A stretch of 64,000 nucleotides of DNA from Pigmentiphaga sp. NML080357 (GTDB taxonomy: Bacteria > Pseudomonadota > Gammaproteobacteria > Burkholderiales > Burkholderiaceae_B): NCBI RefSeq assembly GCF_002188465.1, contig NZ_NINW01000003.1, positions 124,001-188,000 on the forward strand, given 5' to 3'. Position 1 is the first letter of the stretch. Each line of letters opens with the position of its first letter. This document shows positions 1 through 64,000 of this stretch, one piece after another. The position numbers and the translations under genes were made by a program. Under the pieces are notes generated by a model that did no database searches, had not been told where the DNA came from, and saw nothing but the letters and a program-made list of their open reading frames with translations.

Positions 1-425
1 GCTTCGGCGGCCAGGGCCATGCCGATGCCGAATTCACCGCCCAGCCCCAGGCCGGCGATGGTACGGTAGGCCAGCAGGTCCCAATAGCCTTGCGCCAGGG
101 CGCACAAGCCGGTGAAGATGGCGAACAGCAGGATGGTCCAGTTGAGCACGCGGACACGGCCGTACTTGTCGCTCAGCCAGCCGAACACGATGCCGCCCAC
201 GACGGCGCCGACCAGCGTCCAGGTCACGAGCGATCCGGCCTGGGTGCTGGTCAGCCCGAGGTCGGACGAGATCGCGGCCAGGATGAAGCCCAGTATCAAG
301 AGGTCGAAACCGTCGAGCGCATAGCCCACGGTCGAGGCGATGACCGCCTTGCGGGCGTAGTCTTCGCCCTCGTTCGCCTTGCCGACGGGAATGTCCCCGG
401 GACTCGCGGCGTACTTGTCTGCCAT
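1..425 (-). CDS. MFS transporter, metabolite:H+ symporter type (N-terminal part only)
   Basis: This is the first ~141 codons of a Major Facilitator Superfamily carrier that runs off the window edge. The start ATG at 425-423 has a GGAG about 8 nt upstream. After a hydrophilic N-terminus the protein shows a first membrane helix with the signature GYALDGFDLLILGF, then the loop-2 motif GWLSDKYGRVR typical of MFS proteins, then a helix with GLGLGGEFGIG. This pattern is characteristic of the aromatic-acid/shikimate-type symporters. The substrate cannot be told from this part. It is divergent from the XRE regulator at 819, which may control it. Confidence 0.85.
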   Translation of the reverse strand, partial: MADKYAASPGDIPVGKANEGEDYARKAVIASTVGYALDGFDLLILGFILAAISSDLGLTSTQAGSLVTWTLVGAVVGGIVFGWLSDKYGRVRVLNWTILLFAIFTGLCALAQGYWDLLAYRTIAGLGLGGEFGIGMALAAE

Positions 426-818
426 TTCCTATCTCCGAAAGGAAGATGTGTATATCGATGAAAAAATGCCCACGCTTGCCGCTACGCGGCGACGCTGCCC
501 CCGACGGGCGTTTTCATCTTGGGGCGGCCCGGTGATGAAAAATGCCTACGCTTTCCTTCGCGCGCCGGACATGCTCGTGACACGGGGGCGCGCGAAGCCA
601 TTTACGCCGAAAGTCTTTTTTTTTAGACTAAGACACTTTTTCTTACCTTTCAAGGAAAATTTCACTAAGCTGATAAGGTAAATCCCGATGTTGCCCCGCA
701 CGCACAATATTAGTGCAAACCCGCACTAACGCTGGGCAATAAACGATTCAGCCGCCCCGCTCAGGGGCAGCACCAGGCATGGCCCAGCAAACCGGTATTC
801 TCATTTTTTAGACTTTCG
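426..818. other. 393-bp divergent intergenic region, MFS / XRE regulator
   Basis: No convincing gene is seen. The middle (about 600-690) is clearly richer in A+T than the neighbouring coding DNA. It includes a run of eight T and the stretch around 640-680, so promoters for both divergent genes probably lie here. At 701-729 there are nested GCAC/GTGC inverted repeats, described separately. Confidence 0.6.
701..729. promoter_or_regulatory. Nested palindromes, NtrC-site-like
   Basis: Bases 702-716 read GCAC-7 nt-GTGC, the spacing of the NtrC consensus (TGCACC-N5-GGTGCA). Bases 710-729 form a perfect 7-bp inverted repeat, TTAGTGC-6 nt-GCACTAA, which shares the central GTGC half-site. The site lies about 100 bp upstream of the XRE gene start and about 280 bp from the MFS start. 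It could equally be the operator of the XRE protein. I did not find a clear sigma-54 -24/-12 element beside it. Confidence 0.35.
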
Positions 819-1703
819 ATGAACACGAACCCATCCAAGCCGCGCGCCGTCGATTTCCACGCCATAGGAGAAAGGCTGCGCGCCTACCGGATGGGCGCCT
901 CGCTGCGGGCCGAGGAAGTGGCGGCGCAGCTGGGCGTGTCGCGCGCCGCGGTATACCGCATGGAAAAGGGCGACATCGTCAAGATCGAGACGCTGGAGCG
1001 GCTGGCCCACATACTGGATACCACGCTGGCCTCGCTGCTGGGCGTGGGGGCCGAGTACTACACCTCGCCCGTGGCCTACATCGAACGCATGCGCCAGCTC
1101 GAGACCGACGCCACGCGCATCATGGCGCACTTCGAGCCCATCTCGTTCCTGCTGACATCCGACGAGTACGGCGGCTACCTGGAACAGATGCTGCGTGAGG
1201 CGCACCCCGATCTCGATCCGGAACGGACGCAGTCCCTGATGAAAATCCTGGGTGAGCGCAAGCGCGCCTTCGCCCGGCGCCGTCCTCCGATCATCAGCCT
1301 GATCGGACTGCGCGAAATCGAACGCTTCGTGCACTTCGGGCTGGTGGGCCGCATCGACCTGCCGCCGTCGGTGCGGATGGAGCGCTCCCTCGCCGCACGG
1401 CGCGAGGTCGAGCGCATCATCCGGCTGCTGCGCGAACATCCCATGGACATGCAGATCGGCATCGTGGACGACAGCATGCCCAACGCCACGTTCCAGGTGT
1501 TCGAACGTCCGAGCGCGTCGTTCGTGGCAGTGAGTCCATTCCGGTTCGGCGAGCTGCCCAACGTGGCGACCGGCATCGCCCAGGTCACCTCGGCGCCGGA
1601 AGCGGTCCAGCTTTATACGAAAATGGTGGAGAACCTCTGGCAGCGGGCCTACAAGGGCCAGCAGGCGGCGGAACTTCTGAGTAGCATGCTGAAAGTAGTA
1701 TGA
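819..1703 (+). CDS. XRE-family helix-turn-helix transcriptional regulator
   Basis: A 294-residue DNA-binding regulator. The helix-turn-helix occupies about residues 14-70, with EVAAQLGVSRAAVYRMEKGD the recognition segment. The remaining 220 residues form a helical C-terminal domain with no cofactor motif I recognise. That length is much more than a simple Cro-like repressor, so it probably senses a ligand or stress signal. The ATG at 819 follows an A+T-rich leader with no strong ribosome-binding site. It is divergent from the MFS carrier, its most likely target. A palindromic intergenic repeat begins directly after its TGA stop. Confidence 0.85.
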   Translation: MNTNPSKPRAVDFHAIGERLRAYRMGASLRAEEVAAQLGVSRAAVYRMEKGDIVKIETLERLAHILDTTLASLLGVGAEYYTSPVAYIERMRQLETDATRIMAHFEPISFLLTSDEYGGYLEQMLREAHPDLDPERTQSLMKILGERKRAFARRRPPIISLIGLREIERFVHFGLVGRIDLPPSVRMERSLAARREVERIIRLLREHPMDMQIGIVDDSMPNATFQVFERPSASFVAVSPFRFGELPNVATGIAQVTSAPEAVQLYTKMVENLWQRAYKGQQAAELLSSMLKVV

Positions 1704-1782
1704 CCCCCCCTACGCGCTTGCGCGCGCCCCCCAGGGGGCACTGGCGGACCGGCGGAGCCGGATCCGCTGTGCCCTGGGGGAC
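1704..1782. repeat. Palindromic intergenic repeat, copy A
   Basis: Begins immediately after the XRE stop codon with CCCCCCCTACGCGC. It continues with a CCCCCCAGGGGG-like hairpin and a core palindrome GGACCGGCGGAGCCGGATCC flanked by further complementary bases. The same architecture recurs around 10632, 33138, 51954, 52124, 58900 and, partly, 61398. It may act as a transcription end or mRNA-stabilising hairpin, as REP elements do. Confidence 0.75.
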
Positions 1783-1921
1783 CAATGGGCTGGCGGGAGA
1801 AGGGCGTTCTTTACGGTATCCGATCAAGTTGGATGGACCGCAAGAAGGCTGGGAACCTTGGAAATTTCAGAGGGATGCGCGTGAGCGCATGGGGAAATCG
1901 ACGGGAAGGGATATCGGAAAA

Positions 1922-2596
1922 ATGGAAGAAAGTTCTATCGGGCCGACGGTGGCGCGGCTGTTGCTGGAATCGGGGGCGGTGCATGTGACGGCGGGCAAGC
2001 CGTTCATCTTGCGGTCGGGCTGGGCGAGTCCCGTGTACGTGGACGTGCGGCGGCTGATTTCGTCGGTGGCGGGTCGCAATGTGCTGGTGGAAGCGGCGCT
2101 GTCGGTGGTGCGCAATCGCATCGGCGTGCAGAACATCGACGCGATCGCCGGAGCCGAGACCGCGGGGGTGCCGTACGCGGCATGGCTGGCCGACCGGTTG
2201 TCGCTGCCGCTGCTGATCGTGCGCAAGAAACCGCTGGGTTTTGGCCGCAACGCCCAGATCGAAGGCGCCGCCGAACCCGGGTCGCGCGTGCTGCTGGTGG
2301 ACGACCTCACCACGGACGGCCAGAGCAAGCGCAACTTCTGCAAGGCGGTGCGTGACTCGGGGCTCGAACTGGAACACGTGCTGAGCATCTTCTATTACGA
2401 TACGTTTGTCGAAAGCCGGCGTACCATGGAGGAAATCGGCGTTGCGATGCATGCGCTGGCCACCTGGCAGGACATCATCGCGCAGGCCAGAACGGGCACC
2501 GCCCTGTCCGCCGCCGATATAGAAAAAGTAGAAGGGTTCCTGCTCCACACATCCGAATGGTCCAAGGCCCATGGCGGCATTGCCCGCCTCCCCTGA
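1922..2596 (+). CDS. pyrE: Orotate phosphoribosyltransferase
   Basis: Transfers ribose 5-phosphate from PRPP to orotate, giving orotidine monophosphate, step 5 of pyrimidine synthesis. The 224-residue protein carries the PRPP-binding signature VLLVDDLTTDGQSK at about residues 122-135 and the conserved RKKPLGFGR segment before it. I chose the ATG at 1922. The same frame is open back to 1700, but those codons only read through the intergenic repeat and have no family counterpart. The spacing of the GGGAAGGG ribosome-binding site to this ATG is somewhat long. The next gene follows within 25 bp, suggesting cotranscription. Confidence 0.93.
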   Translation: MEESSIGPTVARLLLESGAVHVTAGKPFILRSGWASPVYVDVRRLISSVAGRNVLVEAALSVVRNRIGVQNIDAIAGAETAGVPYAAWLADRLSLPLLIVRKKPLGFGRNAQIEGAAEPGSRVLLVDDLTTDGQSKRNFCKAVRDSGLELEHVLSIFYYDTFVESRRTMEEIGVAMHALATWQDIIAQARTGTALSAADIEKVEGFLLHTSEWSKAHGGIARLP

Positions 2597-2618
2597 CTTT
2601 TATCGTTACCCTTGTGTT

Positions 2619-2948
2619 ATGAACTTCACCGATCTGATCCAACGTTTCGCCGCCCAGGCTCCCGGTACCGACAGTTTCCTCAAGGTCAAGGAAGGCTCGC
2701 TGGCGCTGGTTTCCAGCGATTCGGAACACGCCGCCGCGTATTTCCTGATCTACGGCTTCGCCCGCTCGTACGTGCTGCTCTATGAAGACCAGGGCATCGA
2801 CCCGGCCTTCGCCGAAACCGCCAAGACCCAGTTGCTTTCCTACATGAAGCGCCTGGACGAGGCTTTCAAATCCGGGGCTGCCGGCGATCTGGTCGCCGCG
2901 ATGAACTGGATCGTGCTCGACTACGGCCGCAGCGGAAAGATATTTTGA
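2619..2948 (+). CDS. Conserved small protein of unknown function
   Basis: A 109-residue soluble, probably helical protein beginning MNFTDLIQRF. It contains a regular acidic and aromatic pattern, no signal peptide, no membrane segment and no catalytic motif I recognise. It sits between pyrE (22 bp upstream) and an AmpG-like permease whose TTG start overlaps its TGA stop. The three genes are therefore likely translated from one message, and the overlap suggests translational coupling to the permease. An in-frame ATG at 2571 lies inside pyrE and is less likely. Confidence 0.7.
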   Translation: MNFTDLIQRFAAQAPGTDSFLKVKEGSLALVSSDSEHAAAYFLIYGFARSYVLLYEDQGIDPAFAETAKTQLLSYMKRLDEAFKSGAAGDLVAAMNWIVLDYGRSGKIF

Positions 2949-4204
2949 ACGCGCGCCCGCAGGCGCCGGCCGCCGCTTCGTCGCTGTACACGAACCGGCG
3001 CGTGGCGCCGCTGCTGGCGCTCGGCTTTGCCAGCGGCCTGCCGCTGGCGTTGACCACCGGCACCCTGCAGGCCTGGGCCACCGTCGACGGCGTGTCGCTG
3101 CAAGCCATCGGCTTCCTGACCCTGGTGGGATCCGCCTACACGCTCAAGTTCCTGTGGGCGCCGCTGATGGACCGCTACACCCCGCCCCTGCTGGGCCGGC
3201 GGCGCGGCTGGATGGTGGTGACGCAATTGCTGCTCGCGCTGTCCATCATGGCGATGGGCCTGCTTTCGCCCAGTGCGGCGCTGCTGCCGCTGGCACTGAT
3301 CGCGGTCTTCGTGGCCTTCTGCTCCGCCTCGCAGGACATCGCTTTCGACGCCTACCGGACCGACGTGCTGCGCAAAGAGGAACGAGGCGCGGGCGCGGCG
3401 GTGTCGGTACTGGGATACCGCCTGGCGATGCTGGTGTCCGGAGGGCTCGCGCTCGTCATCGCCGACAGCTGGCTGGGCTGGGGCAACATGTACGTGCTCA
3501 TGGGCGCACTGATGGGCCTGGCGATCCTCGCCACGCTCTGGGCGCCCGAACCGGAGACCCCGGCAACCGCTCCGCGCACGCTGGCCGAAGCGGTAGCCGG
3601 ACCGCTGCTGGAATTTTTCCGCCGTCCCGGCGCCATCGTGCTGCTGGTGCTGATCGTGCTGTACAAGCTGGGCGACGCTTTCGCGGGCAGCCTGTCGACC
3701 GCCTTCCTGATACGAGGCGCGGGTTTTTCCGCGACCGAAGTCGGCACCATCAACAAGGTACTCGGCCTGGGAGCCACCATCATCGGCGCGCTGGCGGGCG
3801 GCTCGCTGCTCGCGCGGCTGGGGCTGTTTCGTTCGCTGATGCTGTTCGGGCTGCTGCAGGCCGTCTCCAACCTGGGGTTCTGGCTGATCGCCATCAGCCC
3901 CAAGAGCATCCTGCTGATGGCCGCCGCCGTGGGCATCGAGAACCTGTGCGGCGGCATGGGTACGGCGGCCTTCGTGGCGCTGCTGATGGGCCTGTGCGAC
4001 CACCGCTTCTCGGCCACCCAGTTCGCGCTGCTGTCGGCCCTGTCGGCCGTGGGGCGCACCTACCTGGCGGGGCCGCTGGCGCCTCCCATGGTGGAGACCT
4101 ACGGCTGGCCGGCCTTCTTCCTGATGACGGCCATCATCGCCCTGCCCGGCATGGCGCTGCTGTGGTGGCGACGGGCCGACGTGCGGGCGCTGGACCAGGC
4201 CTGA
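2945..4204 (+). CDS. ampG: AmpG-like MFS permease
   Basis: A 419-residue inner-membrane carrier of the AmpG branch of the MFS, which imports anhydromuropeptides for cell-wall recycling. Family hallmarks are the N-terminal GFASGLPLALTTGTLQAW, the segment TLKFLWAPLMDRY, GRRRGWMV in the 2-3 loop, and SASQDIAFDAYRTDVL. About twelve hydrophobic helices are visible. Translation appears to begin at a TTG (2945-2947) that overlaps the upstream stop codon. A strong 15-bp-stem hairpin follows the stop. No ampD or beta-lactamase regulator is adjacent, so the substrate assignment rests on family resemblance alone. Confidence 0.85.
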   Translation: MNARPQAPAAASSLYTNRRVAPLLALGFASGLPLALTTGTLQAWATVDGVSLQAIGFLTLVGSAYTLKFLWAPLMDRYTPPLLGRRRGWMVVTQLLLALSIMAMGLLSPSAALLPLALIAVFVAFCSASQDIAFDAYRTDVLRKEERGAGAAVSVLGYRLAMLVSGGLALVIADSWLGWGNMYVLMGALMGLAILATLWAPEPETPATAPRTLAEAVAGPLLEFFRRPGAIVLLVLIVLYKLGDAFAGSLSTAFLIRGAGFSATEVGTINKVLGLGATIIGALAGGSLLARLGLFRSLMLFGLLQAVSNLGFWLIAISPKSILLMAAAVGIENLCGGMGTAAFVALLMGLCDHRFSATQFALLSALSAVGRTYLAGPLAPPMVETYGWPAFFLMTAIIALPGMALLWWRRADVRALDQA

Positions 4205-4205
4205 G

Positions 4206-4240
4206 GCGGCTCGCGCGGCGGCGCTCGCCGCGCGAGCCGC
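4206..4240. terminator. Bidirectional terminator-like hairpin
   Basis: A perfect 15-bp inverted repeat (4206-4220 with 4226-4240, 5-nt loop, almost all G+C) fills the gap between two convergent genes, the ampG-like gene and the DUF2076 gene. There is no strong T-run on either side, so it may terminate by another route or protect 3' ends. Confidence 0.7.
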
Positions 4241-4247
4241 GCCGGCT

Positions 4248-4949
4248 TCAGACGAAATCGTCGTCGCCGAAGGAGTCCCCCTCGTCCAGCCAGCCGTCGC
4301 CGTCCTGCGACGCATCCGCCTGCAGGTCCCCGGTCCCATCCTGGCCGGCGTCGGTGCCGTAGTTGTTGGTGATGTTTTCGGTGATCGTTTCGGACACGGG
4401 CGCATTCCCCGCCGCCTGGGCCGCCGCGTTCGCCCCGCCGCCCAGCAGATGCTCGATGCCGTTGAAGAGGAACATGCCGCCCGCCACACCGGCCGCGGTG
4501 GCGGCGGCGTTGCCCAGGAAGCTGCCCATGCCGCCCGCCGCCGGGGACTGCGCATAGGACTGCGGGGCTCCGGGATTGCCGACGGGCAAGCCGGCGCGCT
4601 GGCCGAGCCTGCTGCCGATCAGCGGGCCGGAAGACGCCTCCTCGCGCCTGGACGACCGGCCCCAGGCATCCCCGCCCAGCAGGCCTCCCAGGAAACTGCC
4701 CGAAGACTTGGCGGGCGGACGGGCCTCGAGATCGTCGATCTTCTGCTGCAGCTCCGCGATGCGGGCCTTTGCGTCTGCCAGCGCATGCTCGAGCAGCAGC
4801 GCGCGCTGGATGGTGAGGTACAGCGCATCCGGCTGACGCGCGGCTTGCTGGCGGATCAGCGCGTCGGCTTCGGCATCCTTGTCTACGCCCTGGACGCCGG
4901 CGAGCTTGTTCAGGAAGTCCTCGAGCAGGGTTCGTTCATGCGGTGTCAT
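4248..4949 (-). CDS. DUF2076 domain-containing protein
   Basis: A 233-residue protein starting MTPHERTLLEDFLNKL. The N-terminal half is a helical, partly coiled-coil segment (DALYLTIQRALLLEHALADA, then AKARIAELQQKIDDLEAR). The rest is low-complexity Gly/Ala/Ser/Gln sequence with repeated FLGG/FLGN and a short hydrophobic patch around GVAGGMFLFNGI. It ends in a very acidic tail rich in Asp and Gly. This matches the DUF2076 family, whose function is unknown to me. The ATG at 4949 has GGAGGA just upstream and is preferred over an in-frame ATG 42 nt earlier. Confidence 0.8.
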   Translation of the reverse strand: MTPHERTLLEDFLNKLAGVQGVDKDAEADALIRQQAARQPDALYLTIQRALLLEHALADAKARIAELQQKIDDLEARPPAKSSGSFLGGLLGGDAWGRSSRREEASSGPLIGSRLGQRAGLPVGNPGAPQSYAQSPAAGGMGSFLGNAAATAAGVAGGMFLFNGIEHLLGGGANAAAQAAGNAPVSETITENITNNYGTDAGQDGTGDLQADASQDGDGWLDEGDSFGDDDFV

Positions 4950-5046
4950 GGCATCCTCCGCGAATGTCGGCCATGGATTGGGCTGCCGCATGGTGGCAGC
5001 CGGTTCTTAAACCAATCTTAAGACCGGCGTGCCGGCGGGACATTCC

Positions 5047-5484
5047 CTAGCAGGTTTGTCCGTTTGTTCCCGCCCAATGATCCCGCGCCCGGTCGTACAC
5101 GAGGTTGTACAGGTAGGTATAAGGCAGAAAGAACAGCAACAGCCCGATATCCAGGACCAGCGCCTCCCACAGCGAGATGCCCAGCCACCAGGCGGCCAGG
5201 GGCACCACGATCACGATCAGCCCGCCCTCGAAGCCCAGTGCGTGGCCCACGCGCACGCGGGTGTCGCGCACCCATCCCAGGCGCCGTTCCACGCGTTCGA
5301 AGCCGGCGTTGTAGACCATGTTCCATAGCATGGCGACCAGGGAAATCGCGGCCGTGAGCGCGCCCATGTGCAGCAGCGGCTTGCCCATGATCCATGCCAG
5401 GGCCGGCGCGCACAGCGCCACAGCGATGATTTCGAAGAGCAGGGCATGGGCCAGCCGTTCGCCCAGGGTTTTCTTGGGTACCAC
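5047..5484 (-). CDS. PACE-family multidrug efflux transporter (AceI type)
   Basis: A 145-residue inner-membrane protein with four predicted helices, built as two repeats of the bacterial transmembrane pair domain. Conserved features are GERLAHALLFEIIAV in helix 1, the WNMVYNAGFERVE motif after helix 2, and the second-repeat counterpart YTYLYNLVYDRARD. Known family members (AceI of Acinetobacter) export chlorhexidine and other biocides. I start it at the GTG at 5484, which has GAGAGG six bases upstream and gives a family-normal length. The frame is open further upstream to 5589. It is divergent from a LysR gene, the usual arrangement for PACE genes. Confidence 0.85.
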   Translation of the reverse strand: MVPKKTLGERLAHALLFEIIAVALCAPALAWIMGKPLLHMGALTAAISLVAMLWNMVYNAGFERVERRLGWVRDTRVRVGHALGFEGGLIVIVVPLAAWWLGISLWEALVLDIGLLLFFLPYTYLYNLVYDRARDHWAGTNGQTC

Positions 5485-5556
5485 GTCAAACCTCTCGTTC
5501 AACACTTCTTGCTTGCCATTTTCTTCGACAAACCCGTTTAATAAAATGTGATAACT

Positions 5557-5571
5557 ATCGGATTTTCCGAT
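5557..5571. promoter_or_regulatory. Probable LysR operator between PACE pump and LysR gene
   Basis: A perfect inverted repeat, ATCGGA-3 nt-TCCGAT, contains the T-N11-A arrangement typical of LysR-family binding sites. It lies 17 bp upstream of the LysR start and about 70 bp from the PACE start, well placed to control both divergent genes. Confidence 0.5.
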
Positions 5572-5587
5572 TGATTGGAGCCCCGCC

Positions 5588-6448
5588 ATGGCCTATTCCC
5601 TCGACGCCCTCGCCGCCTTCACGCAGGCCGCGGCGCTGGGCTCGTTCTCGGCCGCCGCCCGCAAGCTGGGCAAGCGGCAATCGAGCATCAGCGAGAGCAT
5701 TGCCAACCTGGAGATCGACCTGGGCGTGCGATTGTTCGACCGGGCCACGCGCCAGCCGACCCTGACGCCAGCCGGCCAGGCGCTGCTGGTGGAAGCCGCC
5801 CAGGTACTCGCCAGCGCCGAGCGCCTGGGCCGGGCCGCCGGCCGGTTCGCGGCGGGACACGAGGCCCGGTTGACGCTGGCGCTGTCGGATACCTATCAGT
5901 CCGAACGCTTCGAAACCATCCTGGGCGCGCTCGACCGCCAATATCCCGAGCTGGAATTCGAATGCATGATCTCGGAAGACTGGGACACCGTCGCCACCGT
6001 ACAGCGCGGCCGCGCCGACCTGGGCCTGGTGCGCGCCCAGGAGAGCTATCCACCCGACATCGAACACAGGACCTTGCCCGAACAGTCGGAGATGGTGCTG
6101 GTGGCTGGCAAGGGGCATCCCCTGGCGAAGCGCCAATGCGTGAACGAGGCCGACCTGCGGGGCGAGCGCGAGCTGCGCATCGCGCCCTATGAAGAAGACG
6201 GCCGCCGCGTCGCGCGGGGACGCACCTGGTCGGCACCCTATTACCTGCTGTTGCTGGAAATGGCGATCATGAATTTCGGCTGGGCCCGCCTGCCGCGCTG
6301 GCTGGTGTCCCGCTTCGCCCCGGGCGAACTGGTGGAACTGCACGTGCCCGGACAGGAACGCCTGCTGCCGGTGGACGTCTTGTGGTCCAACCAGCGCCCG
6401 CTGGGGCCGGCCGGGGCCTGGATGCTGGCTGAATTGCTGAAAGCCTGA
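5588..6448 (+). CDS. LysR-family regulator of the PACE efflux gene
   Basis: A 286-residue LysR-type regulator. The winged helix-turn-helix is at residues 5-65, with FSAAARKLGKRQSSISESI the recognition region, followed by a linker helix and a two-lobed effector domain starting near residue 95. The ATG at 5588 follows GGAG at about 9 nt. Its divergent position beside a PACE pump and the palindrome between them suggest that it induces the pump on exposure to a cationic biocide or related compound. Confidence 0.88.
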   Translation: MAYSLDALAAFTQAAALGSFSAAARKLGKRQSSISESIANLEIDLGVRLFDRATRQPTLTPAGQALLVEAAQVLASAERLGRAAGRFAAGHEARLTLALSDTYQSERFETILGALDRQYPELEFECMISEDWDTVATVQRGRADLGLVRAQESYPPDIEHRTLPEQSEMVLVAGKGHPLAKRQCVNEADLRGERELRIAPYEEDGRRVARGRTWSAPYYLLLLEMAIMNFGWARLPRWLVSRFAPGELVELHVPGQERLLPVDVLWSNQRPLGPAGAWMLAELLKA

Positions 6449-6564
6449 GCCCTTCGGGCGGCCGCGCGGGCGCGCGCACTGGACTACCCTCCTGTCGCTG
6501 CGCGACATCCTCCCCGAGGGAGGGAGCGCGCCCTTCGGGCGGCCGGGCGGGCGCGCGGGCGCGC
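6449..6564. repeat. Direct repeat pair in GC-rich intergenic region
   Basis: The gap between the convergent LysR and SulP genes contains two near-identical copies, around 6450-6477 and 6531-6559. Each copy begins GCCCTTCGGGCGGCCG. Between them is CTCCCCGAGGGAGGGAG, which can fold. The sequence differs from the larger palindromic repeat family seen elsewhere in the window. Confidence 0.5.
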
Positions 6565-8241
6565 TCAGGCCGCCGCCAGCCGGTCTATCGCCTCGCGCTC
6601 GGTGCGGAAGACATGCTCGGGGGGCAGGAGCCGGGTGACGCCGGCGGTTTCCAGCACGTCTTCCACCTGTTTTTTCACGCCCGCCAGATAGACCTCTACG
6701 CCCTGGTCGCGCAGGGTACCGATGAGATAGGTGAGCGTGTCGACACCGGTCACGTCGATGCTGTTGATGGGGCCCGCATAGATCAGCACCCGCCGGATGC
6801 CGGGGTCGGCCCGGCAGCGCTCGGTAATGAAATGCTCGAGCGGGTTGGCGGTGACGAAGCTCAGGGCTGCGTCCATCCGCACCGCCAGGAGGTCGGGCGC
6901 CAGCGGCGGCAAGCCGAAACGCTGGCGGTCGCGCAGCGTGCCGTCGGCGTGCACGCCGACTTCGACGATGCGCGGATGCGAGCGCTGGTACAGGAAATAA
7001 CCCAGCGACAGGATGAAACCCGCGAGTATCCCCCACTGCAATTGCGGCGCGGCGATCAGGGTGGCGACCGCGGTGGCCGCGGCAATGCACGCTTCCGCGC
7101 GCGACGTGTGCCACAGCCTGGCGAAGAAGCGCGGCGAGATCAGGTTCGTGACGGGCACGATGATGACCGCTGCCAGGAACGCGCGTGGCAAATGCGCGAT
7201 GGCGGGCGTCAGGAACAGCAGGCTTGCCAGCACGCAGACGAAAGCGAACAGCGCCGACCAGCCGGTGCGGGCGCCGACGAACAGGTTCAGCGCCGACCGC
7301 GAGAATGAAGCGCTGACGGGGAATGCGCCGCTCAGGCCGCTGGCCACCTTGGCCAACCCCTGGCCGATGAACTCCTGGTCTTCGTTCCAGCGCTGGCGTG
7401 TGCTGCGCGAGATGGTCTTGGCGCTGGACAGGGCTTCGACGAAGCTCACGAGCGCGATCACCGCCGCCGCGGGCAGAAGGCTCCGGTAGTCTTCCCAGTC
7501 CAACGGCTTGGGAATGGAAAACGCCGGCAGGCCGGCGGGCAAGGCCCCCACGACCGCGCCGCCGCGCGCGCCATAGTCGATGGCCCAGCTGATTACGCCG
7601 GTGACGAGCGCCGCCGCCAGCACGGTGGGCAGCCGCTTGCTGTGCTTCTTCAAGGCGAAGAGGAACACCAGCGTTCCCATGCCGAAAGCAAAGGCCGTCC
7701 AGTCGACGCCGCCGACCAGACCGGCGGCATCGCCGGCGGCGAGGGCGGCGCGCGATGCGCTCCAGTGCAGCCCCAGCATCGCGGGCAATTGCGACAGCAT
7801 GATCAGCAGCGCCGCGGCCTGGGTGAAGGCGCCTACCACCGATCCGGGCAGGAAGTTCACCACCATGCCGAGCCGGGTCGCGCCGATCAGGATCTGGATG
7901 GCACCCGCCATCAACGCCAGCCAGATCGCCAGCTCCACCCAGCGTGCCGATTCCGCCGCGGCCATGCCCGCCAGCGAACCGGCCACCAGCATGCTGGTGA
8001 GCGCCACCGGACCGGCGCCGAGCAGTTGGCACGATCCCCAAAGCACACTGATCACCGGCGGCACCAGGGCGGCGTACAGGCCGGTGATGGGAGGCATGCC
8101 TGCCAGCATCGCATAGGCCACGGCCTGCGGAACCAGGATCAGGCCCAGCGTGAAGCCGGCCCGGGCATCGGATGCGAGATCGGCGGCCGTGGGGCGAGGC
8201 CAGTTCAGGAAAGGGAAGTAGCGGCGGAGCGGAGCGGGCAT
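6565..8241 (-). CDS. SulP-family anion transporter with STAS domain
   Basis: A 558-residue inner-membrane carrier of the SulP (SLC26) family, which moves sulfate, bicarbonate or other anions. The N-terminal signature is present (LGLILVPQAVAYAMLAGMP, then GLYAALVPP and a GSCQLLGAGPVAL segment), followed by about 10-12 helices. A cytoplasmic STAS domain starts near residue 440 and contains the GVDTLTYLIGTLR region. The ATG at 8241 was chosen because the sequence before it in the same frame has no family character. An SDR gene lies 31 bp upstream on the same strand, so the two may be cotranscribed. The anion cannot be told from sequence. Confidence 0.9.
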   Translation of the reverse strand: MPAPLRRYFPFLNWPRPTAADLASDARAGFTLGLILVPQAVAYAMLAGMPPITGLYAALVPPVISVLWGSCQLLGAGPVALTSMLVAGSLAGMAAAESARWVELAIWLALMAGAIQILIGATRLGMVVNFLPGSVVGAFTQAAALLIMLSQLPAMLGLHWSASRAALAAGDAAGLVGGVDWTAFAFGMGTLVFLFALKKHSKRLPTVLAAALVTGVISWAIDYGARGGAVVGALPAGLPAFSIPKPLDWEDYRSLLPAAAVIALVSFVEALSSAKTISRSTRQRWNEDQEFIGQGLAKVASGLSGAFPVSASFSRSALNLFVGARTGWSALFAFVCVLASLLFLTPAIAHLPRAFLAAVIIVPVTNLISPRFFARLWHTSRAEACIAAATAVATLIAAPQLQWGILAGFILSLGYFLYQRSHPRIVEVGVHADGTLRDRQRFGLPPLAPDLLAVRMDAALSFVTANPLEHFITERCRADPGIRRVLIYAGPINSIDVTGVDTLTYLIGTLRDQGVEVYLAGVKKQVEDVLETAGVTRLLPPEHVFRTEREAIDRLAAA

Positions 8242-8272
8242 GGAACGGCGTGGCCTCGTGGAAAGCGGGCGG

Positions 8273-9025
8273 TCAGCGGTGTCTGGGTTTGCGGGGAGCC
8301 CGCACGGCCAGGCGGTCGTAGACCGCGTCCGGCAGCAGGCGCAGCAGCTTGGCGACGATGGCCATCTGCCACGGAATGACGGCATAGCGCACACCCCGGT
8401 CGAGAGCGCGCGCCGCCTTGGCGGCGAACACGTCCGCGTCCATCAGGAACGGCATGGGATAGGGATTGCGGGCGGTCATGGGTGTGCGAATATAGCCCGG
8501 CGCAATGGTCGACACACGGATACCGTAAGGGGACAGCTCGTTGCGCAGGCTTTCGCAATAGGCGATGACCGCCGCCTTGGACGCGCTGTACGCCCCCGCG
8601 CCAGGCAGCCCGCGTATGCCGGCCACGCTCGCGATGCCGGCCAGCTGGCCGCGGCCGGCCTGCTTCATGGCCGCGACGAAGGGCTCGAAGGTGGCCACCA
8701 TGGCCACGAGATTGGTATCGACCACGGCGCGAAAGGCATCGAAATCATCCATTTCCTCGGTCAGCGTACCGGTGCTGATGCCGGCGTTGGCGATTACCAG
8801 GTCGACCGCGCCGCCGGCCAGGAAATCGCGCGCCGCCGCATGCAGCGCGGCCCGGTCGCGCACGTCGAGCGGATAGCAGCGGTGGCTGCCCGGCAGCGAG
8901 CCCGCAAGCTCGCGCAACGCCGGTTCGCGCCGGCCGACGAGGCCGAGACTGGCGCCGCGCGCGGCGTAATGGGCGGCCAGGGCCCTGCCGATTCCGCTGC
9001 TTGCGCCGGTAATGAAGATTCTCAT
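8273..9025 (-). CDS. Short-chain dehydrogenase/reductase (SDR)
   Basis: A 250-residue classical SDR using NAD(P)H. The Rossmann motif TGASSGIG is at residues 7-14, NAG near residue 80, and the catalytic Ser plus YSASK in the middle. The downstream segment PGYIRTPMT is also typical. The C-terminal third has a hydrophobic stretch that may lie against the membrane. The ATG at 9025 has an AAGGGGGG ribosome-binding site directly upstream. It is divergent from the FAD-linked oxidase at 9168 and followed by the SulP gene. The substrate is unknown. Confidence 0.88.
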   Translation of the reverse strand: MRIFITGASSGIGRALAAHYAARGASLGLVGRREPALRELAGSLPGSHRCYPLDVRDRAALHAAARDFLAGGAVDLVIANAGISTGTLTEEMDDFDAFRAVVDTNLVAMVATFEPFVAAMKQAGRGQLAGIASVAGIRGLPGAGAYSASKAAVIAYCESLRNELSPYGIRVSTIAPGYIRTPMTARNPYPMPFLMDADVFAAKAARALDRGVRYAVIPWQMAIVAKLLRLLPDAVYDRLAVRAPRKPRHR

Positions 9026-9167
9026 ACCCCCCTTTCGGGTCGAGGCGTTGTGCCATGGGTGATTCAAGGTCATGAAGGCGGATCCACCTCATCGGGATCG
9101 TGAGATAGTATCTTGGCTTGGAATACTGTGCCGGTTCATCGGGGCGCGGCGCATCACAGAGACTGCG

Positions 9168-10607
9168 ATGACTTCTTCTTCCATTTCCGATTTGCACGGC
9201 GCGCTCGCCGCCCTGGTGGGCGAGGCCAACGTCTACATCGACCCGGCCGACAAGGCCCGCTATGAGACGGGCGCCCGCTACGGCAACGGCAAGGCCGCGC
9301 TGGTCGTGCGTCCCGGCTCGACCGGCGAGGTCGCCGCCGTGGTCCGCCATTGCGTGGAGACGGGCACGCCGCTGATCGCGCAGGGCGCCAATACCGGCCT
9401 CGTGGCCGCGAGCACGCCGGACGAAAGCGGCAACCAGGTGGTGTTGAGCCTGGAGCGACTGCGCGGCGAGATCCTCGTGGACCGCGCCAACCGCACCGCC
9501 ACCGTGGGCGCGGGCGTGACCTTGCAGGAACTGAACGACAAGCTGGCCGAACACGGCCTGTGCTTTCCGATCGACCTGGGCGCCAATCCATCGCTGGGCG
9601 GCATGATCGCCACCAATACCGGCGGCTCGCGCCTGATCCGCTATGGCGACGTGCGCCACAACCTGCTGGGCATCGAGGTCGTGCTGGCCGATCCGCCCGG
9701 CCAGGTGCTCGACCTGATGAGCGGCCTGCGCAAGAACAACACCGGCTACGACCTGAAGCAGCTGTTCGTGGGCGTGAGCGGCGCGGGCGGCGTGATCACC
9801 CGCGCCGTGGTGCAGGTCCATCCCTTGCCCCGCCAGACCGCCACCGCCCTGATCGTGCCGACGAGCCAGGAGGCGGTGCTGGAGCTGCTGATCGCGCTGG
9901 AGGGTGAATTCGGCGATTTCCTGACGGCCTATGAAGGCATGTCGAGCTCGACCGTGCAGTCGGTCATCGATCACGTGCCGGGGGTGGCCAATCCGTTCGC
10001 GCCGGAACCCATTCCCGACTACTGCCTGCTGGTGGAACTGGCCGCCACCTCGTCGCGGGAAGTGCTGGGCGTGGACCTGCAGTCGGCGTTGAATGACTTC
10101 CTGGAACGCCAATTCGACGTGCTGGTGGCCAATGCGGTGCTCGATGGCGGACCGGATCTCTGGAAAATCCGCCATTCGATCAGCGAATCCATTCGCCACC
10201 AGGGCAAGCTGATCGCGTTCGATATCGCGGTGCCGCGGTCGTCGATGGTGGAATTCCAGACGACGGCGCGACAATTGCTGGAGCGCGATTTTCCGTGGCT
10301 GCGGCTGTTCGATTTCGGCCATTGGGCCGACGGCGGAACGCACTTCAACATCGTCTGGCCGCACGATGCCACGCCGGCGTACGACGCGGATACGGTGGAA
10401 CGACTGCGGATCGCGATCTACGACCTGGTCGTGCGCCGGTTCGGTGGCAGCTTCAGCGCCGAGCACGGGGTAGGGCCGTACAACGAGCGCTTCTATCACC
10501 GGTATGCGGCGGCCGAAGCGCAGGCCCTGGCGGGCCGGGTGCAAAAAGCCGTGGATCCGGCGGGAGCGCTAGGCCAGGTCGATTTCGGCTCTTCTGGCCG
10601 GACTTAG
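9168..10607 (+). CDS. FAD-linked oxidase, D-2-hydroxyacid dehydrogenase type
   Basis: A 479-residue flavoprotein of the GlcD/D-lactate dehydrogenase type. The PCMH FAD-binding domain covers about residues 30-210, with QGANTGLVAASTPDESG the pyrophosphate-binding loop and LRKNNTGYDLKQLFVG the second conserved stretch. The C-terminal FAD-oxidase domain carries GGTHFNIVWP and FSAEHGVGPYNERF. It probably oxidises a D-2-hydroxyacid and passes electrons to a quinone or ETF. A second member of this family is encoded at 42867-44309. The start at 9168 was chosen over upstream in-frame codons because the domain begins there. Confidence 0.88.
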   Translation: MTSSSISDLHGALAALVGEANVYIDPADKARYETGARYGNGKAALVVRPGSTGEVAAVVRHCVETGTPLIAQGANTGLVAASTPDESGNQVVLSLERLRGEILVDRANRTATVGAGVTLQELNDKLAEHGLCFPIDLGANPSLGGMIATNTGGSRLIRYGDVRHNLLGIEVVLADPPGQVLDLMSGLRKNNTGYDLKQLFVGVSGAGGVITRAVVQVHPLPRQTATALIVPTSQEAVLELLIALEGEFGDFLTAYEGMSSSTVQSVIDHVPGVANPFAPEPIPDYCLLVELAATSSREVLGVDLQSALNDFLERQFDVLVANAVLDGGPDLWKIRHSISESIRHQGKLIAFDIAVPRSSMVEFQTTARQLLERDFPWLRLFDFGHWADGGTHFNIVWPHDATPAYDADTVERLRIAIYDLVVRRFGGSFSAEHGVGPYNERFYHRYAAAEAQALAGRVQKAVDPAGALGQVDFGSSGRT

Positions 10608-10631
10608 CGACCTGGGAACTGCCCCGGGATC

Positions 10632-10746
10632 GCCCCAGGGCGCCGCGGATCCGGCTTTGCCGGTCCGCCAGCGCCGCCCCTTGAGGGGTGCGGCGTAAGC
10701 CGCGCGGGGTGGGCTTACCTTGCGCGCGTCAGCGCGTAGGGGGGGT
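10632..10746. repeat. Palindromic intergenic repeat, copy B
   Basis: This copy fills the gap between the convergent oxidase and dsbA genes. Over about 80 bp it is the reverse complement of copy D (51954-52033) with only two mismatches. Its CCCCCC-TACGCGC end overlaps the last codons and stop of dsbA. Confidence 0.8.
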
Positions 10747-11388
10747 CCTTTCTTTCCCGATCAGGAAGTCGGCGACCTGCAAGGCGCCGACGTTGCTGCC
10801 CGTCAGCGACGGCGAGGTCAGGTAGCGGCCGTTGATGGCCAGAGTGGGAACGCCGTCGATCTTGTAGGCCTCGGCGAGCCGGGTGGCGCGCTGGACCTTG
10901 GATTGCACGCCGAACGAGTTGTAGGCGTCCATGAACTGCTTGCGGTCCAGGCCGGCCTTCTCGGCCCAGTCGAAGATGCGGTTGGCGGTGTTGAGAGGCT
11001 GGCGCTGCTCGTGGATGGCAGTGAACACGAGGCGGTGGAATTGTTCGACCTTGCCCAGGGCTTCGAGCGTGTAGTAGAGGCGCTGCTGCGGCTCCATGCC
11101 GGCATTGAAGCGGACGGGCACGCGACGCACCACGACGTCGGCCGGCAGCTTCTTGACCCAGGCCTCCAGGCTCGGCTCGAGCGCGTTGCAGTGCGGGCAG
11201 CTGTACCAGAAGAACTCGGTGACTTCGATCTTGCCCGGTGCGTCGGTGGCCTGGGGTTGCTGCAGGCGGATGTAGTCGGTGCCTTCGCGCGGCTGTTGCG
11301 CCTGGGCGATGCCGGGCAAGGCGGCGACGAGGCCGGCGGCGAGCGCCAGGCCGGTGAACATGCGGCGAAGGTGGAAGCGACCGATCAT
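10729..11388 (-). CDS. dsbA: Periplasmic thiol:disulfide interchange protein DsbA
   Basis: A 219-residue secreted oxidoreductase that introduces disulfide bonds into periplasmic proteins. A Sec signal peptide ends at about residue 30 (GIAQA). The thioredoxin-fold active site is CPHC at residues 64-67, followed by the helical insertion domain and the cis-proline segment GVPTLAING. The ATG at 11388 is preceded by GAGG. It ends the argS-SPOR-dsbA run. The last codons (TPPTR) and the TGA stop are read from the intergenic repeat, so the C-terminus probably changed when the repeat inserted. Confidence 0.93.
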   Translation of the reverse strand: MIGRFHLRRMFTGLALAAGLVAALPGIAQAQQPREGTDYIRLQQPQATDAPGKIEVTEFFWYSCPHCNALEPSLEAWVKKLPADVVVRRVPVRFNAGMEPQQRLYYTLEALGKVEQFHRLVFTAIHEQRQPLNTANRIFDWAEKAGLDRKQFMDAYNSFGVQSKVQRATRLAEAYKIDGVPTLAINGRYLTSPSLTGSNVGALQVADFLIGKERTPPTR

Positions 11389-11479
11389 AGGATTCCTCTA
11401 GTAACGAGGCCCGGGGCCGCCTGGGCGCCGGGCACGGTGCAAACTCGGACCGCGGATAACTCGGCGAAGTTCCGCCGGC

Positions 11480-12157
11480 TCATTTCTTCACGACGGCGGC
11501 CTCGATGCCGTTTTCGGCCAGGCGCGCGCGCGTGCGGTTCATGTCGTCGAGCCGGGTGAACGGCCCCACGCGTACACGATGGACGGTGCCCGCCGCCACG
11601 TCGGCGGTCTCCAGGCGCGCCTCGAAGCCCATGAAAGCAAGCTTGGCCTTGAGCGCTTCGGCGTCTTCGATGACCCGGTAGGCGCCGACCTGCAGGAAAT
11701 ACGTCCCGCTACCGCCGGGGGCGGCCGGAGCGCCTGGCGCGGAAGCCGGCGGTTGCGCGTTCTTGTTCACGCCCTGGCTGGCGAGGAATTCGCCGAGCGG
11801 GTCGCGGGTAGCCTGCGGCACCGGCGCGGGGGCTGGCTGGGTGGCCGACGGCGCCGAACCGGAGGGGGGGCCGGCCGGACCGTCCTTGCCGTATAGGCTG
11901 CGATTGGGATCGGGCGCGTTGGCAGGGTCGGGCGGCTGGGCCGGCGCGGCGGGGCGCGTGCCGCGGCTGACGAAGGGCACCGGCGCCTTGGTGATGTAGA
12001 AGGCCACGAGCACGGCCACCAGCAGGCCGACGAGCAGTCCGGCCATCAGGCCGAACATCGTGCCGCCCCGTTGCGCCCCGGGTGCCGCGATAGGGCCATG
12101 CGGGGCGTTTACCTGTCTGCCTTCCCCGGAGGGAATCGTCTTCGCTGTGGGCACCAT
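11480..12157 (-). CDS. SPOR-domain membrane protein (FtsN-like)
   Basis: A 225-residue bitopic inner-membrane protein. A short cytoplasmic tail is followed by one transmembrane helix at about residues 34-55, a long Pro/Ala-rich periplasmic linker, and a C-terminal SPOR domain from about residue 150 (TYFLQVGAYRVIEDAEALKA). SPOR domains bind denuded glycan strands at the division septum, so a role like FtsN is likely. It starts 6 bp after argS, a tight operon link seen in many betaproteobacteria. Confidence 0.85.
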   Translation of the reverse strand: MVPTAKTIPSGEGRQVNAPHGPIAAPGAQRGGTMFGLMAGLLVGLLVAVLVAFYITKAPVPFVSRGTRPAAPAQPPDPANAPDPNRSLYGKDGPAGPPSGSAPSATQPAPAPVPQATRDPLGEFLASQGVNKNAQPPASAPGAPAAPGGSGTYFLQVGAYRVIEDAEALKAKLAFMGFEARLETADVAAGTVHRVRVGPFTRLDDMNRTRARLAENGIEAAVVKK

Positions 12158-12163
12158 GAATCG

Positions 12164-13849
12164 TTACATCCGTTGCGGAGCGGAAACGCCCAGCAACGCC
12201 AGTCCGTTGGCCAGTACCTGGCGGGTTGCGGCGAGCAGCGCCAAGCGCGCCAGCTTCAATTCGGCATCGTCCACCAGCACGCGCTCGGCATTGTAGTAGG
12301 CGTGGAAATCGGCGGCGCAGTCCTTCAGCCAGAAAGCGACATGGTGGGGCGACAAATCGTTCGCGGCGAGTCCGACCATTGAAGGGAATTCGGCCAGCCG
12401 CTGCAGCAGCAGGAACTCGCGTTCGGCCGTGAGCAGCGAGGTATTGGCGCGAGCGAGCTCGGCCTCGTCGCCGCCCCATTGCGCCAGCACCGAGCAGATG
12501 CGCGCGTGCGCGTACTGGATGTAGTAGACCGGGTTCTCGTCGGTCTGCTTGAGCGCCAGGTCGACGTCGAACACGAATTCGGTATCGGCGCGCCGCTGTA
12601 TCAGGAAGTAGCGCACGGCATCGCGCCCCACCCAGTCGATGAGGTCGCGCATGGTCACGTAGCTGCCCGCGCGCTTGGAGATCTTGACCTCTTCGCCGCC
12701 GCGCATGACCTTGACCATCTTGTGCAGCACGTAGTCGGGATAGCCCTTGGGGATGCCGACGTCCAGCGCCTGCAGGCCCGAGCGCACGCGCGCCACGGTG
12801 CCGTGGTGGTCCGAGCCCTGGATGTTGATGGCCTTGGTGTAGCCGCGCTCCCACTTGGTGACGTGATAGGCGACATCCGGCACGAAGTACGTGTAGCCGC
12901 CGTCGGACTTGCGCATCACGCGGTCCTTGTCGTCGCCTTCGCCCAGCTCGGTAGTGCGCAGCCACAGCGCGCCTTCCTGCTCGTAAGTGTGGCCGCTGGC
13001 GATGAGGCGCTGCACGGTCTGGTCGACCCGTCCCGAGGTATAGAGCGAGCTTTCGAGGTAGTAGTTGTCGAACTTCAGGTCGAAGGCCTGCAGGTCGAGA
13101 TCCTGTTCCCGGCGCAGGTAGGCGACGGCGAACTTGCGGATGTCTTCGAGGTTCTCGGGGTCGCCCGCGGCGGTGACCGGCTCGGCGTCGGCCGCCTGCA
13201 CCGTCTTCCCGGCGAGATAGTCGGCCGCGATGTCGGAGATGTATTCGCCGCGATAGCCGTCGGCAGGAAAATCGGGATGCTCGGGACCGTAGCCGCGCGC
13301 GCGCGCCTGCACACTGATAGCGAGGTTGTTGATCTGGTTGCCCGCGTCGTTGTAGTAGAACTCGCGCGTGACGTTCCAGCCGCTGGCGTCGAACAGACGG
13401 CAGATGGCATCGCCCAGCGCGGCCTGGCGGGCGTGGCCCACGTGCAGCGGCCCGGTGGGGTTGGCCGATACGAATTCGACCATCACCTTGCGGCCGTTGG
13501 ACGGCGCGCGGCCGAACTCGGCGCCGCGCACGCGGATGGCGTCGATCACGGCCTGCTTGGCCGCGGGCGCGATGCGCAGGTTGATGAAACCCGGCCCGGC
13601 CACCTCGGCGCTCTGCAGGAGCTCGGCGGCGCCCGGCTGCGCCAGCAGGGCATCGACGATGGCCTGCGCCAGCTCGCGCGGATTGCGTTTCAAGGGCTTG
13701 GCGATCTGCATCGCCACGTTGGTGGCGGCATCGCCGTGGGACGCCACCTTGGGCCGCTCCAGCAGCAAAGTGGGCGTGGCCTCGGGGGCTACGGCCTTGA
13801 CGGCGGCGCCCAGGAGGCCGAGAAGTTGTTCCTGTTGCTCGGGGAGCAT
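12164..13849 (-). CDS. argS: Arginyl-tRNA synthetase
   Basis: A 561-residue class I aminoacyl-tRNA synthetase that charges tRNA-Arg. The N-terminal Arg-tRNA-synthetase domain is followed by the HIGH-type signature [12 protein letters not shown] near residue 130, the KMSKS equivalent ISKRAGS near residue 388, and the C-terminal DALR anticodon-binding domain. The length is normal for the family. It is the first gene of the argS-SPOR-dsbA run. Confidence 0.96.
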
Positions 13850-13918
13850 GGCTGGGAATATTGCGGTAAATGAAAGGCCAAGAGCGGAATGTTAACAGCC
13901 GCCGGCCCTGGGGAGGGA

Positions 13919-13948
13919 AAAGCGCCGGTTGCCCCGACCCGGCGCTTT
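13919..13948 (-). terminator. Rho-independent terminator of the first lipoprotein gene
   Basis: A perfect 10-bp stem, AAAGCGCCGG with CCGGCGCTTT and a 10-nt loop, lies 10 bp past the stop of the lipoprotein gene. On the minus strand it runs into TTTTCCC, a typical intrinsic terminator. Confidence 0.8.
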
Positions 13949-13958
13949 CCGTGGCGCC

Positions 13959-14714
13959 TCAACCGCCGCTGCTGCGCACTCCGGCCAGCGGGAACAGGAA
14001 CGAGCCATTCTCCGAAACCGAGGCCCCCAGCATGGCTGCCGGTTGGCCGGCGCTCGCCGGCGTGATGAGCGCGATGCCCGAGGTGGATGTGCCGGCGTAG
14101 GGCGACGCGCAGTTGTTGGCGAACTTGACGGTGATACGGAAATAGTTCTTGCTGGCGTGCGGCGCCACCGAACCGGAGAAATCGCATCGCCCGCCGCTGG
14201 CGGCGACATGGCCGGTCAATGCCCCCGATTCGGAAATCGTCGTGGAATATGCCGCCCCGCCCGACTCGGCGCTCCAGTTGCCCTTCACGTCGTCCAGGCT
14301 GGCCTTCTGCTCATAGACGGCGTCATAAGTGGTCTTGAAGCTGAACGCCTGGCTGCCGGACACATTGCCCTGCAGCGTTTTCTTTTCTTCCACCGTGGCA
14401 CTGAGCGAAATGGCGTTGCCCGCCCCCACCGACGAGAAGGCCTTGCCGCTGGCGGTATAGTTTTTCCCCTGGCTGGACCCGCTGCCCTGCAAGATGGAAA
14501 GACCGTTGCGGGAAGACAAATGGAATCCCCACAGCTTGCCGTCGTCGGTCACCATGAGAGCCAGCGGATCGCCCGCCCCGGTCTCGCCTTCCCAGAAGCC
14601 TTCCGCATTGGCATTGTCGACCGGCGGGCCGTCGTTGTTGCCCGAGTCTCCCCCACCGCAGGCGGCGACCAGGCTCAATGCGGCGATGGCCGCGGCGGTT
14701 TTCGTTGTCATCAT
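13959..14714 (-). CDS. Putative lipoprotein, paralogue 1 of a tandem pair
   Basis: A 251-residue exported lipoprotein. The signal peptide ends in the lipobox LVAAC (Cys at about residue 19), followed by a flexible Gly/Asp/Asn-rich linker. The mature part is rich in Ser, Gly and alternating hydrophobic residues, suggesting beta structure. It opens with GFWEGETGAGDPLALMV and has two cysteines placed to form a disulfide (CDFSGS and NNCASP). I chose the ATG at 14714 because AAGGGGA is at the right distance. Nearby ATGs at 14720 and 14711 are alternatives. The next gene upstream encodes a clear paralogue. Function unknown. Confidence 0.75.
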   Translation of the reverse strand: MMTTKTAAAIAALSLVAACGGGDSGNNDGPPVDNANAEGFWEGETGAGDPLALMVTDDGKLWGFHLSSRNGLSILQGSGSSQGKNYTASGKAFSSVGAGNAISLSATVEEKKTLQGNVSGSQAFSFKTTYDAVYEQKASLDDVKGNWSAESGGAAYSTTISESGALTGHVAASGGRCDFSGSVAPHASKNYFRITVKFANNCASPYAGTSTSGIALITPASAGQPAAMLGASVSENGSFLFPLAGVRSSGG

Positions 14715-14898
14715 TGCCATTCCCCTTTGTTGGAATTCATTGTTGCGAAACGGCATCCATCCGCCCGTTGCATGAAGCAGGACGGGATCAGGCAGGCCCG
14801 GCCTGCCGTTGCGGCGATGTCCCCCCGGACGCTGTTCTGTCGCAAAAGGTAACACAAAGTTCACGAAGAACCGCCCGGCGCCTTCCGCGCTTGCGGCC

Positions 14899-15651
14899 TC
14901 AGGTGAAACGGCGCATCCCCACCGCGATGAGCGCCCGCGACTTGTCCGCGGTCAGGAGCGCCCCGACCAGCAAGCCCTGGCCATTGACCAGTTCGTGGAT
15001 GGCCACGCCCTGGATGGCCTGGTTGCGCAGCAGGCATTCCGGGCTGTCGGCGAACTTGATCGTGATGTTGAAGTAATGGCGGCCCGGCTGCGGCGCGACG
15101 CTGCCGGTCAACGCGCAGGTACCGCCCTGGAGGCCGGCTGCCGAACCCGTGACCGAGCCATCGGCGGCCACCGAGATGACAGACGATCCGCCCGAATTGT
15201 CGGCCAGCAGCCAGGGATCGCCCTTCAGGTCGTCCAGCTTGGCGGGCTGTTCGTACGAGCTGTCGTAGTCGGCCGCGAAACCGATTTCGCCGCCCGAGGC
15301 GATCTTGCCCTTCAAGCGCTTCTTCTCGGCGACCTCCGCCGTGAGCGAACCCTCGGCCACCTGGCCGTTGCTGCGGTAGTCCCTTCCCTTGGCGGTGAGC
15401 GTGGTGCCCCGGACCGAACTGGTGCCGTGGATGAGGCCGTAGTCCTGCGGCGCGCGATCGCTGCCCGCATCGGTATAGAAGCCCCAGACCTCGCCGTTTT
15501 CGGCCACCAGCATGGCGAGCAGCGTGTCGCTACCCGCGCTGCCGTTCCAGAAGCCGGCGGCACTGGCGTCGGGCGTGGAATCGGAGCCATCGCCGCCTCC
15601 GCAAGCGGCGAGCAGCGCCAGCGCGGCGCCGGCGATCATGGTACGTATCAA
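14899..15651 (-). CDS. Putative lipoprotein, paralogue 2 of a tandem pair
   Basis: A 250-residue lipoprotein with lipobox LLAAC (Cys near residue 17). It is related along its length to the neighbour at 13959-14714. Shared features are GFWNGSAGSDTLLAMLV against GFWEGETGAGDPLALMV, a WGFY/WGFH element, a DSSYEQ/DAVYEQ plus LDDLKG/LDDVKG element, and a C-ALTGSVAP/C-DFSGSVAP region with a paired late cysteine. I start it at the TTG at 15651, which has AGGGGGA four bases upstream. The ATG at 15639 is an alternative. Surface or periplasmic location is likely. No enzyme motif is visible. Confidence 0.75.
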   Translation of the reverse strand: MIRTMIAGAALALLAACGGGDGSDSTPDASAAGFWNGSAGSDTLLAMLVAENGEVWGFYTDAGSDRAPQDYGLIHGTSSVRGTTLTAKGRDYRSNGQVAEGSLTAEVAEKKRLKGKIASGGEIGFAADYDSSYEQPAKLDDLKGDPWLLADNSGGSSVISVAADGSVTGSAAGLQGGTCALTGSVAPQPGRHYFNITIKFADSPECLLRNQAIQGVAIHELVNGQGLLVGALLTADKSRALIAVGMRRFT

Positions 15652-15840
15652 GTTTTCCCCCTGGTCATCATTGTGGTGGCGTGCGTCGGGTCGACACATT
15701 CCGTTACATGACTTTAACAAACGTATCGCATCATCGACAAATGAAGGGCGTTCCGGCCGAGGGGAGAAGTCCTCGCACGGAGCAAGCCGCCGCTTCCGCC
15801 ATAATGTGGTGAACGTCATCGACACGGAGCGCGGAGAACC

Positions 15841-16164
15841 ATGATCGTCACCTTCAGATCCAAGGCCGCCGGCGAAGTCATCATGCTTGGCGAACATGCC
15901 AAGCCGTTGCTGGAACTGGCCGGCAAGATGCCGGAAATCGCCGCCGGCACCCAGGGGGTCTTCACGCCCGAACAGTTGCCCGAGGCCATCCGCCGCATCG
16001 AGGCGGCGATAGGCGGCGAACGCGAGCCCCGCTTCGACGAAGACAATCCGGAGGAGAAAGAAAAGGCCGCCCGCTACGTGGGCTTGCGGCAGCGCGCTTT
16101 CCCGCTGCTGGACATGCTGCGCAAGGCCCAGGCCAAGAACGTCAACGTCACCTGGGAAAGCTGA
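15841..16164 (+). CDS. DUF1840 domain-containing protein
   Basis: A 107-residue cytoplasmic protein matching the DUF1840 family. It opens MIVTFRSKAAGEVIMLGEHA, then has GVFTPEQLPEAIRRIEAAI, and ends with a helical segment LRQRAFPLLDMLRKAQ. The ATG follows GGAGAACC. No biochemical role is known to me. It lies 11 bp upstream of the DUF924 gene and is probably cotranscribed with it. Confidence 0.85.
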   Translation: MIVTFRSKAAGEVIMLGEHAKPLLELAGKMPEIAAGTQGVFTPEQLPEAIRRIEAAIGGEREPRFDEDNPEEKEKAARYVGLRQRAFPLLDMLRKAQAKNVNVTWES

Positions 16165-16175
16165 GGAGGCGCCGC

Positions 16176-16760
16176 ATGACGCGACACCCATGGCAAGACG
16201 TGCTGGACTTCTGGTTCCTGCCCGTTGACGATCCCGGTTACCTGAAGCCGCGCCACGTCTGGTTCCAGAAGAATCCGGAGTTCGATGCCGAGATACGCGC
16301 GCGCTTCCTGCCGCGGGTCGAACAGGCCGTGGGCGGCGGCCTGCGGGAGTGGAAACGCGAACTGGGCGGCGCCTTGGCGCGCATCGTGCTGCTGGACCAG
16401 TTCACCCGCAATATCTGGCGTGACACGCCGCGGGCCTTTGCGGGCGATCCCGAGGCGCTGGGCGATGCCCTGGAGCTGATCGACAGCGGCCGCTACCTGC
16501 GGCTGCCGCCGGTGCAGCGCGAGTTCGTCTATCTTCCGCTGATGCACAGCGAGAGTGCCGGCATTCAGGAACGGTGCGTGGCGTTGTACACCACGCTGGC
16601 GCAAGAGCATCCGGCATCCCAGGGTTCGCTGGACTATGCCATCCGCCATCGCGACATCGTTGCGCGGTTCGGGCGGTTTCCTCACCGCAACGCCATTCTC
16701 GGCCGAGCCAGCACGGCTCAGGAGCTGGAGTTCCTGAAACAGCCCGGATCCGGATTCTAG
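16176..16760 (+). CDS. DUF924 family protein
   Basis: A 194-residue all-helical protein of the DUF924 family, which resembles tetratricopeptide-like folds. Conserved stretches are VLDFWFLP at the N-terminus, WFQKNPEFDAEIRARF, LGGALARIVLLDQFTRNIWR and YLPLMHSES. GGAGGCGCCGC precedes the ATG. No catalytic role is established to my knowledge. Confidence 0.85.
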   Translation: MTRHPWQDVLDFWFLPVDDPGYLKPRHVWFQKNPEFDAEIRARFLPRVEQAVGGGLREWKRELGGALARIVLLDQFTRNIWRDTPRAFAGDPEALGDALELIDSGRYLRLPPVQREFVYLPLMHSESAGIQERCVALYTTLAQEHPASQGSLDYAIRHRDIVARFGRFPHRNAILGRASTAQELEFLKQPGSGF

Positions 16761-16764
16761 GAAA

Positions 16765-16784
16765 GCCCGCCACCAGGGGCGGGC
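16765..16784 (-). terminator. Terminator hairpin between DUF924 and leuA
   Basis: A 7-bp GC stem (GCCCGCC with GGCGGGC, 6-nt loop) lies between the two convergent genes. On the minus strand it is followed by TTTC, so it probably ends leuA transcripts. Confidence 0.55.
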
Positions 16785-16790
16785 TCGGCC

Positions 16791-18491
16791 TCAAACGCTG
16801 ACTTCGGCCAGCTTGGTGCCCGCCGTGGCGGCGGGCTGGCCGCTGTCGCGGATGTGGCGGTTGACGGCACTCAGCACGGCCTTGAAGGAGGCCGTGACGA
16901 TGTCGCTGTCCACGCCCACGCCGAAGCCGGTGGGCGCGTCGCCCACGCGCACTTCCACGTAGCAGGCGGCCGAAGCGTCGGCGCCCACCCCGATGGAGTG
17001 CTCGTGGTAATCCATCATCCGCATCGGCAACTCCAGCGCCTGCACGAAGGCGTCGATCGGACCGTTGCCGGTGCCGACCAGCGTACGTGCCTGACCGTCG
17101 ACCAGCACATCGACCTCGACCCGCACGCCCTGGTCGATGCTGGCCATGCGATGCCGGACGAAGCGATAGGGCTCATGCTGTTCGAGGTACTCGCGGCTGA
17201 AGATCGAGTAGACGTCGGACGCCGTCACTTCGCGGCCGGTTTCGTCGGTCACGCGCTGGATGGCGCGGCTGAACTCGATCTGGAGGCGGCGCGGCAGGTC
17301 GAGCCCGTACTCCTGCTGCAACAGGTAGGAGACCCCGCCCTTGCCCGACTGGCTGTTGACGCGGATGACGGCGTCGTAGCTGCGGCCTACGTCGGCCGGG
17401 TCGATGGGCAGGTAGGGCACGTCCCAGATGGTATCCGGCTGGCGCTGCGCGAAGCCCTTCTTGATCGCGTCCTGGTGCGAACCGGAGAAGGCGGTGAAGA
17501 CGAGGTCGCCCACATACGGATGGCGCGGGTGCACCGGCAATTGCGTGCAGTATTCGACGCAGCGGCGCACCTCGTCGATGTCGGAGAAATCCAGCCCGGG
17601 CGAGACGCCCTGGCTGTACAGGTTCAGCGCGAGCGTGACGAGGTCCACGTTGCCGGTGCGCTCGCCATGGCCGAACAGGCAGCCCTCGATGCGCTCGGCG
17701 CCGGCCAGCACGGCCAACTCGGCGGCCGCCACGGCGGTGCCGCGGTCATTGTGCGGGTGGACGCTGAGGATGATGCTGTCGCGGTTGGCCAGGTTGCGGT
17801 GCATCCATTCGATCTGGTCGGCATAGACGTTGGGCATCGCGCATTCGACCGTGGCCGGGAGGTTCAGGATGATCTTGCGGTTGGGCGTCGCGCCCCAGGC
17901 CTCGACCACCGCGTCGCAGACTTCCTTCGCGAAATCGAGCTCCGACGAACTGAACACCTCGGGCGAGTACTGGTAGACCCATTCGGTGTCGGGACGCGCG
18001 TCGGTCAACTCCTTGATGAGGCGAGTGCCGTCGAGCGCGATCTGCTTGACCTCTTCGCGCGACATGCCGAACACGATGCGGCGGAAGGCCGGTGCGATGG
18101 CGTTGTACATGTGCACGATCACGCGGCGTCCGCCCTCGACCGACTCGATCGTGCGGCGGATGAGGTCTTCGCGCGACTGCGTCAACACTTCGATGGTGAC
18201 GTCCTCGGGCACCCGGTTCTGGTCGATCAGCCCGCGGATGAAGTCGAAGTCCGTCTGCGAGGCGGCGGGGAAGCCGACCTCAATTTCCTTGAAGCCGATC
18301 TCGACGAGCTTCTCGAACAGGCGGGTCTTGCGCTCGCCGTTCATGGGCTCGATCAGCGCCTGGTTGCCGTCGCGCAGGTCGGTGCTCATCCAGATCGGCG
18401 GCTTGGTCATGCGGCGATTGGGCCAGGTACGCTCGGAAAAATCGTACGCGGGGAAGGGGCGGTATTTCGCCTCGGGATTCTTCAACATCAT
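16791..18491 (-). CDS. leuA: 2-isopropylmalate synthase (long, LeuA2 type)
   Basis: Condenses acetyl-CoA with 2-ketoisovalerate, the committed step of leucine synthesis. The 566-residue protein has the HMGL/TIM-barrel domain, with DLRDGNQA near residue 40, the HPHND metal-binding motif, and [14 protein letters not shown]. It ends in the C-terminal LeuA allosteric domain through which leucine inhibits. The ATG ATG start is preceded by AGGAGC. A 40-codon reading frame with three tandem CTA Leu codons lies 85 bp upstream and may be an attenuation leader. Confidence 0.95.
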
Positions 18492-18920
18492 GGAATGCTC
18501 CTGCTACTGCTGACTCGGAAATGACGGATGGACCGTGTGAGTGGCCGAGTGAGGCTGCCGAACTGCCACGAGGACGCTAGGCCCGGCAACCGATCGGTAG
18601 TAGTAGCGAGGAGGCGATGATGGCGACGATCGCGCGCACGTCGGCACCCAGCGCGGCTTGGCGCTGAATGGCGATGGTGCGGATGGCGGTAGGGGCCATG
18701 GTTGCGATCGTGCGGTCTGAAGGGACGCGGAATGTGCGTGAAGCGTTAGTCAACCATAAATCGGGTCGGCTGGCAAGTCGCCTTGGGAACAGCCTTTTCT
18801 TGGCAGGCTTCGATCCGCACACCGCCCGAGAGGGCGAACCACCGCGTTTCAGGGGTAAACCCGGGATACCGCGGCGCTTGCCGCCGGTTCACCATCCTTC
18901 AAAAAGAGAAGGAGACAGCC
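18492..18920. other. 429-bp divergent region between leuA and prpE
   Basis: Holds the candidate leu leader peptide frame on the minus strand (18577-18699). Between that frame and leuA is an mRNA stretch with some capacity to fold (TGCCG near 18588 with CGGCA near 18558). The prpE promoter side carries the GAAGGAG ribosome-binding site at 18908-18914. No further gene is evident. Confidence 0.6.
18577..18699 (-). CDS. Candidate leu leader peptide with three tandem CTA codons
   Basis: A 40-codon frame on the leuA strand, ending 85 bp before the leuA start. Its C-terminal part reads AIVAIIASSLLLPIGCRA, with the three Leu encoded CTA CTA CTA (18606-18598), the rarest Leu codon in DNA of this composition. 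Ile ATC codons cluster just before them. This is the arrangement of classical leucine-operon attenuator leaders, where ribosome stalling at scarce Leu-tRNA controls the downstream gene. The ATG at 18699 lacks a good ribosome-binding site, so the true start is uncertain. CUACU of the control codons can pair with AGUAG just before the leuA Shine-Dalgarno. Confidence 0.5.
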   Translation of the reverse strand: MAPTAIRTIAIQRQAALGADVRAIVAIIASSLLLPIGCRA

Positions 18921-20813
18921 GTGGCAAGCTACCAGGCCTTCTATGCGCGTTCGGTCGACGAGCCGGAGCAGTTCTGGAACGAACAGGCGCAGCTCGTCGC
19001 CTGGCACACGCCGTCCTTCGAGACGCTGGATCTCTCCAACCCGCCCTTCTCGCGCTGGTTCGTCGGCGGGCTGACCAATCTGTGCCATAACGCGGTGGAC
19101 CGACACCTGGCCCAACGGGGCGACCAGCCGGCGCTGGTCCATGTCTCCACGGAAACCGGCAGCGAATCGACCTACACCTATGCGCAGTTGCACGACGAGG
19201 TCAACCGCATGGCCGCCGTCATGCAGTCCCTGGGCGTGCGGCGCGGCGATCGCGTGCTGATCTACATGCCCATGATTCCCGAGGCGGCCTTCGCCATGCT
19301 CGCCTGCGTGCGCATCGGCGCGATCCACTCCGTGGTGTTCGGCGGCTTTGCCTCGGCCAGCCTGGCCACGCGCATCGACGATGCCCGGCCGGCGCTGGTG
19401 GTGTCGGCCGACGCCGGTTCGCGGGCCGGCAAGGTGATCCCGTACAAGCCGCTGCTGGACGAGGCGCTGCGCCTGGCTTCCCATGCCCCCGCCAACGTGC
19501 TGCTGGTGGACCGGGGCCTGGCGCCCATGCCGCTGCAGGAAGGAAGGGACCATGCCTATGCCCCGCTGCGCGAGCGCCATGCCCATGCGCGCATTCCCTG
19601 CGTGTGGCTGGAATCGAACGAGCCGTCGTACATCCTCTACACCTCCGGCACCACCGGCAAGCCCAAGGGCGTGCAGCGCGACACCGGCGGCTACGCAGTC
19701 GCGCTGGCGGCGTCGATGCGCCACATCTTCTGCGCCCGGCCGGGTGACGTGATGTTCACCACCTCCGACGTCGGCTGGGTGGTGGGCCACAGCTACATCG
19801 TCTACGGGCCGCTGATCGCCGGCATGACCACGCTCATGTACGAAGGCACGCCGGTGCGGCCCGACGGCGCCATCTGGTGGAAGCTGGTGGAGCAGTACCG
19901 CGTCACCCACATGTTCAGCGCGCCCACGGCGATACGCGTCTTGAAGAAGCAGGATCCCGAGACCTTGAGCCGGCATGACCTTTCCACGCTGCGCACACTG
20001 TTCCTGGCCGGCGAGCCGCTGGACGAGCCGACCGCCCGCTGGATACACGACGCCATCGGCAAGCCGGTCATCGACAACTACTGGCAGACCGAGACCGGCT
20101 GGCCCATGCTGGCGCTGCCGCGCGGCGTGGAAGGGCTGCCCACCAAGTTCGGCTCGCCCGGACTGCCGGTCTACGGCTACAAGCTGAAGATCGTCGACGA
20201 ATCGACCGGCGAGCCATGCGCCCCGGGCCGCAAGGGCGTGGTGGCCTTGGAAGCGCCGCTGCCGCCCGGCTGCATGAGCACGGTGTGGGGCGACGACGAA
20301 CGCTACGTCTCGACCTACTGGTCGGGATTTCCCGGCAAGCTGCTGTACTCGAGCTTCGACTGGGGCATCCAGGACGAAGACGGCTACGTGACCATCCTCG
20401 GCCGCACCGACGACGTCATCAACGTCGCCGGCCACCGGTTGGGCACGCGGGAAATCGAAGAAGCCGTTTCCAGCCACCCGGACATCGCCGAGGTCGCCGT
20501 AGTGGGCGTGCAAGACGCGCTCAAGGGCCAGGTGGCGATGGCCTTCGCCATCGCTCGCAATGCCGAACGCGCCGCCAGCGCCGAAGGGCGCATGCAGCTG
20601 GAAGGCGAAGTCATGCAGACGGTCGAGCGCAGGCTGGGGGCCGTGGCCCGGCCCGCGCGGGTGTTCTTCGTCGGCGCCCTGCCCAAGACGCGATCGGGCA
20701 AATTGCTGCGCCGGGCCATCCAGGCGATGGCCGAAGGACGGGACCCGGGCGACCTGACGACCATCGAGGATGCCGGCGCGCTGCAGCAGTTGAAGGAGGC
20801 GATGGCCGCTTAG
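18921..20813 (+). CDS. prpE: Propionyl-CoA synthetase (acyl-CoA synthetase)
   Basis: Activates propionate to propionyl-CoA through an acyl-AMP. The 630-residue protein opens SYQAFYARSVDEPEQFWNEQA, the ACAS N-terminal domain. It has the AMP-binding P-loop YILYTSGTTGKPKGVQ, the NYWQTETGWP motif, GRTDDVINVAGHRLGTREIE at the hinge, and the catalytic Lys in PKTRSGKLLRR. HYxxTP-type variation at NYWQTETGWPM and overall sequence fit PrpE better than acetyl-CoA synthetase. The start is GTG at 18921 with AAGGAG upstream. No prpBCD genes are adjacent. Confidence 0.88.
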   Translation: MASYQAFYARSVDEPEQFWNEQAQLVAWHTPSFETLDLSNPPFSRWFVGGLTNLCHNAVDRHLAQRGDQPALVHVSTETGSESTYTYAQLHDEVNRMAAVMQSLGVRRGDRVLIYMPMIPEAAFAMLACVRIGAIHSVVFGGFASASLATRIDDARPALVVSADAGSRAGKVIPYKPLLDEALRLASHAPANVLLVDRGLAPMPLQEGRDHAYAPLRERHAHARIPCVWLESNEPSYILYTSGTTGKPKGVQRDTGGYAVALAASMRHIFCARPGDVMFTTSDVGWVVGHSYIVYGPLIAGMTTLMYEGTPVRPDGAIWWKLVEQYRVTHMFSAPTAIRVLKKQDPETLSRHDLSTLRTLFLAGEPLDEPTARWIHDAIGKPVIDNYWQTETGWPMLALPRGVEGLPTKFGSPGLPVYGYKLKIVDESTGEPCAPGRKGVVALEAPLPPGCMSTVWGDDERYVSTYWSGFPGKLLYSSFDWGIQDEDGYVTILGRTDDVINVAGHRLGTREIEEAVSSHPDIAEVAVVGVQDALKGQVAMAFAIARNAERAASAEGRMQLEGEVMQTVERRLGAVARPARVFFVGALPKTRSGKLLRRAIQAMAEGRDPGDLTTIEDAGALQQLKEAMAA

Positions 20814-20838
20814 GCGCCCTGGCTGAGTCGCGAGAAGA

Positions 20839-21537
20839 CTACCCCAGCAGCGCCAGCGCCTCGCCCAGCCCGATCTCGCCCTTGAAGCCACCCGCGCTCG
20901 AGGCCGGCTCGCCGGCCTCCACCGCGTGCGCGAACCGCACCGCGGGATCCGCCTCGAGTTTCTCGTACAGCCGCTGCAGTCCGGGATAGTCGCGCCGGTC
21001 GACCACGGCGTGATAGTCGGTCCAGCGGGCAATGCCGATGAAATAGGCATCGGCCAGCGTGCGGTGTTCGCCCAGCAGCCAATCCTGCCCGCCCAGCTGC
21101 GCTTCCAGCTCGGCATGCGCGCGGCGCACTTTCTCCCGGCCGTAATCCACCAGCGCTGCCTTGCCCGGACCATCGTCCCCGTGCTCCAAGGCGTGCCAGA
21201 GCGGGCTGAAGGCGTTGAAAAAGCTGGTGTTGAGATAGGCCAGCATCTGATTGAGACGGTCGAAGTCCCGGCTGCCCTGGCGGAAGGCGAGCCGGTGTGC
21301 GACGCCATGCGGCGCGAGGTGGTTCAGGATGGCCAGGCTCTCGCTGATGAGATCCCCTTCGGCGGTCATGAGGGCGGGCGTCTCTCCGACCGGGTTGATG
21401 CGCCGATACGCCTCCGTAAGCGTGACTTCGGGCATCTCGATGCGGCAAAGGCGGTACGGCACGCCCAGCCATTCGAGCGCGACGATGGAGCCGAACGAGC
21501 AGCCCGAAGGCACGCCGTAGAAAAGAATGGGTTCCAT
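20839..21537 (-). CDS. Glutathione S-transferase family protein
   Basis: A 232-residue soluble GST. The N-terminal thioredoxin-fold domain contains GVPSGCSFGSIVALEWLGVPY and the glutathione-binding INPVGETPAL plus ISESLAILNHLA. The C-terminal helical domain contains the LGGQDWLLGEHRTLADAYF motif around the conserved Asp. The ATG at 21537 follows CAGGAG. It is divergent from a LysR gene that probably regulates it. The substrate is unknown. Confidence 0.88.
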   Translation of the reverse strand: MEPILFYGVPSGCSFGSIVALEWLGVPYRLCRIEMPEVTLTEAYRRINPVGETPALMTAEGDLISESLAILNHLAPHGVAHRLAFRQGSRDFDRLNQMLAYLNTSFFNAFSPLWHALEHGDDGPGKAALVDYGREKVRRAHAELEAQLGGQDWLLGEHRTLADAYFIGIARWTDYHAVVDRRDYPGLQRLYEKLEADPAVRFAHAVEAGEPASSAGGFKGEIGLGEALALLG

Positions 21538-21594
21538 GAATGTTCTCCTGTTCGATGATCGATGCCGCCAGGGCTCAGAGGGAACTGTAGATTC

Positions 21595-21658
21595 ATGGAC
21601 TTTGGATGAGTAGTCGGCAAAAATCGAACTTATCGTCTACACATATGGACTTTGCATG
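21595..21658. promoter_or_regulatory. Direct-repeat operator candidate between GST and LysR genes
   Basis: ATGGACTTTG(G/C)ATG occurs twice, at 21595 and 21645, exactly 50 bp apart on the same strand. The second copy overlaps the LysR start codon. The spacing of about five helical turns and the location between divergent genes suggest LysR binding sites. Confidence 0.4.
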
Positions 21659-22537
21659 CTCAATCTCAATGACGTGCGGCTCTTCGTGGCGGCGGTGGAG
21701 CACGGAGGGTTCGCGGCCGCCGCCAGGGCGCTTCGCGCGCCGAAGTCGACGCTGAGCAAGCGCGTGGCCGAATTGGAAGCCGCCTTGGGTGCGCGCCTGG
21801 TCCACCGCACTTCGCGCAGCTTCACCCTGACCGATGCGGGGCGCGCGTTCCACGAGCACGCCCGCGCGGCGCTGATCGAGGCCGAGGCGGCCGAGGACGC
21901 GGTGCGCAAGCGCGCGGCCGAGCCGTCCGGCACGGTGCGGATGACTGCCTCGATACCGGCGTCGCAGCTTTTCCTGGCCCGTGTATTGCCCGATTTCGCG
22001 CGGGCATTTCCGAAGGTGCACGTGGTCGTGGACGTGTCGGACCGCTTCGTCGACGTCGTGCAGGAAGGCTTCGACATCGCGCTGCGCAGCCATTTCTCGC
22101 CGCTCCCCGATTCGGGCCTGGTGCAGCGCCCGCTGCGCGCGGAAGACATCCTCCTGGTCGCCGCGCCGGCCTACCTGAAAAAACACAGGGTGCCGCGCAC
22201 GCCTGAGGACCTGCGAAACCACCATGGCTTGCTTGCCGATCCATCGGTGCAGACATGGCGCCTGAACGGTCCGCAGCACCGGTCGGTCGAGGTCGCGCCA
22301 GTGCCTCGCATGGCGGCGAACGAATCGATGGTGCTGCTGCACGCGGCGGTGGCGGGCCTCGGCGTGGTCTGCCTGCCCGCGGGGATGTGCGCCGAGGCCC
22401 TGGCGTCCGGCAGCCTCAAGCGAGTCTTGCCGGACTGGACCGCCGGCAAGGTGATGGAAACGCTCGTCATGCCGCATCGGCGCGGCCAACTGCCCGCGGT
22501 GCGCGCGCTGGTCGAGTTCCTGGTCGAACGCGCCTGA
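21656..22537 (+). CDS. LysR-family transcriptional regulator
   Basis: A 293-residue LysR regulator. The helix-turn-helix at residues 1-60 includes FAAAARALRAPKSTLSKRVAELE. The effector-binding domain follows from about residue 88 (GTVRMTASIPASQLFLARVLP). It groups by eye with the large LTTR subclass whose inner domain begins GxVRxTA. The ATG at 21656 lies inside the second copy of a 14-bp direct repeat. It probably regulates the divergent GST gene. Confidence 0.88.
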   Translation: MLNLNDVRLFVAAVEHGGFAAAARALRAPKSTLSKRVAELEAALGARLVHRTSRSFTLTDAGRAFHEHARAALIEAEAAEDAVRKRAAEPSGTVRMTASIPASQLFLARVLPDFARAFPKVHVVVDVSDRFVDVVQEGFDIALRSHFSPLPDSGLVQRPLRAEDILLVAAPAYLKKHRVPRTPEDLRNHHGLLADPSVQTWRLNGPQHRSVEVAPVPRMAANESMVLLHAAVAGLGVVCLPAGMCAEALASGSLKRVLPDWTAGKVMETLVMPHRRGQLPAVRALVEFLVERA

Positions 22538-22575
22538 CCCATCACGAGCGGCCGCGCCCGCTCCTGGCCGCAGCC

Positions 22576-23478
22576 TCAGCCGCGCACGAGCCCGGCCAGC
22601 GCCCGGCAGAAGGCCCGGGCGGCGGGGCCCGGCGGCGCGTCCATGCGATGGGCCAGATAGGCTTCGGAGGCCGCCTGGCTGTCCCGGCCCAGCGAAGGCG
22701 TATCGAGCCGGGCCAGCCGGCCCTCCGCCAGATCGCGTTCCACCTGCCATGCCGGCAGGCGGCCCCACCCCACGCCCGCGAGAATGAGCTGGTGCTTGGT
22801 GTCCTGCGTACTGACGCGGCAAGTCTGCGGGGACAGCACGCCGAAATCCCGCCCCACCGTCATGGTGCTCGGATCGGAAAGGACGATTTGCAGATGACCG
22901 GCCAGCTCCGCCGCGCCGAGCGGCCGGCCGGCTCCGGCCAGGGGATGGGCCGGGCTGGCCACCGCGACGACGTCGACCGTGCACAGCGCTTCCATGGCGA
23001 TCTGCGGACTGCGGAAATGCTCGCCCACGGTAATGCCGAGGCCGTGGCGCCGTTCCAGCAAGCCCGCCAGCGGCCCGCCGAGCGGTTCGACGGCCAGCCG
23101 GATGGCGACCGTCGGATAGCCGGCCCGCATGGCATTCAAGGCCTCCGCCACGGCGGCGATCGGGAACAGCGTGTCGACCACCAGCGACAGTTCCAGCTCC
23201 ACGCCTTCGCCCATGCCCTGCGCACGCGCCCGCATGGCGTCCACGCGCAGCAGTATGTCGCGCGCATCGGCCAGCAGAGCCCGGCCCTCATCCGTCAGCA
23301 CAGGCCGATGGCCTCCCCGGTCGAACAGCGCGACGCCGAGTTCCGCTTCCATTCTCGCAATGGCGTGACTGACGGCCGATTGCGCGCGCAGCAGCCGGCC
23401 TGCGCCCGCGCGGAAACTGCCGGCGTCCGCCACGGCGACGAACACGCGCATCTGGTCGAAAGTAAGGCCATCGATCAT
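22576..23478 (-). CDS. LysR-family transcriptional regulator
   Basis: A 300-residue LysR regulator with helix-turn-helix FRAGAGRLLRAQSAVSHAIARME near residues 22-44 and an effector domain beginning around residue 92. It is divergent from an MFS exporter gene at 23618, which it likely controls. A short A+T-rich stretch between them (23480-23515) probably holds the promoters. Confidence 0.88.
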   Translation of the reverse strand: MIDGLTFDQMRVFVAVADAGSFRAGAGRLLRAQSAVSHAIARMEAELGVALFDRGGHRPVLTDEGRALLADARDILLRVDAMRARAQGMGEGVELELSLVVDTLFPIAAVAEALNAMRAGYPTVAIRLAVEPLGGPLAGLLERRHGLGITVGEHFRSPQIAMEALCTVDVVAVASPAHPLAGAGRPLGAAELAGHLQIVLSDPSTMTVGRDFGVLSPQTCRVSTQDTKHQLILAGVGWGRLPAWQVERDLAEGRLARLDTPSLGRDSQAASEAYLAHRMDAPPGPAARAFCRALAGLVRG

Positions 23479-23617
23479 GATCGATTAATTGGATAAAAGA
23501 CATCTAAATAATGTCACTTTTGCGGGATGCCGGCCAACCCTATTCTGCAAGCGAAGGCACGACGGCGTACGAGACGCGGCAGCCCGCCGCCCGCGCCGGC
23601 AAGACAGGGACTTGGCC

Positions 23618-24868
23618 ATGCTCGCAATCCGTTCCGTTGAATCCACCAGAGAGAGGCGCCGCTGGACGCCGGTCTGGATCGTCGTCGGCAGCGGCGTGGT
23701 CCTCGCGCTGCAAGTCGGCAAGGCATCGATCGCCGGACCGCTGCTGCGCGGCGACCTGGGACTGGACCTGGCCGCCATTGGATGGCTGACCGCAGTCATT
23801 GCCGTACTCGGCATGCTGGGTGGAATGCCGGCCGGCTCCCTGGTGGCCGCCTGGGGCGACCGGCGCGTCTTTCTCGCGGGCATCGGCGCAAGCGCGGTGG
23901 GCGCCGCCCTGGGCGCGCTGGCGCCAGGCTATGGCTGGCTGCTTGCGGCGCGCCTGGCCGAAGGGCTCGGTTTCCTCCTGGTCGTCGTGGCCGGGCCGGC
24001 GCTGTTGCAGCGCGTGGCCGTGCCGGGGCAGCGCAACCTGTCGTTTGCGCTCTGGAGCTGCTTCATGCCCACCGGCATGGCGCTGGCCATGCTGGCCGGC
24101 CCGCTGTTCTCCTCCTGGCGGGCGATGTGGTGGGCAAGCGCGGCGCTGTCGGCGATCGCCCTGGCGGCGGCCGTGTCGCTGCCGGCTTCCGCGCGCGGCA
24201 CATGGACAGGATGGCGCAACACCGGCCGCGACAGCCTGGCGACGCTGCGCGGGCGCGGACCGCTGTTGCTCGCGGCCGGTTTCGGGCTGTATAGCCTGCA
24301 GTTCTTCGCCCTGTTCAGCTTCCTGCCCATCCTGCTGACCGAACGGATGAGCATGCCGTTGCAGACCGCCGGGCTGTTCGCCGCGGCCGCCACGGCGGCC
24401 AACATCGCGGGCAACCTGTGCGCCGGCTTCCTGATCGAGCGTGGCGTGGCGCGCTGGACGCTGGTGGCCGGCGCAAGCGTCGTCATGGGGCTGGCCGGCT
24501 GCGGCATTTTCCTGCCGCTGCTGCCCGATACGGGCGCGTTCCTGCTTTGCGTCCTGTTTTCGGCGGCCGGCGGCCTGGTGCCGGCCACATTGCTGGCGAC
24601 CGCCCCCATGGCGGCGCCGCAGGCGCATCTCGTGCCGCTTGTCATCGGGTTGATGATGCAGGGCAACAACGTGGGCCAGGTCGCCGGACCGGCGGCGGTC
24701 GGCGGCGCCATCCAGGCCTTCGGCTGGCCCGCGGCCGCGGTCATCGTCGCGGTGGCCGGCTTGCTGGCGGTCGGCGTGGCGCTGGGACTGCGCCGACTGG
24801 GACGGCCCGGTCCCGATGCCGCGCAGCGGGGAAACGACAGCGGAAAAACCGCCGTCCGGGGGTCTTGA
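23618..24868 (+). CDS. MFS transporter
   Basis: A 416-residue major facilitator with about twelve hydrophobic helices. After a short basic N-terminus, helix 1 reads WIVVGSGVVLALQVGKAS. The loop-2 motif is GSLVAAWGDRRVFL, and a GLGFLLVVVAGPALLQRV segment lies in helix 4-5. The ATG at 23618 is used. Upstream in-frame codons to 23489 have no family character. It may export a drug or metabolite under control of the divergent LysR. The stop codon overlaps a heat-shock -35-like element of the next gene. Confidence 0.82.
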   Translation: MLAIRSVESTRERRRWTPVWIVVGSGVVLALQVGKASIAGPLLRGDLGLDLAAIGWLTAVIAVLGMLGGMPAGSLVAAWGDRRVFLAGIGASAVGAALGALAPGYGWLLAARLAEGLGFLLVVVAGPALLQRVAVPGQRNLSFALWSCFMPTGMALAMLAGPLFSSWRAMWWASAALSAIALAAAVSLPASARGTWTGWRNTGRDSLATLRGRGPLLLAAGFGLYSLQFFALFSFLPILLTERMSMPLQTAGLFAAAATAANIAGNLCAGFLIERGVARWTLVAGASVVMGLAGCGIFLPLLPDTGAFLLCVLFSAAGGLVPATLLATAPMAAPQAHLVPLVIGLMMQGNNVGQVAGPAAVGGAIQAFGWPAAAVIVAVAGLLAVGVALGLRRLGRPGPDAAQRGNDSGKTAVRGS

Positions 24869-24870
24869 AA
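24864..24870 (+). promoter_or_regulatory. Sigma-32-like -35 element upstream of hsp20
   Basis: CTTGAAA matches the heat-shock sigma factor -35 consensus and stands about 90 bp before the hsp20 start, overlapping the MFS stop codon. No strong CCCCAT-type -10 is seen at the expected distance. CGTCCAGA at 24881 is the nearest approximation. Confidence 0.4.
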
Positions 24871-24899
24871 AGCGGCGGACCGTCCAGAAATTGGGCTTA

Positions 24900-24948
24900 G
24901 GGGATGCCGTAGTCGGGTCCCCGGTGAAACTTGCTGACTAATCAGGAG
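24900..24948 (+). promoter_or_regulatory. ROSE-like RNA thermometer in the hsp20 5' UTR
   Basis: Two hairpins precede the hsp20 start. Hairpin 1 pairs GGGGA (24900-24904) with TCCCC (24918-24922), with CCG/CGG inside. Hairpin 2 pairs CTTGCTGA (24930-24937) with TCAGGAG (24942-24948) over a CTAA loop. One G is left bulged, and the Shine-Dalgarno AGGAG is buried in the 3' strand. A CUUGCU strand with a bulged G opposite AGGAG is the diagnostic geometry of ROSE elements, which open on heating. The sequence match is direct and the function is inferred. Confidence 0.6.
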
Positions 24949-24957
24949 ATTCGAGCC

Positions 24958-25428
24958 ATGAACGCTGCTTTTTCTCTGGCACCCTTGTTCCGCCATTCCG
25001 TCGGTTTCGACCGCTTCAACGACTTGTTCGAATTCGCGCTGCGTAACGACACGGGCAGCACCTATCCGCCCTACAACGTCGAGAAGCGTGGCGACGACGA
25101 CTACCGCATCGTGATCGCGGCGGCCGGCCTGCGCGATGAGGACCTGGACGTCCAGGTCGAGCGCGGCGTGCTGACCGTGACCGGTGGCCGGCGCGAGAAG
25201 GACGAAGACAAGGTCACCTACCTGTATCAGGGCATCGCGCAACGCGCCTTCAAGCTGTCGTTCCGCCTTGCCGACCACATCGAAGTGCGCGGCGCCCATC
25301 TCGAGAACGGCCTGCTGCACATCGACCTGGTAAGGCAAGTGCCTGAAGAAGCCAAGCCCAAGCGCATCGCGATCGGCAGCGCCGCCCCGGCGCAACGCCA
25401 GCAACCCGCGCTGGCCAACGCGGCCTGA
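24958..25428 (+). CDS. Small heat-shock protein, Hsp20/IbpA type
   Basis: A 156-residue chaperone that holds unfolding proteins. The N-terminal arm is FSLAPLFRHSVGFDRFNDLFE. The alpha-crystallin domain spans about residues 36-130 with YRIVIAAAGLRDEDLDVQVE, the GIAQRAFKLSFRLADHIEV segment and GLLHIDL near its end. A short Gln/Ala-rich tail follows. The ATG at 24958 has AGGAG sequestered in a hairpin. This fits heat-induced translation. A long terminator hairpin follows the gene. Confidence 0.92.
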   Translation: MNAAFSLAPLFRHSVGFDRFNDLFEFALRNDTGSTYPPYNVEKRGDDDYRIVIAAAGLRDEDLDVQVERGVLTVTGGRREKDEDKVTYLYQGIAQRAFKLSFRLADHIEVRGAHLENGLLHIDLVRQVPEEAKPKRIAIGSAAPAQRQQPALANAA

Positions 25429-25512
25429 GCGAAGCCGCAGCACCGGGCCGCGGACTCTCCCCGGCGCCGGCGGAGAACCGCCCGCGGACCGGCGAGCCGC
25501 GGCACCGCATCC

Positions 25513-25550
25513 AGCCCCATGGCCGGCCCGCCCGGCCATGGGGCTGTTTT
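25513..25550 (+). terminator. Intrinsic terminator after hsp20
   Basis: A perfect 14-bp stem (25513-25526 with 25532-25545, 5-nt loop) is followed by GTTTT. It stands between convergent hsp20 and the flavin reductase gene and should terminate hsp20 transcripts strongly. Confidence 0.85.
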
Positions 25551-25582
25551 ACTTGTTGCAGCGGCGGTGACCCGGCGTCGCG

Positions 25583-26218
25583 CTACGCCGCCGGCGCCCA
25601 TACCTCGTGGCTGCGCGGCGTATCGATGCGATAGTCGCTATAGGGCCATTGCAGCAGGCGGGCACCCAGCCGCCGGGCCGCCGTCAGCGGATCGCGAGGA
25701 TCGTGCGCGACCTCGCCCCGGCGGTTGCCCGCTCCATGCACGTAGCCGACGAAGGCCGAGTGGGTGTAGCGCGCGAATTCCTGCATTTGCTGCACGATGC
25801 CGAGTCCCGCGCCGGGATAGGTTTCCTCCGACGCCAGCGTCAATGCAAGCCGCTTGCCTTGCATCCTCGTCAGCACGTCGGCGTGGCCGGGGTAGGAGTT
25901 CGAGTAATAGGTGAACGAGCGGTCGAAGAAGGCCTTGGTCTGCGCCGACATGCCGTACCAATAGATGGGCGTGCAGAACACGACGCCGGCGGCGGGCAGG
26001 AATTCCTCGAGGAAAAGCTCGGCGTACCGGTCCGTGGCCGGATCCGAATAATGGGTGCGGTCTCCCAGGAATCCGCCGAGGTAGTCGTCCAGGAAACGCA
26101 CGCGGGTCTCGGCGCCCGCTTCACGCGCGCCGTCTTCGACGGCCCGGGCCAGCAGGGCGCTGTTGCCGTCCCGGCGCGGGCTGCCGACGAGAATCAGTAT
26201 CGAAGAAGGTGAATCCAT
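25583..26218 (-). CDS. NAD(P)H-dependent FMN reductase / flavodoxin-fold oxidoreductase
   Basis: A 211-residue flavodoxin-like protein. The FMN phosphate loop is GSPRRDGNSALLARAV at residues 12-27. The isoalloxazine-contact segment is FCTPIYWYGMSAQTKAFFDR, typical of the FMN_red/NADPH-quinone reductase group. It probably reduces quinones, flavins or azo-type substrates. It is divergent from a GcvA-type LysR gene, with a 21-bp palindrome between them. Confidence 0.85.
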   Translation of the reverse strand: MDSPSSILILVGSPRRDGNSALLARAVEDGAREAGAETRVRFLDDYLGGFLGDRTHYSDPATDRYAELFLEEFLPAAGVVFCTPIYWYGMSAQTKAFFDRSFTYYSNSYPGHADVLTRMQGKRLALTLASEETYPGAGLGIVQQMQEFARYTHSAFVGYVHGAGNRRGEVAHDPRDPLTAARRLGARLLQWPYSDYRIDTPRSHEVWAPAA

Positions 26219-26312
26219 ATCATCCGTTACGTTTAGGTGGGTTGCTGTCCAGCCCGGGCAGATATGAATTTACGCGCTTGGATCGGCATTGGCGAATGAG
26301 CATCTTTCAAAT

Positions 26313-26333
26313 AAGATGAAATGAATTCATCTT
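26313..26333. promoter_or_regulatory. LysR-type operator palindrome
   Basis: AAGATGAA-5 nt-TTCATCTT is a perfect 8-bp inverted repeat containing a T-N11-A core (26317-26329). It lies just before the LysR ATG at 26347, between two divergent genes, so it is a good candidate for autoregulation and control of the flavin reductase. Confidence 0.5.
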
Positions 26334-26346
26334 CAGTATTCCTGCC

Positions 26347-27282
26347 ATGTTCGCCGGATTGCCCCTGAACGCCTTGCGCACTTTCGAAGCGGCGGCCAGG
26401 CTGCGCAGCTTCAAGCAGGCCGCGGCCGAACTCAACGTTACGCCGACCGCCGTTTCGCACCAGGTCCGCTCGCTGGAACGCCACTTGGGCGTGGCATTGT
26501 TCGAGCGCGGGGCAGGCGGTGTGCGGATTACCGCGCCGGGAAACCGGTTGCTCGATGCGGTGCACGGTGCACTGCTGGACATCGGCCAGGCCATCGACGC
26601 CTTGCGGCCCCGGCGCAGCGGCGGCACGGTCACGGTCACCACCACCCATTCGTTTGCCGCGTTGTGGCTGGTGCCGCGGCTGGGGCGCTTCTACCAGGAG
26701 CACCCCGGCTACGAAGTGTGCATCGATACGACTGCGCGGGTCATCGATCTCCTCCAGGACGCCAGCGTGGACGTCGCCATCCGTTACGGCACCGGCGAAT
26801 ATCCCGGCTTGCTCGCGCCGGCGGCCCTGGCCGAGTCGTTCGGGGTATACGGCGCCCCCGGCCTGGTCTCGGCCGGGGTCAAGGCAAGGCCCGTGCTGAT
26901 CTCGGTGCAGTGGCGCGATTCCACCTTGTATGAAGACGTTTGGCGGCTATGGTGCGAAGCCGCGGATCTGCCATGGCTGCGAGGCCGTCCGTCGATGCGG
27001 CGCTACGAAGAAGAACACTATGCCCTGCAGGCCGCCATCGCGGGCCAAGGCTTGGTGCTGGCAAGCTCGATCATCGTGTCGGACGCCGTGGCCCAGGGCC
27101 TGCTCATGCCCTTCAGGCCCCACGTGACGGTACCCGGCGCCCGCTACACCGTGCTATGCGCGCCGGGCCGCGAACGCCATCCGCCGGCGCGCGCTTTCCT
27201 TGGCTGGCTGGAGCGGGAGTTCGGCGGTTCGAGCGCCGTCACCCCGCCGCCTCGGCGAACCGCAGGCCGACGATCCCGATGA
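26347..27282 (+). CDS. LysR-family regulator, GcvA-like
   Basis: A 311-residue regulator of the GcvA subgroup. It opens PLNALRTFEAAARLRSF, with helix-turn-helix FKQAAAELNVTPTAVSHQVR, LGVALFERG and the GGTVTVTTTHSFAALWLVPRL start of the effector domain. Its last 15 codons overlap the 3' end of the convergent SMR gene by 44 bp, so the tail (TPPPRRTAGRRSR) may be a read-through extension. The likely target is the divergent flavin reductase. Confidence 0.87.
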   Translation: MFAGLPLNALRTFEAAARLRSFKQAAAELNVTPTAVSHQVRSLERHLGVALFERGAGGVRITAPGNRLLDAVHGALLDIGQAIDALRPRRSGGTVTVTTTHSFAALWLVPRLGRFYQEHPGYEVCIDTTARVIDLLQDASVDVAIRYGTGEYPGLLAPAALAESFGVYGAPGLVSAGVKARPVLISVQWRDSTLYEDVWRLWCEAADLPWLRGRPSMRRYEEEHYALQAAIAGQGLVLASSIIVSDAVAQGLLMPFRPHVTVPGARYTVLCAPGRERHPPARAFLGWLEREFGGSSAVTPPPRRTAGRRSR

Positions 27283-27562
27283 CGGCAAGGGCAAGAAAGA
27301 ACAACCGGACGGCATGGGCGTTCTCCTGGAAATACACCATGCCCAGCACGGTCAGCCCTATGGTTCCCAGGCCGGTCCAGATCGCATAGGCGGTCCCCAG
27401 CGGCAGCGCACGCAGTGCCAGCGCCAGCAGATAGATGCTCCCCAGGCCAGCCGCCACGGCGGCGACACTGGGCAGGGGCTTGCTCCAGCCGCCGTTCAGC
27501 TTCAATGCCGCGCCCATGGCCACTTCCAGGCAGGCCGCCGCCAGCAGATATAGCCAAGCCAT
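27239..27562 (-). CDS. Small multidrug resistance (SMR) transporter
   Basis: A 107-residue, four-helix inner-membrane protein of the EmrE/SugE type. The membrane Glu of helix 1 is present (YLLAAACLEVAMGAALKL), as is GTAYAIWTGLGTIG in helix 3, the canonical A-Y-A-[IV]-W-x-G signature. It exports cationic compounds as a dimer. The ATG at 27562 has GGGAG upstream and lies 4 bp after the GST stop, so both form one operon. The 3' end overlaps the LysR gene on the other strand. Confidence 0.9.
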   Translation of the reverse strand: MAWLYLLAAACLEVAMGAALKLNGGWSKPLPSVAAVAAGLGSIYLLALALRALPLGTAYAIWTGLGTIGLTVLGMVYFQENAHAVRLFFLALAVIGIVGLRFAEAAG

Positions 27563-27566
27563 GGCG

Positions 27567-28238
27567 CTACTCCCTGTGCGCATCCGGCGCGCCCCGCTGT
27601 TCCGAACGGCCGCGGATGCGATTGGCGATCAATGCGCGCTGCACCGCCGGCCGCGCCTCGATTGCCGCCAACCACTGGCGGACGGCGGGATAGGCGGTCA
27701 TGTCGAGCGCGAGCTCGTCATGCGTGCGCAGCCAGGGAAACGCCGCCATGTCGGCGATGGAATAGTCATCCAGCGCAAGATGGCGGGAAGCTTGCAGACG
27801 CCGCTCGACCACGCCATACAGGCGATGAGACTCCTTGCGATAGCGCGCGAGGGCCTCCTCGTTGCGCGTGCCGGAGCCGTGCATGAACCACCAGAGCTGG
27901 CCGAGCATGGGCCCGATCCCCGCCACCTGGAAGTACAGCCATTGCTGTATCTGCAGGCCATCGGCGAGCGAGGCGGACGAAAAGCGGCCGTACTTGTTCG
28001 CAAGATAAGTCAGGATGGCGCCGGACTCGAATACCGACACGCCTGTGTCGGCATCCGTGATGGCGGGTATCTTGCCGTTGGGATTGATGGCCAGGTATTC
28101 GGGACGATGCTGCTCGCCCCGTCCCAGGTCGAGTCCCACCTGTGTGTAGGAAACGCCGGCCTCCTGCAGGAAGATGTTGATCTTCAGGCCGTTGGGGGTA
28201 TCGGCGGTGTAGAGGGTGATGGCTGCGGTCGAGGTCAT
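27567..28238 (-). CDS. Glutathione S-transferase, YghU/YfcG-like
   Basis: A 223-residue GST. It starts TSTAAITLYTADTPNGLKI, in which TPNG(L)K corresponds to the Thr-Pro-Asn glutathione-contact motif of the Nu-class disulfide-bond oxidoreductases YfcG and YghU. It continues with INPNGKIPAITD, VFESGAILTYLANKYG and a C-terminal helical domain with the DYSIADMAAFPWL segment. That class often acts on organic hydroperoxides or disulfides. An ATG at 28256 is an alternative start. A 27-bp palindrome shared with the MarR region lies just upstream. Confidence 0.87.
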   Translation of the reverse strand: MTSTAAITLYTADTPNGLKINIFLQEAGVSYTQVGLDLGRGEQHRPEYLAINPNGKIPAITDADTGVSVFESGAILTYLANKYGRFSSASLADGLQIQQWLYFQVAGIGPMLGQLWWFMHGSGTRNEEALARYRKESHRLYGVVERRLQASRHLALDDYSIADMAAFPWLRTHDELALDMTAYPAVRQWLAAIEARPAVQRALIANRIRGRSEQRGAPDAHRE

Positions 28239-28266
28239 GTCGGCATCCGTTGGCACGAATTATCGA

Positions 28267-28293
28267 TTGCAATTACAATCATCGTAATTGCAA
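28267..28293. promoter_or_regulatory. MarR operator candidate 1 (GST / E1-like intergenic region)
   Basis: TTGCAATTAC-7 nt-GTAATTGCAA is a perfect 10-bp inverted repeat centred between the divergent GST and E1-like genes. Its half-site recurs in the marR/aceE intergenic region at 29921-29984, next to the only MarR gene in the window. This makes it the probable binding site of that repressor. Confidence 0.65.
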
Positions 28294-28304
28294 CTCTATC
28301 GCGG

Positions 28305-29444
28305 ATGAACCGCCTGCACAAGATGGAGACCGGCACATTTCGTTTTTCCTCGCCCGGCCCGGGCGATGCGCATGCCACTCGGCGGGCGGCCATGCATTGC
28401 CTGGCGGTGCTGGAGCGCTGCAGGACGCTGGCTGGCGAGGCCCGGCTCACGCCCCTGAAGGCCATCGAGTCTTACGCCCGGGCGTTGGAAAGAGAAGCGG
28501 CGGCGGACCAGGCCTGGGTGATCAGGACCGATGCGACAGAAGGCGAAGGCACCCTGGCCAGCGCCTGGCCGCTATGGTTCGGCCGCAACGCCCGGCGTTT
28601 CGAACGGCCGCTCTTGTATCTGCTCCACGCGTGCTCGGTGACCCAGCTGCGCGTGAGGCTGGCGCAATTGCGCCAGCGCGGCGTGCTTTGCAACGATGTC
28701 GCCTGGCCGCGTCATCGCGCGGGGGATCTCCCCCTATGGCTGGCGGACAACCTGACCTGCCTGCCCTACGACCCGGCATCGGCAGGCGAGGCATGGACGA
28801 TCATGGCGAACGCGCTTCGAGACCTGTATGTAGGCGGCGCCCGGCGGCTCTACTACCTATCGGCACACGATCACGCGGACGAGGCGTCCACGCTCCTGGA
28901 TGCGGCCCAGGCGGCCGACGCCGTGCGCGGCATGTACCGGGTCCGGCCTCCGCGGGCCGGACAGGCGGCGGTCAGGCTGCTGGCCGCCGGCGCGACGCTG
29001 CGCACCGCCCTGCGGGCGGCCGATCGCCTGTGGCAGGACTGGCGCGTCATCGCCGAAGTATGGAGCTGTCCGAGCTATACGCGGCTTGCTCGCGAGGCCA
29101 GCGATGCAGAAGGGCTCAGGCTGCTTCGTCCTTCCGCACCTGTCCGCCGCGCCCACCTCGTTCGTTGCCTGGGCCGCGACGGGAGCCCCGTCGTGGCCTC
29201 CACGGCCTACCCCCGCCGCATCGCCGAGCAGATCGGCGCCCACGTGCAGGGCAGGTTCGTCGCGGTGGGAGGCGATTCGCCTACCTTGACGCCTCTGCCT
29301 CCTGCCTTGTCAGCCGAGGGGCTCGCCATACGCGCGATCCAGGCCCTGTGCGACGAGGGCCGGCTCCCTGCGGCCGCACTGCCCGCCGCGATACATCGGT
29401 ATGCCAGCGGTCCCCTGCCGGCCGACACGCGCGCAGACGCCTAA
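28305..29444 (+). CDS. Orphan half-length pyruvate dehydrogenase E1-like protein
   Basis: A 379-residue protein (373 if it starts at 28323). It resembles only the C-terminal half of homodimeric pyruvate dehydrogenase E1, that is, the pyrimidine and transketolase-C domains. By eye it aligns with residues ~490-889 of the E1 encoded at 30058. For example, ATLRTALRAADRLWQDWRVI aligns with AILREVIAAAELLDRDFSIG, and NALRDLYVGGARRLYYL with DGLRRMYVEQEDIYYYV. The thiamine-diphosphate GDG...NCN domain is absent, as is the GLQHDDGHSH loop, so independent catalysis is doubtful. The frame is intact. No strong ribosome-binding site is seen. It is followed by the convergent marR gene. Confidence 0.65.
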   Translation: MNRLHKMETGTFRFSSPGPGDAHATRRAAMHCLAVLERCRTLAGEARLTPLKAIESYARALEREAAADQAWVIRTDATEGEGTLASAWPLWFGRNARRFERPLLYLLHACSVTQLRVRLAQLRQRGVLCNDVAWPRHRAGDLPLWLADNLTCLPYDPASAGEAWTIMANALRDLYVGGARRLYYLSAHDHADEASTLLDAAQAADAVRGMYRVRPPRAGQAAVRLLAAGATLRTALRAADRLWQDWRVIAEVWSCPSYTRLAREASDAEGLRLLRPSAPVRRAHLVRCLGRDGSPVVASTAYPRRIAEQIGAHVQGRFVAVGGDSPTLTPLPPALSAEGLAIRAIQALCDEGRLPAAALPAAIHRYASGPLPADTRADA

Positions 29445-29454
29445 CGCTCCGCCG

Positions 29455-29901
29455 TCACCCCAGGGACTGCCGGGCTGCTGCAGCGGCGCGGTCCAGCGCC
29501 GCCGCGAAGCGGTCGCGCTCGGCGGGGCTGAACTGCGACAGGAACAATTCGTCCACCGCTGCCTCGTAGACCTTCCACATCTTCCGGCGCAGCGCCCGCC
29601 CTTCCTTGGTGATCGAGGCGTATGCCGCGCGTCCATCCTGCGCGGAGCGGGTGCGCGTGACCAGCCCTTCCTGCTCCAGCCTGTCCACCAGGCGCGTCAG
29701 GTTGTAGCGCTCGATCGCCATCACGTCCGCCAGTTCATGCATGCGGCGAGTGCCGTCGGGCCCGCTCTCCAGCCCCCACAGCGCGTCGTACCAGGCGTAG
29801 GACGGCAAACCGGCCGCGGCCAGGCGGCGTTCGATCTCCCGGATCATCCAGCGATGCGCGCGGACGAACGAGAACCAGGGATCGGCTTCTTTCTCTGCCA
29901 T
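29455..29901 (-). CDS. MarR-family transcriptional regulator
   Basis: A 148-residue winged-helix repressor with core LADVMAIERYNLTRLVDRLEQ (recognition helix) and RTRSAQDGRAAYASITKEG (wing). I start it at the ATG at 29901, which has GGAG at good distance. The upstream in-frame ATG at 29922 overlaps a palindrome. Its gap with the divergent aceE paralogue carries several ATTGCA/TGCAAT palindromes like that at 28267. It is therefore likely to repress the E1 gene, the E1-like gene, the GST-SMR operon and itself. Confidence 0.88.
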   Translation of the reverse strand: MAEKEADPWFSFVRAHRWMIREIERRLAAAGLPSYAWYDALWGLESGPDGTRRMHELADVMAIERYNLTRLVDRLEQEGLVTRTRSAQDGRAAYASITKEGRALRRKMWKVYEAAVDELFLSQFSPAERDRFAAALDRAAAAARQSLG

Positions 29902-29920
29902 GCGGACTCCGTGATCTCCC

Positions 29921-29984
29921 ATTGCAGTTGCAATTATATGGCGAGGCGATAGAATTGCATTTACTATGATTGCATTTGCAATTC
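29921..29984. promoter_or_regulatory. MarR operator cluster (marR / aceE-paralogue intergenic region)
   Basis: Three overlapping or adjacent perfect palindromes occur here. ATTGCA-2 nt-TGCAAT is at 29921-29934. The same pattern is at 29969-29982. GAATTGCA...TGCAATTC spans 29952-29984. All share the half-site of operator 1 at 28267-28293. They sit directly upstream of the marR start and 74 bp before the E1 start. Confidence 0.65.
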
Positions 29985-30057
29985 AATGCCGGATGTCCAT
30001 GGCTTGCGCCTGCCGCGATCGCCGCATCCGGTCCGCAACCTTTCGTGGAGCCGCCTC

Positions 30058-32727
30058 ATGAATCCGCCTCTCGCCTCTCTCGACACCGATCCCCAGGAAA
30101 CCCGCGAATGGCTGGACGCCATGGAGGCGGTCGTGGCGGTCGAAGGCCGCGACCGGGCGCACTACCTGATCGATCAACTGCTGGACGAAGACATGTCCCG
30201 GCATGGCGACCTGCACGGCCGGGTCACGACGCCTTACGTGAATACCATTCCGCGCGCGCGCCAGCCGGCCTATCCCGGCGACCTGGCGATCGAGCGCCGC
30301 CTGAGCGCCTATGTGCGCTGGAACGCGATGGCCATGGTGTTGCGCGCCGGCAGGCATTCCAACGTCGGCGGCCATATCGCCACCTATGCCTCGGCGGCGG
30401 TGTTGTACGACGTGGGTTTCGACCATTTCTTCCGCGGCCGCACCGCCGAGTTCGCCGGCGACCTGGTGTACATCCAGGGTCACTCGGCTCCCGGCATCTA
30501 TGGCCGGGCCTACATCGAAGGCCGCATAGACGAAGCCCGGCTGGACAACTTCCGGCGCGAGGCCGGGCGCATCGGGCTTTCGTCCTACCCGCACCCCCGG
30601 CTCATGCCGGACTTCTGGCAATTCCCCACCGTGTCGATGGGCCTGGGCCCGCTGACTGCCGCCTATCAGGCCCGCTTCATGCGCTATCTCGACTATCGCG
30701 GCCTCAAGCCGCAACAGGGGCGCAAGGTGTGGGCCTTCCTCGGCGATGGCGAAATGGACCAGCCCGAGTCGCTGGCCGCCATCGCCCTGGCCGGCCGGGA
30801 AAAACTCGACAACCTGATCTTCGTCGTCAATTGCAACCTCCAGCGACTGGACGGCCCGGTGCGCGGCAACGGCAAGGTCATGCAGGAACTCGAAGGCACG
30901 TTCCGAGCCGCGGGCTGGAATGTCATCAAGGTGGTGTGGGGCGGCGGCTGGGACGCCTTGCTGGCGCGCGACCACACGGGCCTGCTGCGCCGCCGGATGA
31001 TGGAGTGCGTGGACGGCGACTACCAGACCTTCAAGTCGCAGAACGGCGCCTACGTGCGCGAGCATTTCTTCGGCAAGTACCCCGAGCTGCTGGACCTCGT
31101 GGCCGACATGACGGATGACGAGATCTGGGCGCTTTCCCGCGGCGGCCACGATCATGAAAAAGTCTACGCCGCCTATGCCGCGGCCGTATCCCATTCTTGC
31201 CGGCCCACGGTGGTGCTGGCCAAGACCGTGAAAGGCTTCGGCATGGGCGAGGCCGGGGAAGGCCAGAACATCAACCACCAGTTGAAGAAGATGGCCGACG
31301 CCGCCGTGCGGGCGTTCCGCGACCGGTTCGCGCTGCCCCTGACCGACGCGCAGCTGGCCGAGATGCCTTACCTGAAGCCCGAACCGGGCAGCCCCGAAGC
31401 CCGTTACCTGGCCGACCGGCGCGCCCGCCTGGGCGGCCACGTGCCCGCGCGCAGCGGCGCGGTGGCGCCGCTGCCGGTGCCGGCGCTCGACGCCTTCGCG
31501 GCGCATCTGAAGGATACGGGCGACCGGGGCGCTTCCACCACCATGGCGTTCGTGCGCATCCTGAGCACACTGCTGAAGGACCCGCAACTCGGCCCCCTGG
31601 TCGTTCCCATCGTCCCCGACGAGTCCCGGACCTTCGGCATGGAAGGGCTGTTCCGCCAGATCGGCATCCATTCGCACCTGGGGCAGTTGTACACGCCGCA
31701 GGATGCCGGCCAGCTGAGCTACTACAAGGAAGCCCGGGACGGCCAGATCCTGCAGGAAGGCATCAACGAGGCGGGCGCGATCGCGTCGTGGATCGCCGCC
31801 GGCACCTCGTACAGCACGCACGGCCTGGCCACCATTCCCTTCTACATCTTCTATTCCATGTTCGGCCTGCAGCGTGTGGGCGACCTGGCGTGGGCGGCGG
31901 CCGACGCACGCACGCGCGGTTTCCTGCTGGGCGCCACGTCCGGCCGCACGACGCTGATGGGCGAAGGCCTGCAGCACGACGACGGGCATAGCCACGTGCT
32001 GTCGTCCGTCATTCCCAGTTGCGTCTCGTACGATCCTGCCTTCGCCTGCGAACTGGCGGTGATCATCCAGGACGGCCTGCGCAGGATGTATGTCGAACAG
32101 GAAGACATCTACTACTACGTCACGCTGCTCAACGAAAACTACCCGCACCCTGCGCTGCGCGAGGAAGACAAGGAAGGCATCCTGAAAGGCCTGTACCTCT
32201 TCCGCGCGGACGCCGGCCCCGCCGGACGACCGAGAGTACAGCTGATGGGCAGCGGCGCCATCCTGCGCGAAGTCATCGCCGCGGCGGAACTGCTGGACCG
32301 GGACTTTTCCATCGGCGCCGACATATGGAGCGCCACCAGCCTCACCGAACTGCGTCGCGACGGGCTGGCGGCCGAGCGCTGGAACCTCCTGCATCCCGGG
32401 GCCACGCCGCGCGTGTCCTACGTGCAGCAGTGCCTGCGCGAGCACGCCGGCCCCATCGTCGCCGCCACCGACTACATGAAGATCGTCGCCGACCAGATCC
32501 GCCCCTTCGTCGGCGGCCGGCGTTTCGTCGCGCTGGGCACCGACGGCTTCGGACGCAGCGATACCCGGGAATCGCTGCGGACCTTCTTCGAGGTGGACAG
32601 GCATTTCATCGCCGTGGCGGCGCTCAAGGCGCTGGCCGACGAAGGCGCCGTGCCGCCCGCGCTCGTGGCGCAGGCGATGCAGCGGTACGGCATCGATGCC
32701 GACAAGCCCGATCCCGCCATCGCATGA
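30058..32727 (+). CDS. aceE: Pyruvate dehydrogenase E1 component, homodimeric type (stand-alone paralogue)
   Basis: An 889-residue thiamine-diphosphate enzyme that decarboxylates a 2-oxo acid and acetylates lipoyl-E2. The ThDP motif runs from GDGEMDQPES (~230) to NCNLQRLDG (~258). Also present are YIQGHSAPGIYGRAY, the flexible-loop region KGFGMGEAGEGQNINHQ, the pyrimidine-domain EGINEAGAIASW, GLQHDDGHSH, and the C-terminal GSGAILREV. The ATG at 30058 has GGAG 7 nt upstream. Unusually, no E2 (aceF) or E3 (lpd) gene follows. With the MarR operators upstream, this looks like a regulated second E1 rather than the housekeeping one. The substrate could be pyruvate or another 2-oxo acid. Confidence 0.88.
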   Translation: MNPPLASLDTDPQETREWLDAMEAVVAVEGRDRAHYLIDQLLDEDMSRHGDLHGRVTTPYVNTIPRARQPAYPGDLAIERRLSAYVRWNAMAMVLRAGRHSNVGGHIATYASAAVLYDVGFDHFFRGRTAEFAGDLVYIQGHSAPGIYGRAYIEGRIDEARLDNFRREAGRIGLSSYPHPRLMPDFWQFPTVSMGLGPLTAAYQARFMRYLDYRGLKPQQGRKVWAFLGDGEMDQPESLAAIALAGREKLDNLIFVVNCNLQRLDGPVRGNGKVMQELEGTFRAAGWNVIKVVWGGGWDALLARDHTGLLRRRMMECVDGDYQTFKSQNGAYVREHFFGKYPELLDLVADMTDDEIWALSRGGHDHEKVYAAYAAAVSHSCRPTVVLAKTVKGFGMGEAGEGQNINHQLKKMADAAVRAFRDRFALPLTDAQLAEMPYLKPEPGSPEARYLADRRARLGGHVPARSGAVAPLPVPALDAFAAHLKDTGDRGASTTMAFVRILSTLLKDPQLGPLVVPIVPDESRTFGMEGLFRQIGIHSHLGQLYTPQDAGQLSYYKEARDGQILQEGINEAGAIASWIAAGTSYSTHGLATIPFYIFYSMFGLQRVGDLAWAAADARTRGFLLGATSGRTTLMGEGLQHDDGHSHVLSSVIPSCVSYDPAFACELAVIIQDGLRRMYVEQEDIYYYVTLLNENYPHPALREEDKEGILKGLYLFRADAGPAGRPRVQLMGSGAILREVIAAAELLDRDFSIGADIWSATSLTELRRDGLAAERWNLLHPGATPRVSYVQQCLREHAGPIVAATDYMKIVADQIRPFVGGRRFVALGTDGFGRSDTRESLRTFFEVDRHFIAVAALKALADEGAVPPALVAQAMQRYGIDADKPDPAIA

Positions 32728-32819
32728 CCGGGCGCGGGGCAAGGTCCCCGCTCGCGTCTTGCAGGCGCGGCCCGCGAGGAATCGCTGACGCGCCAGCCAG
32801 CCCGTGACAAAATCCGCCC

Positions 32820-33137
32820 ATGCGGATATTTCTCTTGTACGTGGCCACCGCGGTGGCCGAGATCGTCGGTTGCTACCTGCCCTATCTCTGGCTGCGCCAC
32901 GGCCGCTCGGCCTGGCTGCTGCTGCCGGCGGCGGCCAGCCTGGCCCTGTTCGCGTGGCTGCTGACCCTCCACCCCACCGCGGCGGGACGCGTGTATGCGG
33001 CGTATGGCGGCGTCTACATCGGCACCGCCATCCTGTGGCTATGGGCCGTGGACGGCATACGGCCCACGCCCTGGGACCTGGCCGGCACGGCGGTCGCGCT
33101 GGCGGGCATGGGCATCATCATGTTCCAGCCGCGGTAA
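32820..33137 (+). CDS. ynfA: UPF0060 membrane protein YnfA
   Basis: A 105-residue inner-membrane protein with four helices. Hallmarks of YnfA are [14 protein letters not shown] in helix 1, [17 protein letters not shown] in helix 3 and LWLWAVDG after it. It is structurally similar to SMR pumps and has been linked to efflux. The ATG follows no strong ribosome-binding site. An intergenic palindromic repeat starts immediately after the TAA. Confidence 0.92.
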
Positions 33138-33222
33138 GCCCCCCCTCCGCGCTGCGCGCGTCCCCCTCAAGGGGGCGATGCGGTGGACCGGCGGAGCCGG
33201 ATCCACCGCATTCTGGTAGCAA
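33138..33222. repeat. Palindromic intergenic repeat, copy C
   Basis: Begins at the ynfA stop with CCCCCCCTCCGCGC, then CCCCCTCAAGGGGG. It then has a long perfect arm TGCGGTGGA...CCGG that pairs with CCGG-A-TCCACCGCA. It shares long identical stretches with copies E and F. A tail GCGCAACCAAGAAAACCGTAC (33227-33247) resembles the sequence beside copy E. Confidence 0.8.
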
Positions 33223-33266
33223 CAATGCGCAACCAAGAAAACCGTACCTGGCCGTGGGCGTAGGAG

Positions 33267-37037
<3,771 letters not shown>

Positions 37038-37162
37038 GGACGACACGGGGCCTCGAAGGATCCCTGGCGCAGGCCCCTGGGAGGCACGGCCAGCCAGGGG
37101 GTGGACTGGCTAACCTGCCATTTTAGCAAGGGGAACCAAGGCGCCCCGTATCGGCGTCGCGT

Positions 37163-39487
37163 TCAGAGGGCGCCAGGAACCGGCGGCTCGAAAGCGCGGA
37201 TGGCCGGCAGCGGGCCATCGTAGCGTTCGGCCTGGACCGTGGTGAGCTGTCCCGTGCAGCCCTGGGCCAGCGAGGACGTGCCCGCGTCGCGCGTCAGCAC
37301 GTTGGGATTGCCGTGTACGCACAGGGGCGGGCCGTCGTCCTGCCTGTCCGCGGGGTCATACCAGGCCCCGGTGGGCAATTGCACCACGCCAGGCCGAATG
37401 TCGGTGCTCAAGGCAGCGCTTGCCAGGCAAGCCCCGCGGCCGTTGGACAGGCGCACGATGTCGCCCTCGCGAATGCCGCGCGCCGATGCGTCGTCCGGAT
37501 GCATGGTGCATACCTCCCGGCCATCTCGCTTGGCTCCCGCGCTGTGGCGGCCGAAGTCCAGCTGGCTGTGCAGCTTGGTCGCCGGCTGGTTGGCGACGAG
37601 ATACAGCGGATGAGCATCGGTAGGCGCGTCCTGCGGCTCCAGCCATGCGGGGTGCCCGGGGCAATCGGCATAGCCGAAGCCTGCCACCACGGGTGAACTC
37701 ACTTGCACCTTGCCGCTGGGAGTGGGCAGCGGCGCGCCGGCGGGATCCTTGCGGAACGCGCGCAGGATGCCGCCATCGTCTTCGCGCTGTGGCAGTACCA
37801 GGCTTCCCTGCCGCCAGAATGTCTCGAAGTCCGGGGCCTCGCCGCCGAGTTCGCGCAGGGCGGCACGGGTCCGCTCGTACAGATGTTCCAGCCACTGGCG
37901 GCTGGTGCGTCCCTCGGTGAACGCCTCGTGCGTGCCCAGCCGCCCGGCCAGCGCGGCGAAGATGTCGTAGTCGTCGCGCGCCTGCCCGTTGGGGGGCGCA
38001 ATGCGGTGCATGGCGACGACCAGCGGATCGGTGGGCGTGGCGCCGATGTCTTCGCGCTCCAGGGTCATGGTGCTGGGCAGAACGATGTCGGCATGGCGAG
38101 CCGTGGCGGTCCAGGCGATCTCATGCACGACGAAGGTATCGAGCTGGCGGAAAGCCCTCGCCAGCCGGGCCAGGTCCTGGTGATGGTGGAAGGGGTTGCC
38201 GCCCGCCCAGTACGCCAGGCGGATGCGGGGGTAAGTGCGGGTCTGGCCGTTGTAGGCATAGGACTGCCCCGGATGCAGCAGCATGTCCGCGACGCGCGCC
38301 ACGGGGATGAAATCCTTCACGCCATTGGTGCCCTGGGGCAGCGCGGCCACCGGCACGGCGTTGCTGCGCTTGCCGTAGTGCGCCAGCGTCCCCAGTGCAT
38401 AGGCATAGCCTCCGCCAGGCAGGCCGAGCTGGCCGAGCACCGCGGCCAGCACCGCGCCGGCCCATACCGGCTGTTCCCCATGCTCGGCGCGCTGGAGCGA
38501 ATGCGACACCGTCACCAATACCCGCTTGCCGGGCAGGCTGCGTGCCAGCTCGGCGATTTCGGCGGCCGCGAGGTCGCATTTCGGCGCGGCCCAGGCTGCG
38601 GACTTGGGCTGCCCGTCGCTCCGCCCCATCAGGTAGTCCTCGAAGCGGTCCCAGCCGTCGCAATACCGGTCGAGGAAGGCGCGGTCGTGCATGCCCTCGG
38701 CCACCAGCGTATGCATCAGGCCGAGCATGAGCGCCGTATCGGCGCCCGGCCGGATCGCCAGCCAGCGGGCATCCGCCTCTGCCGGCATATCGCTGCGCAG
38801 GGGACTGATGCAGAAGAACCGGCAACCGCGGCGCGCCGCATCGTGCATGGCGCCGCGCTCGACGTGGCGGCTGATGCCGCCGCTGGCCACGCGCGAGTTC
38901 TTCAGCGCCATGCCGCCGAAAGCCAGCACCACGTCGGTATGAGCGACGATCTGTTCCCAGGTGACGTTGCGCCGGGCGACTTCGTCCATGCTGCCCAGGA
39001 TGTGGGGCAGGATGACGCCCGAGGCGCCCGCGCTGTAGCTGTTGACCGAGCGGACGTAGCCGCCCAGCGAGGTATTCAGGAAACGGTGGACCTGGCTCTG
39101 GGCATGGTGGAAACGCCCGGCGCTGGACCAGCCGTACGAGCCGCCGAATATTGCCTCGGGACCATGGCTTTGCTTGACGCGGGAAAGCTCCGCGGCCAGG
39201 CGGTCGAGCACGTCGTCCCAGGACATGGCCACGAATTCGTCGCGGCCGCGCCTGGCGTCGGGCCCAGGTCCGTTTTCCAGCCAGCCCCGGCGCACCATGG
39301 GCTGCGTGACGCGCGCGGGATGGTCCAATGCCCCGGGGAAATTCTCGATGATGGGATTCGGATCGGGATCGTCCGGATGCGGCTGCACGATCAGCCCGCT
39401 CCGGTCGAGCCGCGCCTGGAAGACGCCCCAGTGCGCGCTGTGCGGCAGCATGCCCGGTGACGGAAATGCGGTGTCGATGTCGGCCAT
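37163..39487 (-). CDS. Molybdopterin oxidoreductase, BisC/TorA/DMSO-reductase type
   Basis: A 774-residue bis-MGD molybdoenzyme of the DMSO reductase family, probably reducing a sulfoxide or N-oxide. The Mo-coordinating Ser appears in NSYSAGASG. FGGSYGWSSAGRFHHAQSQ, the AGGNPFHHHQDL segment and the C-terminal MGD-binding LSNGRGACLASA fit biotin-sulfoxide/TMAO reductases. It has no N-terminal Fe-S cysteines and no twin-arginine signal, so it should be cytoplasmic like BisC. The ATG at 39487 starts 8 bp after the sulfurtransferase stop, suggesting a sulfur-related role in the same operon. Confidence 0.85.
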   Translation of the reverse strand: MADIDTAFPSPGMLPHSAHWGVFQARLDRSGLIVQPHPDDPDPNPIIENFPGALDHPARVTQPMVRRGWLENGPGPDARRGRDEFVAMSWDDVLDRLAAELSRVKQSHGPEAIFGGSYGWSSAGRFHHAQSQVHRFLNTSLGGYVRSVNSYSAGASGVILPHILGSMDEVARRNVTWEQIVAHTDVVLAFGGMALKNSRVASGGISRHVERGAMHDAARRGCRFFCISPLRSDMPAEADARWLAIRPGADTALMLGLMHTLVAEGMHDRAFLDRYCDGWDRFEDYLMGRSDGQPKSAAWAAPKCDLAAAEIAELARSLPGKRVLVTVSHSLQRAEHGEQPVWAGAVLAAVLGQLGLPGGGYAYALGTLAHYGKRSNAVPVAALPQGTNGVKDFIPVARVADMLLHPGQSYAYNGQTRTYPRIRLAYWAGGNPFHHHQDLARLARAFRQLDTFVVHEIAWTATARHADIVLPSTMTLEREDIGATPTDPLVVAMHRIAPPNGQARDDYDIFAALAGRLGTHEAFTEGRTSRQWLEHLYERTRAALRELGGEAPDFETFWRQGSLVLPQREDDGGILRAFRKDPAGAPLPTPSGKVQVSSPVVAGFGYADCPGHPAWLEPQDAPTDAHPLYLVANQPATKLHSQLDFGRHSAGAKRDGREVCTMHPDDASARGIREGDIVRLSNGRGACLASAALSTDIRPGVVQLPTGAWYDPADRQDDGPPLCVHGNPNVLTRDAGTSSLAQGCTGQLTTVQAERYDGPLPAIRAFEPPVPGAL

Positions 39488-39495
39488 GGCGCGCC

Positions 39496-40359
39496 TCAGT
39501 CCTGCGGGCCAGTGGCCACGGGGGCGCCGGGCTGCGCCGACCATTCGCTCCATGAACCGGGATACAGCGCCGCGCCGGGGAGGCCCGCCACCGCCTGGGC
39601 CAGCAGGTTGTGGCAGGCCGTGACGCCGGAGCCGCATTGGTTGACCCACTGCCGCACCGGCACGCCGCCCGCCAGCGCTTCGAAGTCGCGGCGGAGTTCC
39701 TCCGCGGAACGGAACAGGCCGGCGTCGGTGAGGTTGTCGCGGAAGAAGCGATTGCGCGCGCCGGGGATGTGGCCGCCTATCGGATCCAGGGTTTCGTTCT
39801 CGCCCCGGAAGCGGTCGGCGGCACGGGCATCCATGATCAGGTATTCACCGCTCCCCAGGCTGGCCCGCAAGGTATCGAGGGAGACGGTGCGCGTCAGCGA
39901 ATCGCGCAGCGAGAACGTGCCGCTGGCCGCGGGCGCCGGTTCGTCGGTCTCGACGGGAAGGCCGGCGGCGCGCCAGGCGGCCATGCCGCCATCGAGCACG
40001 GCCGCCGCGCGATGGCCCGCCCAGCGCAGCAGCCACCACAAGCGGGCCGCGAACATGCCGCCGGCGTTGTCATACGCCACGACCTGGGTGTCGTCGTGGG
40101 CGCCGAGCGCGCGCATGGCCCGGGCGAAAGATTCCCGCTCGGGCAGCGGATGGCGGCCATTGGTGCCGGTCTTGGCGCCGCTCAGCACCTCTTCCAGGTC
40201 GGCATGGCGGGCGCCGGGAAGGTGGCCGCCCTCGTAGAGGCGCCGGCCGGCCCGGCGGTCGGCAAGGTCGAAACTGCAATCGACCACCAGCACCTTGGAG
40301 CGATCCGCGGACAGTGCCTGCGCCAGTTCGTCGACATCTACCAGGGTTTCGTACTGCAT
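39496..40359 (-). CDS. sseA: 3-mercaptopyruvate/thiosulfate sulfurtransferase
   Basis: A 287-residue tandem rhodanese. The catalytic loop CGSGVTA (in NQCGSGVTACHN) is the mercaptopyruvate sulfurtransferase form rather than the CRKGVTA of thiosulfate-specific rhodanese. The N-terminal inactive domain has LVVDCSFDLADRRAGRRLY and the linker region AFGAH-like LGAHDDTQVVAYDNAGGMFA. GGAAG precedes the ATG at 40359. It is transcribed with the downstream molybdoenzyme and lies 25 bp after the Bug receptor gene. Confidence 0.9.
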   Translation of the reverse strand: MQYETLVDVDELAQALSADRSKVLVVDCSFDLADRRAGRRLYEGGHLPGARHADLEEVLSGAKTGTNGRHPLPERESFARAMRALGAHDDTQVVAYDNAGGMFAARLWWLLRWAGHRAAAVLDGGMAAWRAAGLPVETDEPAPAASGTFSLRDSLTRTVSLDTLRASLGSGEYLIMDARAADRFRGENETLDPIGGHIPGARNRFFRDNLTDAGLFRSAEELRRDFEALAGGVPVRQWVNQCGSGVTACHNLLAQAVAGLPGAALYPGSWSEWSAQPGAPVATGPQD

Positions 40360-40384
40360 GCTTGCTTCCTTTGTCGGACGGGGA

Positions 40385-41383
40385 TCACAACCCCATCATC
40401 TTCATCAGCTCGGGCGTGACCGCTTCGCGGTATTGCTCGATGTCACGGAGCACGTACTCGCGGAACTTGTCCATGGGCACGTCCTTTTCGACTGCCGCAT
40501 CCTTCCGGATGGCCTCCCGCACGGCAGGATCCTTCAAGGCCATGCCGAGATGATGCGACAACTTTTCCACCACGGCCTTGGGCGTGCCGGCAGGCGCCGC
40601 CAGTCCGTACCATTGCGTCATCGTCATGTTCACGCCCAGCTCCTTGAAGGTGGGCACGTCGGGCAGCGCCGGGCTGCGTTCTTCGCCGGTCAGGGCCAGC
40701 ACGCGCAGTTGCCCCTGCCTCACCTGGCCGATCAGGGGCGAAGCCGTCGCGAAGAACAGGTCCACCTGCCCGCCGATGAGATCGGCGATGGCGGGCCCCG
40801 AGCCCTTGTACGGCACGTGCAGCAGATTGAGCCCGGCCAGCGACTTGATGCGTTCCATGCCGATGTGGGCCGCGCCGCCGGTACCGGTGGACGCGAAGGT
40901 CAGCTCCTTCTGCCTGGCGGTCTTCAACACCTCGGCCGCGCTCTTGTATGACGAGTTGTGGGACACGAACATGCCGTGCGGCGCTTCCAGGATGAGGCCG
41001 ATCATGGCGAAGTCGTCCGGGACCTTGTAACGCAGTTGTTGCGGCTTGAAGGCCGGCGACGCCGCGAAGTTGCCGCTCATGGCGAGGATCAGGGTGTATC
41101 CGTCGGGATTGGCGCGCGCCACCTGCTCGGCGGCAATGTTGCCGCCGGCGCCGGGACGGTTTTCCACCACCACGGTCTGGCCCAGCGTCTTGCTCAGGGC
41201 CGAAGCGATCAACCGGCCGTACAGGTCGCCCCCGCCGCCAGGGGGAAATCCGACCAGCAGCGTGATCGGCCGTTCGGGATAGGCAGCCTGCGCCGCCTGC
41301 GGCATGGCGAGCGCGGCGCAGGCGCATGCGAAAGCGCCCGCCGCCAAGGCGGCGCGGCGCGAAACAGTTTTGGTAAACGCCAT
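40385..41383 (-). CDS. Bug-family tripartite tricarboxylate transporter substrate-binding protein
   Basis: A 332-residue periplasmic receptor, typical of the large Bug (TctC) family of Bordetella and relatives. The signal peptide starts with a basic SRRAALAAGAF and ends at about PQAAQA. Mature motifs are YPERPITLLVGFPPGGGGD, VVENRPGAGGNIAAEQVA, PDGYTL and HVPYKGSGPAI. These proteins bind carboxylates, often amino- or hydroxy-dicarboxylates. The ATG has AAGGAG upstream. No TctAB membrane genes are adjacent, which is common for Bug genes. Its catabolic neighbours may reveal the ligand class. Confidence 0.92.
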   Translation of the reverse strand: MAFTKTVSRRAALAAGAFACACAALAMPQAAQAAYPERPITLLVGFPPGGGGDLYGRLIASALSKTLGQTVVVENRPGAGGNIAAEQVARANPDGYTLILAMSGNFAASPAFKPQQLRYKVPDDFAMIGLILEAPHGMFVSHNSSYKSAAEVLKTARQKELTFASTGTGGAAHIGMERIKSLAGLNLLHVPYKGSGPAIADLIGGQVDLFFATASPLIGQVRQGQLRVLALTGEERSPALPDVPTFKELGVNMTMTQWYGLAAPAGTPKAVVEKLSHHLGMALKDPAVREAIRKDAAVEKDVPMDKFREYVLRDIEQYREAVTPELMKMMGL

Positions 41384-41416
41384 CGATGATCTCCTTTGGT
41401 TCTTTTGTATTCAGTC

Positions 41417-41454
41417 GGCGCGGACGGCTCTTCCTCCTCCGGCCGGTCCGCGCC
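41417..41454. promoter_or_regulatory. Hairpin between lyase and Bug receptor genes
   Basis: A 9-bp perfect inverted repeat (GGCGCGGAC with GTCCGCGCC, about 20-nt loop) lies in the 102-bp gap between the lyase and the receptor gene. It may stabilise or partly terminate the operon message. No T-run follows on the minus strand. Confidence 0.4.
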
Positions 41455-41485
41455 GTCTCTCGCGCCCGTCCCTATCCGGCCGCCA

Positions 41486-42850
41486 TCAGGACAGCCGGCC
41501 GATCGCCTGGTCGGACTGCTCCACCACGCGATCCACGGAGGCGGCGCATTGGCCCAGGTAGCCGGCGGGGTCGGTCAATCTGGCGATCTCCTCGTCGCCG
41601 AGCAGCCCCGACAGGCCCACGTGCTGGCGCAGCGCCTGCGCGAAGTCGAGCTTGTGCGTGATGCCGTGCATGGACGCTTCATAGATCCATTCGTGCGCCG
41701 TCGCCTTGCCTACCCGTTCGCTCAGCGCCAGCATCACGCGTTCGGACAGCAGATAGCCGCGCATCATGTCGAGGTTGCGCGCCATGCCATCGGCGTCCAC
41801 GCGCAGCCCGGCCAGAAGGTTCTTGCCTTGCAACAGCATCGCGCCCGCGATCAGGAAACACTCGGGAAGCGCCTTCCACTCGACCTTCCAGGCGATACCG
41901 TCGCGTTCGCCCTCGCTGACCATCCCCTCGATCATGAGCGCGGCGTTGTAGCGCAGCGGCCGCGCCAGTCCCGCCAGGTTCTCGGCCGAAGTGGGGTTGC
42001 GCTTGTGGGGCATGGTCGAGGACCCGAGCTTGCCGTCGGAGAATGCCTCCTCCACTTCGGCAAATTCGTTGCGCTGCATGTTGAACAACTCGTTGCCGAT
42101 CTTCGACAGCGTGGCGCCGATCATGGCGAGCAGGCAGGCGTATTCGGCGAAGCGATCGCGTGCCGGGGCCCAGCTGATCGCGGGCGCGCCCAGCCCGAGC
42201 CGGTCCAGCACACGGCGCTCCAGTTCGGGCGCCTGCTCCCCGAGCGACGCCTGACTGCCCACCGCGCCGGCCAGCATGCCGACCATCACGCGCGGCTCGC
42301 ACGCCTTGAGGCGCTCGAAATGGCGCGTCATCTCGTCCAGCCAGATCGCGCATTTGTGGCCGAAGGTGATGGGCAACGCCTGCACTCCATGGGTGCGCGC
42401 GACCATGATGGTGTCCCTGTGCTCGACAGCCAGGCGTTTCAACTCGCCGATCACGGCCAGCACGTCGCGCAGGATCACGGCGTGAGCCTGCTTGACCTGC
42501 AGCGCCATGCCGGTGTCCAGCACGTCCTGCGTGGTGGCGCCATAGTGCAGCCATTCCCCGTGCTCCTTGCAGCGCGCCTGGACCTGCTTGAGCGCCGGGA
42601 CCAGCGAATGCTTGATGCGGCGGATCTCCGCGGACATGGCCGGCAGGTCCAGGCCCGACACCTGGGCATGGCGGGCAATCTCCTCGGCGGCCGCGGCGGG
42701 AATAATGCCCAGTTCGGCCTGCGACCGGGCCAGGGCAACCTCGAAATCCAGCCATTTCTGCACGCGATTCTCTTCCGAGAAGATCTCGCGCATTTCATCG
42801 GTGCTCCACAGGTGCTGGAGCGATTGAATATCGAATACGGATGACGGCAT
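41486..42850 (-). CDS. Fumarase/argininosuccinase-superfamily lyase (adenylosuccinate-lyase-like)
   Basis: A 454-residue lyase of the superfamily that eliminates fumarate from C-N or C-O adducts. The signature GSSTMPHKRNP is intact. The catalytic His region HYGATTQDVLDTG and the VARTHGVQALPITFG motif are present. The GSSTMPHKRNP wording is nearest to 3-carboxymuconate cycloisomerase and related C-N lyases. Housekeeping PurB is less likely, because this gene lies in an IclR-controlled catabolic operon with a Bug receptor and an FAD dehydrogenase. The substrate is probably an aspartate- or succinate-type adduct (inference). The ATG at 42850 starts 16 bp past the dehydrogenase stop. Confidence 0.85.
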   Translation of the reverse strand: MPSSVFDIQSLQHLWSTDEMREIFSEENRVQKWLDFEVALARSQAELGIIPAAAAEEIARHAQVSGLDLPAMSAEIRRIKHSLVPALKQVQARCKEHGEWLHYGATTQDVLDTGMALQVKQAHAVILRDVLAVIGELKRLAVEHRDTIMVARTHGVQALPITFGHKCAIWLDEMTRHFERLKACEPRVMVGMLAGAVGSQASLGEQAPELERRVLDRLGLGAPAISWAPARDRFAEYACLLAMIGATLSKIGNELFNMQRNEFAEVEEAFSDGKLGSSTMPHKRNPTSAENLAGLARPLRYNAALMIEGMVSEGERDGIAWKVEWKALPECFLIAGAMLLQGKNLLAGLRVDADGMARNLDMMRGYLLSERVMLALSERVGKATAHEWIYEASMHGITHKLDFAQALRQHVGLSGLLGDEEIARLTDPAGYLGQCAASVDRVVEQSDQAIGRLS

Positions 42851-42866
42851 TGCTGTTGTCCTGGCG

Positions 42867-44309
42867 TCAGGTGGATGAGGAGGAGCGCGGCAGGAGGCGC
42901 CCTGGATTGAAGAGGGAAGCCGGATCCAGCGCATGCTTGATACGCTGCATCAGCGACACGGCCAAGGCCGGTTTGTATTGCAGGAAGGCGGCCTGCTTGA
43001 GCCGCCCTATGCCGTGCTCGGCGGAGATAGAACCCTGCAGCTCCGCGACGATGGCATGCACACGGGCATGCACCTCTTCCTCGACGGCGCGGAAGGCCTC
43101 GTCGCTCATGCCGGCCGGCCGGCTCTGGTTGTAGTGCAGGTTGCCGTCCCCCACGTGCCCGAAGCACACGAGGCGTATGCCCGGCACCGCCGCGGCGAGC
43201 GCCGCGTCGGCCCGGGCGATGAAGTCGGGAATGCGGGAGACGGATACCGAGATGTCGTGCTTGATCGAGTACCCCTGCAGGCGCTGCGCTTCCGGCACGT
43301 GGTCCCGCAGCGCCCACAGCTCCTCGGCCTGCCGGCCGGACGCGGCCAGGACGGCGTCGGTCACCAGACCGCCTTCCATCGCCGCCTCCAAGGCCGCCTC
43401 GACCGCGGAAGTCGGATCCATGGCGCTGGACGTCTCGGAGACTTCCATCAGGACCGCCCATGGATACCCGCCCGCCAACGGATCCCGCATCCCTTCAAGC
43501 GGGTGGGCCAGCACCTGGTCCAACGCCTCGCGGTTGATCAATTCAAACGCGGTCACGCGCTCCCCGACCGAGCCGGTCAGGCTCGCCAGCAGGCCGACGG
43601 CCGCCTGGGGATCCGGCACGCTGGCCCATGCGGTGACCACCTTGCGCGGCGGGGAAAAGAGCTTGAAAGTGGCCGCCGTGACGATACCCAGCGTGCCCTC
43701 TGCGCCGATGAACAACTGCTTGAGGTCGTAGCCGGTATTGTCCTTGCGCAGGGACGTCAGCAGGTCCAGCACGGAACCGTCCGCCAGCACGACCTCCAGG
43801 CCAAGGGTGAGATCGCGCGTGTTGCCGTAGCGCACGACCTGCTCTCCACCCGCGTTGGTCGACACCACGCCGCCGATAGTGGCCGTTCCCTGCGAGGCCA
43901 GCGCCAGCGGGAACAGCCTTCCCTGGGCGGCGGCGACCTCCTGGGCGGCCTGTACCGTGCAACCGGCCTCCAGCGTCATGCTGTTGTCCAGCGGGTCGAC
44001 CCGGCGCACCCGGTTCATGCGGTCGAGGCTGAGCACGACCTCGGTTCCCGAGTCGTCGGGCGTCGATCCCCCGACCAACCCGGTGTTTCCGCCCTGCGGC
44101 ACCACTGCCGCGCCATGCGCGGCGCAGGCGGCCACTACCCGTGCGACTTCCCGGGTATCGGCCGGCCGCACGACGGCGCGCGCGGCGCCAGGGTACCGGC
44201 CCCGCCAGTCGCCGCAATAGCGGGCGACGTCCCCGGCGGCGGTCAGCACATAGGGCTCGCCTACAATGGCCGCGAGCGCGGCGGCCAAGGAATCGGAATG
44301 CAGGGACAT
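42867..44309 (-). CDS. FAD-linked D-2-hydroxyacid dehydrogenase (GlcD/DLD family)
   Basis: A 480-residue flavoprotein, paralogous to the gene at 9168. The PCMH domain includes VPQGGNTGLVGGSTPDDSG, then LASQGTATIGGVVSTNAGG and LRKDNTGYDLKQLFIGAEGTLG. The C-terminal domain has GHVGDGNLHYN (metal/substrate His) and ISAEHGIGRLK. It likely oxidises a D-2-hydroxy dicarboxylate or similar acid. It is the first gene of the operon that includes the lyase, Bug receptor, sulfurtransferase and molybdoenzyme. It is divergent from the IclR gene across a gap that holds a palindromic operator. Confidence 0.88.
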   Translation of the reverse strand: MSLHSDSLAAALAAIVGEPYVLTAAGDVARYCGDWRGRYPGAARAVVRPADTREVARVVAACAAHGAAVVPQGGNTGLVGGSTPDDSGTEVVLSLDRMNRVRRVDPLDNSMTLEAGCTVQAAQEVAAAQGRLFPLALASQGTATIGGVVSTNAGGEQVVRYGNTRDLTLGLEVVLADGSVLDLLTSLRKDNTGYDLKQLFIGAEGTLGIVTAATFKLFSPPRKVVTAWASVPDPQAAVGLLASLTGSVGERVTAFELINREALDQVLAHPLEGMRDPLAGGYPWAVLMEVSETSSAMDPTSAVEAALEAAMEGGLVTDAVLAASGRQAEELWALRDHVPEAQRLQGYSIKHDISVSVSRIPDFIARADAALAAAVPGIRLVCFGHVGDGNLHYNQSRPAGMSDEAFRAVEEEVHARVHAIVAELQGSISAEHGIGRLKQAAFLQYKPALAVSLMQRIKHALDPASLFNPGRLLPRSSSST

Positions 44310-44392
44310 GAAAGCTGCCAAAGGATCGAGGTCCGAAACCACGAAGACGGGACGTCCGGATGGACGGAGAGGAAGAGTCGAGCCGTCTTTCG

Positions 44393-44426
44393 TTTTATTG
44401 AATAAAATAAATTTTATTGAACAAAA
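44393..44426. promoter_or_regulatory. IclR operator candidate 1
   Basis: Two direct copies of TTTTATTGAA(T/C)AAAA (44393 and 44412) enclose a perfect palindrome, AATAAAAT-AA-ATTTTATT, at 44401-44418. The site lies between the divergent dehydrogenase and IclR genes. A palindrome of the same form, AATGAAAT-GA-ATTTCATT, stands before the mmgE/prpD gene at 46622-46639. The A+T-richness contrasts sharply with the surroundings. Confidence 0.7.
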
Positions 44427-44447
44427 CTCTAAGAGGCTTCGAGGCAC

Positions 44448-45173
44448 GTGTCAAGCCAGTCTTCCCCTACTCCCCCCGCCGGCGTCCTGGAACGCGGCAT
44501 CACCATCCTGGAAAGCTTCGACGCCGACCGGCTGCGGCTGTCGCTGCGCGAGCTGGCCGAACACACGGGACTGGACAAGGCCACGCTGCTCCGGCTGGCG
44601 GGCGTCCTGACCAAATCCCGCCTGCTGCACCGGTTCGACAACGGCGACTACGCGCTCGGCCCGGCCCTGTTGCACATGGGCATGCTCTATCGCAGCACCT
44701 TCGACCTGGGGGCGCGCATCCAGCCCGTGCTGCGCAACGTCATGCAGGAAACCGGCGAGACAGTCGCCCTCTACGTGCGCGTCGGCGACGACCGTATCTG
44801 CCTGTACCGCGAAAATTCATCGCGGGAGGTGCGCCACCATGTCGAAGTCGGCACCCGGCTGCCCCTGGACCAGGGGGGGTCGTCCTCGCATGTCCTGCGC
44901 GCCTATACCGGCGGGACGACGCCGCTGGCGGAGGAAATCCGCGCCCAGGGCTATGCCATGACCCGGGCCGAACGCGTTCCCGAGATGACCTCGGTGGCGC
45001 TGCCCGTTTTCGACGCGGACAGCAGCTTTATCGGCGCCGTCGTCGTACTGGGCCTAGCCTCCCGCTTCAATCCCAAGGCGCAGGCTGCGGCCGTGGAGGC
45101 AGTCAGGCGCGAGCTGGCCCTGCAAGGATTCGCCTGTCGCCCTCCGGAAGGCTGGAGACCCCCCGGCAACTGA
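44448..45173 (+). CDS. IclR-family transcriptional regulator
   Basis: A 241-residue regulator. The N-terminal winged helix covers about residues 12-75 with LERGITILESF and LRELAEHTGLDKATLLRLAG. It is followed by the IclR effector domain with LYRENSSREVRHHVEVGTRLPL and a SVALPVFDADSSFIGAVVV segment. The start is GTG at 44448. It is divergent from the dehydrogenase-lyase-receptor operon and convergent with the mmgE/prpD gene. Matching palindromes upstream of both imply that it controls both. Confidence 0.9.
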   Translation: MSSQSSPTPPAGVLERGITILESFDADRLRLSLRELAEHTGLDKATLLRLAGVLTKSRLLHRFDNGDYALGPALLHMGMLYRSTFDLGARIQPVLRNVMQETGETVALYVRVGDDRICLYRENSSREVRHHVEVGTRLPLDQGGSSSHVLRAYTGGTTPLAEEIRAQGYAMTRAERVPEMTSVALPVFDADSSFIGAVVVLGLASRFNPKAQAAAVEAVRRELALQGFACRPPEGWRPPGN

Positions 45174-45206
45174 CGCCGCGCTGGAGCCGGCACCGCGCCG
45201 CAGGCG

Positions 45207-46604
45207 CTAGGCAGCCGCCTCCGCGCGAATCTGCGCGGCGCCGAACAAACACGGTGGCGGCAACGCCGGCTCGCCATCGCACGCGGGGTCGACAAAAGCT
45301 TCGCACCAGGCGGCGATCGACCTGGCCGCCTCGTCATCCATCGCGGGCGCGAACGCCCGCATGCGGGCCAACATCTGGTTCCAGTCGAACGGATCCTCCG
45401 GATCGCCACGGCGCAAGTCGCGCCGGGCGCATAGCCGGCTGCCGTCGGCCATGACCAACGTCACCGTACTGGGACGTCGATGGGGGAATTCGCGCTGGAA
45501 ATCTTCGTCCGTCCTGATGCGGATGCGGCCAGCCAGGTCGCGCAACGCCGGATCATCCAACCGGGGCGCTTCCATGTCCTCGATGGTCAGCCGGCCTCTG
45601 AGCAGCAGCACCGCGAGCACATATCGCAGGCTGAAGCAGGTCTCGGCCGGCCGGGCGGGCCAATCGACGCCGGCGATCTTCAGCGCATGGGGAAAGATTG
45701 CGACCTCGACCTCGCGGATGGCGCCGATGTCGGGCCGGTTGGCTGCCAGCAGTTCCTGCGCGGCATCCAGGGGCGTGAACAATTGCGCGCAGCATGGCCA
45801 GGCCTTGATGGTGGCGGTATGCAAGCGCAACGGGCCGTCGAGCCCCGCATCCAGGGCGTCCAGCGGTCCATCGCCGGCCAGGTTGGCGTACAGCGCCCGC
45901 TTGCCCGTGACGAAAGACCGGGCTCCCGGCAGGCCCGCGCGCGCCGCCAAGGCGGCCGTCATGCCGTTGCGCACGGCAAATGCCGGGTGCAGGGACTTGG
46001 ATTCCTGGGCATCGTCCTCCATCAGCTGCCACAGGCCCTGGGCTTGCGTCGCTCCCAGCCCCAGGGCATGGTGCAGCGCAGCCTCCGGCAAGCCCAGCGC
46101 CATGGCCGAGGCCGCGGCGGCCCCGAGCGTGCCGGCCGTAGCGGTGGCGTGAAAGTTTGCGGCGTGGCGGGTACCCAAGGCTTCCCCCACGCGCAGGGCA
46201 ACCTCGTAACCGGCAAGAATGGCGTCGGCCATGCAGCGACGCGTGAGCTGCCCCTCCGAAGCAAGCGCCATGACCGGCGACACGGTCACCACGCCAGGAT
46301 GCAGCATGGCCGCCCGGTGGGCGTCGTCGATCTCGCGGATATGCGCAATCGCCGCGTTGGCGAAAGCGGCTGCCGGAAGCGGCAGCATGACGCCTCCGAA
46401 AACCGGTGCTCCCCCCGCGCCAGGGTAGCAATCCCCGGCCAACGTCCTGAAGCATCCGGCCAGCGGCATCGGGGCCGCCGACCAGCCGGCGGTGAACCAG
46501 TCAAGCAGTGCCTGGGCCAGGCGCTCGCGGGTGGGCGCGTCCAGCGGGGATGCGCGAAGGCTGGCCACGCGGCGGACCAGCCGGGACTCGGGCAAGGCAG
46601 GCAT
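45207..46604 (-). CDS. MmgE/PrpD family protein
   Basis: A 465-residue member of the MmgE/PrpD family, which includes 2-methylcitrate dehydratase, cis-aconitate decarboxylase and iminodisuccinate epimerase. Typical features are AAAFANAAIAHIREIDDAHR with its acidic/His cluster, HPGVVTVSPVMALA, GYEVALRVGEALG, and GLGATQAQGLWQLMEDDAQE with the KSLHPAFAVRNG segment. The ATG at 46604 is close to a palindromic operator shared with the IclR region. In this setting it may epimerise or dehydrate a dicarboxylate for the lyase. That is inference from the neighbourhood. Confidence 0.85.
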   Translation of the reverse strand: MPALPESRLVRRVASLRASPLDAPTRERLAQALLDWFTAGWSAAPMPLAGCFRTLAGDCYPGAGGAPVFGGVMLPLPAAAFANAAIAHIREIDDAHRAAMLHPGVVTVSPVMALASEGQLTRRCMADAILAGYEVALRVGEALGTRHAANFHATATAGTLGAAAASAMALGLPEAALHHALGLGATQAQGLWQLMEDDAQESKSLHPAFAVRNGMTAALAARAGLPGARSFVTGKRALYANLAGDGPLDALDAGLDGPLRLHTATIKAWPCCAQLFTPLDAAQELLAANRPDIGAIREVEVAIFPHALKIAGVDWPARPAETCFSLRYVLAVLLLRGRLTIEDMEAPRLDDPALRDLAGRIRIRTDEDFQREFPHRRPSTVTLVMADGSRLCARRDLRRGDPEDPFDWNQMLARMRAFAPAMDDEAARSIAAWCEAFVDPACDGEPALPPPCLFGAAQIRAEAAA

Positions 46605-46613
46605 ATCTCGTCA

Positions 46614-46639
46614 TTTTATTGAATGAAATGAATTTCATT
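46614..46639. promoter_or_regulatory. IclR operator candidate 2
   Basis: TTTTATTGAATGAAA at 46614-46628 nearly repeats the element at 44393. The palindrome AATGAAAT-GA-ATTTCATT at 46622-46639 is perfect. It lies 10 bp upstream of the mmgE/prpD ATG, so a bound regulator would block its transcription or translation start. Confidence 0.65.
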
Positions 46640-46679
46640 TTAGACGAGAAAAACCCCGGCATCCATCCAGGACGCGCCC

Positions 46680-47924
46680 TCAGTGCAGCCGATCCCGCAA
46701 CCGCTTGAATCCGAACGGCTTCACGCCATCCAGGTTCAGGATGGGCTCGGAGCTCGCGCGAACGCGGCGGCGTGTCGGGAGCTCCGGCAGGCCCTGCTCG
46801 ACTTCGGCCGGCGCTTCGCCGCGCCATACGCCCACGGCGGCTCCGACCACCTCGGCGATATCCTGGCCCCGGTTGAACTGGGCGCGCAGCCACTTGCAGT
46901 CGCCGCCATGCTTGAAGGTCTCCTCGCGCAGCGCTTCAAGCATGTCGGCCGTGCCGAGTTCGCGGGCCGCGGGCTGCAGCTTGTCGAAGGTCATGCGCAG
47001 GTGGTCGCTGAGCCGGATGCGGCCATGTTCGGGATCGACGTAGTTGCCGTGCAGGCCGAACCGGGTGGCCTGGAAGCGGTTGGTCCGGTAGGCCATCCAG
47101 GCCTGCCGGCCAGGCATGGGCTCGTTGGCCAGCGCCACGCCCAGCGCCTGCGCGAAGGCCGCCAGCTGGCACGCCTTCTCGACGGTGAGCGGCGTGTCGC
47201 AGACGCGGATTTCGACGGTGCCGAATTCGGGCTTGGGCCGGACGTCCCAGTACAGGTCCTTGATGCTTTCGATCAGGCCGGAGGTCTGCAGCTGGGCGAA
47301 GTAGGCTTCGAAGCCGTGCCAGTCCACCACCTCCGGCGGCAGGTGGCCGCACATGGGGAAGGCGTTCAAGGCGTTGAGACGGCTGCATGCGAACTGGGTA
47401 TCGACGCCTTCGAAGTAGGGCGACGAGGCGGCCAGCGCGATGAAGTGCGGCACGTAAGGCGACAGCTTCTGGGTCAGCGCGATGGCGGCATTGCCGCTGG
47501 GCACCCCCAGGTGGATGTGCTGGCCGAACACGGTGAACTGGCGGGCCAGGTAGCCGTACATCTCGGACAGGTACTGGAAGCGCGGCGAATCGAAAATGGT
47601 GCGATCGTGCCAGCGCATGAAGGGATGCGTCCCGCCCCCGGCCACGCGCACGCCCACGGCGTCGGCGGCCTCGACCAGCAGGTCGCGCATGCCTCGCATC
47701 TCTTCCAGGAGGCGGGCGGGCTCGGTGTGCACCGAGGAGTTGAGTTCGATCATGGACCGGGTGATCTCGGGTTTGACCCGGTCGGCATAGGGATGATTGG
47801 CGATTTGCGCCAGCAGCTCTTCGGCTGCGCCCTTCAAGTCGAAGGTCTGGGGATCGACGATTTGCAGTTCGAGCTCGATGCCCAGCGTGTTTGGCGGGGA
47901 TGCCGTGAATGCGATGGACTGCAT
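46680..47924 (-). CDS. YbdK-type carboxylate-amine ligase (glutamate-cysteine ligase 2 family)
   Basis: A 414-residue ATP-dependent ligase of the YbdK/GCS2 family. Signature stretches are [17 protein letters not shown] at the N-terminus, [43 protein letters not shown] and [14 protein letters not shown]. Family members show weak glutamate-cysteine ligase activity in vitro, and the in vivo role is unsettled. The ATG at 47924 has AAGGAG at ideal spacing. A long upstream gap with several hairpins separates it from the next gene on the same strand. Confidence 0.88.
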
Positions 47925-48313
47925 CGGGGTCTCCTTGGAAAGGTGGCCGGGGTGAGTCATCTACCCGGAAGGGGCGACGCCGGACGCACGGGGTGCGTCG
48001 TAGGCCAGCATCACGTAGTGGTTGGCCGAGTTTAGCCGCAAGTTTGTGGCGGATTCCCGAAAATTGACCGATTTTAAGTGTTTCCCCTAAGCAGACGCCG
48101 AATTTGGCGACGGCCAGAAGTAAGTATCCACCAACAAATCAGCAATGACGGGGGAAAGCGAGTGAAAACCGCCCGGGATGCCCGACAGGCCTGGAAGTCG
48201 GGCAATGGAAGCGTAGCAGGCCGGGATGACAGGATCGTGAGAGGATCCTGCGCCTGGCTAGCGCGATGACGGGGCATTATAGCCCCAGCCTTGGAGAGTG
48301 TGTGCTTACAATT
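47925..48313 (-). other. About 390-bp gap upstream of the ybdK-like gene with several hairpins
   Basis: No gene is seen. A consensus -10 TATAAT on the minus strand (48281-48276) has only a poor -35. Downstream of it on the minus strand are stable inverted repeats: CAGGATC/GATCCTG (48230-48250) and TGCCCGAC/GTCGGGCA (48179-48204). CGCC/GGCG lies near 48100-48115. It may be a long structured 5' leader or a small RNA gene. Confidence 0.4.
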
Positions 48314-48335
48314 GAAAACCGGCGCAAAGCGCCGG
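48314..48335 (-). terminator. Intrinsic terminator of the DUF3567 gene
   Basis: CCGGCGC-3 nt-GCGCCGG, a perfect 7-bp stem, is followed on the minus strand by TTTTC. It lies 7 bp beyond the DUF3567 stop codon. Confidence 0.85.
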
Positions 48336-48342
48336 CACGAGA

Positions 48343-48597
48343 CTAGTGCAAGGTCAGCGGATGGTGCATGTAGGCGTCGAACTGGCTCAGGAATTCGTCC
48401 ACGTCCTCCATGGAGGGCTCGGTGGCGATCAGCTCCCTCACCTGGGTGCGGAATTGTTCGGCCGATTCGCCGGCGATATAAACCTCGCGGCGCGACTGCT
48501 TGTCGACGATTTCGAATCCCCCGCCCGCGCTGGAGGCCCCATCGAGCTGGGCGAACTCCACGACGACATAGTTGGGGCTGTTGTAGATCATTTCCAT
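48343..48597 (-). CDS. DUF3567 (BTH_I0359) family protein
   Basis: An 84-residue small cytoplasmic protein starting MEMIYNSPNYVVVEF, with FEIVDKQSRREVYIAGESAE and a C-terminal helical EDVDEFLSQFDAYM. It matches a short family widespread in Burkholderiales whose function is unknown to me. The ATG at 48597 has CAGGAG upstream. Its own promoter and terminator suggest a single-gene transcript. Confidence 0.85.
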   Translation of the reverse strand: MEMIYNSPNYVVVEFAQLDGASSAGGGFEIVDKQSRREVYIAGESAEQFRTQVRELIATEPSMEDVDEFLSQFDAYMHHPLTLH

Positions 48598-48639
48598 GGT
48601 CTGGCTCCTGAAGACAGGGGTCTGACCGACCACCTGGTC

Positions 48640-48669
48640 ATTAAATTGGTGCCTGTTTTTGGAAATCAA
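48640..48669 (-). promoter_or_regulatory. Sigma-70 promoter for the DUF3567 gene
   Basis: On the minus strand, TTGATT (48669-48664) and TTTAAT (48645-48640) are separated by 18 bp. Each is close to consensus, and they lie about 45 bp before the start codon. Confidence 0.5.
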
Positions 48670-48700
48670 GAGGGCCGACCGGATTGGTTCCGACTATCGG

Positions 48701-49075
48701 CTACTCGGTGCTCGATGCCCCGGGCTGGCCCTCGTACAGCTTCACCGCTCCTGCAAAACCTGGTCCGTTCAATTGCTTGCGCAGCTCGGCCAAGTGCCCG
48801 GCCGCGCTTACCTCTATCCACAGCCTTGCCGGCCGGATCTGCCTGAGCAACCGCGCCACGGTAACCCGCAGCGGCAATTGCCCTACGCAACAAACGCACC
48901 CGGGGGCAAGCTGTACCATTTCGACCCCCGGAGGGGCCGACAAAGTTCCCGGACCGCCTTCGACGATCACCGCCTGCACTCCTTCGTTGACGTGAGCTTG
49001 GGCTTCCTCCAACGCCAAGCTTACCCCTTTTCGTAAGTGAGTACCCACAATCAACATGACGGGGACAGGATTCAT
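48701..49075 (-). CDS. CobW/G3E-like mini-protein lacking the P-loop
   Basis: A 124-residue protein that resembles the N-terminal part of CobW/HypB-type G3E GTPases. It has QAVIVEGGPG where CobW has AVIVNEFGE, then MVQLAPGCVCCVGQLPLRV like the ELPNGCICC metal motif, then RLWIEVSAAGHL like the ViETTGLA segment. The nucleotide P-loop is not intact, with VGTHLRKGVS in place of GxxGxGK[ST]. GTP hydrolysis is therefore unlikely, but the Cys-x-Cys-Cys metal site is kept. Its ATG overlaps the trkH stop (ATGA), so translation is coupled to a K+ transporter gene. Confidence 0.65.
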   Translation of the reverse strand: MNPVPVMLIVGTHLRKGVSLALEEAQAHVNEGVQAVIVEGGPGTLSAPPGVEMVQLAPGCVCCVGQLPLRVTVARLLRQIRPARLWIEVSAAGHLAELRKQLNGPGFAGAVKLYEGQPGASSTE

Positions 49076-50541
49076 TTACGCCAGAATGCCCGGGTGAACA
49101 GGACCAGTACAGCAAACAACTCCAAACGGCCGATGAGCATGGCGACGGTGCAGATCCATGTCTGCGCGTCGGTGAGGACGGCGAAGGTTCCCGCCGGACC
49201 GACGACGCCCAATCCCGGGCCGGTGTTGCTCAGGCTGGCCAGCACCGCGGTGAACGCGGCGACGGGCTCGAGGCCGGTATAGAGCATGCCCATGGTCAGG
49301 GCCATGAGCGAGGCCCAATACAGCAGCATGAAGGCCATGACCGAGAACACGACCCGGTTGGGCACCGGCAGGCCGTTGATGTGGACAGGATTGATCGCGC
49401 GCGGATGCAGGATGTGGATGAACTCGCGCCGCGCCTGCTTGACCAGGATCACGACGCGGATCATCTTGATGCCGCCCCCGGTGGAGCCGGCGCACGTCAC
49501 GAAGCACGACAGCACCAGCATCCACACCGGGGCGAAAATGGGCCAGGTCGAGTAATCGGTACTGACGAAGCCGGTAGTAGTGGCCACCGACACGGTATTG
49601 AACAGGGCATAGCGCAGTGCCGTCCAGACCGAATCGTAGGTGCCCCGCAAGACCAGCAGCGTGGTAACGAGCGCCACCGAAATCGCGAGCACGGCGAGAT
49701 AGGCCTTCGCTTCGGTGCTGCGCGCATAGGGCGCGAGGCTCCGGCGCCGGAACGCCTGGAAATGCAGGGTGAAGCTGATGCCGGCGATGACCATGAACAC
49801 GATCGCGACCAGCTCCACGGCCGGCGACTCGAAGGCGGAGAAGCTCGCGTCGCGCGTCGAGAAACCGCCCAGGCCGATGGTCGAGGCCATATGGCAATAC
49901 GCTTCGTACCAGTCCAGCCCGGCGGCCCGGTAGGCCAGGGCGCACAGCAGCGACATCAACATGTAGATCGCGTACAGGCCCTTGGCGGTGCCGGTGATGC
50001 GCGGGGTGAGCTTCTCGTCCTTCATGGGCCCGGGCGTCTCGGCCCGGAAGATCTGGCTGCCGCCGGCTCCCAGCATGGGCAGGATGGCCACCGCCAGCAC
50101 CAGGATGCCCATGCCGCCGATCCAGACCAGCGTGCAACGCCAGACGTTGATCGATGGCGGCAGCTTGTCGAGCCCGGCCAGGACGGTGGCGCCGGTGGTC
50201 GTCAGGCCGGACATGGCTTCGAAGTAGGCGTCGGTAATCGACAGCGGCATGCCGGCCTGGTGGTAATAGAAGAGGAGCGGCAGGGTGGCGATCATCGCCA
50301 GCACGCTCCACACCAGGGATACCAGCAGGAAGCCGTCGCGCGGCGTCAGCTCGCGCCGCTGGCTGCGCGTCGCGAGGCTCAGCGCCAGGCCGGCCACCAG
50401 GCCGGTGGCCATGGCGCGGATGAAGGCGTCCTTGGCGCCGTCGTCGAAAATGAACGAGGTGGCCAGGGGAATCGCCATCGTCATCGAGAACAGGGCGATG
50501 ACGAGGCCGAGGACGTGCAAGACCGGGAGCAGTTTGCGCAT
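49072..50541 (-). CDS. trkH: Trk system potassium uptake protein TrkH
   Basis: A 489-residue inner-membrane K+ channel-like subunit. It starts MRKLLPVLHVLGLVIALFSM and contains the pore-loop regions FEAMSGLTTTGATVL and LGGFSTRDASF, WRCTLVWIGGMGILVLAVA, and the CAGSTGGGIKMIRV segment of the third filter. It works with cytoplasmic TrkA, encoded 16 bp upstream. No strong ribosome-binding site is seen, so coupled translation from trkA is probable. Confidence 0.94.
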   Translation of the reverse strand: MRKLLPVLHVLGLVIALFSMTMAIPLATSFIFDDGAKDAFIRAMATGLVAGLALSLATRSQRRELTPRDGFLLVSLVWSVLAMIATLPLLFYYHQAGMPLSITDAYFEAMSGLTTTGATVLAGLDKLPPSINVWRCTLVWIGGMGILVLAVAILPMLGAGGSQIFRAETPGPMKDEKLTPRITGTAKGLYAIYMLMSLLCALAYRAAGLDWYEAYCHMASTIGLGGFSTRDASFSAFESPAVELVAIVFMVIAGISFTLHFQAFRRRSLAPYARSTEAKAYLAVLAISVALVTTLLVLRGTYDSVWTALRYALFNTVSVATTTGFVSTDYSTWPIFAPVWMLVLSCFVTCAGSTGGGIKMIRVVILVKQARREFIHILHPRAINPVHINGLPVPNRVVFSVMAFMLLYWASLMALTMGMLYTGLEPVAAFTAVLASLSNTGPGLGVVGPAGTFAVLTDAQTWICTVAMLIGRLELFAVLVLFTRAFWRK

Positions 50542-50557
50542 GACGCGAAGGCCGGGA

Positions 50558-51934
50558 TCAGAAGAAGGTCGCCGAGACCTGGAAAAGCTTTTCCACCTGC
50601 GCGATCAGCCGCTGGTGCGCCACGAACACGATGACGTGGTCGTCGGACTCGATGACGGTATCGTGGTGGGCCATCAATACTTCGTCCTGCCTGACGACGG
50701 CGCCTATGGTGGCCCCGGCCGGCAGGTTGATGTCCTCGATGCGGCGGCCGACTACCTGGGAAGACTTGGCATCGCCATGGGCAATGGCCTCCAGGGCCTC
50801 GGTGACGCCGTGGCGCAGGCGGTGGACGGCGACCACGTCGCCCCGGCGCACGTAGCGCAGCAGCTCGCCTATCGTGGCCTCCGACGGGGAAATGGCAATG
50901 TCGATCCGCCCGCCCTCCATCAGCTCGCCGTAGCTCTTGCGGCTGATCAGCGCGATGACGCGGCGCGCCCCCATCCGCTTGGCGAGCAGCGACGACATGA
51001 TGTTGTCCTCGTCGTCGCTGGTCAGCGCCAGGAACAGGTCCATCTCGGCCACGTTCTCGTCCTCGAGCAGGTCTTCGTCGGTGGCGTCGGCGTTCAGGAT
51101 CAGGGCGCGGCTGGGAAGCTGGGTGGCGAGGAATTCGCAGCGCTTGCGGTTGTGCTCGATGACCTTGACGTCGCAGTGATCGCTGATGCTGCGGGCCAGC
51201 CGCAGGCCGATGTTGCCGCCGCCGGCGATCATCACCCGCTTGACCCGCTTGTCGCTCTCGCGCAGCTCGCGGATGATGTGGCGCACGTGGCGGGTGTTGG
51301 CAAGGAACAGGACCTCGTCGCCCGGCTCGATGCGGGTATCGCCTTCGGGTACGACCAGCCGGTTGTTGCGGAATATCGCAATGATGCGAACATCGGCGCC
51401 GGGTAGGCGGTCGCGCAGGCTTTCGATGGGCTGCTCGGCCAGCGGGCTGCCGGCGGCGGCCCGCACGGTAACGGCGCACACACGGCCGTCGGCGAACTCG
51501 ACCACCTGCAGGGCTTCGGGAATTTCGACCAGCTTCTCGATGTAGCTGGTCACGCTGCGCTCGGGACAGATCAGGTGATCGACGTCGAAACCGTCCTCGC
51601 CCATCAGTTCTTCGTGGTCCAGGAATTCCGACGAGCGCACCCGGGCGATGCAGCGCGGCACGTTGAAGACCTGCTTGGCCAGCTTGCATGCCACCAGGTT
51701 GCTTTCGTCGGCGGTGGCGCACGAGATAAACAAATCGGCGTCCGCTGCTCCGGCCTCCTGCAACGTGGAGATGTGCGTGCCGTTGCCCATCAGCCCCCTC
51801 AGGTCCAGGCGGTCCTGCAGCAGCGCCAGCCGGGCGCCATCGGTATCGATGACGGTGATGTCGTTGTGCTCCGACACCAGGTTCTCGGCGACGCTGGTCC
51901 CCACCTGCCCGGCGCCGAGTATCAGAATCTTCAT
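50558..51934 (-). CDS. trkA: Trk system regulatory NAD-binding protein TrkA
   Basis: A 458-residue peripheral protein that gates TrkH in response to NAD(H)/ATP. It has two RCK units. The first Rossmann motif is ILGAGQVGTSVAENL with the acidic VIDTDGARL at the end of strand 2. The second is IAGGGNIGLRLARSI, followed by VIEHNRKR. Each is followed by a TrkA_C domain. It lies downstream of the ntrX gene, separated by about 330 bp filled with intergenic repeats. Confidence 0.95.
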   Translation of the reverse strand: MKILILGAGQVGTSVAENLVSEHNDITVIDTDGARLALLQDRLDLRGLMGNGTHISTLQEAGAADADLFISCATADESNLVACKLAKQVFNVPRCIARVRSSEFLDHEELMGEDGFDVDHLICPERSVTSYIEKLVEIPEALQVVEFADGRVCAVTVRAAAGSPLAEQPIESLRDRLPGADVRIIAIFRNNRLVVPEGDTRIEPGDEVLFLANTRHVRHIIRELRESDKRVKRVMIAGGGNIGLRLARSISDHCDVKVIEHNRKRCEFLATQLPSRALILNADATDEDLLEDENVAEMDLFLALTSDDEDNIMSSLLAKRMGARRVIALISRKSYGELMEGGRIDIAISPSEATIGELLRYVRRGDVVAVHRLRHGVTEALEAIAHGDAKSSQVVGRRIEDINLPAGATIGAVVRQDEVLMAHHDTVIESDDHVIVFVAHQRLIAQVEKLFQVSATFF

Positions 51935-51953
51935 GTCAGTTACCTAATAGAGG

Positions 51954-52033
51954 CCCACCCCTCGCGGCTTACGCCGCGCCCCTCAAGGGGCGGCGCTGGC
52001 GGACCGGCAAAGCCGGATCCGCGGCGCCCTGGG
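51954..52033. repeat. Palindromic intergenic repeat, copy D
   Basis: The reverse complement of copy B with two mismatches over about 80 bp. It includes GCGGCTTACGCCGC, CCCCTCAAGGGG and the core GGACCGGCAAAGCCGGATCC. It is the only copy placed just before a start codon (trkA, 20 bp) instead of after a stop. Confidence 0.8.
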
Positions 52034-52123
52034 TCTGGCGAGGATTTCTCAAGTTGTCACACCGCTGCTACCGCTGGCAGCCAGCGAAGCACAGGCGCGG
52101 CAACCCAAGAAAGCGGTACTAGA

Positions 52124-52264
52124 TCCAGGATGCGGTGGATCCGGCTCCGCCGGTCCACCCGCATCGCCCCCTTGAGGGGGCGCCCGAAGGGCGTAGGGGG
52201 TGGGCCTTCCTTCCGGTCCACCCGCATCGCCCACCGGGGGGCGCGCGTCAGCGCGTAGGGGGGG
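52124..52264. repeat. Palindromic intergenic repeat, copy E (one and a half units)
   Basis: The first unit, CCAGGATGCGGTGGATCCGG onward, is identical to copy F for about 45 bp. A second partial unit repeats GGTCCACCCGCATCGCCC and ends GCGCGCGTCAGCGCGTAGG directly at the ntrX stop codon. Confidence 0.8.
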
Positions 52265-53005
52265 TCATACATTCCTTTTGCGCGACAGCTCTATCCCCAG
52301 TTGCTTGAGCTTGCGGTACAGGTGGGTACGCTCCAGCCCGGTCTTGTCCGCCACGCGGGTCATGCTTCCGCCTTCGCGCGCCAGGTGATGCTCGAAATAG
52401 ACCCGCTCGAAGGCGTCGCGCGCTTCCCGCAACGGCAGGTCCAGCGACAGGGAAAGGAGCGGCGAACGGGGCTGGTTGTCGTGCACGGACAGCGCGCCGC
52501 CGGGGCCTCGCTCGGCGGCGGGCGCGAGGCCGGGTGTGGGCGCGCGCATGCCGTCGCCCGTCGCCAGGGGCGGCAGCGGGTAGCCAGGCGCGACCGGGCG
52601 GGCGGCCGCCGGAGGCGCCGAGGCCGGCTTGACGCCAGCGCGGCCGCGTTCGAGCGCGCCCGCGATGGTCTTGAGCAGGCGCGTCATGGTGATGGGCTTT
52701 TCCAGGAAATCGATCGCGCCTATGCGGGTCGCCTCGACCGCCGTATCGATGGTCGCGTGACCGCTCATCATGATGACGGGCATGTCGAGCAGGTCCTGCG
52801 ACGCCCACTCCTTGAGCAGCGTCACGCCATCGGTGTCGGGCATCCAGATATCGAGCAGCACCACGTCGGGACGATGGGCGGCGCGCAGCGCGCGTGCCGC
52901 CGCGGCGTTTTCGGCCAGATCGACCGTGTGCCCTTCGTCATAAAGAATTTCCGACAGGAGTTCGCGGATGCCGACCTCGTCGTCAACCACCAAAATTCTG
53001 GCCAT
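52265..53005 (-). CDS. ntrX: NtrX-type response regulator without the AAA+ domain
   Basis: A 246-residue two-component regulator. The receiver domain covers residues 1-120 (VVDDE near residue 8, phospho-Asp52 in LLDIWMPD, SGHAT, and FLEKP). It then has a Pro/Ala-rich linker and a C-terminal Fis-type helix-turn-helix (ADKTGLERTHLYRKLKQLGI, about residues 217-238). Canonical NtrX has a central sigma-54-interacting AAA+ ATPase between these. Here it is missing with no sign of a frameshift, so the protein should act at sigma-70 promoters. It lies 17 bp after ntrY. An intergenic repeat starts directly after the stop. Confidence 0.88.
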   Translation of the reverse strand: MARILVVDDEVGIRELLSEILYDEGHTVDLAENAAAARALRAAHRPDVVLLDIWMPDTDGVTLLKEWASQDLLDMPVIMMSGHATIDTAVEATRIGAIDFLEKPITMTRLLKTIAGALERGRAGVKPASAPPAAARPVAPGYPLPPLATGDGMRAPTPGLAPAAERGPGGALSVHDNQPRSPLLSLSLDLPLREARDAFERVYFEHHLAREGGSMTRVADKTGLERTHLYRKLKQLGIELSRKRNV

Positions 53006-53022
53006 ATCTTTAGAAACCTCTG

Positions 53023-55502
<2,480 letters not shown>

Positions 55503-55506
<4 letters not shown>

Positions 55507-56390
55507 TGAGACTCCGTGGGCGGTGTCAGGCCCAGTCCGGCGCGGTTCCCTTGGGACGCGCCCGGCAAGCTCAGGCCATGGCCGCCGTTGGCGCCGTTCG
55601 TGCCGTTGGCGCCGGCCCCGTTGATGCCGCCGGGATGGTTGCCATTGGCGCCATTGGACGGCGCCGGGACGGGCGCCGGCGCCGGCTGCGCGGGGAGAGG
55701 CGAGGAGGGCACGGCGGCGGGGAGGGGCACGGACGAGGCCGAGCCTGGCGGCGGCACGGGAGGCGGCGGCAGGCCGGGTTGTGCGGCGGACGGCGGCGCC
55801 GAGCTCGCCGGAGGGGGCGCATCCTTGCCGATGCGCACGTCGAACTCGGTCCACGGCGTGGCGAGGGACCACTCGCTGCTATTGAGCGCGTTGACCTGGA
55901 ATGGCTTGGATAGCTGGGAAATGTCGAAGCGCACCCTGAGCCGGCCCTCGTAGCGGTCGTCGGCGCGCAGCGCGTCGCGCTCGCCGATGCGCCAGTTGCG
56001 CACATGGCGCACCACGGACAGGGCCTCGACCAGCGAGCCCACCGGCAGCGCCAGGTTGCCCGAGTGCACGCGCCATTGCCGGGTGAGGGGGTTGTAGACG
56101 ATGCGCCAGGTCTGGGTCGAGGACAGCACGACCTCGTCGAACCAGTACCAGCGGGGGCGCCGGATCTCCACTTCCACCGAGAAATACAGCGGCAGCCCGC
56201 GCGAGACGGCGTCTTCGAGCTGGCTGTTCAGATCCAGGGACACGTCGGCGCTCAAGAGCAGGTCGCGGCCGCGCTCGGTCAGCGTCACCGACTGGACGGC
56301 GGGCTCGGATGCCGCGACCGTGCTGCCCCACAGCAGCACCAGGATGACGACCGGCAGGATGAGGACGCGATGAAGTCGAAGAATGATCAA
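55503..56390 (-). CDS. DUF4390 domain-containing exported protein
   Basis: A 295-residue protein with a signal peptide (LHRVLILPVVILVLLWGSTVAAS) and a DUF4390 domain. The domain runs from VQSVTLTERGRDLLLSADVS through PRWYWFDEVVLSSTQTWRI and YNPLTRQWRV to about residue 190. The last 100 residues are low-complexity Pro/Ala/Ser followed by Gly-Asn-Ala-rich repeats, an unusual extension. The start is TTG at 56390, overlapping the rsmB TGA stop. It stands between rsmB and ntrY, both coupled by overlap, so a link to NtrY sensing is plausible. Confidence 0.82.
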
Positions 56391-57706
56391 ACCTTGGCAA
56401 ACAACGCGTAGAAAAAACCATCGTGCTGCTCGGCCGGCCGATCAGGCTCCGCCTGCGTTAGCAATTGCCCCGGTGCAGGCAGCCGCTTCGCGTCGGGGTG
56501 CCGCAACTGGAAAGCTTCGGCTTGCTTGACCCCCTCCGCGGGAAAAATCGAGCAGGTTGCGTAGAGCAATTTACCACCGGGCGCCACCACCTGCCACAGG
56601 GCATCGGCAATCCGCGCCTGCAAGGCCGCGGTATTGGCGATGTCGCCCTCGCGCCGCAGCCAGCGGATGTCCGGATGGCGCCGCACGATGCCCGAAGCCG
56701 TGCATGGCACGTCGGCCAGCACCGCGTCGAAGGGCCGGCCGTCCCACCAACCGGCGAGGTCGGCCACGTCGGCGGCCTGCGTGCGCGCCGACAGCCCCAG
56801 CCGCGCCAGGTTGGCGTCGACCCGCGCCAGCCGCCCGGCGTCGACGTCCAGCGCAAGCAGGTCGAGGTCGGCCAGTTCAAGCAGATGCGCGGTCTTGCCG
56901 CCCGGCGCGGCGCACGCGTCGAGCACCCGCATGCCGTCCCGCACCTGCAACAGCGGCGCGGCCAACTGCGCCGCGGCATCCTGCACCGACCACCAGCCCT
57001 CGGCAAAACCCGGCAGTTGCTGGACGGGGCGCGCCTGCGCCAGGGCCACGCCCGCCTCGCCCACCGGCCAGGCCTCGGCCCCGGAGGCGCGCAACGCCTG
57101 CAGCACCGCCTCCCGGCCGGCGCGCCGCCGATTCACGCGCAACACCATGGCGGCGGGCAGGTTGGCCGCGCGCAGCAGCGCCTGCCACTGGTCCGGGTAA
57201 TCGATGCGCAGCCGGCGCACCCACCACTCGGGATGGTTCCAGACCGCTTCCGGCCGCCGGGCGGCGGCGCCCAGTACGCTGTCGCGCTCGCGCAGGAAAC
57301 GTCTCAGGCTGCCGTTGACCAGGCCCTTGAAGGGCGCGAGCGAACGCTGTCCCGCCGCCGCCCGCACCGCCTGGTCCACCACCGTATGCGCGGCATAGCT
57401 CACTCCCGCCGCCGCGGCCTCGTCCTCGTCGGCCACCAGCAGCGAGAAAGCGGTCAGCAGCAGGGCGTCCAGCAGCGGATCGGCCGGCTTGCGCGGAATC
57501 AGGGCCTGCTTGGCCGCCCGCGCCCGGCCGAGTTGGCGCATGGCGTGGAACGACACCGCCTGGGCCGCGGGCCGCAACGGCGCGGGCAGGCGGGCCAGCG
57601 CCTCGGTAAGCGAGACTCCCGCCAGCACGCCCTGCACCGCGCCGGCGGCGGCGAGCAGTACCTCGGACAAAGGCGCCGACAACGGGGTGGATGCAGGTTG
57701 CGCCAT
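56387..57706 (-). CDS. rsmB: 16S rRNA (cytosine967-C5)-methyltransferase
   Basis: A 439-residue SAM-dependent RNA methyltransferase. The N-terminal NusB-like RNA-binding domain is followed by the Rossmann methyltransferase domain with motif I VLDACAAPGGKTAHLLE, motif IV DVPCTASGIVRRHPDI and motif VI ATCSIFPAEGVKQAEAF. Both catalytic cysteines (in PCTA and TCSI) are present. The ATG at 57706 shares a base with the fmt stop codon (TGATG). Confidence 0.95.
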   Translation of the reverse strand: MAQPASTPLSAPLSEVLLAAAGAVQGVLAGVSLTEALARLPAPLRPAAQAVSFHAMRQLGRARAAKQALIPRKPADPLLDALLLTAFSLLVADEDEAAAAGVSYAAHTVVDQAVRAAAGQRSLAPFKGLVNGSLRRFLRERDSVLGAAARRPEAVWNHPEWWVRRLRIDYPDQWQALLRAANLPAAMVLRVNRRRAGREAVLQALRASGAEAWPVGEAGVALAQARPVQQLPGFAEGWWSVQDAAAQLAAPLLQVRDGMRVLDACAAPGGKTAHLLELADLDLLALDVDAGRLARVDANLARLGLSARTQAADVADLAGWWDGRPFDAVLADVPCTASGIVRRHPDIRWLRREGDIANTAALQARIADALWQVVAPGGKLLYATCSIFPAEGVKQAEAFQLRHPDAKRLPAPGQLLTQAEPDRPAEQHDGFFYALFAKV

Positions 57707-58653
57707 CAGGCCGTCCCGGGGTTCCATCCCCGCACGAAGACATCCGCCGGCTGGCGCTTGCCGCCCGCCTTCTGCAGTTCGGTCAGGCGAAGGACGCCCC
57801 GGCCGGTGGCGACGTCGACGCCGGCCGCGCCGGCGCGGACCACGGTGCCCGGCGCGGCGGTCGCCGCTTCGTCCAGGGCCCGCGCGCGCCATGCCTTGAC
57901 CGGATCGGCCAGCCCCGGCAGACGCACGGTGGCGCCCGGCACCGGGTTGAACGCCAGGACGCGCCGCGCCAGCTCGTCGGCGGGACGCGTGCAGTCGAGG
58001 GCGGCTTCGGCCTTGTCGAGCTTGGCGGCATAGGTGACGCCGTCCTCGGGTTGCGGCGAGGCGCGCAGGTCGCCCGTCTCCAGGCGCGCGAGCGCCTGCA
58101 CGATCAATTCGCCGCCCAGGACGGCCAGCCGGTCGTGAAGCTCGCCGGCCGTCTGGTCCGGCTCGATGGGCAGGGCGCCCTTGAGCAGCATGTCGCCCGT
58201 GTCCAGGCCGGCGTCCATCTGCATGATGGTGATCCCGGTCTCGGCGTCTCCGGCCTCGATGGCGCGCTGGATCGGCGCCGCCCCGCGCCAGCGCGGCAAC
58301 AGGCTGGCATGGATGTTCAGGCAGCCCAGGCGGGGGATGTCGAGCACCGACCGGGGCAGGATCAGCCCGTAGGCGGCGACGATCATCGCGTCGGCCTCCG
58401 CCGCGCGCAACGCCCCGTGCGCCTCGGCGGCTTCCTCCGGATATTTGCCGTCCAGCCGAAGGCTGCGCGGCTGCATCACCGGCACTCCCGCAGCCAGCGC
58501 CTCGGTCTTGACCGGACTGGGCGTGAGCTTGAGCCCCCGCCCCGCCGGCCGGTCGGGCTGGGTCAACACCAGGACGATTTCATGTCCCGCGGCAAGCAGC
58601 GCCTTCAAGGCGACTCTGGCGAATTCCGGCGTACCGGCAAAAACTAAACGCAT
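57706..58653 (-). CDS. fmt: Methionyl-tRNA formyltransferase
   Basis: A 315-residue enzyme that formylates initiator Met-tRNA using 10-formyl-THF. It opens [20 protein letters not shown]. The catalytic region has [19 protein letters not shown] with the conserved Asn/His, and [17 protein letters not shown]. The C-terminal OB-fold domain starts near residue 210. It is the first gene of the fmt-rsmB-DUF4390-ntrYX run. Confidence 0.96.
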
Positions 58654-58979
58654 CTGATGTCCAAGGGAAACCCATCTCCCGGACGGCCAGCGGACAGGCG
58701 AGCCGGATCCGCGCGCCCCGGGTAGACTGCCGCCTATGAGGAATAGACCCGTTCACAGACCGGTTGGCCGTGCCGCGGGGTTGGAAGTCTATGGGTTATT
58801 CGAGACGGGAATGATACCGTGCTCGAGAAGCGACTTTTCGGCGCACCGGCGCGCGCCCGGGATACCAGCAAACGCCGCCCTCCGCCAGCCTGGTAGTACC
58901 CCAGGATGCGGTGGATCCGGCTCCGCCGGTCCACCCGCATCGCCCCCTGGGGGCGCGCGTGAGCGCGTAGGGGGGGCCT
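58654..58979. other. 326-bp gap between fmt and def
   Basis: No gene is seen. The def-proximal third is intergenic repeat copy F. A fragment GCCGGATCCGCG near 58701 may be a repeat remnant. The stretch 58735-58860 includes TCATTCCCGTCTCGAATAACC on the minus strand and may hold the fmt promoter, but no clear -35/-10 pair is evident. Confidence 0.55.
58900..58979. repeat. Palindromic intergenic repeat, copy F
   Basis: CCAGGATGCGGTGGATCCGG-type unit with the core palindrome, CCCCCTGGGGG and GCGCGCGTGAGCGCGTAGGG. It ends within 3 bp of the def stop codon and shares about 45 identical bases with copy E. Confidence 0.8.
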
Positions 58980-59480
58980 CTATGCCGCCTGCAGCTTGCG
59001 CAGCTTGGTCTTGATCCGGCTCTGCTTGAGCGGGGAAAGGTATTCGACGAATACCTTGCCGTCCAGATGGTCGAGCTCGTGCTGTACGCAGACGGCCAGC
59101 AGGCCCTCGGCGTCGAATTCGTAGCGCTCGCCGTGCTCGTTCGTAGCTTCGACCTTGATGCGGGACGAGCGCTTGACCTCGTCGTAGATGCCGGGAACCG
59201 ACAGGCAGCCTTCCTCGTAGACCTGGGTTTCTTCGCTCTTCCAGGTGATGACGGGATTGATGAGGACGAGCAGGTCGTCGCTCTGCTCGGAAACGTCGAT
59301 CACCACGATGCGCTCGTGGATGTCGACCTGGGTGGCCGCCAGCCCGATACCCGGCGCCGCGTACATGGTTTCGGCCATGTCGCGGACGATGCGGCGGATG
59401 CGGTCGTCGACCACGGCCACCGGCTTGGCCTTCTTGTGCAGGCGCGCGTCGGGATAATGGAGGATGGGTAGCAATGCCAT
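58980..59480 (-). CDS. def: Peptide deformylase
   Basis: A 166-residue metalloenzyme that removes the formyl group from nascent proteins. All three motifs are intact: GIGLAATQV (about 46-54), EEGCLSVPG with the metal Cys, and HELDHLDGK with the two metal His and the catalytic Glu. The length is normal. It is transcribed in the same direction as fmt, separated by a repeat-bearing 326-bp gap, and divergent from dprA. Confidence 0.96.
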
Positions 59481-59747
59481 GATCGTGTTGCCGTGGCCCC
59501 GCGGATCGGGGCGTCTTCATTGGGTAGATGGGGCCGATGGGCCGGGATCCAAGGGGCAAGATACCACAGGTTCGAGCCCGGCCGCGGCGGCCGCAAAGGA
59601 TGAGTCCGCCCGCTCCTGCGCTATATAAATAATAGGGCCGTGAAACGTGGTCGTCCATGTCCACCCCCCGCTCCCGGGCGGCCACCGGTCGTGGTTACAT
59701 ATGACGACGGCGCCTCCTCCGCGGCGCGGCATTCCTCTCTCGCCTGC

Positions 59748-60866
59748 ATGCCTCTCGCCCACTCCCACGAAGAACTCTCCGCATGGCTGCGGCTAACGCT
59801 CGAGCCAGGCATCGGCCCGGCCACGGCCCGGGACCTGCTCGAAGTCTTCGGCCTGCCCCAGCAGCTCTATGCCCAGCCCCGCCAGGCGCTGGCGGAGCGG
59901 CTGCCCGCGCCGCTGGCCGACCAGCTGGCCCGCCCCCCATCGCACGAGCAGTGGGCGACCATCGAGCGAACCCTGCGCTGGTGCGAAGCGCCGGATCACC
60001 ACGTGCTGACCCTGGCCGATGCCGGCTACCCCCCTCCGCTGCTCGACATCCACGATCCGCCCCCCGTGTTGTACGTGGTCGGCGAACCGGTCTGGCTGGC
60101 ACATCCGGCCATAGCCATGGTCGGCGCACGCAACGCCACGGCCGACGGCCTGGCCAACGCGCGGGCTTTCGCCCGCCACCTGGCACGCCAAGGGTGGTGC
60201 ATCGTCAGCGGAATGGCCCTGGGCATAGACACCGCCGCCCACGAAGGCGCGCTGGAAGCCGGGGGCGCCGGCACGGTGGCGATCGTCGGCACGGGCGCCG
60301 ACGTGGTCTATCCCGCTCGCAACAGGAACCTGGCCGCCCGCATTGCCGCGGCCGGCGCCCTGGTGTCCGAGTTTCCGCTCGGCACCCTGGCGTTGCCGCA
60401 CCAGTTTCCTCGCCGCAACCGGCTGGTGGCAGGGCTGGCCCGCGGAACCCTGGTGGCGGAAGCCGCGGCCCGTAGTGGCTCGCTGATTACCGCCCGGCTG
60501 GCGGCCGAGATCGGGCGCGAGGTCTTCGCGATACCGGGCTCCATCCATTCCCCGCTGTCGCGGGGGTGCCACGCGCTGATCCGGCAAGGCGCCAAGCTGG
60601 TTGAATCCGCCCAGGACATCCTGGATGAGCTGCATGGCATTCCCGCCGCCCACCGGCCCGAGGCCGGGTCCCCTCCCGATCCTCCCCGCGACGCCTTGGT
60701 CGCCGCCATGGGATACGGTCCCATCCCGCTGGACGCCTTGGCCCTGCGCACCGGACTCGCGATTCCCGACCTCCAGGCGAGGCTGCTCGACCTTGAACTG
60801 CAAGGCCGGGTTGCGCGACTCGACGGCGGCCGCTACCAGGTTCTGTACCGTCAGCACAACGCATGA
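59748..60866 (+). CDS. dprA: DNA processing protein DprA
   Basis: A 372-residue protein that loads RecA on incoming single-stranded DNA during transformation. The N-terminal helix-hairpin-helix/SAM-like region (GIGPATARDLLEVFG) is followed by the Rossmann DprA core. The core has AMVGARNATADG, GWCIVSGMALGIDTAAHEGAL, VYPARN and RRNRLVAGLARGTLVAEAA. The C-terminal winged-helix domain ends VARLDGGRYQVL. The ATG at 59748 gives a normal length. A GTG at 59640 is in frame and possible. It precedes smg, as in many beta- and gammaproteobacteria. Confidence 0.93.
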   Translation: MPLAHSHEELSAWLRLTLEPGIGPATARDLLEVFGLPQQLYAQPRQALAERLPAPLADQLARPPSHEQWATIERTLRWCEAPDHHVLTLADAGYPPPLLDIHDPPPVLYVVGEPVWLAHPAIAMVGARNATADGLANARAFARHLARQGWCIVSGMALGIDTAAHEGALEAGGAGTVAIVGTGADVVYPARNRNLAARIAAAGALVSEFPLGTLALPHQFPRRNRLVAGLARGTLVAEAAARSGSLITARLAAEIGREVFAIPGSIHSPLSRGCHALIRQGAKLVESAQDILDELHGIPAAHRPEAGSPPDPPRDALVAAMGYGPIPLDALALRTGLAIPDLQARLLDLELQGRVARLDGGRYQVLYRQHNA

Positions 60867-60938
60867 GCGGCAAATGCTGCGCCATTTGCCTGGGGAGGCA
60901 ATTCAGCGTACAGTGGATCCAGCCTCACACGCTGACTT

Positions 60939-61397
60939 ATGTTTGAAATTCTCGTCTACCTCTTCGAGAACTACTACACGCCGGAAGCGTGCCCGGACCC
61001 GGAAACGCTGGCGCGCAAGCTTGCCGCCGCCGGCTTCGAAGACGATGAAATCGACGACGCCCTGACCTGGCTGTCCGGGCTTGCCGAATCCACTCATCGT
61101 TGCGTCGATCTCGCCCTCGTTCCCAGCAACGGCTGTCGTATCTACGCCGATGCCGAATATCGCCAGCTCGGATCGGAAGCCGTCGGCTTCATCGCCTTCC
61201 TGGAGTCGGCGGGCGTGCTGTCGTCCCCATTGCGCGAGATCGTGATCGATCGCGCCTTCGCGCTGGGCGAGTCGCCGGTTCCCCTGGACAAGCTCAAGAT
61301 CATCGTGCTGATGGTGCTCTGGAGCCAGGAAACCGAGATCGACAACCTGATCCTGGAAGAGCTGCTTGAAGACGGCAGCGCCCGGCAACTGCATTGA
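60939..61397 (+). CDS. smg: Smg family protein (DUF494)
   Basis: A 152-residue helical cytoplasmic protein. The N-terminal FEILVYLFENYYTPEACPDPE and FEDDEIDDALTWLSGL are typical of Smg, as is the central RIYADAEYRQLGSEAVGFI. Its function is not established. It is conserved next to dprA and a topoisomerase gene, as here. An intergenic repeat fragment begins at its TGA. Confidence 0.92.
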   Translation: MFEILVYLFENYYTPEACPDPETLARKLAAAGFEDDEIDDALTWLSGLAESTHRCVDLALVPSNGCRIYADAEYRQLGSEAVGFIAFLESAGVLSSPLREIVIDRAFALGESPVPLDKLKIIVLMVLWSQETEIDNLILEELLEDGSARQLH

Positions 61398-61456
61398 CCC
61401 CCCCCTACGCGCTGGTCCGCGCTCGCTGGCTGCAGCGGCAGTGACGGTGTGACAAT
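61398..61456. repeat. Palindromic intergenic repeat, copy G (partial)
   Basis: CCCCCCCTACGCGC directly follows the smg stop, but the core palindrome is missing. It is joined to CGCTCGCTGGCTGCAGCGGC and GTGTGACAA. These resemble the reverse complement of 52053-52087, beside copy D/E. Confidence 0.6.
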
Positions 61457-61672
61457 TAAAGAGAATTCTTACTGAACGCGAGTGCTGTGGACTCGGCCTG
61501 TCCGTTTCCCCCGTCCCGCCGGGATCGGGACTTGCGCAATTTTTTCTGCTCCGGCCGTTCCCGCGGCAAAAAAATGCGCCGGCGGGGGGCGCTCCGAGGC
61601 GAAAAGCGCGTTTGAGGGGCTGCGCGGCGGCCGGCGCAAGGCGTTTTTTGCCCATCGCGGCGCAGGCTCGAC

Positions 61673-61702
61673 TTGCATAGCACAAAAATCCCCCCGTATT
61701 AT
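61673..61702 (+). promoter_or_regulatory. Sigma-70 promoter for topB
   Basis: TTGCAT (61673-61678) and TATTAT (61697-61702) are separated by 18 bp and lie 54 bp before the topB ATG. Confidence 0.5.
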
Positions 61703-61755
61703 CCGGCGCTTTGACGCACTATTTATATGCGTCGGCTCCGTTCAACTGGAAGTCA

Positions 61756-64000
61756 ATGGGCAAAACTCTGATCATCGCCGAGAAACCCTCGGTTGCGCTG
61801 GACATCTCCCGCGCGCTGGGCGGGTTCAAGCGCGAAGGCGACTATTTCGAAAGCGACGACTACGTGCTGGCGTCCAGCGTCGGGCACCTGCTCACCCTCG
61901 TGGCGCCCAACGACCCGGTCAAGGGCAAGTGGAGTTTCACGCACCTGCCCGTGATTCCGCCCGAGTTCGAGCTGGGACCCGCCGATAAGCGCTCCGAGGA
62001 GCGTCTGCGGCTGCTGGTGCGCCTGATCAAGCGCAAGGACGTGGATGCGCTCATCAACGCCTGTGACGCGGGGCGCGAGGGCGAGCTGATCTTCCGCTAC
62101 ATCGTCCAGTACGCCAAGACCAACAAGCCGATCCGGCGCCTCTGGCTGCAGTCCATGACCCAGCAGGCCATCCGCGAGGCCTTCGCCGACCTGCGCAGCG
62201 ACACCGCCCTGCGTCCGCTGGAGGCCGCCGCGCGCTCGCGCGCCGAGGCCGACTGGCTGGTGGGTATCAACGGCACGCGCGCCATGACCGCCTTCAACAG
62301 CAAGGATGGCGGGTTCTTCAAGACCACCGTGGGCCGGGTCCAGACGCCGACCCTGGCCATCGTTTCCGAGCGCGAAGAGCGCATCCGCGAGTTCGTGCCG
62401 CGCGATTACTGGGAAGTGCGGGCGCAGTTCGTCGCGGCGGCCGGCCTGTACGAGGGCCGCTGGTTCGATCCCAAGCACGTCAAGGATCCGCTGGACCCGG
62501 AAAAGCGCGACTCGCGCCTCTGGACCAAGGCCGCGGCCGAATCGGTCGTGGCAGCCTGCCGCGACCGCCTGGGATCGGTCACCGAGGAATCCAAGCCCTC
62601 CACGCAGTTGTCGGGCCTGCTGTACGACCTGACCACGCTGCAGCGCGAAGCCAACTCGCGCTTCGGTTTCTCGGCCAAGACCACGCTGGCGCTGGCCCAG
62701 ACCCTGTACGAACGCCACAAGGCGCTGACCTACCCGCGTACGGACTCGCGCTACCTGCCCGAAGACTACCTGGCCACGGTACGCCAGACCATGCAGACGC
62801 TGGCGAGCAACCGGCCGTCCTATGCCCCGTTCGCGACGCAGATCCTCAACAGCAACTGGGTCAAGCCCAATCGCCGGGTCTTCGACAACAAGAAGGTGTC
62901 GGACCACTTCGCCATCATCCCCACGCTGCAGGCCCCGCGCGAACTGAGCGAGGCCGAGGCCAAGCTGTACGACATGGTGGTCAAGCGCTTCCTGGCGGTG
63001 TTCTTCCCCGCTGCCGAGTTCCTCGTCACGACCCGCATCACCGAGGTCGCCGGCCATCATTTCAAGACCGAAGGCAAGGTCCTGGTGAACCCGGGCTGGA
63101 TGGCCATCTATGGCCGCGACGCCCAGGGCGAGGATGCCAATCTCGTGCCGGTGGCTCCCGGCGAGCAGGTCCGTACGGAGGAAGTCGAAGCCGTGGGGCT
63201 GGTGACCAAGCCGCCTGCGCGCTATACGGAAGCGACGCTGCTCTCGGCCATGGAAGGCGCCGGCAAGCTGGTGGACGACGAGGAATTGCGCGAGGCCATG
63301 TCGGCCCGCGGCCTCGGCACGCCGGCCACCCGGGCCGGCATCATCGAAGGGCTGATCAACGAGGGCTATCTGCGCCGCGAAGGCCGCGAACTGGTCCCGA
63401 CCGCCAAGGCGCGCCAGCTGATGACACTGCTGTCGGGCCTGGACGTGGACGAACTGACCTCGCCCGAACTGACCGGCGAATGGGAACACAAGCTGGCCCA
63501 GATCGAGCAAGGCCAGCTGGCGCGCGAGGCCTTCATGCGCGAGATCGCGCAAATGACGCAGGTCATCGTCAAGCGCGCCAAGGAATACGACCGGGACACG
63601 GTGCCGGGCGACTACGCCACGCTCACCACGCCCTGCCCCAAGTGCGGCAGCGTGGTCAAGGAAAACTACCGGCGCTATGCCTGCACGGCTTGCGACTTCT
63701 CCATCAGCAAGCATCCCGGCGGACGCACTTTCGAGCTGCAGGAAGTCGAGGAACTGCTGGCCAAGCGCGAGATCGGGCCGCTCAACGGCTTCATCAGCAA
63801 GATGGGCCGCCCCTTCTCGGCCATCCTGCGCATCACCGACGACTACAAGCTGGAATTCGACTTCGGCCAGGCCGACGACGAGAACGCCGAGGCCGTGGAC
63901 TTTTCCGGGCAGACGCCGGTGGGGCCTTGCCCGAAATGCGGTGCCCATGTGTTCGAGCACGGCATGAGTTATGTGTGCGAGAAGGCGGTGGGCCCGCAGC
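61756..64000 (+). CDS. topB: DNA topoisomerase III (3' end beyond window)
   Basis: At least 748 residues of a type IA topoisomerase that relaxes and decatenates DNA by single-strand passage. The toprim domain starts TLIIAEKPSVALDISRAL, with the acidic triad in NACDAGREGELIFRY. The catalytic Tyr is in YPRTDSRYLPEDY near residue 327. Unlike E. coli TopB, the C-terminus continues into zinc-binding repeats (CPKCGSVVKENYRRYACTAC and CPKCGAHVFEHG), the form common in Burkholderiales. GGAAG precedes the ATG. Confidence 0.93.
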   Translation, partial: MGKTLIIAEKPSVALDISRALGGFKREGDYFESDDYVLASSVGHLLTLVAPNDPVKGKWSFTHLPVIPPEFELGPADKRSEERLRLLVRLIKRKDVDALINACDAGREGELIFRYIVQYAKTNKPIRRLWLQSMTQQAIREAFADLRSDTALRPLEAAARSRAEADWLVGINGTRAMTAFNSKDGGFFKTTVGRVQTPTLAIVSEREERIREFVPRDYWEVRAQFVAAAGLYEGRWFDPKHVKDPLDPEKRDSRLWTKAAAESVVAACRDRLGSVTEESKPSTQLSGLLYDLTTLQREANSRFGFSAKTTLALAQTLYERHKALTYPRTDSRYLPEDYLATVRQTMQTLASNRPSYAPFATQILNSNWVKPNRRVFDNKKVSDHFAIIPTLQAPRELSEAEAKLYDMVVKRFLAVFFPAAEFLVTTRITEVAGHHFKTEGKVLVNPGWMAIYGRDAQGEDANLVPVAPGEQVRTEEVEAVGLVTKPPARYTEATLLSAMEGAGKLVDDEELREAMSARGLGTPATRAGIIEGLINEGYLRREGRELVPTAKARQLMTLLSGLDVDELTSPELTGEWEHKLAQIEQGQLAREAFMREIAQMTQVIVKRAKEYDRDTVPGDYATLTTPCPKCGSVVKENYRRYACTACDFSISKHPGGRTFELQEVEELLAKREIGPLNGFISKMGRPFSAILRITDDYKLEFDFGQADDENAEAVDFSGQTPVGPCPKCGAHVFEHGMSYVCEKAVGPQ

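Follow-up and report, generated by a model that had tools for sequence, protein, structure and literature searches.

A conserved, putatively inactive half of pyruvate dehydrogenase E1 encoded beside a MarR-family gene and a spare E1

An open reading frame in the window (the whole 64,000-nucleotide stretch of Pigmentiphaga sp. NML080357 DNA analysed here) encodes HALF, a pseudo-E1 half which is a fast-evolving, selectively maintained derivative of the PYR and C-terminal half of homodimeric pyruvate dehydrogenase E1, and whose relatives form a single clade. We computed its homology, predicted fold, catalytic loss, gene order, an associated palindrome, purifying selection and co-occurrence with E1m, the E1 encoded downstream of it. 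We see even chances that HALF is a pseudoenzyme of a putative MarR regulon that binds and modulates pyruvate dehydrogenase E1 in a detoxification setting.

Results

HALF resembles the C-terminal half of E1

The HALF gene lies at 28305..29444 (+). Its frame of 379 codons is intact, as the earlier note had stated, and ends in TAA; the start codon is either ATG 28305 or ATG 28323, the second of which fits the alignment of homologues better. BLASTP aligned residues 151-373 of HALF with residues 654-887 of the 889-residue E1 encoded downstream (34% identity, E 5e-29), and the NCBIfam aceE profile (TIGR00759) was matched with E 1.6e-32 over profile positions 638-826 of 885 only. With 112.4 bits HALF stays below the curated AceE threshold of 859.9, as against 1418.9 bits for E1m. 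Transketolase_C_1 is the sole Pfam domain above cut-off (E 6e-10), and the transketolase-type C-terminal domain PF22613 is present in 48 out of 48 HALF homologues. A search of PDB sequences with HALF gave four matches, all to AceE (E 4.5e-16), and a profile made from 48 HALF rows also found AceE at the top (E 2e-45), with two transketolases far behind.

According to the profile alignment and to a MAFFT alignment of 16 HALF and 6 E1 rows, the first 150 residues approximate a shortened E1 middle (PYR) domain, the model of which (PF17831) was matched in 6 of 48 homologues. About 40 residues have been deleted from it around E1 515-553, as seen in both profile-profile and multiple alignments. Alignment and model together place a shrunken PYR domain at about residues 1-155 and on, and the transketolase C-terminal domain at about 209-373. 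It had been proposed that HALF aligns with E1 along its length; this is firm from about residue 151, and less firm for the shortened PYR domain before it.

An AlphaFold model of HALF, built from 48 homologues, reached a pLDDT of 87.9 and a pTM of 0.88. Its best Foldseek match was the E. coli E1 3lq2 (E 5.7e-21, TMq 0.69, 377 columns, rmsd 5.4); five of the eight AceE chains in the Foldseek list align over 287 columns only (TMq 0.62). The predicted fold of HALF resembles the PYR and C-terminal domains of E1. The earlier note had proposed a structure prediction of the protein alone and a profile comparison, in which the lack of a match to the E1 C-terminal domains would tell against its claim; the model is good and the match highly significant.

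HALF relatives are spread over Beta- and Gammaproteobacteria

Full-length relatives of HALF were found in 12 of 268 genomes of the same family (first 7 candidates per genome scored), namely its own genome, three genus-mates at 56-57% identity and eight others at 40-43%. E1m is present in 52 of these 268 genomes (first 3 candidates per genome scored), with 68-100% identity to the E1m of the window and 1362 bits or more, the next E1s standing at about 62% and 1254 bits. All 12 HALF genomes are among these 52, a co-occurrence with a hypergeometric probability of 9e-10, a figure that ignores phylogeny. In a class sample of 369 genomes, with up to 5 candidates scored per genome, no HALF beyond that of the window appeared at E 1e-60, and the five remaining matches proved to be the ends of full-length E1s.

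We then turned to a contig search, for which a single HALF protein gave no matches and a 13-row HALF alignment gave 104 relatives; we kept the best 80. These relatives were selected by the patterns [VI]WSCPSYT and PYD[PL]A[SC][GA]xEA, so that the conservation of the WSCPSYT and PYD[PL]A blocks in the resulting loci is biased, whereas whole-protein searches are not. The final set of 85 loci consists of the window, L034, L039, L044 and L045 (one of them a B. arboris replicon) and the best 80 of the 104 relatives. It leaves out eight duplicates of counted genomes (L035-L038, L040-L043) and includes some species twice (B. arboris, B. ansorpii and others of Pseudomonas). The 80 relatives come from Pseudomonas, Burkholderia, Pandoraea, Massilia, Pseudoduganella, Janthinobacterium, Herbaspirillum, Cupriavidus, Achromobacter, Bordetella, Alcaligenes, Erwinia and Pantoea, plus two records at family or order level, so that 13 named genera of the Beta- and Gammaproteobacteria are represented.

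The plasmid search yielded one full-length match, on a 3.5-Mb B. arboris replicon. In the phage collection, the Pseudomonas simiae HALF matched four records with 64% query coverage each, three of them annotated as pyruvate dehydrogenase E1 and the fourth without annotation. HALF and E1 had no PADLOC match, and we rejected a phage or defence origin of HALF.

HALF lacks the catalytic parts of E1

Pfam, NCBIfam and BLASTP all showed the ThDP-binding N-terminal domain to be absent from HALF, and a GDG[EAD] motif occurs in 1 of the 85 HALFs. Neither GLQH nor EG[ILV]NE, the Glu571 motif, was found in any of the 85 HALF homologues, in contrast to 75 out of 75 neighbouring E1s for both (the names Glu571 and His640 follow E. 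coli AceE numbering). In the alignment, too, HALF has not retained the glutamate at the Glu571 position. In place of the GLQHDDGHSH loop, HALFs have a stretch with the consensus W-P-K-G-x-x-P-x-L-P-L-W-L-A, degenerate in the HALF of the window. The claim that HALF lacks both the GDG...NCN domain and this loop is thus borne out. Deprived of the ThDP domain, of the activating glutamate and of the catalytic histidine loop, HALF should be unable to carry out E1 chemistry alone.

HALF is encoded next to a MarR gene and a spare E1

A MarR-family regulator (29455..29922, -; Pfam MarR_2, E 1.5e-13; start possibly ATG at 29901) is convergent to HALF. Behind it, 613 bp downstream of HALF, begins E1m, a complete third homodimeric pyruvate dehydrogenase E1 of 889 aa (30058..32727, +). 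On the other side, a glutathione S-transferase (GST; 27567..28256, -) is divergent from HALF, with an operator region in common; its nearest NCBIfam family is the GSH-dependent disulfide-bond oxidoreductase, below that family's cut-off. An SMR family protein (27239..27583, -; Pfam PF00893, E 7e-23) is encoded downstream of the GST gene and overlaps it.

This arrangement recurs. MarR converges on HALF in 77 of the 85 loci by tblastn (our own gene calling placed it in 67), and the 5′ end of E1 comes next in 75 (counting a remnant in L092 and an interrupted frame in L090), that is, as a unit HALF> <MarR E1>. The earlier note had called the gene an orphan, a word that these counts contradict, and had asked whether HALF and E1 co-occur beside a MarR gene across genomes, as they do. 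A divergent GST gene lies upstream of HALF in 36 of the 85 loci and an SMR gene in 17; further neighbours in some genera are a flavodoxin-fold reductase, a second GST and a NUDIX protein. All loci except L092, that is 84 out of 85, lie in genomes with an E1m gene (one frame being interrupted). Ten loci do not show the E1-next geometry: in L103, E1m stands on the other side of HALF at a distance of about 4 kb, and in the remaining nine it is at another place in the genome. These nine, together with L092 and its 5′ remnant, are the ten loci without an E1m gene within the stretch.

Some individual loci depart from this order. Pseudomonas syringae PA-4-7F (L092) has kept HALF and MarR, with only a 5′ remnant of E1m at about 7548-7910, and in L090, from a metagenome bin, the E1m frame is interrupted. 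In Bordetella ansorpii (L061, L063) HALF and MarR are apart from E1m. Here a 3-hydroxyisobutyrate-dehydrogenase-like gene (L061 9736-10647, the same gene in L063) sits in the place of E1 with two palindromes before it, and E1m is elsewhere in the genome, in G079 beside only a weak MarR match. Near the module of the window there is a flavodoxin-fold NAD(P)H reductase gene (25583-26218, -), a similar one standing beside E1m in a few loci, such as L125. Further upstream, an Rfam ROSE_3 RNA thermometer (24898-24963, +; 57.2 bits) covers the start of an Hsp20 gene listed at 24931-25428, the true start of which is probably downstream of the listed TTG.

The module also exists without HALF

Eleven active-site positions are identical in all 74 aligned E1m family members (74 of the 75 E1m were used). 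With these positions invariant and the aceE cut-off passed, E1m should be a working pyruvate dehydrogenase E1. In the family sample, 40 of the 52 E1m genomes do not carry HALF. We fetched 12 E1m loci from HALF-free genomes, and found a MarR match in 11 (one of them partial) and a strict palindrome (see below) in 11. That the MarR and E1m module is kept without HALF argues that HALF is accessory and not an obligatory subunit; it speaks against an anti-repressor too, and for a modulator. In L162 (genome G003, about 2950-7425) SMR, GST, MarR and E1m are all present with both GST-side palindromes, and HALF is absent; this is perhaps a natural HALF deletion.

A palindrome is common to the promoters of the module

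Between the divergent GST and HALF genes lies the 27-bp palindrome TTGCAATTACAATCATCGTAATTGCAA (28267..28293), a putative MarR operator. Upstream of E1m there are two further putative operator sites, TTGCAGTTGCAA at 29922..29933 (G000:C34:153922) and TTGCATTTGCAA at 29970..29981 (G000:C34:153970). We searched the 85 loci for palindromes of the type TTGCANNTGCAA, using a strict pattern and a relaxed one (strict or one of six one-base variants). Upstream of HALF the strict pattern was matched in 70 and the relaxed one in 81 of the 85 loci, the HALF of the window being matched by the relaxed pattern only. Of the four loci with no site in the upstream stretch used, L113 is at a contig end, and L115, L117 and L122 have a strict site about 170-185 bp before the chosen start. 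Upstream of E1m the strict palindrome was found in 75 out of 75 loci. The rest of the 1.39 Mb of HALF loci yielded 9 matches to the strict and 19 to the relaxed pattern; all but one of the 9 strict matches belong to the HALF/E1m system.

Over whole genomes the picture is less sharp. The own genome contains 7 strict sites, two of them in the MarR-E1m gap, against 3 for a reversed control pattern, and in two Alcaligenes genomes the control is as common or commoner (14 against 12, 12 against 25), which shows that the short palindrome alone is unspecific genome-wide. Two A/T-centred TTGCANNTGCAA sites in the own genome, G000:C10:108029 and G000:C56:273108, could belong to the MarR regulon as additional sites or be due to chance.

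Palindromes in common are usual for MarR proteins. The hallmark of a MarR regulon, a palindrome common to the regulator's own and its target promoters, is present here as a DNA pattern, and the simplest reading is that it is a putative MarR operator serving MarR, E1m, HALF and GST.

HALF is maintained by purifying selection

The earlier note had named many disrupted homologues as the sign of a decaying pseudogene. We found instead that the frame is open in 85 out of 85 loci, the shortest (317 codons) being cut by a contig end, although the 24 weakest of the 104 relatives lie outside this set and some broken copies could thus be missed. Over 202 close pairs, chosen for E1s at least 0.88 identical and for limited divergence at synonymous sites, the median dN/dS of HALF was 0.18 (range 0.08-0.39), about three times that of the neighbouring E1 (0.056). 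In three genus-mates (L034, L046, L047) HALF stops about 25 codons early, near residue 353 of the window protein, and the match continues past the stop.

In a tree made without 17 of 29 E1 rows, with aceE represented by 2 rows, HALF forms one clade (18 rows, 100/100 support) on a long branch. HALF hence looks like one old derivation rather than the repeated breakage of neighbouring E1s; the branch lengths make its place relative to the E1s unsure. Furthermore, in the 63 loci with all three genes, the distances of HALF and E1m are correlated (r 0.91). This fits an interaction, but it may also reflect common inheritance, since E1m-MarR (0.87) and HALF-MarR (0.82) are high as well; the three genes being inherited together, the correlation is no proof of interaction.

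Discussion

The earlier note had suggested a partner or regulatory role with E1, and this is the reading that the genetics best favours: 84 of 85 loci are in genomes with E1m, a DNA element is common to the genes and their order is conserved. As to how this would work, we infer that the MarR protein is a repressor binding the palindrome, from which an inducer would release it. The GST, SMR, reductase, second GST and NUDIX neighbours suggest a toxic small molecule, which is probably what the inducer would be. E1m and HALF would then be made together, and HALF would bind E1, be it E1m or the housekeeping AceE, with the dimer surfaces that it has inherited from E1. Its binding may tune the activity or the assembly of E1, in whichever direction, as pseudo-subunits do. 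On the other hand, chemistry or sensing, and not E1 binding, could be the role of the conserved, Cys-containing WSCPSYT block. A more specific form of the mechanism, which we put forward as an unlikely speculation, is an inducible exchange module. On poisoning, MarR would free a resistant spare E1 together with the inactive half-E1, and the half would heterodimerize with E1 subunits, disarming the poisoned housekeeping enzyme or tuning the new one.

Several other explanations have to be set against this modulator. HALF might be a ligand sensor whose transketolase C-terminal fold binds a small molecule and acts on MarR, as an anti-repressor, or on another target, with no binding to E1. Indeed, 77 of 85 loci have MarR convergent to HALF, L061 and L063 have HALF with MarR and no E1m alongside, and many invariant residues of HALF are in the C-terminal domain. 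However, MarR-E1m modules without HALF retain the palindrome (11 of the 12 fetched), and MarR therefore does not need HALF; in the genomes checked, moreover, HALF is found only where E1m exists or, in L092, existed. We consider this sensor unlikely. As a target mimic, HALF would soak up a toxin or inhibitor aimed at pyruvate dehydrogenase E1, in company with the spare E1m and with GST and efflux genes for detoxification. This would account for the xenobiotic-stress neighbours (GST in 36 and SMR in 17 of 85 loci, some with the flavodoxin-fold reductase or second GST) and for a dN/dS about three times that of E1m. Yet known E1 inhibitors use the ThDP and substrate site, which HALF does not have, no such inhibitor is known in this case, and a GST of this kind is lacking beside HALF in 49 of 85 loci, all of which makes mimicry rather improbable. 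An enzyme with new chemistry is less probable still. It could draw on invariant polar residues such as Cys255, His188 and Tyr258, which are conserved both in 13 rows (the window plus 12 from whole-protein searches) and in the 48-row alignment, and on WSCPSYT, found in none of 75 E1m; but no cofactor motif was seen in HALF, the presence of WSCPSYT in 85 of 85 HALFs is a biased count because the block served as a search pattern, and, to our knowledge, C-terminal domains of this superfamily are not catalytic.

The domain content of HALF is that of E1-beta and of the split-gene transketolase 6yaj (Foldseek E 2.5e-9), so that it might be the catalytic beta subunit of a split E1 whose ThDP-binding alpha subunit is a protein of its own. 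Nevertheless, none of the 85 HALFs has the Glu571 motif or the GLQH loop, and a search of the own genome with the N-terminal half of E1 as query, which addresses the AceE type only, found the three full-length E1s and, beyond these, one weak match (E 4.5e-4) in a frame of 693 aa, but no alpha half of the AceE type. A split E1 with an AceE-type alpha gene was rejected for want of such a gene in the own genome, and we regard a split E1 in general as very improbable. The faster evolution of HALF relative to E1m, and its shortening by about 25 codons at the C-terminus in three genus-mates, are what one would expect of a decaying fragment of a duplicated E1. This is already contradicted by the open frames in all 85 loci, the dN/dS of 0.18, the synteny and the conserved palindrome; we rejected HALF as a pseudogene, and decay is hardly credible.

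Metabolism passes a central gate at pyruvate dehydrogenase, and the homodimeric form of E1 is usually viewed as a self-sufficient enzyme. In Pseudomonas, Burkholderia and their relatives, a conserved half-E1 devoid of catalytic parts seems to be governed by the control element of a complete spare E1. This would indicate a level of E1 regulation for which we have found no description, and a stress in response to which bacteria swap or tune the enzyme. The exchange module, if true, would as far as we know and could find contain the first pseudo-subunit to be described that derives from a homodimeric 2-oxoacid dehydrogenase E1. The family is large enough, and present in tractable soil pseudomonads, to make these ideas directly testable.

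A full-text literature search, with most subscription papers outside its scope, found no description of the HALF family. The claim that no protein of this kind had been described therefore stands for the family in the literature searched, and fails for its architecture, for which catalytic beta-subunit halves exist. We rate HALF as new in being a pseudoenzyme of E1, with halves of like domain content already known as catalytic beta subunits. HALF is like homodimeric E1 (AceE, TIGR00759; PDB 1l8a, 3lq2) in its C-terminal domain, both by sequence and by fold, and in a looser way in its PYR scaffold. It differs from AceE in having no ThDP-binding domain, Glu571 motif or His640 loop, in its length (379 against about 889 residues) and in its score (112 bits against a cut-off of 860). 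The E1-beta subunit of alpha2-beta2 E1 is a free-standing catalytic PYR plus C-terminal half that works with an alpha partner and keeps the catalytic Glu. The beta subunit of the split-gene transketolase (PDB 6yaj), which Foldseek matched, is likewise a free-standing PYR and C-terminal half. The hallmark of this type, PYR and C-terminal domains on one chain, is present in HALF with a shortened PYR domain, according to AlphaFold and Foldseek. However, the beta subunits are paired with alpha and catalytic, whereas HALF is most similar to AceE, has no catalytic residues and came without an AceE-type alpha half in the own genome.

As for function, the trypanosome AdoMet decarboxylase prozyme and plant PDX1.2 are inactive paralogues that are expressed with, and bind, the active enzyme. 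Their families are unrelated to HALF, for which expression and binding with E1 are proposed by analogy. The aceE2 gene of Pseudomonas fluorescens SBW25 (PFLU3193) was dropped as a comparison, as it is reported to belong to a putative operon whose genes are of fatty-acid or polyketide-like type (PMC3641028). On the side of regulation, EstR/estC in Agrobacterium are reported as MarR-controlled stress genes in which the MarR gene adjoins its target (PMC5201249). In contrast to MarR systems of the EstR/estC type, the putative targets at the HALF locus are a spare pyruvate dehydrogenase E1 and an inactive half of it.
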